From a virus, in the IMG/VR virus record IMGVR_UViG_3300042477_000211, positions 1-25,288 of that record: DNA of 25,288 bases, one strand, 5' to 3'. The first letter of the stretch is position 1, and each line of letters opens with the position of its first letter. The notes beneath the pieces were generated by a model. It worked only from the letters and a program-made list of their open reading frames with translations. It searched no databases and was not told the DNA's origin. The translations under genes were made by a program, and so were the position numbers. Of the stretch, positions 1 to 25,288 are shown one piece after another.

Positions 1-1
1 G

Positions 2-142
2 AAGGCTCGCGAAAATTGGACACCTGAATATTTGGAAAAGGTTAGAGAGCGAAGTAGAACTTATTACAAAAACAATAAAGAAAAATTATTAGCCAATATG
101 GCTATTTATCGAGAAAACAAAAAAAAGAATCATGTTAACTGA
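2..142 (+). CDS. C-terminal fragment of a small basic protein (5' end outside window)
   Basis: An open frame runs from the window edge to a TGA at 140-142 and encodes about 46 residues rich in Lys, Arg, Glu and Asn (for example RSRTYYKNNKEKLLANMAIY). The start lies outside the window. Spaced YYKNNKEK-type stretches are common in the helical parts of small HNH-type or DNA-binding phage proteins, but no catalytic motif is visible, so no function is assigned. The stop overlaps the start of the next gene, which fits an operon. Confidence 0.5.
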   Translation, partial: KARENWTPEYLEKVRERSRTYYKNNKEKLLANMAIYRENKKKNHVN

Positions 143-260
143 AAACGAAAAGCAAAAATTAATTAAAGACGCTGCCAGTATCTTTATTGCAGCTGGAGGC
201 ATTATAACTTTAGCCTTCGCCATTTACTTTATTATTGACACTTTAAAAAAATGGTACTAA
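132..260 (+). CDS. small single-pass membrane protein, 42 aa
   Basis: ATG at 132 overlaps the end of the upstream frame, and the TAA at 258-260 overlaps the next ATG by one base. The product has a charged N-terminus (MLTENEKQKLIKD), one hydrophobic helix at about residues 14-36 (roughly ASIFIAAGGIITLAFAIYF) and a short basic tail ending KKWY. It looks like a phage-encoded inner-membrane miniprotein. The tight overlaps on both sides support it being real, but I do not recognise a family and assign no function. Confidence 0.55.
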   Translation: MLTENEKQKLIKDAASIFIAAGGIITLAFAIYFIIDTLKKWY

Positions 261-397
261 TGAAATACGAGATAAGATGGAAAACAGGAAAAGTGATAAC
301 CGATGCACCAAACATTGAAGAAGCCATTAAGAAATTTAAAGAGTTAAGAATTGAGGTTCCAGACAAAGAAATAAGTATTGCATCATTTGGTAAGTAG
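260..397 (+). CDS. small hypothetical protein, 45 aa
   Basis: The start overlaps the previous stop (TAATG), a sign of translational coupling. The product begins MKYEIRWKTGKVITDAPNIE and looks like a small beta-beta-alpha protein: a short strand pair, then a helix with EEAIKKFKEL, then a short strand. I do not recognise a family. A strong terminator follows about 20 bases downstream, so this is the last gene of the unit entering from the left edge. Confidence 0.55.
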   Translation: MKYEIRWKTGKVITDAPNIEEAIKKFKELRIEVPDKEISIASFGK

Positions 398-417
398 GTT
401 AATTTAGGTTGATTTTG

Positions 418-449
418 TCCCGTATCATTTTGGTACGGGATTTTTTTTT
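418..449 (+). terminator. rho-independent terminator
   Basis: The arms TCCCGTA and TACGGGA pair, extended by one T-G and one C-G pair to a 9-bp stem around an ATTTT loop. Nine consecutive T residues follow directly (441-449). It sits 20 bases after the last stop codon of the leftmost gene group and separates that group from the next operon. Confidence 0.9.
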
Positions 450-537
450 AAATAAATACACAAATATTTTTTTATATAATTATTTATATATAAATTTACG
501 TATCGAAACGATTATTTACCATTAAAAAACAACCAAA
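450..537 (+). promoter_or_regulatory. AT-rich promoter-bearing leader (exact promoter not resolved)
   Basis: This gap lies between a strong terminator and the first gene of the next + strand operon, so a promoter is expected. It is almost entirely A/T. The best match to the Bacteroidetes -7 element TAnnTTTG is TAAATTTA at 491-498, and I see no clear TTTG -33 box at the right distance. A small palindrome, ATCG-AAA-CGAT (502-512), lies just downstream and could be an operator. The leader ends in an A-rich stretch directly before the ATG, typical of Bacteroidetes initiation. The promoter is inferred mainly from position. Confidence 0.35.
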
Positions 538-795
538 ATGACAACAATTTTTACAGTGATGTACTTTGGCAATGCCAAAAAATACCAAGATTTATGCGAA
601 GAAGTAGGAGCTTCTTCAAAAAGACATGCAGTTGAGAAGGTTTACTCTAAAATGCGAAATGAAGATTATTTTCCAGAGGATGAATTTGTTTACGGTGGAC
701 GTGTTCGCGATTGTGACGGTAACATAATTGCAGAACAAGGAGACGAAACAATCGAATACGACGGTGGATATTTTTACGCAGAACCTTTAATTTAA
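538..795 (+). CDS. hypothetical acidic protein, 85 aa
   Basis: This is the first gene after the terminator and AT-rich leader. The 85-residue product is acidic, with clusters such as EDYFPEDEF and GDETIEYDGG. The order of predicted elements is strand-helix-strand: an N-terminal strand (TIFTVMYFG), a helix over about residues 14-40 (QDLCEEVGASSKRHAVEKVYSKM) and a beta-rich C-terminal half. There is no signal peptide or membrane segment. I do not recognise a family. The next gene follows five bases after the stop, so the two are probably co-transcribed. Confidence 0.6.
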   Translation: MTTIFTVMYFGNAKKYQDLCEEVGASSKRHAVEKVYSKMRNEDYFPEDEFVYGGRVRDCDGNIIAEQGDETIEYDGGYFYAEPLI

Positions 796-800
796 TAGTC

Positions 801-1646
801 ATGAAAGAACCAATTATTGAAACTTACGTACCACAAAATAAACGGCTACCATATCAGGTAGCTGCTGGAATTGGAATTGCTTTTGTTGTAGGGTTGATTT
901 ATAGCCCAATAAATACGCAATACAATTATACTTCATTCGTACCCATCATTGAACGCGATACAGTGTATGTTCACAAAATTACTACCCTGACATTTCCTGC
1001 AAAGGAAGAAAGCAAAGAGATAGATGAAGAAGCATACGGATCTCGCTCTTATGGATGGGAAGTGCGTAAATTATCAGGTGAACAACTTCGCCAAACATTA
1101 GAAGGTAGAGGATTCAGAAACTTAAAAGGAGTTGATAAGTCAAAATTACGTCGTATATATATAGCTTATTGCTACGAATCAATGCTAATGAACGTACATC
1201 TATTGACTGATTTCCCTATTTCTATGATTTATAGCTTCTTTATTATTGAGGCTACCAGTGCAGGAATAGAAACTGAATTGTGGCGTAAACACGCAAACGC
1301 TGGAGGGGTGAAAGCTCTAAAAGGGCAACAAACTGTAACCTATAGAACTCGTGAAGTAATTCGTGGTAAAAACAGATATATCCGCGCTAAATTTATGAAG
1401 GCATCCAACACCGAAGAAGGCATGAAGTTGTGGGCCAGCGTTCTAAATTCTGGTAGGTACGCTGATTGCAAAAAGGCAAATTACAAAATTAAAGGAATCA
1501 AATTGTACGAATCTATTTGCAAATGTGTCTATAAAAGTGGCTACCATACAGATAGAGATTACAAATTTCGCGCCTCTTTAATGGCTGAATATTGGCAGAT
1601 TAAGAAGAATAATTTTCCGTTAAAAAAGAGAACCAACGAATTTTAA
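801..1646 (+). CDS. membrane-anchored glucosaminidase-like (GH73/FlgJ-type) cell-wall hydrolase
   Basis: The 281-residue product has a short cytoplasmic N-terminus, one membrane helix at about residues 18-36 and a linker. The C-terminal domain (about 115-268) resembles N-acetylglucosaminidases of the GH73/FlgJ group that cut peptidoglycan glycan chains. What I see: FPISMIYSFFIIEATSAGIETELW aligns in pattern to the family's 'IP.s..laQ..lEs..G.S.La' segment, placing the catalytic Glu at E150. HANAGGVK matches the following 'NN.fGiK' turn, and EEGMKLWASVLNSGRYADC and YHTDRDYKFRASLM match later family landmarks. The anchor implies action from the inner membrane into the periplasm. It sits in the small + strand operon, not beside the holin and amidase of the - strand block. 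Family membership is inferred from pattern, not from a search. Confidence 0.65.
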   Translation: MKEPIIETYVPQNKRLPYQVAAGIGIAFVVGLIYSPINTQYNYTSFVPIIERDTVYVHKITTLTFPAKEESKEIDEEAYGSRSYGWEVRKLSGEQLRQTLEGRGFRNLKGVDKSKLRRIYIAYCYESMLMNVHLLTDFPISMIYSFFIIEATSAGIETELWRKHANAGGVKALKGQQTVTYRTREVIRGKNRYIRAKFMKASNTEEGMKLWASVLNSGRYADCKKANYKIKGIKLYESICKCVYKSGYHTDRDYKFRASLMAEYWQIKKNNFPLKKRTNEF

Positions 1647-1665
1647 ACATTAAAAACCAAACATC

Positions 1666-1899
1666 ATGACTTTAGAGCAAGCTAAACAAGCATCTGTTAT
1701 TTTACAGAAAATAGATAGAAATAAAGAAATTATAAATAATTTAAAATTTAAAAAAACACATGACATAAAATTTGGCAGAATCAATGAAAGTAGTTTTATT
1801 ATTCTTGACAAAGAACTTATAGATACTATTGTGGATCATTCTCTTCATGAATTAACAGAAGAAATTTGGGAACTAGAACAAGAACTTAAATTATTATAA
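1666..1899 (+). CDS. hypothetical small helical protein, 77 aa
   Basis: This product is mostly charged helix: one helix at about residues 2-27 (EQAKQASVILQKIDRNKEII) and another at about 47-77 ending EIWELEQELKLL, both with heptad-like spacing that suggests a coiled coil. There is no membrane segment or signal peptide. It lies 19 bases after the glucosaminidase-like gene and 19 bases before a polytopic membrane protein gene, so it is probably part of the same operon. I do not recognise a family. Such short coiled-coil proteins in phages can be adaptors or regulators, but nothing here decides that. Confidence 0.55.
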   Translation: MTLEQAKQASVILQKIDRNKEIINNLKFKKTHDIKFGRINESSFIILDKELIDTIVDHSLHELTEEIWELEQELKLL

Positions 1900-1918
1900 A
1901 CAAAAAACAACGAACAAA

Positions 1919-2455
1919 ATGGAAAAGAATTTTAACAATTTGCAGTTTAAGTGGACTTTTGAAAGCATTAGCGATAATATTCCTACGATTATGCTGGCCA
2001 CGATTGTTTTAACTTATGGTATCAACGCCTATTTAACTGCTATCTTTCTCCCAATAGATTTTTGGTTAGCTATCATTGCAGCTAGTATTTTACAATTAGG
2101 GCGTTTTGCAGTCGTTTTTATGGACTTTTTAAACCCAACTAAAGGAAGAAGCACTTACCCACCTAAAATAGCATTAGGCGCAACGATTGTAGCTTTAATT
2201 GAAATATTCTTTGGATTACAGGAACATTATGAAGGTGGGGAATATATAACCATGTTTTTATTTGTTGGAACTATTATAGTTTTTGGTTATCTTTTGGAGA
2301 TAAATTTCGTAGATAAAGGGGTAGAAGCCTACGGTATTAATGAGCCAAAAATTATAAGAAGGAGGAAACGGAGAATAATTATAAAGAATGTTCCGGAAGA
2401 TCTTCCAAAACAAGTCAGGCGCAATATTACTTCATTTCAATTATCATTATTTTAA
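1919..2455 (+). CDS. polytopic membrane protein, about four membrane helices
   Basis: Hydrophobic segments at about residues 22-40, 46-68, 82-100 and 109-127 predict four membrane helices. A strongly basic C-terminal tail follows (IIRRRKRRIIIK at about 145-156). Loops are short, and a Pro/Lys-rich loop follows helix 2 (LNPTKGRSTYPPK). I recognise no enzymatic motif. Its size, helix count and cationic tail would allow a holin-like role, and it is two genes after a membrane-anchored cell-wall hydrolase, but the block at 4725-5126 already supplies a better holin. Treat it as a phage membrane protein of unknown function. The next gene starts two bases after its stop. Confidence 0.6.
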   Translation: MEKNFNNLQFKWTFESISDNIPTIMLATIVLTYGINAYLTAIFLPIDFWLAIIAASILQLGRFAVVFMDFLNPTKGRSTYPPKIALGATIVALIEIFFGLQEHYEGGEYITMFLFVGTIIVFGYLLEINFVDKGVEAYGINEPKIIRRRKRRIIIKNVPEDLPKQVRRNITSFQLSLF

Positions 2456-2457
2456 TT

Positions 2458-2853
2458 ATGGAAAAAGAATTTGTAAGCTATGAAATTGCTTTAAAACTTA
2501 AAGAACTTGGATTTGATGAGCCTTGTTTTACATATTACTATAACATTAGTGGTAATATAAGAACAGGTATAGAAGTTCATATACACAATGCTTGGACATA
2601 CGCAGGCACTAAGAAATTAGCAACTACCTTAGCACCATTATACCAGCAAGTATTTAAATGGCTTAGAAATAAGTATGATATAGATTTTAGTATCAATACG
2701 ACTTATTCTAGGTATAATGAAAATACAATTAAAAAATATAGTGGAGTTATTAATAATAAAACTGTATATATAAATGTCGGTTTTTACGACAACTACGAAG
2801 AAGCTCAACTTGCAGGTTTGCAAAAAATGATTGAAATAATTGAAAACAAATGA
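2458..2853 (+). CDS. conserved hypothetical protein of Bacteroidetes phages, 131 aa
   Basis: The opening EFVSYEIALKLKELGFDEPC, the central YQQVFKWLRNKYDIDFSI and the C-terminal YEEAQLAGLQKMIEII match a pattern I know from many small proteins in Bacteroidetes phages and prophages, always annotated hypothetical. The layout is an N-terminal helix, a beta region with aromatic residues, a central helix with W and Y, and a final helix after the 'Y.nYEEAqla' segment. No enzymatic motif is evident. It starts two bases after the previous stop and overlaps the RuvC-like gene by four bases (ATGA), indicating translational coupling. Confidence 0.7.
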   Translation: MEKEFVSYEIALKLKELGFDEPCFTYYYNISGNIRTGIEVHIHNAWTYAGTKKLATTLAPLYQQVFKWLRNKYDIDFSINTTYSRYNENTIKKYSGVINNKTVYINVGFYDNYEEAQLAGLQKMIEIIENK

Positions 2854-3341
2854 GAACATACATAGGAGTTGACCCAGCAATTAGATTAAACGGAATGGCA
2901 GCGTGTTTTATTAAGCCAAATAAAGAAGTTGAATTTAAAAAATACAAAAGATTTGTAGATTTTTTGGAAGACTCTTTTCACTGGCATAAAGATTATAAAA
3001 ACGCTGTTGTTTTAGTGGAAGATAGTAGCCTCCAGAATGTAACTTTCAACTCTTCCATTAACCGCGCGATTCTTTCCCGTATGTCTCGAAATGCTGGCAT
3101 GAACCAAGCGGCTTCAAGAATAGCTTACGAATGGATTAAGGAGCAAGGTTGTGAAGCCTACAATATTTCCCCGGAACAAAAGGGTAAAAAATGGGGAAAG
3201 GAAATATTCATGAAAGTCTTTCAAAATGAAGGCTACAAATTTGAACCAAATTTTAAACCAGCCAAAATAAGTCAGGACGAAATAGATTGTTTTACTCTTG
3301 CTTTACAGGCTAAAAATTATCAAAAACATGGAAAAAAATAA
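2850..3341 (+). CDS. RuvC-like Holliday-junction resolvase (RNase H fold)
   Basis: The 163-residue product has acidic positions expected of RuvC-type resolvases: IGVDPA (D8) on the first strand, VVLVED (E57) on a later strand, and SQDEIDCFTLAL (D143 and D146) at the start of the last helix, which would bind two metal ions. The central segment SINRAILSRMSRNAGMNQAA resembles the helix of RuvC-like proteins that checks for an earlier resolved site. Phage RuvC homologues cleave branched DNA during recombination or clear branches before packaging. It is the penultimate gene of the + strand block, overlapping both neighbours. The family call is by motif only; a RuvC-fold nuclease of other specificity is possible. 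Confidence 0.65.
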   Translation: MRTYIGVDPAIRLNGMAACFIKPNKEVEFKKYKRFVDFLEDSFHWHKDYKNAVVLVEDSSLQNVTFNSSINRAILSRMSRNAGMNQAASRIAYEWIKEQGCEAYNISPEQKGKKWGKEIFMKVFQNEGYKFEPNFKPAKISQDEIDCFTLALQAKNYQKHGKK

Positions 3342-3615
3342 TGAAATGATAGACGGTATTAGCGTTGCTACATGGAAAGAGATTGAAAAAATTTCTAAGC
3401 AATACCCAAAATCGATTAGATTTGCCGAGGGCACGCAAGCAAAATTATTCATTCTTAAATTTTACCTTGAGCCTTTGATGAAAGATGAACGCGCACCGAT
3501 GGACATGATGGAGCCTGGAAGGATGATAACAATAGCGTACAGATTTTATAAAGAATCCGAAGGCGATAATATTAAAGATTTATCGTTAACTTTATTAAAG
3601 AAATATATTAATTAG
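3328..3615 (+). CDS. hypothetical protein, about 95 aa, last gene of + strand operon
   Basis: I prefer the ATG at 3328 (MEKNNEMIDGISVATWKEIE), which overlaps the end of the RuvC-like gene by 14 bases. A longer frame from 3298 overlaps more deeply and adds a basic stretch (LYRLKIIKN) that looks like read-through of the other frame. An ATG at 3346 (MIDGISVATW) is also possible. The product is mostly helical, with ATWKEIEKISKQYP and a C-terminal IKDLSLTLLKKYI. I do not recognise a family. A terminator follows 34 bases after the stop, and the opposing late operon ends 72 bases away. Confidence 0.6.
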   Translation: MEKNNEMIDGISVATWKEIEKISKQYPKSIRFAEGTQAKLFILKFYLEPLMKDERAPMDMMEPGRMITIAYRFYKESEGDNIKDLSLTLLKKYIN

Positions 3616-3648
3616 GTTGATTACATTTTGTTAATTAGTGGTAATATC

Positions 3649-3675
3649 GGGGTGACATTTGCGTTGCCCCTTTTT
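3649..3675 (+). terminator. rho-independent terminator of the + strand operon
   Basis: GGGG (3649-3652) pairs with CCCC (3667-3670). T-G, G-T, A-T and C-G pairs extend the stem to eight pairs, followed by TTTTT (3671-3675) and TATTTA. On the opposite strand the two wobble pairs become C-A mismatches and no T tract follows, so it works for the + strand operon only. It lies between the two convergent operons. Confidence 0.7.
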
Positions 3676-3686
3676 ATTTAAGCATC

Positions 3687-4343
3687 TTACAAACCTATTT
3701 TTTCTATATAATCACCAACCGCCCTAGCATGACACAAGGCTATATTTTTTTGAAAGTCTGTATCAAACATTAATTTAGCATCATGATAATTTGTGAAAAA
3801 ACCGTTTTCAGACAAAACCGCGGGCATATTGGTTTGCGTTAAAACGTGAAATTTAGCTTCTTTGTCGTGATCCCCGTCGGTTGTATCAGGCCTAAAAACC
3901 CAATTAGGAAATTTTGATTTTACCTCTTTAAATAAAATTTCTGCGTAAATATCGGATTTGGTTTGTCCTGGGGATGTAAACACCTCCCAACCTCTAGCAC
4001 TTTTATTTTCTGCAGCATTTCCGTGAATGCTTAGATATATCGATCCTTTAAAGTTTTTGGCTGCAAAATTAGCCTTTTGTACTCTCTTGCTTAAAGGTGT
4101 ATCTATTATTTCATCATAAACTTTCATTGTGGTCATTCCCCAATCATTCAAATAATTTTCAATGAGATTGGTGACGGCCCGATTAAACACGCCCTCAAAG
4201 AACCATCCATAAGAATGAAATTTGCCATTGTTGTGTTGGCTACATTTTGATGGGAAAGTAGTATATCCATTAGGTAATTTTACTTTAGGATTAATGCCAC
4301 CATGACCAGCATCCAAAAATATACAAAAATCTTTTTTGTCCAT
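3687..4343 (-). CDS. N-acetylmuramoyl-L-alanine amidase (Amidase_3), phage endolysin
   Basis: The 218-residue protein is a stand-alone zinc amidase that cuts the bond between N-acetylmuramic acid and the peptide stem. Clear Amidase_3 motifs appear in order: FLDAGHGG (zinc ligand H14), GWFFEG (zinc ligand E50), YLSIHGNA (zinc ligand H107) and MPAVLSENGFFTN with catalytic E179. A long loop between DAGHGG and FEG and the TDGDHDKEAKFHVL segment also match this phage group. There is no signal peptide and no cell-wall binding domain, so it should depend on the holin for release. It is the last gene of the late block, after the holin and a small unknown gene, with a hairpin in its leader. Confidence 0.93.
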   Translation of the reverse strand: MDKKDFCIFLDAGHGGINPKVKLPNGYTTFPSKCSQHNNGKFHSYGWFFEGVFNRAVTNLIENYLNDWGMTTMKVYDEIIDTPLSKRVQKANFAAKNFKGSIYLSIHGNAAENKSARGWEVFTSPGQTKSDIYAEILFKEVKSKFPNWVFRPDTTDGDHDKEAKFHVLTQTNMPAVLSENGFFTNYHDAKLMFDTDFQKNIALCHARAVGDYIEKIGL

Positions 4344-4358
4344 AATTTTAATTTTTAA

Positions 4359-4384
4359 GGGGAATAGAAATCAATCTACTCCCC
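4359..4384 (-). other. hairpin in the leader upstream of the amidase gene
   Basis: Read on the - strand, GGGGAGTAGA (4384-4375) and TCTATTCCCC (4368-4359) form a 10-bp stem with one G-T wobble around a six-base loop. It lies 16-41 bases upstream of the amidase ATG. An A-rich stretch, not a T tract, follows it, so it is unlikely to be an intrinsic terminator. It could stabilise the amidase mRNA, be a processing site, or tune translation. Confidence 0.6.
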
Positions 4385-4420
4385 TCGGCACTAAGGTAGC
4401 GATTCTTCTGCGCCTATATT

Positions 4421-4714
4421 TTACAAACGAAATCCGATAAGTGAAAAAGCTGCGGAAACCAAAGAAAACTTAGCAGGTACTTTTATTTCTATCTCTTTTC
4501 CGGCACATTCTTTTGATGTTTCCTTTATTTTGTCCCAAATGATTTGAGCGAGTTGAATGTACTCGCGCCAAGTAAACTTAATTTTGTTGTTTTCTAAATG
4601 TACGTTTATTTCTCCAGCTAATTGGGCAAAATTCATTGAGTAGCATTGAATGTCACCAAGTGGACTTTTTACTGTGTCGGCTGATTTTAAAGCCTCTTTA
4701 AGATTAGTATTCAT
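4421..4714 (-). CDS. hypothetical protein in the lysis cassette, 97 aa
   Basis: The 97-residue product begins MNTNLKEALKSADTVKSPLG. Its middle is helical (NFAQLAGEINVHLENNKIKFTWREYIQLAQIIWDKIKE, in two helices), and the end IKVPAKFSLVSAAFSLIGFRL is hydrophobic but too short and late to be a confident membrane segment. There is no signal peptide. It starts 10 bases after the holin stop and precedes the amidase leader, so a lysis-related role is suggested by position only. I do not recognise a family. It lacks the lipobox or coiled-coil layout expected of a spanin. Confidence 0.6.
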   Translation of the reverse strand: MNTNLKEALKSADTVKSPLGDIQCYSMNFAQLAGEINVHLENNKIKFTWREYIQLAQIIWDKIKETSKECAGKEIEIKVPAKFSLVSAAFSLIGFRL

Positions 4715-4724
4715 ATTATTTGTT

Positions 4725-5126
4725 TTAACGATTAAAAAAACGTGTGATTAAAACGCCAAGATTTACCCCTGTGATGCGTTTTATATTTTCCGAAATAGAA
4801 TACAACTCCACCGTCGCAATTAAGAACGCTGCCATGTACGTTATGTTAGGAAGGCTAAACGTATTCCTTGCACCCTCGAATATAAGGATAGCACAGAAAT
4901 AAACGACTATCTTTTCCATTGTGCGATAAAGCCCTTTACTATTTATCTTTTGCCCTTCCTTCTTTGCCGCGATGATACCCGTCGCCATGTCACCAAAAAC
5001 TACGAAAATTGTAAAAATCAAGAATCCTTTAATCGGAACAAAAAACGAAAATATCCAGCCACAACAAATAGCGTATGTTATTTTCTCCCATCCAAGGTGC
5101 AAAAGGTTTATTAAGGTTGCTTTCAT
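4725..5126 (-). CDS. phage holin (toxin secretion/phage lysis holin family)
   Basis: The 133-residue product has hydrophobic segments at about residues 17-30, 33-53, 70-86 and 92-108. Diagnostic features are FGDMATGIIAAKKEGQKINS, then GLYRTMEKIVVY, and a C-terminal ELYSISENIKRITG, matching the 'D..TGi.aA.k.....SskG' and 'E..SI.EN..rl' pattern of the phage_holin_4 (Bhl/TIGR01593-like) family. These proteins pore the inner membrane so the endolysin can reach peptidoglycan. The start overlaps the previous stop by one base (TAATG), and the amidase lies two genes downstream. Confidence 0.85.
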   Translation of the reverse strand: MKATLINLLHLGWEKITYAICCGWIFSFFVPIKGFLIFTIFVVFGDMATGIIAAKKEGQKINSKGLYRTMEKIVVYFCAILIFEGARNTFSLPNITYMAAFLIATVELYSISENIKRITGVNLGVLITRFFNR

Positions 5127-5722
5127 TATTCAAGTTTTATTAATCTCACATCACCATCCACGGTTGCAAATTTGCCATCAGCATATTTATACAAGTCGTA
5201 TTTAATACCGTTAAAGGCAAAGGAAACTTGATTGGTAAATGTAGATAAAAGTAAGTTGGTTGAAATGGTGTACACTTTGCCGTTGTCAGGATTAAAAATT
5301 AAACGCTTGTTGTTGTTTAACTCAATAACTCCATCAATGATTTCACCGTTAAAATTTAGCCTCCAGTCTCCGATAAACTTTGCCGTGTCTCTTTGAGCCG
5401 TTGTAAAATAGACAGGCTTACCGCTTATTTGAACGTGCAAATCATTGTAGTAATTAATCCTTTGCACGGCTTTACCCTTTGTAATAATAGGCTTTGCATG
5501 AATGGCTAACGTGTTGCTTTGCCTTTCAGCATCGGTTACAAGGCTTTGAATGGCAGTTGCACTATCGCCCAATATTTGCTTTGAGCCCGTGACTGTGCTA
5601 TCAGACAAAGTAGTTTGTTGAATAATGTAATAAATGGCTCCTTGCTTTTGTATGTACACAGTGTCTTTGACAACGTCTTGCGCAAAAGAAAACAAGGGAA
5701 GGAATAAAAATAGGTATCTCAT
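5126..5722 (-). CDS. exported protein of unknown function with Sec signal peptide, 198 aa
   Basis: I chose the ATG at 5722 (MRYLFLFLPLFSFAQDVVKD). It lies one base past the previous stop and gives a compact signal peptide ending FSFAQ, the usual Bacteroidetes cleavage context. A longer frame starting 36 bases upstream would overlap the previous gene and bury the signal. The mature part has a Ser/Thr/Gln-rich helical first half (SATAIQSLVTDAERQSNTLA) and a beta-rich C-terminal domain with WRLNFNGEIIDGVIELNNNK and FAFNGIKYDLYKYADGKF. It has no cysteine, hence no lipobox. It sits between the S74 fibre and the holin. It may be a tail accessory or a periplasmic lysis helper; I do not recognise a family. 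Confidence 0.65.
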   Translation of the reverse strand: MRYLFLFLPLFSFAQDVVKDTVYIQKQGAIYYIIQQTTLSDSTVTGSKQILGDSATAIQSLVTDAERQSNTLAIHAKPIITKGKAVQRINYYNDLHVQISGKPVYFTTAQRDTAKFIGDWRLNFNGEIIDGVIELNNNKRLIFNPDNGKVYTISTNLLLSTFTNQVSFAFNGIKYDLYKYADGKFATVDGDVRLIKLE

Positions 5723-5723
5723 T

Positions 5724-6917
5724 TTATTTATTTTCGAGGTTAATAATTCTTTGTTCAAGGGCTTTGATTAGCAGATTTTGTTCTTGTATGGCTTTGGTGA
5801 GGACTGGTATTAATTTAGTCATATCAAGATACATATCACCGTTATTCATTGTGCCCGTAACTTCGGGAATAATAGGAAACATATCTTCAACAATAAAACC
5901 TAAGTTTCTTTCCTCCCCCCATTTGTCTTTATTTATATAATCAAAGGAAACTGGATTAATTTGTAATAATTCATTTAAACCGTAGTTTAAAGTTTGAACA
6001 TTTTCCTTTGTATTTATTGACGATACAGGTGCTGATAAAACACCGTTAACATCTGCAAGAACAGCTCTACCGCTTGTTGCGCCAGCTAAGCTACTAAACT
6101 TAACTGCGCCTGTGGTCTTGATTAATGTTAAAGCATCAACTACATCCGATTGTCTAATTGTAAAATCACCTTGATTAGGATATCCGCTCATTAACAACCA
6201 ATTTACATCATTTGCTTGATTACCTAATAAACTCATTAATGCAAAATTTGTATCACTTGCTCTTATATCTAACGCAGGAACACCACCTGTAAATTTAAAC
6301 CTAACTTTACCATCTACATCTAATTTGTAAGTTGGATTTGTAGTTCCAATACCAACGTTTCCATCTCCTTTTACATACATTCTTGAAAATCCATTGGTAT
6401 TAAAACTAATATCTCTATTACCTTGAGAAATAAGAGATAATTTTGTAGAAGTACCTTCAATATAATGATATAAAGTACTTTCATTTTGGTCAAAATAATA
6501 AAAGTGCGATGTTCCATCGTTGTTTCCAAGTAAGTATATAGCGCCTGCACCAGACAAAGCTTTTACTTTTAATCCGCTATTTGCATTTAAAATACTACTA
6601 AACGTCTTTGCCCCATTTACCGTTTGCGTTCCATAAGTATTTACATAAGCAATCGAAGCCGTGTCCGCTCCAAGTTGCCGCCACTTTCGCCCACTTGCAG
6701 AAGCCTTGTAAGTGTAAAGATTTATATTTACCGTATCAAGCACAAAATATGCAGCCGTGTCACTCTTTGCCGTCAATGTGGTATCAGCAGCCACACCTCG
6801 CCAAATAAGCCCATCGGCAGTGGTCTGTTCTCCGAGCGTTATTTTTTGATTGCCGTTGCTCGGATATTGTGCCAAAGCAAAGCAAGGCAAAAGGAAGAGG
6901 AAAAGGAGTTGTTTCAT
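5724..6917 (-). CDS. tail fibre/spike with signal peptide and C-terminal S74 intramolecular chaperone
   Basis: The chosen ATG at 6917 gives MKQLLFLFLLPCFALAQYPS, a classical signal peptide, 17 bases after the large fibre gene ends; the frame could begin 48 bases earlier but would then overlap that gene. Domain order in the 397-residue form: signal (1-17); N-terminal module (about 18-85) with QYPSNGNQ, TTADGLIWRG and VLDTVNINLY, shared with the large fibre; TQTVNGAKTFSS repeat; beta-rich shaft with GNVGIGTTNPTYKLDV (about 187-201); C-terminal Peptidase_S74 chaperone (about 299-397) with SSINTKENVQTL (candidate self-cleavage Ser 299 or 300, Lys 304), INPVSFDY, RNLGFIVEDM and a final trimeric coiled coil (LTKAIQEQNLLIKALEQRI). 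S74 domains fold trimeric fibres and then cut themselves off. This is probably a receptor-binding fibre. Confidence 0.82.
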   Translation of the reverse strand: MKQLLFLFLLPCFALAQYPSNGNQKITLGEQTTADGLIWRGVAADTTLTAKSDTAAYFVLDTVNINLYTYKASASGRKWRQLGADTASIAYVNTYGTQTVNGAKTFSSILNANSGLKVKALSGAGAIYLLGNNDGTSHFYYFDQNESTLYHYIEGTSTKLSLISQGNRDISFNTNGFSRMYVKGDGNVGIGTTNPTYKLDVDGKVRFKFTGGVPALDIRASDTNFALMSLLGNQANDVNWLLMSGYPNQGDFTIRQSDVVDALTLIKTTGAVKFSSLAGATSGRAVLADVNGVLSAPVSSINTKENVQTLNYGLNELLQINPVSFDYINKDKWGEERNLGFIVEDMFPIIPEVTGTMNNGDMYLDMTKLIPVLTKAIQEQNLLIKALEQRIINLENK

Positions 6918-6934
6918 GTTTATGTTTTTAATGA

Positions 6935-9900
6935 TTAATTTTCGCTTCTTTGCATAATTATCCAATTTGTACCATCGCTAACAAGTGTAACCGCTCTATT
7001 AGTTGTTGGATTTAAAATTGCTGTACCTGCACTACCTGTTGGAGGTATTCCAAAAGGAATAACATTTGAAGAAAAAGATATTAATTGACCTGTACCTGAT
7101 TGTCTTAAATGTAATTCTTTTCCAGGATAAGTTGCAGCATTAGGAAGGGTTAATGTTGTTAAGACACTTGTATTTATGTCCTGCCATGTAGTATTTACAC
7201 TTACTGTAAATGATGAACTTGTGCTATATGCGTAATTACGCTCCAACCAATTAGTTTTTACTCTACCTCCAAATGTACCCGTAGAACTAACGGATAATGT
7301 ACCCGTAAATGTCTTATTTCCTGCAAAACTTTGAGTAATTGTGTTTACTACTCCCGAAGCTGCAGCACCTGCATCCGTAATTGTAATATTAGGCGTAGCA
7401 CCTCCCGATGATGACAAAGGAGATGAAGCCGTAACACTTGTAACCCCTCCACTTGTTGCGCTTAATATACCGCCTGATAAAGATAAACCGCTACCTAATG
7501 TAACTGTAGCAAATCTATCGGTAGAAGATAGTCCCGCAAGCCTTGTAGCTTGATAGGTGTAATCTTTAAAAAATGCTATACCAGTAAGCGTAGTTGATCC
7601 TAAAAAACTTTTATCTCCTGTAAAAATTTGCGAGCCACTGTGAGTAACATAACCGCTTACATTTACATCTGCAGCAGTCATACTAATATTAGGAGTAGTG
7701 CCACCAGATGAAGCCATTGGACTAGTTGCTGTAACGCTTATCAATGTTCCAACGCCTGCACCAATAGCCGTTCTCGTATCAGCTGCATTTAAAAGAGTAA
7801 TTGTATTATCTGTATTAACTTTAATAAATTTATCAGATACACTATTGGTAAGACTAAACAAAGATTTACCCATTGCCGTAGCTCCAAAATTAGTCAATGC
7901 TGCATCCGCTGTAGTTGCACCTGTACCACCGTTTAATAATGGTAAAGCCGTTCCGCTATATGTTAACGCTAAAGTTCCGCTTGTTGTAACAGGGGAACCT
8001 CCTACGGTAAATATTGAAGGTGCCGTTAATCCTACGCTTGTAACTGTACCAGTGCCACCGCCTGATGATGTGTAATTAGGAATATTTAAAGTAGTACCGT
8101 TAAATGTAGCTAATCCACTTGTACCTGTTGTGGTAAGCGTTATATTATTTTGCTTTGTGGCAAATCTGGATGTGAGGTTTAATTGTGTTGTGTCGGCTGT
8201 ATTAAATTTAAGATTAATTCGATTTGATAATGAAGCCGTATCAGTTGTATTTAATTTCAAATTAATTCTATTTGAAAGTAATACAGTGTCGTTTCCTACT
8301 AATGTACCAACAGCTAAATTACCACTACCTAATAAAGTTGTTCCGTTAACCGTTTTTATATTGCTACCCGAAACTAAAGTATTTTGCTTTGCTGCAAATC
8401 TGGAAGTAAGATTTAATTGAGTTGTGTCGGCAAATGAAAATTTATTATTAAAAGTTGTCCAATCTATTGATGTAAGAAATCCATTTACGCTACCACTCGC
8501 TTGATTTATGGTAATTGTATTACTTGTATTTACTAAAGGAGTAGTAAAAGTTAAAGCCGTTTGTTTATTATTAAAAGTTGTCCAATCCGTAGAAGTTAAA
8601 TAACCATTCCTGCCACTTGTAGCACTTAATAATTCTATTTTTGGAGTAGTTGTTTTATCGGTTATTGATATTGGATTCCCAGCCGTTGCCGAAGCATCTA
8701 CCTCTGTAACTGTACCTGCGCCAATGGCTGCTCTAAAATTAGTTGCCGTTAATGCACTCACTGTGTTATCCGCATTAAATCTAGGGAAAGAAATAGCCGA
8801 AGGATTAGTTAAAGTGAACATTGATTGTCCTATTGTTGTACCTCCTAAACTTGTTCGAGCCGTTGCAGCAATTAAGCCTGTAGCACCTCCATCCCATTTT
8901 AATCTATCTGTATAGGCTGTGTTCCAATTTGTGCTATTATTAGGAATAGATGAAGCCCATGTAGTGCCAGTTGACAATGCTATCCCTGCATCTGGATAAA
9001 CAGGATTTGGGAAAGTACCAGTGCCAACCGAACCAATGCCAGACACTGTAACCACCGTATAATTTGAACCAGCCTTGAAGGAGTTTGAAACAATAGTAAT
9101 TTTATTAGTATCAGTTAAATTATATTGGTCATTAATAAGAAGCTGGCCATTTCTAAAAACTAAAATATATTGTTTTAATTGAATAGGGAATTTAGGCGTA
9201 ATTGTCCAAGTTAAAACGCTAGTTGTGGCTGGCGCGTATTCCTGTTTTAAAATCTTTATGGTATCATTCCCAATAGCAACGTCAACAATTGAATCTCTTA
9301 TTCTAGAAAATATAACCGCTGAATCTAAAACTAATGTACCTGTTGTGGTAATGGTGCCACCTGTTAAGCCGTATCCGGTCGCTACACTTGTTACCGTGCC
9401 ATTTCCTTTTGCATTTATTCTTGAGGATAATGAAGCCGTATCAGTTGTATTTAATTTACTTGCAAATCTTGTAGTAAGATTTAATAAACTTGTATCTGTC
9501 AACTCCATTAATACAGATAAATCAGCCGATACTGTACCCGTTGTTGTTATTGGATTTGGGCTAACTGTTATTCCCGTACCACCGGATATAGATGTTAAAC
9601 TTCCCGATCCTCCACCACTTCCTGCACCGCCACCACGGGGAAAAATCACCGTGTAATTATCACCAACTTTGAATGATGAAGCTGCAATAATAACACTTGT
9701 TGAAGTTGGTATTGTGTATTGCGAAGGCAAAAGGATTTGTCCGTTGCGATACACTTGAATAACATTAACTCCCCCAGGAATCAAAGTATCACTTTGTGTC
9801 CATGTCAAAGTTGAAGATGTTACACCTGTCGTATAATCCTGTCTTGCATATAACCTTCCCGTTGTGTCCGCGTAGGCTTTTGTTGCGTAATTAGCTAACA

Positions 9901-10945
9901 TCGAAGCCGTGTCACTTACTAAAAGGGCTGCCGTTGTATCGCGCCATAATCCACCAGAATAATATAAAGATGCCTTGTCAACTGGCGAAGTTATACGTAC
10001 ATCATGAAGCTCGTCTAATTCCTGCCCGTTGCGAATTTTGACAAATAATTCTCCAGAACCAGCGTTAGTTTTGACGCATACTCCGATATATACACTGTGT
10101 TGTGGAGCTTGTGGTTTTGTAGATGTTAAACCACCTGCCACCGTTGGCGATAAATAAACCGCGCTATCTTCTGTTAATGCTGATGTGTTTAATCCTGTTA
10201 TTAATCCTTCGGTTATAACATATCCGCTTTGATTGTTTAAAATATCTTCAGCTACTATTCCAAATGTATTAGCCGAAAAGGCATCGGTAACGCCTAAAGC
10301 TTTAGCAACGGTTATTCTATTTCCCTGACTTCCTGATAAATAAACAGCCGTTCCTTTTGTCAATGTTGCGCCTGTTCTGTTATTTACCCTTTGATGTAAT
10401 TGTTGCCCGATAACATTGGTCACTAAACCACCTTTTAATCCTTGTATTAAACTTCCCTGGGTATCATTATATTCTACCTCACCCACTCCCACCGTGCCAT
10501 CCTTTGCCGTGTTAAAAGTAATGGAATCGAAAGGCATTGTTAAGCCTCCTGCACCACTTATTAAATTCCAAACGTTAGAAGTAAAATCAAAAGAATATAA
10601 TTTTAAATTTACTGTGTCAATAATTACCCATGCGTTTTGGTTGTTTGTTGGCTGAATTGAAGCTGTGTCGGATATTGAACCGCGCCACACGAGCCCGTCT
10701 CCCGTAGTTTGGAAACCTAATCTTTGCTTATTACCTGTTGTTGGGTATTGAGCAATGGCAAAAGACGAAGCTAAAATAATTAAAACGATTGATAACCCTT
10801 GCCGTTTATTGCCTACTTTGTCAATAGCTTTACCAATAAACTTTCGAGCTATTCCCATGACTAATTCATTCGCTAAAACTTTGGCAATATTCCCAACGGC
10901 TTTTAAAAACTTTCTTTCTTTTTTAGGTGCTTTAATTTCTTCCAT
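6935..10945 (-). CDS. giant repetitive tail fibre/baseplate protein, 1336 aa, with internal signal-like helix
   Basis: Domain order: a basic amphipathic N-terminus (1-49); a hydrophobic signal-like segment GLSIVLIILASSFAIAQ (50-66); the QYPTTGNK/TTGDGLVWRG module (66-130) shared with the next fibre; a module at about 155-315 with NNRTGATLTKGTAVYLSGSQ, ANTFGIVAEDI and HSVYIGVCVKT, found in many phage tail proteins; two LTWT-NGQ modules (about 370-436 and 570-634) around a Gly-rich linker; then hundreds of Ser/Thr/Asn-rich beta repeats (GYLTSTDWTTFNNKQ, NGFLTSIDWTTFNNK, DTTQLNLTSRFA, DTASLSNRIN, LLNGGTGATT); and a C-terminal beta domain (TWQDINTSVLTTLTLPNA). It is about three times the length of the neighbouring fibre, has no S74 domain, and starts one base inside the upstream stop. 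It probably forms the long tail-tip fibre. Confidence 0.8.
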   Translation of the reverse strand: MEEIKAPKKERKFLKAVGNIAKVLANELVMGIARKFIGKAIDKVGNKRQGLSIVLIILASSFAIAQYPTTGNKQRLGFQTTGDGLVWRGSISDTASIQPTNNQNAWVIIDTVNLKLYSFDFTSNVWNLISGAGGLTMPFDSITFNTAKDGTVGVGEVEYNDTQGSLIQGLKGGLVTNVIGQQLHQRVNNRTGATLTKGTAVYLSGSQGNRITVAKALGVTDAFSANTFGIVAEDILNNQSGYVITEGLITGLNTSALTEDSAVYLSPTVAGGLTSTKPQAPQHSVYIGVCVKTNAGSGELFVKIRNGQELDELHDVRITSPVDKASLYYSGGLWRDTTAALLVSDTASMLANYATKAYADTTGRLYARQDYTTGVTSSTLTWTQSDTLIPGGVNVIQVYRNGQILLPSQYTIPTSTSVIIAASSFKVGDNYTVIFPRGGGAGSGGGSGSLTSISGGTGITVSPNPITTTGTVSADLSVLMELTDTSLLNLTTRFASKLNTTDTASLSSRINAKGNGTVTSVATGYGLTGGTITTTGTLVLDSAVIFSRIRDSIVDVAIGNDTIKILKQEYAPATTSVLTWTITPKFPIQLKQYILVFRNGQLLINDQYNLTDTNKITIVSNSFKAGSNYTVVTVSGIGSVGTGTFPNPVYPDAGIALSTGTTWASSIPNNSTNWNTAYTDRLKWDGGATGLIAATARTSLGGTTIGQSMFTLTNPSAISFPRFNADNTVSALTATNFRAAIGAGTVTEVDASATAGNPISITDKTTTPKIELLSATSGRNGYLTSTDWTTFNNKQTALTFTTPLVNTSNTITINQASGSVNGFLTSIDWTTFNNKFSFADTTQLNLTSRFAAKQNTLVSGSNIKTVNGTTLLGSGNLAVGTLVGNDTVLLSNRINLKLNTTDTASLSNRINLKFNTADTTQLNLTSRFATKQNNITLTTTGTSGLATFNGTTLNIPNYTSSGGGTGTVTSVGLTAPSIFTVGGSPVTTSGTLALTYSGTALPLLNGGTGATTADAALTNFGATAMGKSLFSLTNSVSDKFIKVNTDNTITLLNAADTRTAIGAGVGTLISVTATSPMASSGGTTPNISMTAADVNVSGYVTHSGSQIFTGDKSFLGSTTLTGIAFFKDYTYQATRLAGLSSTDRFATVTLGSGLSLSGGILSATSGGVTSVTASSPLSSSGGATPNITITDAGAAASGVVNTITQSFAGNKTFTGTLSVSSTGTFGGRVKTNWLERNYAYSTSSSFTVSVNTTWQDINTSVLTTLTLPNAATYPGKELHLRQSGTGQLISFSSNVIPFGIPPTGSAGTAILNPTTNRAVTLVSDGTNWIIMQRSEN
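8226..8257 (-). repeat. 32-bp exact direct repeat, copy 1 (inside giant fibre)
   Basis: The stretch GATAATGAAGCCGTATCAGT... (+ strand, 32 bases) recurs identically at 9426-9457, exactly 1200 bases away and therefore in the same reading frame. It encodes part of the DTASLS-type beta repeat. Identity at the DNA level, including third positions, suggests recent duplication or recombination. Confidence 0.85.
8441..8464 (-). repeat. 24-bp exact direct repeat, copy 1 (DWTTFNNK module)
   Basis: TTTATTATTAAAAGTTGTCC plus AATC (+ strand) recurs at 8564-8587, 123 bases away and in frame. It encodes the DWTTFNNK core of the 'GYLTSTDWTTFNNK' fibre repeat, of which two tandem copies are visible in the protein. 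Confidence 0.85.
8564..8587 (-). repeat. 24-bp exact direct repeat, copy 2 (DWTTFNNK module)
   Basis: This is the second copy of the repeat at 8441-8464, encoding the other DWTTFNNK core. The 123-base spacing equals a 41-residue protein repeat unit. Confidence 0.85.
9426..9457 (-). repeat. 32-bp exact direct repeat, copy 2 (inside giant fibre)
   Basis: This is the second copy of the repeat at 8226-8257. The flanks diverge right after the shared stretch (TTTCAA after copy 1, TTTACT after copy 2), so the identity is local. Confidence 0.85.
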
Positions 10946-11316
10946 TAGTTTATATTTATAGCAAATACAATGTAATTACTTCCATCGTAATGGCTGTTTG
11001 AATCTATAGTAATAGTTGCAGGTAATGTAATAGTATATTGACTATCTACTAATTTTTGCCCATTCTGGTACACATGAATAGAGGCGTTTAAATTAGTTGT
11101 GGGTAGCTTTCCGTTATTCTGTGTCCATGTCAAAATATTGGATGTCGTATCAAGAAATTCTTGATTAAATATTGCGATGACTGAACCTGTAACAGTCACA
11201 TTGTTTATAGTTTCAGTGACATTATTATTTACTACTCCGCCACTTCCGGCATTGTTTGCCACTTGATTAAAGTCACGAGGTTTGGATAATACGGTTCTTT
11301 CTGTGTAGTTAGGCAT
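10945..11316 (-). CDS. small tail protein carrying one LTWT-NGQ module, 123 aa
   Basis: I use the ATG at 11316 (MPNYTERTVLSKPRDFNQVA); a TTG one codon earlier is less likely. The start overlaps the upstream gene by eight bases. After an Asn/Gly-rich N-terminal half (NNAGSGGVVNNNVTETINN), residues about 56-121 form a module with SNILTWTQ, IHVYQNGQKLVDSQYTI, SNSHYDGSNYIVF, the same order seen twice in the giant fibre encoded next. It looks like a single-module relative of that fibre, perhaps a tail-tip adaptor or a chaperone-like stub. I know no named family for it. Confidence 0.7.
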   Translation of the reverse strand: MPNYTERTVLSKPRDFNQVANNAGSGGVVNNNVTETINNVTVTGSVIAIFNQEFLDTTSNILTWTQNNGKLPTTNLNASIHVYQNGQKLVDSQYTITLPATITIDSNSHYDGSNYIVFAININ

Positions 11317-13531
11317 CAAGTTCTATTTTAAAGTAATCACCTTGCCAAATTTCTGTTTTTAAATCTAATGATCCTCTTTCAAAAACGTAATATCCGGATG
11401 AATATTCTATGACCTTGTGAGGTAGGTAGGGATTGTCAACGGATAGATTTTGGAATGGCATATCTACCATGCGTAGCTTTGGTGTGAGTTGTCCGCGAAT
11501 AACTTCATTAACCAATAACTGCGTGACGTTGTTAAATCCGGATCCGTTGCCTACATCCCAACTGCTACTATTTTCATACGTGCCAGATTCAAGAACCTTT
11601 AATCCTCCATCCGTTGTTTTACTAGGCCCGTCACCTATATATGTATCAAGGCTAAAAACTGTGGAAGATTTATCGTCGTTATCAGAACCGTATTCAAGAA
11701 TATCGCTTTGCCCAGATACGGCACCAGTAGGTAAAAATTCAAGGTAATTGTTACTAAGTAAATAAGATACGGCAAAGTTGGAAATTATACTACTTCCTGC
11801 CTCATTTCGCATTTCTTTTAATCTCATTTCCCATACGTACTCAGCACTTTCTGGAATATCTAAGGTATCAAATGTGATAGTTTTATAAGCAACGAAAGCA
11901 GCATCAGCCGTTATTGTTTCTGTATTAAATTCATATTCGTAAAATGTATTTTCCCACGTTGCTGGCTCTAATTGGAAGTTAAATCCATTCGTGTAAGTCA
12001 CGCCTCTTTTTAAGTATTTATTTTCCTGCTTTACCTGTAACGATTTTATTTTACCGGTAAACTTTGGAGTAGAAACACTATCTAATTTTAATGTGTCTGT
12101 ATTAGTGGATAAAATGACATAATCGTAATCACCACTTTCTGTAATTGTTTTTGTTACTCCTCCTAAACGTAATCTAAGACTACCACTATTTTCTATATCA
12201 ACTTTTATTTTAACATAATATTTCCTTCCTGATGTAACTGTGAATGTAGTGTAAAACGCTTCCGTAGCTATTAAAGTACCTTCAAGTATTTTATTATCAA
12301 TTATCCATCCGCTGCCTAATGTCCAGTTAGCACTTTCAAAACCTTGTAAAGGAAAACTATTGATTATAGATGCTACCTTAACGGCAAACACAAATTGAAA
12401 CGGCTCAAAGTTTACAGGATTAAGTGCCTGAGCATAAAATCCAAGTATTCCAGTATATGACAATCGAGCATCCGGATTAGAGGCATCTAATGTCGGAGTA
12501 GTGGTAATAACTGGAGTTGTATTTGTTGTGTAGTTATATTCTACGCCTGCCAATAAGTTTTGTTTAGCAAAATGATTATACCTAATTACCACGTTTTTTA
12601 AAGCAGGATAATAAGTCCATTTACCACCGCTTAATCTCATTAAGTCGCTTCCAGGTAGATTGGTCTGAATATTAGAAAGCGTTAAATCTGCGGTAAATGT
12701 ACCTGATTGTTGGATCCCAAAAGCATTATATTTAAAGTATCTTTTAGTTGCAGGTGTTCTTGAATATTCATTGACTTGGATAAACCAATATTGATTCCCA
12801 CTAAATATTAATCTTGCTCCAAACGTTTGGCAAATCTTTTTTAGAACTTCGTAGCAACTTTGGTAAACATAATTGCTTTTAGTGTCTTTATGGTAAAATG
12901 CCCGATGCTGAATAACTGTCAATAAAGAATAATCAGAGGCAGCATTGTATGCTATTGTATTTTCATGCCAGTTAAAAATAGTATGTAACACTGGCAAACT
13001 ATTTGCCACTAAGTTCTCTTGTACAAAATCCAACTGATTTAAACAGTTTAAAATATGCTGTACAACTGTGTCCTGCCCGTTGTAGGGCCCAACCGCGCTT
13101 TTATAATCCAATGTCTTTAGCCATCCTAATCCATCTATTGCAGATATTTGAGCCTGATAACCTATCACTAATGGCACGTCTTCAAATTCCACCAAATCTG
13201 TAACTATATAGCCATACCATTTAAATGATACTGTTGTGTTATCATCCTCGTAGGCGGTCAGCTCCATTGTGAACCTTCCCTCAACTGCCAATCCAATATC
13301 AAGAAGTAATGTTTCAAGATCACTATTATTTATTAATAAAGACAATGAACAACGTGAGCCAATAATAGGAGTAAATCTTTCCTGACCCTGCTGACTTTCA
13401 CTGTCATATTGCAGCTGCAAACCAATAGTATCAAAATCATAAGTCATACCGGAAAAGACTTTGTCTTTAATAGCAACTACTATCTTCCTGCCTTTCTCGT
13501 TATATACTGTGGTTTGAAACCTTGCTGCCAT
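11309..13531 (-). CDS. putative baseplate hub/tail-associated (Tal/Dit-like) protein, 740 aa
   Basis: This large protein directly follows the tape measure gene (one-base TAATG overlap), the position of the distal-tail and tail-associated proteins of siphoviruses. The N-terminal part (about 1-260) is beta-rich with a conserved-looking core: FTPIIGSRCSLSLLINN, VSFKWYGYIVTDLVEFED, ISAIDGLGWLKTLDYK, and SCYEVLKKICQTFGARLIFS, which recalls hub proteins of Bacteroidetes phages. Residues about 392-502 (GFESANWTLGSGW ... KFTGKIKSLQVKQ) look like a carbohydrate-binding jelly-roll inserted in the middle. The C-terminus is beta-rich and ends with FERGSLDLKTEIWQGDYFKI. Function is assigned by position and general appearance; no lytic motif is visible. 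Confidence 0.65.
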   Translation of the reverse strand: MAARFQTTVYNEKGRKIVVAIKDKVFSGMTYDFDTIGLQLQYDSESQQGQERFTPIIGSRCSLSLLINNSDLETLLLDIGLAVEGRFTMELTAYEDDNTTVSFKWYGYIVTDLVEFEDVPLVIGYQAQISAIDGLGWLKTLDYKSAVGPYNGQDTVVQHILNCLNQLDFVQENLVANSLPVLHTIFNWHENTIAYNAASDYSLLTVIQHRAFYHKDTKSNYVYQSCYEVLKKICQTFGARLIFSGNQYWFIQVNEYSRTPATKRYFKYNAFGIQQSGTFTADLTLSNIQTNLPGSDLMRLSGGKWTYYPALKNVVIRYNHFAKQNLLAGVEYNYTTNTTPVITTTPTLDASNPDARLSYTGILGFYAQALNPVNFEPFQFVFAVKVASIINSFPLQGFESANWTLGSGWIIDNKILEGTLIATEAFYTTFTVTSGRKYYVKIKVDIENSGSLRLRLGGVTKTITESGDYDYVILSTNTDTLKLDSVSTPKFTGKIKSLQVKQENKYLKRGVTYTNGFNFQLEPATWENTFYEYEFNTETITADAAFVAYKTITFDTLDIPESAEYVWEMRLKEMRNEAGSSIISNFAVSYLLSNNYLEFLPTGAVSGQSDILEYGSDNDDKSSTVFSLDTYIGDGPSKTTDGGLKVLESGTYENSSSWDVGNGSGFNNVTQLLVNEVIRGQLTPKLRMVDMPFQNLSVDNPYLPHKVIEYSSGYYVFERGSLDLKTEIWQGDYFKIELDA

Positions 13532-15585
13532 TATTGTACTCTGTTAAGACCTTTTTGTGACCTGTTAAGTAATATAATCAAATCATTACCGCTTATCCTT
13601 GTTTCAAGGCTGCCACCTACACCCATATCTCCCATCATTGATTTTAACTTTGATAAAGGTGCTATTACTTCTGGGTCAACTCGTGCATTTCTGTTATCCC
13701 CTACGGTTGCCATTGTTGGTCCGTATGCTAAACCTCCTTCGGCTAATTTTGGTGCGCCAATTTTCATAACTAAACTTTTCCCTAAATTACCCGCCAATGC
13801 TGCTATTGCAGGCGCAATGGCTAACATAAAAGGAGTAGGAGGTAAACCTGCTAATGCTTTAGCAACAAACATTCTAATAAGATTGCCTATTATTTCAGCA
13901 ACACTTTTTTTAACTGCTTGTGCAAGTTCTTTCATGCTCTCAAAACCACCAGCCGCTAAATCAGCAAAAGTATTTATTCCTTCCACTAATATAGCTTGCA
14001 TAGGTGTTAACATATCTGCGGCAGATTTTACAGCAGGTGTAATATTATTAAATGATTTAGCTACATCTTCATTTGTTTGTTTTAATCTTTCATTTGCAGC
14101 TGAAATACTTTCTATTTTATCTGGAAGTAAATCTAAGGTAGGCAATAAATTTACTGTATCTATTGGAGTATTTAAAGCCGCTCCAACGCCTTTACCTCCT
14201 CCCGTTCCTCCTCCTGTCGGTGCGCCACCGCTGCCAAATACTAATTCACCATTTCCTTCTGTTGCACCACCACCTCCACCTTTGCCCGGAGCAGCCATGA
14301 ATAAGCTTTTAAATTTGCCTTTAAGACTATCGACTGTTTCGCCTATTGTTTTAAATTCCGCTGCAACTACTTTCTGTTCTGCTTGATATTTTGTCATGCC
14401 ACTAACATCAAATAATTGATACCCCATTGCTTTTTGAAGCTTATCAATAGCCATCATAAAATCAGCTACTCCTTTGTTAGCACTGTTTTTTATGTTTATC
14501 CAAATGTTTGTAAACCTATCGCTAAAAGCTTTCCAGTTGTCGTAAACGTATAAAGCAATCGCACCAACTGCCGCAATGGCTAAAGTAACACCAAGAATAG
14601 CAGGATTAGCAAGTATTTTTGCGAAGGCACCGGATATTACCGTAGATAATTTTTTTACAGTATCCATTATTAAACGAGTAGTACCTATCAATGCACTAAA
14701 AGTAGTAATCAATTTACCTACTATAAATATTGCAGGCCCTAAAGCTGCAACCAATAAACCAGCCTTAACAATAAAGCCCTGTGTTTCCGGATTAAGTGAC
14801 TTAAATCCATCTACTAACCTTTGTAATCCTGTACTTAATGCTGCGGCAACTGCCTCTAAGTTTAATGTTTCATTTATTGCTTTACCTAACTCTGCTAATG
14901 ATGCACTAACATTATCCCTTAAATTATCAAACGTATTAGCTAGACCACCGTTTGCCCTTTCCAAATTTCCTAAAGCACCAACACTTCTTTTTATAAATTC
15001 TTCGCTGCTTATTCCTAACTCCCTTATTCCTTCGGCAGTCACTACACCAAATTCTTCTTTCATCACCCTCGCAAACTCTGGCAACCTTTCTTTAATCTGA
15101 TTAAGATCCTCCTGCGTAACTTTACCAACCGCGCTTATCTGTGATAGTGCCAACACTACACCATCAAATTGTTCTGCACCACCTCCTGCCCTTGCTACGG
15201 CATTACCAAACTGTGTTATAGTTTCCCTTGCAGCGTCGGCATTCATCCCTACACTTTGTAAAGAAGCGGATGCCTTCACAACTTCGGGTAAAGCAAGTCC
15301 CGGATTTTCGGCAACCTTGCGAAGTTTCTCCATTTCTATTCCTGCCTCCTCGCTACTTCCCATAATGGCTATTAAACCATTTTGTAGCTTTTCAATGTCG
15401 GCAAATGATTTTAAGGAAGCAGCACCAAGTCCAATGATAGGCAAAGTTAACGACTGAGTTAATGTAGTGCCTACATTTTGCATCTTACTACCAAACCTTG
15501 ACATACTACGCTCAACCTTTCCAAGTTCTTTGTCAAGATTTGAAACGTCTACACCAAGTTTTAAATTAAGTTTACCTATTGCCAT
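13531..15585 (-). CDS. tail tape measure protein, 684 aa
   Basis: The N-terminus (LGVDVSNLDKELGKVERSMS, then FGSKMQNVGTTLTQSLTLPI) and the following region (about 60-210, with AGGGAEQFDGVVLALSQISA and GKVTQEDLNQIKERLPEFA) match the tape-measure domain of phage tails (TIGR02675-type). Hydrophobic segments at about 270-300 and 330-348 may enter the host membrane during DNA delivery. A Gly-rich linker covers about 434-470, and another hydrophobic stretch near the C-terminus (FMLAIAPAIAALAGNLGK) precedes a final small domain. At roughly 1.5 angstrom per residue it would specify a tail near 100 nm. It follows the G/GT chaperone genes, the standard order. A 325-codon antisense open frame here is a composition artefact. 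Confidence 0.9.
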   Translation of the reverse strand: MAIGKLNLKLGVDVSNLDKELGKVERSMSRFGSKMQNVGTTLTQSLTLPIIGLGAASLKSFADIEKLQNGLIAIMGSSEEAGIEMEKLRKVAENPGLALPEVVKASASLQSVGMNADAARETITQFGNAVARAGGGAEQFDGVVLALSQISAVGKVTQEDLNQIKERLPEFARVMKEEFGVVTAEGIRELGISSEEFIKRSVGALGNLERANGGLANTFDNLRDNVSASLAELGKAINETLNLEAVAAALSTGLQRLVDGFKSLNPETQGFIVKAGLLVAALGPAIFIVGKLITTFSALIGTTRLIMDTVKKLSTVISGAFAKILANPAILGVTLAIAAVGAIALYVYDNWKAFSDRFTNIWINIKNSANKGVADFMMAIDKLQKAMGYQLFDVSGMTKYQAEQKVVAAEFKTIGETVDSLKGKFKSLFMAAPGKGGGGGATEGNGELVFGSGGAPTGGGTGGGKGVGAALNTPIDTVNLLPTLDLLPDKIESISAANERLKQTNEDVAKSFNNITPAVKSAADMLTPMQAILVEGINTFADLAAGGFESMKELAQAVKKSVAEIIGNLIRMFVAKALAGLPPTPFMLAIAPAIAALAGNLGKSLVMKIGAPKLAEGGLAYGPTMATVGDNRNARVDPEVIAPLSKLKSMMGDMGVGGSLETRISGNDLIILLNRSQKGLNRVQ

Positions 15586-15837
15586 TTATAATTCTTTATC
15601 CCATTTGTCAAATATTGTTTTGTCAGTATTTGTCAAATTTCTTTTAGTTTCTTTTTTTGTCGGATTCTCCCATGGAAACTCAATTAAATCTTTTGGCTTT
15701 AAACTCTTACCTTTTGCCGTATGGACATTTAGTAAAAGTGTTGTCTGCCATCTAACCCTTTCCCATTCGGTTTGCTCCTGTTGTTCAAAGAAATTATTAT
15801 AACCTTGCATAGCTACAACAACCTCTCTAAAACTCAT
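15586..15837 (-). CDS. tail assembly chaperone T domain, made as a -1 frameshift extension of G
   Basis: The 83-residue stretch from the ATG at 15837 is only the C-terminal part of the coding frame. The same frame stays open upstream to the slippery site at 15927 and there encodes LTLEYIERFCFGVLRF and PPSQYNEMSFREVVVAMQGY, which fits the 'lg.gvLr.sPeefw.mTprE...a..Gy' pattern of tail assembly chaperones. The ATG at 15837 lies in the middle of this motif, so independent initiation there would truncate the domain. The predicted G-T fusion has 102 residues of G plus 113 from this frame, about 215 residues. GT chaperones recruit the tail tube protein to the tape measure, which is the next gene downstream, starting at the adjacent base. 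Confidence 0.8.
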   Translation of the reverse strand: MSFREVVVAMQGYNNFFEQQEQTEWERVRWQTTLLLNVHTAKGKSLKPKDLIEFPWENPTKKETKRNLTNTDKTIFDKWDKEL

Positions 15838-15863
15838 TTCATTATATTGCGAAGGTGGGAACC

Positions 15864-16232
15864 TTAAAACTCCGAAACAAAATCGCTCGATGTATTCAAG
15901 GGTGAGCTCTCCGCCTTCGCTACTACGTTTTTTTGGCTCTCATCTTCTGGAGGTGAAATCTCATTTGAAATCATTTCCATTATACGGGCTATGCCACCCA
16001 TATCAGTGTCTACCAAATCGCAAAAAGATTGTAAGTCATAAGGACATTTTTCTCCTTTAGTTTTATAACCTTGTTGAACGCCTGCGAAAGCAAGTTCAAG
16101 GGCAAGTAAAAGATCTTCTCCTAAAAGGGAAAGGTCACTTAATTTAAGTTTCCTCTCCCTTAGAAATGTACCTAACACATACATACCAAATTTAATCGGT
16201 ATGGATGTGTTGGCTATTGTTATTGTTTTCAT
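15864..16232 (-). CDS. tail assembly chaperone G
   Basis: The 122-residue product (MKTITIANTSIPIKFGMYVL, then GTFLRERKLKLSDLSLLGED) has an N-terminal beta hairpin followed by helices (LLLALELAFAGVQQGYKTKG, CPYDLQSFCDLVD, GGIARIMEMISNEI) and a disordered charged tail where the slippery site lies. This matches the tail assembly chaperone G of siphoviruses in layout and position, between the tail tube gene and the tape measure gene. Ribosomes that do not slip end at the TAA at 15864-15866 and make G; those that slip back one base at 15927-15933 make the G-T fusion. The frameshift site is near codon 102, so the last 20 residues are unique to G. Confidence 0.8.
   Translation of the reverse strand: MKTITIANTSIPIKFGMYVLGTFLRERKLKLSDLSLLGEDLLLALELAFAGVQQGYKTKGEKCPYDLQSFCDLVDTDMGGIARIMEMISNEISPPEDESQKNVVAKAESSPLNTSSDFVSEF
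15927..15933 (-). promoter_or_regulatory. -1 programmed ribosomal frameshift site (A AAA AAC)
   Basis: In the reading frame of G the codons are CAA AAA AAC GTA, so the heptamer is A AAA AAC, an X XXY YYZ site in exactly the right phase. After a -1 slip the frame reads AAA AAA CGT AGT and stays open to the stop of the T ORF at 15586. I see no strong Shine-Dalgarno-like stimulator upstream and could not establish a convincing downstream stem. Confidence 0.8.
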
Positions 16233-16248
16233 GTGTTAAAATTTAAAA

Positions 16249-16677
16249 TTATGCTTTAACTGTCTTTGTAATTGCACCAGTCACCTCAAAGGATGCTGAA
16301 TAGCTAACATTTTCTTCCACACCTGCGTTAAGGTCTAAGGATGTACAAATGGCTTTCATAGTGTACACATTATCGCCAACAACGTCTGTAGTAAATTTAA
16401 TAGTAAGTTCCGTACCTGCTGTTAAGTCGGTAAACAAATCATCAAATAGGTAATTGGTAGAAGCATCGCCCGGGCCCGCGTATAATGCCTCCGTAGAAAG
16501 TGTTCCAGAAAGTTGCCCTTTTTTAACTTCCCTCCATCCACCAGCTGCGCTATCTTTTGTAAGAATTTCACGCATAGCAGATGAAATGTTCATTTGGCAC
16601 GATGTGGCATAACCGATAGCAGTACTATCTTTATAAAGCCTCATTAAAGTACCATTAATTATCCCTGTAGTTGGCAT
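16249..16677 (-). CDS. major tail tube protein, 142 aa
   Basis: The product (MPTTGIINGTLMRLYKDSTA) is beta-rich with one helix, as in siphovirus tail tube proteins of the TP901-1/phage_tail_2 group. Supporting landmarks are ATSCQMNISSAMREILTKDS, WREVKKGQLSGTLSTEALY near the middle, FDDLFTDLTAGTELTIKFTT, and a C-terminal ENVSYSASFEVTGAITKTV, typical of the family's final strands. It would polymerise around the tape measure to form the tube. It lies two bases before the small gene upstream and is followed by chaperone G, the conserved order of tail genes. No Ig-like domain is fused. Confidence 0.87.
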   Translation of the reverse strand: MPTTGIINGTLMRLYKDSTAIGYATSCQMNISSAMREILTKDSAAGGWREVKKGQLSGTLSTEALYAGPGDASTNYLFDDLFTDLTAGTELTIKFTTDVVGDNVYTMKAICTSLDLNAGVEENVSYSASFEVTGAITKTVKA

Positions 16678-16679
16678 GG

Positions 16680-16940
16680 TTATTTATTTTTTTGTTTAGT
16701 AATATTTTCTTCTTCTTCTTCTTTCAATTCTCCGTAGAAATATTCAGCAGCTACGGGAATAGGAATATAAACTGGGTCGGGTTTTGATTCCTCTTTTTTT
16801 GGCATATTTTCTACTACAAAATCTTCATCAAGTAGCTCTGCTATACCATCTTTAATCATTTGTTCCCCGTATTCCGAAAGAAAAACGCCTACTTTACCGG
16901 GTGCCTTTCCATTCCATTCTTTTAAAAGTCTTAGTTTCAT
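16680..16940 (-). CDS. small acidic hypothetical protein of the tail block, 86 aa
   Basis: The 86-residue product starts MKLRLLKEWNGKAPGKVGVF, followed by LSEYGEQMIKDGIAELLDED and a low-complexity Glu/Lys tail (ELKEEEEENITKQKNK). Its first 40 residues follow the same plan as the 70-residue protein encoded at 18819-19031: a strand with 'MK.R.(I/L)K', a turn, 'G.F', then a helix ending with an 'IA(E/I)' segment and a charged tail. The start overlaps the DUF3168-like gene by four bases (ATGA). No function is known to me. It sits directly before the tail tube gene. Confidence 0.65.
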   Translation of the reverse strand: MKLRLLKEWNGKAPGKVGVFLSEYGEQMIKDGIAELLDEDFVVENMPKKEESKPDPVYIPIPVAAEYFYGELKEEEEENITKQKNK

Positions 16941-17326
16941 CTTTTCATTTTTATCATGAAGTCAATACTTAGCCAATATACCGATAATTCAGCGTTATAT
17001 ACTTGACTATTACTACTAACGTATTTTATTGTTTGAACCTCAACACCCTCAACTGTGCCAACAAATCTGTCTAATCTATTTCTAATTAAATTAGCTAGGT
17101 TTTGAGTAGTGTCGTAATTTTGGGTATAAACGTCAATTTGCAGATTTATTTCTTCTAAATTACTTTGTCCATCTTTGTAATCTACGGGAGTGCTATTTGT
17201 GGCAGTGTAAACGACAAAAGGATAATCGACATTTTGAGGCGTAATATCTGGATAGATATTTGTTCCTACAATGGCAGTTATATTTGTTGCCGTCGATAAT
17301 CTTCCGTATATTAATTTACCTATCAT
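16937..17326 (-). CDS. tail completion protein, DUF3168-like (gp17-type), 129 aa
   Basis: I chose the ATG at 17326, which overlaps the upstream stop by four bases (ATGA); a TTG nine bases earlier is less likely. The product (MIGKLIYGRLSTATNITAIV) has GTNIYPDITPQNVDYPFVVY, then LQIDVYTQNYDTTQNLANLI, matching the 'v..RIyp...pq....PyivY' and 'iqidvya..y..a..la..v' landmarks of DUF3168 proteins. These cap the tail tube at the head-proximal end, as SPP1 gp17 does. Position between the HK97-gp10-like gene and the tail tube gene fits. Confidence 0.85.
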   Translation of the reverse strand: MIGKLIYGRLSTATNITAIVGTNIYPDITPQNVDYPFVVYTATNSTPVDYKDGQSNLEEINLQIDVYTQNYDTTQNLANLIRNRLDRFVGTVEGVEVQTIKYVSSNSQVYNAELSVYWLSIDFMIKMKR

Positions 17327-17892
17327 AATTCCCAAAATTTACGAGGGTATTCTTTTCCAACTCTTAACGCCTCCTGTGACATTCTTTGAACAACTGCCAT
17401 TTGACTAGCCCTTTCAGCTTTGTTCTTAACTTTTAAAACCCATGCTCTAGTACTTCCGTAAATCATGTGAGCATAGAAGCCGTCTGTTTTGGAATCGCTA
17501 TTTAATGTGGCACCTTTACCAGCATCTTTATATAGTGGCCCAATAAGTGAGGTAGCTTTTTTAAGGTTTTTTACATCAGATATAATTTTTATAGACCTCT
17601 GAAGGTTTCCAGGCATTATCGTATAAATTAATCCTTTGCCTTTGATAAAATACTTATGTGGTTCCTTTGACTTAGGAATCATGTTTTGATAAGCTTGTAA
17701 AGCTATTGGTTCAGCGGCTTTTGCTATTTCTTTTCTTTTTTCAATGGTAATTCTCCACATTAAATTATCAAGCTCCACAACAGCCTCCGCAAGGTTGTAA
17801 ATACCAAGTATTTCACCTTTTTTATTTACCTTCCTTTGAGATTGCGCTTGCAACCTCCGAAGCCTGTCTATTCTTGCTAACTTAATGTACAT
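17323..17892 (-). CDS. HK97 gp10-like head-tail joining protein, 189 aa
   Basis: The 189-residue product carries a basic N-terminus (KLARIDRLRRLQAQSQRKVN), a helix ending in EKRKEIAKAAEPIALQAY, and the family's central segment MPGNLQRSIKI preceded by a loop, then a beta region GFYAHMIYGSTRAWV and a final helix. The 'pGnLrrSI' and 'yahfvEfGt' type motifs mark HK97 gp10 family proteins, which help join the tail to the head. The usual Glu of 'vEfGt' is replaced (IYGST). The N-terminus is somewhat longer than typical. It overlaps the DUF3168-like gene by four bases and starts three bases after the head closure gene. Confidence 0.8.
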   Translation of the reverse strand: MYIKLARIDRLRRLQAQSQRKVNKKGEILGIYNLAEAVVELDNLMWRITIEKRKEIAKAAEPIALQAYQNMIPKSKEPHKYFIKGKGLIYTIMPGNLQRSIKIISDVKNLKKATSLIGPLYKDAGKGATLNSDSKTDGFYAHMIYGSTRAWVLKVKNKAERASQMAVVQRMSQEALRVGKEYPRKFWEL

Positions 17893-17894
17893 AA

Positions 17895-18251
17895 TTAAAC
17901 ATTTGCGTAGCTATCAAAATAAAATCCTGTAAAGTCAATAAATCTTTTGTCGTGACTTATCGCTAAGTTTTTTACTTGATAAACTTTGCTATTAAATACT
18001 ACCCTACTTTCTTCTGTTATACTTGAATTATACCTGATAGTAAATTCAATTACATTTTTAGCAGTGTTTTTTCCTTCGATAACTGTTTCATTTGAACGCG
18101 ATAATTTACTATCCACATAAGCCCAAATAGTAGCAGCATTAGTCCAAGTTTCCGTAGCAAAACCTGTTAATGATTTTGACCTTGTAACATTTTGAAGGAT
18201 AATTCTATCCCTCATTTTCCCGATAACTTCATTCTTATTATACCCAGTCAT
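17895..18251 (-). CDS. head closure protein (phage head-tail adaptor/joining family)
   Basis: The 118-residue product contains MRDRIILQNVTRSKSLTGFA, then TWTNAATIWAYVDSKLSR and FTIRYNSSITEESRVVFNSK, followed by YQVKNLAISHDKRFIDFTG. The 'rI.lq......d..Ge....w.....vwA.v' and 'fr.Ry...i....ri...g..Y.I..v' order is that of small head-tail joining proteins (SPP1 gp16 group), which close the connector after packaging. The annotated ATG overlaps the connector gene by 14 bases; an internal ATG at codon 13 (MRDRII) would remove the overlap and also fits the family start. Confidence 0.83.
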   Translation of the reverse strand: MTGYNKNEVIGKMRDRIILQNVTRSKSLTGFATETWTNAATIWAYVDSKLSRSNETVIEGKNTAKNVIEFTIRYNSSITEESRVVFNSKVYQVKNLAISHDKRFIDFTGFYFDSYANV

Positions 18252-18822
18252 ATTTATGTCGATTTAACATAACATCAGAAGCCGTAGGCATTTTATAAAC
18301 ACTATCAGTTCTATTCTCGTAAATGCTAGCTATCATTTTTAAAATAGCTATTCTAATATCTGTTGGGCAACTTGTTGCAGCCGTTCCAAATCCAGCAACG
18401 TAGGTAATCGTAACATCATTTAATGAAAGATAGGTATCTGGAAAATCCTGATCTACAGCTTCACCAATTATTCCTTTATAGGTATCAACTTCATATAAAT
18501 TTTGTGGTAATGTTTGGCTATTTCCATTTTCATCTAAATAAGTAATGGAGGTAACGCTAATAACTGGATAAACTAAAAGTTTAATTACATTTTCGTAATC
18601 AGTAGCAACTTTGTAAGAAGATGGGAATCTTTCTAATCTTTGTACAATGGTTTTATTTAATGTACTAATATTTTGCCTAGCTTCCACCGCTTCCCTGGCA
18701 CCTTTTATAATAGTAGTTATAAGAGAATCGTCCGCTGAATCATCAACTTTTAAATAGTTTTTGACTTCGCTTAAAGTCCATAATTCATTAGTTTGGTCAA
18801 CGGTTACTCTCCAAGGTTTCAT
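18238..18822 (-). CDS. head-tail connector protein (gp6/phiE125 gp8-like), 194 aa
   Basis: The N-terminal helices LWTLSEVKNYLKVDDSADDS and LITTIIKGAREAVEARQNIS match the 'i.leelK.hLrid..ddD..i..li.aA...ve....' signature of connector proteins that form the ring under the portal. A beta region follows (VIKLLVYPVISVTSITYLDE, then DVTITYVAGFG), and the C-terminal helix PTDIRIAILKMIASIYENR completes the family pattern. The start overlaps the upstream gene by four bases (ATGA). The length is normal for the family. Confidence 0.87.
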   Translation of the reverse strand: MKPWRVTVDQTNELWTLSEVKNYLKVDDSADDSLITTIIKGAREAVEARQNISTLNKTIVQRLERFPSSYKVATDYENVIKLLVYPVISVTSITYLDENGNSQTLPQNLYEVDTYKGIIGEAVDQDFPDTYLSLNDVTITYVAGFGTAATSCPTDIRIAILKMIASIYENRTDSVYKMPTASDVMLNRHKYDWV

Positions 18823-19031
18823 CTCTTAATAGCTTTTTTTGGTTTGGTGCTACTTGTATTTTCAATGACAGGCTTAAAATCTGTATCTTTCGGTTTGTCA
18901 TTTACCTCAATAGCTATTTCTAGCTTAATCAATTCCTTTGCAGTAATCTCGTTTAGTTCTGCCTCATCCCCCTGAAAATATCCAAGGGAATGAGGTGAAC
19001 CAGAAGGAGATTTTATAAATCTCACTTTCAT
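18819..19031 (-). CDS. small hypothetical protein of the head-tail connector region, 70 aa
   Basis: The product (MKVRFIKSPSGSPHSLGYFQ, then GDEAELNEITAKELIKLEIA) belongs to a group I recognise from Bacteroidetes phages, small proteins encoded between the capsid and connector genes with 'k.r...sPtG.....y..Gd.a.l....A..Li..g.A'. The C-terminus is a basic, Lys-rich tail (STKPKKAIKR). The function is unknown to me; a head accessory or connector role is suggested only by position. It is flanked without gaps by the exported protein gene and the connector gene, and resembles the 16680-16940 protein in plan. Confidence 0.7.
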   Translation of the reverse strand: MKVRFIKSPSGSPHSLGYFQGDEAELNEITAKELIKLEIAIEVNDKPKDTDFKPVIENTSSTKPKKAIKR

Positions 19032-19472
19032 TTATTCGTTTTTAGCTACAAAATAAGCCGTGTATCTAGTTGATTGCGTACCAACACCAGTCAACACTAA
19101 TCTATATTTAGTTCCACCAATATAAGCATCTTCATTAGATTGCACTAAACCATTTACGTTTAATGTGTCCATAGTTGCAACGCTTGTATAATCGGTAGAG
19201 CTAGCAGCTTGCAAAACCGTAGGCAAAATATAAGTAGTGCCTGACAAATTAGTAGCTACTACACTCCAATAACCGCTCCAAGGGCTTAACAAGCTAACAG
19301 GAATAGTTATTGTGTCTATTTCAGTGTTGGTGATTGTGTCACTTACTGAATAGCTGTAAAACGTACTAGATGCATCGTCATAATTAGCATCTAAAGTTTT
19401 GCTTCGGTCGTTTTTAAATGCCGTCAAACCAATGGCAGCAAAAACAAACAAACCTATTAAAATATTCTTCAT
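19032..19472 (-). CDS. signal-peptide-bearing beta-rich protein adjacent to the capsid gene, 146 aa
   Basis: The N-terminus MKNILIGLFVFAAIGLTAFK is a clear Sec signal peptide (basic n-region, hydrophobic core, Ala-containing end). The rest is beta-rich and Ser/Thr-rich: DTITNTEIDTITIPVSLLSP, WSGYWSVVATNLSGTTYIL, YRLVLTGVGTQSTRYTAYF. I know similar proteins from Bacteroidetes phage genomes at this spot, always unnamed. Its position, 11 bases after the major capsid gene, is where decoration proteins usually lie, and the beta-sandwich look would suit that, but a decoration protein should not need a signal peptide. No cysteine lipobox is present. Confidence 0.7.
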   Translation of the reverse strand: MKNILIGLFVFAAIGLTAFKNDRSKTLDANYDDASSTFYSYSVSDTITNTEIDTITIPVSLLSPWSGYWSVVATNLSGTTYILPTVLQAASSTDYTSVATMDTLNVNGLVQSNEDAYIGGTKYRLVLTGVGTQSTRYTAYFVAKNE

Positions 19473-19483
19473 TTTATTAAGAT

Positions 19484-20821
19484 TTATATGCCAGTAATAT
19501 CCGCATCTTTAATTGCGGCAAATGATTTCGCATGACGTACAGCAGCATCCCACCAGCTATTTACTACGATGGTAACTAAGGCGTTTTTAGAAGATGAATA
19601 TGGATCAATAACCACATCTAAACCAGCCCACTGACCAATAAGCATTTCGGCAAAGTTTCCGAAAATTACTGAATGCAAATTAGTACCACTGCCTTTAGTT
19701 AAATTGTTTGGAACCTGTGTTGAAACATAAGCCCTATAACCATTTAACAAATCAGTTCTAATACCCTGCTGACTAACAGGAGGCGCACCATCCGACCAAA
19801 CAAATTGAGCCGTGCCAGATGCTTTTTCAGTATTCTTTAAAAATCCTCTTACACCCGGAGTAGTAAGATAGGCTAAAGTACCAAAATCAGCGTTATCCGT
19901 AGCTAAAGCAGTTTCAAGGTCAATAATGTGCTTGTAGGTAAGCGGCCCACCATCGGTGCCAATAGCTACTGAACCTATGCCAGCAGTATTTAAAATACCG
20001 TAAAATGGCTGCGTAGAATTATCACCATTAATTAAAGCATAGTCCAATGCTCTGTTAATTGCTTCGCTTAAACGATTCCTTACAAAGTTTTCCACGTCAA
20101 TAGACGATTGAACTAATAACTGTTTAGAAATATCAGTGAATGCACCTAAACGATTTGGTGACATACTGATTTTATCAAACGTTGGACTAGTTTCGTCGTT
20201 TGCAGAATTTTCAGTTTCCCAAACCGCCGTAGCAGCTGCATCATTTCTAGGAAAATCCAAGTTACCGGTTAGTCCAGTAAGTAAAGTGGCACCTGCCTGA
20301 ATAACCGCTAATCTAGGGTCAAGGAAAGGAATTAAATCACCTAAAATAGTGGGTACTGTGTTACCACCACCAGGTGCGGAGCTTACAGTCATATCCCTCT
20401 TTTCGCTCCTAACAAACATTTTAGGAACGTAAAGATTTCCGGATGCTGAAATTCCTGCCTGTTTAAATTCTCTTTCGGCTTCCTGGTGCATTTCAAGCTC
20501 CAAGCCGTCTAAACTTTTATTATTGGCTACAAGATTAGCGGCTCTAAGAAAAGAGTAGTTTTTCTTAACTCTTTGCTCGTCGCTAACTTTGTTCTCGTTA
20601 CCCCTTGCTGCAGGAGTAGCCATTCTTTTAACTTCAGCTTCTAACATCAAATGATTTTCAATATCATTTTCAAGATTAGTCACCTCGTTCCGAATGTTGG
20701 TTAATTTCGACCTTTGTTCATCGTTGGCGTTCGCCCCTAATGTTTCAATGGCAGAAATTAAAGATCGCATTTCTTCTATTTTAGCGGAACGCGACTGCTT
20801 TAATTCATCAGATTTTAACAT
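19484..20821 (-). CDS. major capsid protein, HK97 fold, 445 aa
   Basis: The first 65-70 residues form a charged coiled coil (LKQSRSAKIEEMRSLISAIE, then RSKLTNIRNEVTNLENDIEN), the delta/scaffolding domain removed by the prohead protease. The HK97-fold part follows: SSAPGGGNTVPTILGDLIPF, TLLTGLTGNLDFPRND, ETENSANDETSPTFDKISMS, RLGAFTDISKQLLVQSSIDV, FVRNRLSEAINRALDYALIN and a C-terminal VNSWWDAAVRHAKSFAAI. These are standard landmarks of phage_capsid family proteins. It starts one base after the protease stop. Maturation cleavage probably falls between about residues 68 and 105, but the exact site cannot be read from the sequence. Confidence 0.95.
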   Translation of the reverse strand: MLKSDELKQSRSAKIEEMRSLISAIETLGANANDEQRSKLTNIRNEVTNLENDIENHLMLEAEVKRMATPAARGNENKVSDEQRVKKNYSFLRAANLVANNKSLDGLELEMHQEAEREFKQAGISASGNLYVPKMFVRSEKRDMTVSSAPGGGNTVPTILGDLIPFLDPRLAVIQAGATLLTGLTGNLDFPRNDAAATAVWETENSANDETSPTFDKISMSPNRLGAFTDISKQLLVQSSIDVENFVRNRLSEAINRALDYALINGDNSTQPFYGILNTAGIGSVAIGTDGGPLTYKHIIDLETALATDNADFGTLAYLTTPGVRGFLKNTEKASGTAQFVWSDGAPPVSQQGIRTDLLNGYRAYVSTQVPNNLTKGSGTNLHSVIFGNFAEMLIGQWAGLDVVIDPYSSSKNALVTIVVNSWWDAAVRHAKSFAAIKDADITGI

Positions 20822-20822
20822 A

Positions 20823-21380
20823 CTAATATTTTTTTAAATTGTTCAAAAATTCAACAAACTCTGTGAAATTGCATTCCGCTTTTTCATTTTGCTGAATATG
20901 TCTTTCCATACTTCGTGAAGCTACCGACGTGTTAGGATTAGCAGGGTAAGTTACCGGACTAACGTCATAAACTTTATTAATCTTTTTGATTGTTCTTTTG
21001 TACCTTCCTTCCATATAATCCCACATATCACCATCTTCTTTTAAATCAAAAGCAAATGAAGATTGATAAATATCACCTCTTTTAATTAAAGTAACAACAT
21101 CTTTAGCAGCGAAAGTATCTGGCGGATTAATAGTGTAAACTAATTTATCGCCATTTCTTTTAATCTTTAGTGTGTCATTTTTAACGCGACCTAAAACAAT
21201 ATTTTGGTCATGATTAAATAAAGCGGCTGCCTCCGAAAAATCAGCTTCATCAAAAGCGTGTTCGTCTATAACTTCATCAAAACTACCCATATCATAGGGA
21301 GAATTTAATGAAGATGCTGTGCCTTGAATTTCATTATTATCAAGGCTCTTATATTCAATATTAAAATATCTTGTTTCCAT
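20823..21380 (-). CDS. prohead maturation protease, HK97 family (S78)
   Basis: The 185-residue form begins METRYFNIEYKSLDNNEIQG and has the family's landmarks: SSLNSPYDMGSFDEVI, ALFNHDQNIVLGRV (catalytic His 57), QSSFAFDLKEDGDMW (catalytic Ser about 108) and VSPVTYPANPNTSVASR. It cleaves the capsid delta domain during prohead maturation. I prefer the ATG at 21380, which lies seven bases past the portal stop; in-frame ATGs at 21404, 21410 and 21419 would add up to 13 residues (MIIMAMELQNNKS) and overlap the portal gene. The order portal-protease-capsid is the HK97 standard. Confidence 0.92.
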   Translation of the reverse strand: METRYFNIEYKSLDNNEIQGTASSLNSPYDMGSFDEVIDEHAFDEADFSEAAALFNHDQNIVLGRVKNDTLKIKRNGDKLVYTINPPDTFAAKDVVTLIKRGDIYQSSFAFDLKEDGDMWDYMEGRYKRTIKKINKVYDVSPVTYPANPNTSVASRSMERHIQQNEKAECNFTEFVEFLNNLKKY

Positions 21381-21387
21381 TGATTTA

Positions 21388-22617
21388 TTATTTTGCAGCT
21401 CCATTGCCATTATTATCATTAGTTACCTCCTTACTATTCGATGCTAATGGCATACCAAACTTATCGCCACCTTCGTAAGGGTTAAATCCTTCTAAGTTTC
21501 TGATTTCATTTGGTGCAATAGCTCGAATATTATAAAGTTTAGTGTAAAATTCTGCTCTAGCCATAACATCGCCTCTATACAACTCATCTAAATCTAATTT
21601 AACGTAATATTTTCCCCAATCCTTTTGAGGAAATAATTTTGTGTTAAATTCGTTTTCAATTCTTTTAGTCCAAGCCCTTAATGTGTATTGAACAAATATT
21701 CTATTAAGAATTTCAATATTAGTAGCTGAAATATTGTTTTGACCTAATAAAAGGAATCCTGGAACACCGGTTAAATTAGAAATATCCTCAATAGTCAACT
21801 TTCTAGCATCAATATCGGCTGCATCTAGTTTAGAAGATACTGGCTTAAATTTAAAACCAGCTTGTAAGAAGGCAACACCTTGTTGATTATTAGGCCCTGA
21901 ATATTTATCTGCCCAACCTTTTTTAATTGCGTTTAATTGATCCTCATTAAGAATCATATCTGTTTCTACGGTACCAGAAAGATTAGTGCCTTTAGCGTAA
22001 ACATCATTTCCGTAGTCAATTTCATGTAAAGCCCTAGAAAAAGTAGTTTTACCAGCTTCTATCAAACTTTTACCCCAATAGCCATTATCGCTAAAGGATT
22101 TTATATGCAATACTTCCGACTGGGAATAAATTTCATTATTAGATTCTAGCTTATAGTAAAATTCACCATTAATCTTATACATTTCCCAAGGTTCATCAAC
22201 CAAACGTAAATCAATTACATTTCCTGCCTGATTTCTATTGGGAATTATAAGAACATTCCCTGACTTCGTAGTCATTGAACCGTTTACGGCTTGTCTTACA
22301 ATAGCTTCCCGAAAACTAAACGTATCGTATTTATTTGAAGGTCTATATTTTATTAAGCTATACATTGGATGGTTAATAGCCTCAATTACATTTCCATCCG
22401 GTTTAGTTTCGTAAATTGAAAAAGGTAAACTTGCTATTTGTTCCGATAAAATAGATAAAGCCCGAAAGTAGGCAGGTATTGATAAAGACGTTTCGTGCGA
22501 TACTCTCCTTTGGTTAGTACCAAAAAGTTCCTGATATAATTTCCAATCTTTGGCGGGCCCTAAATTAGAAATTCTACTTCGCTTAATGAATTTTACAATT
22601 TTATTTAAAAATTCCAT
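21388..22617 (-). CDS. portal protein, HK97-type (phage_portal), 409 aa
   Basis: The 409-residue product has the expected order: a short variable N-terminus, VSHETSLSIPAYFRALSILS, EQIASLPFSIYET, NHPMYSLIKYRPSNKYDTFS, FREAIVRQAVNGSMTTKSGN, VLHIKSFSDNGYWGKSLIEA, and late landmarks DISNLTGVPGFLLLGQNNIS and RAWTKRIENEFNTKLFP, followed by APNEIRNLEGFNPYEGGDKF. It forms the dodecameric ring through which DNA is packaged. A 44-base gap separates it from the large terminase gene; all other gaps in this part of the block are shorter. Confidence 0.95.
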   Translation of the reverse strand: MEFLNKIVKFIKRSRISNLGPAKDWKLYQELFGTNQRRVSHETSLSIPAYFRALSILSEQIASLPFSIYETKPDGNVIEAINHPMYSLIKYRPSNKYDTFSFREAIVRQAVNGSMTTKSGNVLIIPNRNQAGNVIDLRLVDEPWEMYKINGEFYYKLESNNEIYSQSEVLHIKSFSDNGYWGKSLIEAGKTTFSRALHEIDYGNDVYAKGTNLSGTVETDMILNEDQLNAIKKGWADKYSGPNNQQGVAFLQAGFKFKPVSSKLDAADIDARKLTIEDISNLTGVPGFLLLGQNNISATNIEILNRIFVQYTLRAWTKRIENEFNTKLFPQKDWGKYYVKLDLDELYRGDVMARAEFYTKLYNIRAIAPNEIRNLEGFNPYEGGDKFGMPLASNSKEVTNDNNGNGAAK

Positions 22618-22661
22618 ACTGCAAAGATGAATATATTAATTTTATTAAGCAAATAAAAATT

Positions 22662-24308
22662 TTAGCCAATAATTAGGTTAAAATCTAAATTAATTTTATT
22701 TTTTGGGTCAATAGCTTCACCAATAGCCATGGCAGCCGCTACCATTCCATCTATTTTTTCATTTGACTTCCTTTTGTCAAATTTTACTAATCCTGTAGAG
22801 TTAATAATTAACGCCACATTGGATAGCATCCATTTTGCAACTGGATCACCATTGTGAAATATCTTTTTACCAGTTATCATTTTCTCAAATTCACAAATAG
22901 GCGTATTCATCTCCGGAAAACTTTGAGGGAATGGCTTAACATTTACGCCTCTTTCTTGTAAGGAAATTACAACGTGAGTAGCTCTCCATGGGTCATAAGC
23001 TAAACTACGAATGTTATACTTTTGATATAATAGGTAAATATCATTGATAATAGCATCGTTATCTACTATATTGCCATTAGTTACCTTTATACTTCCATTA
23101 AGTGCCCAATCTACGTATGGCACTCCATCCCTCAAACTACGTTCCTTTACATTTTCTTCGGGAATCCAATACTTCCACAATAAAAAAGCTGCCTTACCGT
23201 CAAATTCTGGAAAGAACAAACAAAATGCACTAATGTCAACCGTTTGGGCTAAATCCAAACCACCAAAAGCAGGACGTTTTAAAAAAAAGTCATTATTTAC
23301 CTGCATTTCGCATTCGTTCCACATATTTTCATTTATCCACGTCGCATGAGTATTAGTCCAATAATTTAGGTTCTTAGTCATAAAACCTATTTGCTTTGCA
23401 GCTCCTTCATTTATGGCTTTTGTATATTGGTCTTGTAAATAACCCATTCCAATAGTGACATTCATGGAAGGGTTAGATTTTACCCAATTATCGCTATTTT
23501 GCCAATCATCTTCTTCATCTAATGAAAATATTAATGGAAAAACGGCATCATCATGTTTGTGGCCCTTAATAATATCTAAGCAAACTTTACGCAACTGATA
23601 ACAGGGACTTTCTTTATTAAATCCAGCCGTCGTAGTTATTAAAATTAATGGCTGTGTTCTGGAACCTATACCCGATTCCATAATTTCCAAAATGGAACTA
23701 TCCGGATGCGCGTGCATTTCGTCAATGATTGCCACGTGTGGATTCAAACCATCCAGTGTTTTAGCATCCGAAGATACTGGTACCATCTTTGAATTAGATT
23801 GAGTGCTATAAATTGAATGCGCTCTAACCTGTACCATTTTGTTAACGGCTGAACTATCTTTTTTAAGGTAGTCTAAAATTACCCTAGCAGCATCCCAGCA
23901 TATACGCGCTTGATCTCTAGTAGTTGCAGCCGTATAAATTTCAGCTCCTTTTTCCTGATCAAGAATAAAACACGCCACCGCAGTAAGGGCAGCCGTTTCC
24001 GTTTTAGCGTTTTTTCTTGATATTTCTAAGTAAACCTTCCTAAACCTACGTTTTTTATCAATTTTACGCTTCCATCCAAATATCATAGCCCAAAAGAACT
24101 CCTGCCAGGGCATGACATTAACATTCATTGCTGCATACTCACCTTTTGTCAATCTACACACCTTCATAAAGGAAATATAGGTTTCGGCTGCCTTTTGGTC
24201 GTAATAGTAAGGATAATTACTATTTTCTGACTTTTTAAGGTCATCGTAATGTCTTTGAATAGCTAGTCTAGCATATTCGCCTATCAATTCGTTTTCTAAA
24301 TCAAACAT
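22662..24308 (-). CDS. terL: terminase large subunit, 548 aa
   Basis: The ATPase half has a variant Walker A EISRKNAKT (about 95-103), Walker B VAIIDEMHAH (about 192-201, D196, E197) and coupling motif ILITTTAG (about 222-229). The nuclease half has GLDLAQTVDISAF (D352), LAYDPWRATHV (D439) and a third acidic position in KIDGMVAAAMA (D520), the expected metal-binding trio of the RNase H-like domain. It cuts and translocates DNA into the prohead. It belongs to the HK97/Terminase_1-like branch usually associated with cos packaging. It overlaps the small subunit gene by one base. The length is normal. Confidence 0.95.
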   Translation of the reverse strand: MFDLENELIGEYARLAIQRHYDDLKKSENSNYPYYYDQKAAETYISFMKVCRLTKGEYAAMNVNVMPWQEFFWAMIFGWKRKIDKKRRFRKVYLEISRKNAKTETAALTAVACFILDQEKGAEIYTAATTRDQARICWDAARVILDYLKKDSSAVNKMVQVRAHSIYSTQSNSKMVPVSSDAKTLDGLNPHVAIIDEMHAHPDSSILEIMESGIGSRTQPLILITTTAGFNKESPCYQLRKVCLDIIKGHKHDDAVFPLIFSLDEEDDWQNSDNWVKSNPSMNVTIGMGYLQDQYTKAINEGAAKQIGFMTKNLNYWTNTHATWINENMWNECEMQVNNDFFLKRPAFGGLDLAQTVDISAFCLFFPEFDGKAAFLLWKYWIPEENVKERSLRDGVPYVDWALNGSIKVTNGNIVDNDAIINDIYLLYQKYNIRSLAYDPWRATHVVISLQERGVNVKPFPQSFPEMNTPICEFEKMITGKKIFHNGDPVAKWMLSNVALIINSTGLVKFDKRKSNEKIDGMVAAAMAIGEAIDPKNKINLDFNLIIG

Positions 24309-24754
24309 TAGGCGTTTTTAATTAGCTTCATAATAGGATCTTCTTCCTTCTTATCAGCCCTATTAAAGTATTCGAGCTTTAACCTTGCTTTAGGGTCTAG
24401 CCCAAACCTATCCGACATATCGTTATAAATCTCTACTGACTGTTTGAACATTGTCCATTCCGGACTAATCTGTTGCACACCATTAGGATAAACCACTACA
24501 CCATCATTTTTTAAGATATTATTAGCTGCGTGCTGGATAACAGTCAACAACCTAGCCAGCATATTGATAGCAATTATATCTACATTATAGCTAGCATCAG
24601 CAGATTCTAAGTGTCTTTTTACCAATTCCACTGTATTTTGCTCCTCATTAGTCAATTCAAAAGGATTATGGGCAATAATCTGTTGCGGAGTGATTCTTTT
24701 AACCCGACTAGGTTTTAAAGTACCCTGAAGGTCTTTTAATTTTTGTGTTTTCAT
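24308..24754 (-). CDS. terS: terminase small subunit, P27 family-like, 148 aa
   Basis: The product opens MKTQKLKDLQGTLKPSRVKR, a typical start for P27-type small terminases ('lkGtlr..R'), and continues NPFELTNEEQNTVELVKRHL, then ADASYNVDIIAINMLARLLT, a helical core, with VYPNGVQQISPEWTMFKQSV, YNDMSDRFGLDPKARLKLE at the end. The 'n.....p...........l...lGl.P.aR.kl' ending is characteristic. It recognises the packaging site and loads the large subunit. The gene ends one base into the large terminase gene and starts one base after the HNH stop. Confidence 0.88.
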   Translation of the reverse strand: MKTQKLKDLQGTLKPSRVKRITPQQIIAHNPFELTNEEQNTVELVKRHLESADASYNVDIIAINMLARLLTVIQHAANNILKNDGVVVYPNGVQQISPEWTMFKQSVEIYNDMSDRFGLDPKARLKLEYFNRADKKEEDPIMKLIKNA

Positions 24755-24755
24755 T

Positions 24756-25169
24756 TCAATTAACTTTTTTCTTGATAATAGCCTTAATAATATTCTCTTT
24801 GCTTTGTGGGAGGTAATATCCGTCGATACTAGCTATTCTGCCTGGTGAGAATCCTCTACCTTCCATATTGCTTTTAGTATTATGACATTTTTTGCAAAGT
24901 GTAAATAGGTTTTGTTCGTCATAAGGGTGACCGCCTTGTAAAAGTCTTATAGCATGATCCGCTATTCCGTTATTATTTCCATCGGAACAATCTGTATAAA
25001 TGCCTTTAGCTTCGCAAACCTCGCAAATCGGTTTCCTTATTTTTTGTAAACTCCTAATTCGTTTCCAGATTGCGGAGCCGTAAAATTTCTTATCATCCGA
25101 TTCCTTGTAAGTATTTCGTTTTACAGGACTTTCAAAGCGTTTATAGCCTTTATTATTCAAATTTGGCAT
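24756..25169 (-). CDS. HNH endonuclease of the packaging module, 137 aa
   Basis: I prefer the ATG at 25169 (MPNLNNKGYKRFESPVKRNT); an in-frame ATG at 25184 would add five residues. Landmarks in the 137-residue form: ICEVCEAKG (zinc Cys 49 and Cys 52), IADHAIRLLQGG (catalytic His 72 after Asp 71), NLFTLCKKCHNTKS (Asn 87, zinc Cys 92 and Cys 95, His 96). The H-N-H/zinc arrangement and position directly before terS match the HNH proteins that work with terminase in cos-type phages, where they nick at the packaging site. It is the first gene of the late block visible in the window. Confidence 0.92.
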   Translation of the reverse strand: MPNLNNKGYKRFESPVKRNTYKESDDKKFYGSAIWKRIRSLQKIRKPICEVCEAKGIYTDCSDGNNNGIADHAIRLLQGGHPYDEQNLFTLCKKCHNTKSNMEGRGFSPGRIASIDGYYLPQSKENIIKAIIKKKVN

Positions 25170-25184
25170 ATTACAAATATACAT

Positions 25185-25288
25185 TATTTTTTTTTACACC
25201 ACCCCTCGGAAAAAATGGATTGATTCGCTCGTAAGTTGGGCCGAAAGTGGAGCCGTTTTTTTTGAAAATTTCGACCCTCCCCCCGGGT
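25185..25288. other. non-coding right edge, possible cos region
   Basis: I see no gene in these 104 bases. They run from an AT-rich stretch beside the HNH gene to a sharply GC-rich end, with CCGTTTTTTTTGAAAATTTC and then CCCTCCCCCCGGG as landmarks. In phages with an HNH-terS-terL order, the cohesive-end site usually lies just outside the HNH gene, often near a run of C or G residues after an A/T tract. The late promoter may also lie here. The boundary of the cut cannot be read from sequence. Confidence 0.4.

Follow-up and report, generated by a model that had tools for sequence, protein, structure and literature searches.

A lambda-type G/GT tail assembly chaperone gene pair with a probable -1 ribosomal frameshift in a virus related to Bacteroidota phages

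A -1 frameshift by which a single mRNA yields two forms of a helper protein for tail building is well known. In phage lambda, a programmed -1 frameshift gives rise to gpG and gpGT (Levin 1993; Xu 2004; described in PMC5009743). The tape measure protein is bound by both, the major tail subunit by the T part, and the ratio is about 30:1 (PMC5009743). For the haloarchaeal virus HCTV-2, the site A_AAA_AAC was described as the g-t frameshift site (PMC5009743). Closer to the locus analysed here stand several named phages with homologous T proteins. In Cellulophaga phage phi39:1 (gp19/gp20, KC821626) the T protein has 29% identity (E 2e-6) to ours, its gene adjoins the tape measure gene and the two frames overlap at an A run. 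In Bacteroides phages F4 and Bacuni_F1 and in Bacteroidales prophages the corresponding position holds a homologous T, likewise in the -1 frame. Both genes of phi39:1 and the G and T genes of F4 are annotated as hypothetical proteins; the G/GT frameshift is thus unannotated in these named relatives. A literature search of incomplete coverage found no description of a G/GT frameshift in Bacteroidota phages.

The window, by which we mean the whole stretch of DNA analysed, is a virus record of 25.3 kb. Its tail region follows the order tail tube, G, T and tape measure, as given by Pfam matches to the flanking genes, and a tail terminator/completion protein is encoded farther upstream than the tail tube gene. 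We consider it very probable, judging from sequence comparison, that this locus encodes a G/GT tail assembly chaperone pair of the lambda type, expressed by -1 ribosomal frameshifting. The relevant features are the following.

16249 to 16677, minus strand: major tail tube protein (PF06199, E 1.5e-10; phrog_1407, E 1.3e-17)
15864 to 16232, minus strand: G, predicted zero-frame product of the tail assembly chaperone pair, 122 aa (ORF list, translation)
15940 to 15942, minus strand: TGA, last stop of the T frame upstream of the heptamer and 5' bound of the shift window
15927 to 15933, minus strand: slippery heptamer A AAA AAC, in phase (translation; 250/250 relatives)
15921 to 15926, minus strand: spacer GTAGTA, 6 nt (fold analysis)
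15849 to 15920, minus strand: 3' stem-loop, probable frameshift stimulator (fold z-scores, MFE folds, compensation, RNAalifold)
15586 to 15927, minus strand: T segment in the -1 frame, C-terminal domain of the predicted fusion (frame translation; phrog_16333; constraint in the overlap)
15835 to 15837, minus strand: internal ATG, T start by automatic calling (83 aa, 15837 to 15586; ORF list)
13531 to 15585, minus strand: tape measure protein (PF20155, E 2e-22; TIGR02675, E 1.3e-12)

The G reading frame starts with the ATG at 16232 and ends with the TAA at 15864, so that 20 final codons lie past the slippery site. The heptamer is read by G as CAA (15935), AAA (15932) and AAC (15929), which is the X XXY YYZ phase; a reading of the sequence alone had called the phase correct, and every coordinate it gave was confirmed. 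The same reading had described the -1 frame as open into T. Indeed, no stop interrupts this frame from 15939 until its end at 15588-15586, the last preceding stop being the TGA at 15942-15940. The interframe peptide ERFCFGVLRFPPSQY quoted there is present, and the whole interframe stretch is RSSEGGELTLEYIERFCFGVLRFPPSQYNE. After the shift, the T segment would begin with the codon CGT at 15927-15925, and translation across the heptamer gives the claimed fusion length of 215 residues. Farther downstream, three minus-strand open reading frames (5126-5758, 5724-6965 and 6935-10945) contain hydrophobic, signal-peptide-like segments with FAQ, ALAQ or AIAQ ends. Two of the three have a DGLIWRG-like motif in common after the hydrophobic segment, and one of the three encodes a repetitive protein of 1336 aa with no significant PHROG match.

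With the lambda system the window shares a G gene with a T extension in the -1 frame, the adjoining tape measure gene and a phased slippery heptamer. It differs in the heptamer itself (A AAA AAC), in the conserved 3' stem-loop and in that T matches the lambda T family, PF06223, only below threshold (E 0.16). In each of the genomic features that were tested, the window fits a G/GT pair of the lambda type, and this likeness is one of arrangement, not of demonstrated sequence homology. HCTV-2 has the same heptamer and the same kind of gene pair, and its host is archaeal. In phi39:1, unlike in the window, the run is A8 and T is in the +1/-2 frame, and F4, Bacuni_F1 and the Bacteroidales prophages have nine A's instead of a heptamer with a stem-loop.

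The relatives on which the comparison rests were collected by scans of viral contigs, which returned many close relatives and then more distant ones, and by a search with the pattern WERxRWQT, which led to a diverse set. IMG/VR contigs may hold assembly errors, above all in A runs. Among annotated phages, T matches were found in phi39:1, in Bacteroides phages F2, F4 and Bacuni_F1 and in one faecal phage record. A scan of genome contigs (alignment A2) gave 21 loci, nearly all from Bacteroidales; a first such scan (alignment A1) confirmed no locus. Among all the loci examined, from viral and genome contigs, 20 have no recognised G, most of them being cut near a contig end. By these sequence matches the family appears as a large, mostly environmental one that is related to Bacteroidota phages. 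The sequence-only reading had spoken of a Bacteroidota phage. This assignment is likely in view of the T homologues in Cellulophaga and Bacteroides phages and in Bacteroidales genomes; searches with the terminase and the head-tail connector did not reveal the host. One contig from a Lachnospiraceae-labelled metagenome-assembled genome carries a Bacteroidales-type G/T junction with nine A's; it may be mis-binned.

At the heptamer the frame under amino-acid constraint changes: upstream it is that of G, downstream the -1 frame. For this comparison 87 distinct relatives of equal length were used, and a change from the consensus was scored if two or more sequences carried it. Upstream of the heptamer, an omega-like ratio of 0.13 was obtained in the G frame. 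Between the heptamer and the end of G, the G frame has a ratio of 2.6 and the -1 frame one of 0.11, while T beyond the end of G has 0.25 in its own frame; all these values are simple counts among related, non-independent sequences with no codon model, and the contrast is nonetheless large. A Fisher test on third-position changes gave a p of 1e-9. The maximum-likelihood breakpoint of the constraint is at offset 295 (2-unit interval 294-319), and the heptamer occupies offsets 299-305. In six distinct relatives a stop in the T frame abuts the heptamer; therefore, the shift is not upstream of the heptamer in these. In a divergent subclade the G tail after the heptamer differs in length and sequence, and the -1 peptide stays similar.

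These observations also bear on the idea that T is a separate protein, which initiates at its own ATG (15837) with no fusion being made. Automatic callers do give this ORF, and the internal ATG is kept in all 87 relatives from the window clade. However, constraint on the -1 frame is equally strong before this ATG and in the remainder of T, the match to phrog_16333 begins 14 residues upstream of the ATG, and a start there would lose the first two predicted helices. In addition, the Met is not conserved in distant homologues, and in several of these G and T share no more than about 13 nt, located at the A run. Hence we regard two separate proteins as a very remote alternative to the fusion. Because the internal ATG is conserved throughout the window clade, some free T may be made besides G-T.

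The protein matches place the pair among tail assembly chaperones in an indirect way. The window T matches phrog_16333, a group of unknown function, with E 1.5e-17, and so do all of 38 diverse T sequences. Phage_TAC_6 (PF09550; best E 1.1e-7) is matched by 11 of these 38 and phrog_441, a tail assembly chaperone, by one, while 3 of 37 G homologues weakly match Phage_TAC_12 (PF12363). In the window itself, G has no match in Pfam, and neither G nor T is above threshold in Pfam or NCBIfam. The predicted fold of G (pLDDT 86) resembles a predicted viral 'tail assembly chaperone protein' (best E so named 7e-5); it had no match with E below 1 against the PDB, and profile searches of solved structures returned nothing relevant. 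The tail chaperone landmarks named in the sequence-only reading are thus not seen in the window's own G and T, whose tie to these families runs only through homologues and the fold match. To this extent, the homologues and the fold match lend some support to G and T as putative tail assembly chaperones. In the model of T (pLDDT 84) the helices H11-21 and H26-31 precede the internal ATG, and therefore the 83-aa ORF would be a truncated domain. The mechanical ORF call, whose 83-residue product had already been suspected to start within its domain, cuts T in the middle of it; both the helices and the phrog_16333 match begin upstream. The comparative evidence documents a frameshifted tail chaperone in a family whose T matches a group of unknown function.

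The heptamer motif by itself is weak evidence, since A6N heptamers are frequent in the AT-rich window and a phased slippery heptamer of any kind occurs in the G/T overlap in 17% of codon shuffles. Its conservation is a different matter. A AAA AAC is found at the same place and in the same phase in all 250 loci of the cluster to which the window belongs, a number that includes many repeat fetches of the same contigs and comprises 100 distinct sequences. Diversity is zero at all seven positions, and the preceding codon varies (CAA, GAA, GGA or AGA). Beyond this cluster, T sequences were grouped into 41 clusters at 60% identity. In 40 of them the G/T overlap contains a slippery heptamer in phase, against 4.1 expected from codon shuffles of each G gene, and the largest count among 200,000 simulations was 14. 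By these comparisons, the conservation of the heptamer is not due to chance.

The same data speak to a sequencing error or a decayed gene, in which a one-base error in the A run would have split a single original ORF. Homopolymer runs are error-prone, and locus L274 (A8) and its near relative L275 (A9) do differ at the run. On the other side, the arrangement recurs in the 250 loci of the window clade. T is in the -1 frame in 37 of the 41 clusters (+1/-2 in the other 4), from many metagenomes and genomes and with a phased slippery motif, and an in-frame G-T fusion was found in none of the loci examined. An artefact of this kind is therefore practically negligible as an explanation.

A 3' structure about 5-9 nt past the heptamer is the typical stimulator of -1 ribosomal frameshifting. 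In the window, a stem-loop that the sequence-only reading did not mention starts 6 nt past the heptamer and so lies within this range. Its closing helix has 7 bp, formed by GCGAAGG (15920-15914) and CCTTCGC (15855-15849), and encloses an inner helix. Fold z-scores vary with the window length: they are -3.9 to -4.3 in 80-nt windows beginning 0-5 nt after the heptamer, -0.4 to +0.8 in 40-60 nt windows, which do not contain the 3' arm, and about -1.3 in 120-nt windows. The closing helix is present in the minimum-free-energy folds of all 100 distinct sequences, and the outer helix was recovered independently by RNAalifold. One closing pair is changed from A-U to G-C in eight sequences, with the G-U intermediate in two more. 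Over the whole structure, 21 cells are changed on both sides compared with 6.9 in shuffles (0/500), whereas the number of pairs with two-sided changes, three, is unexceptional (144/500); these statistics lean on a structure that was derived from the window. Four degenerate third codon positions within the arms are invariant (P 0.002 for four random sites, the choice of sites being post hoc). The stem-loop is thus a probable frameshift stimulator. An Rfam scan of the window gave no RNA family, and from inspection by eye we claim no Shine-Dalgarno-like stimulator upstream.

Transcriptional slippage would be another way to reach T: an extra A inserted by RNA polymerase in the A7 run would put T in frame in the mRNA itself, and ribosomes would reach it with no shift of their own. 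Programmed slippage of this kind uses homopolymers of about 8-9 or more, irrespective of the codon phase. In the window the site has seven A's in a row, and in most homologues the run there is exactly A9, in all three phases. The A9 homologues thus have runs of the kind that a polymerase would use, whereas the window clade falls outside this range: its run has only six or seven A's, a C at its end and one fixed phase. Moreover, members with GGA or AGA before AAA AAC have six A's only and still keep the heptamer exactly, which favours slippage of tandem tRNAs over that of the polymerase in this clade. A conserved 3' stem-loop with a 6-nt spacer is likewise expected of ribosomal and not of polymerase slippage. 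Consequently, we consider transcriptional slippage improbable for the window.

For the -1 ribosomal frameshift we propose the following course. The majority of ribosomes would finish G at the stop at 15864. The stem-loop, beginning 6 nt past the heptamer, would delay a minority of them, which would slip back by one base on A AAA AAC, where the tRNAs on AAA and AAC would re-pair with AAA AAA. These ribosomes would resume at CGT in the -1 frame and give minor amounts of the predicted 215-residue G-T protein. By analogy to lambda (PMC5009743), the tape measure protein would be coated by G and by G-T, the latter through its G part, and the T part would recruit the tail tube subunit, so that the ratio of G to G-T would matter for tail assembly. 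That the shift takes place in the ribosome is inferred, as are how efficient it is and what G and G-T do. In E. coli, frameshifting occurs far less readily at A_AAA_AAC than at A_AAA_AAG (PMC5009743), and the efficiency could therefore be low. The stem-loop and the tRNAs of the host may be reasons why A AAA AAC suffices, and the site in HCTV-2 (PMC5009743) makes A AAA AAC plausible as a g-t shift site by precedent. Taken together, the frame switch, the conservation, the stem-loop and the matches of the homologue family bear out the earlier proposal of a G/GT pair flanked by the genes for tail tube and tape measure.

The homologues with long A runs suggest a different picture. In 26 of the 41 clusters the run at the junction is exactly A9. 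It occurs in each of the three codon phases (10, 11 and 5 clusters), and 25 of these 26 clusters have T in the -1 frame. Other long runs are A8 in three clusters and A10 in one. Elsewhere in the same loci, runs of at least eight A's comprise 18 A8, 8 A9 and 2 A10, which results in a P of 5e-11 for 26 A9 runs among 30. Four more distant genome loci (L417-L420) also have A9, and all of the Bacteroidales prophages examined belong to this long-run type. The run at these junctions (L157-L195, L274-L294, L392 and L417-L420) almost always has exactly nine A's. A9 clusters have weaker downstream structure than clusters with a short slippery site (one-sided Mann-Whitney p 0.007, a post hoc comparison), and some A9 clusters do show such structure. 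Exactly nine A's in all phases with weaker structure suggest slippage by RNA polymerase. The four clusters with T in the +1/-2 frame have A8 or A9 runs and are more easily explained by polymerase slippage; loci with T in this frame are L156 (phi39:1), L274, L294 and L333. On the other hand, a run of nine A's contains a phased heptamer in any phase, so ribosomal slippage is compatible with the A9 lineages as well.

The slippage of dnaX was reportedly studied by Larsen in 2000. Homologous dnaX genes use either mechanism, a ribosomal frameshift in E. coli and polymerase slippage at an A9 run in Thermus (PMC1088944), and it is at a length of nine that many bacterial genomes begin to show selection against polymerase slippage (PMC1088944). 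Unlike our gene pair, dnaX is a cellular replicase gene, and in the phage family we infer the A9 mechanism. We give even chances to the view that one gene pair is served by two recoding machines, -1 ribosomal slippage, often with 3' structure, in the window clade and some others and RNA-polymerase slippage on the A9-type run in most lineages, among them all Bacteroidales prophages examined. If so, the mechanism would have switched repeatedly while the fusion product was kept; on the T tree, which has few well-supported branches, parsimony gives eight changes between long and short runs, and the starred branches force only two. The family also offers a clean test of whether the same fusion arises by ribosomal or by polymerase slippage in different phages.

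At a few junctions other motifs are found. G GGA AAG, which we take to be lambda's own heptamer, is present in homologue L197 (2507-2513) and also in L317, L350 and L397. In L329 and L341 the junction has no A run and contains instead a run of five G's (CAG GGG GAG and AAG GGG GAG), followed by strong downstream structure (z about -5); slippage on the G's is possible in these two.
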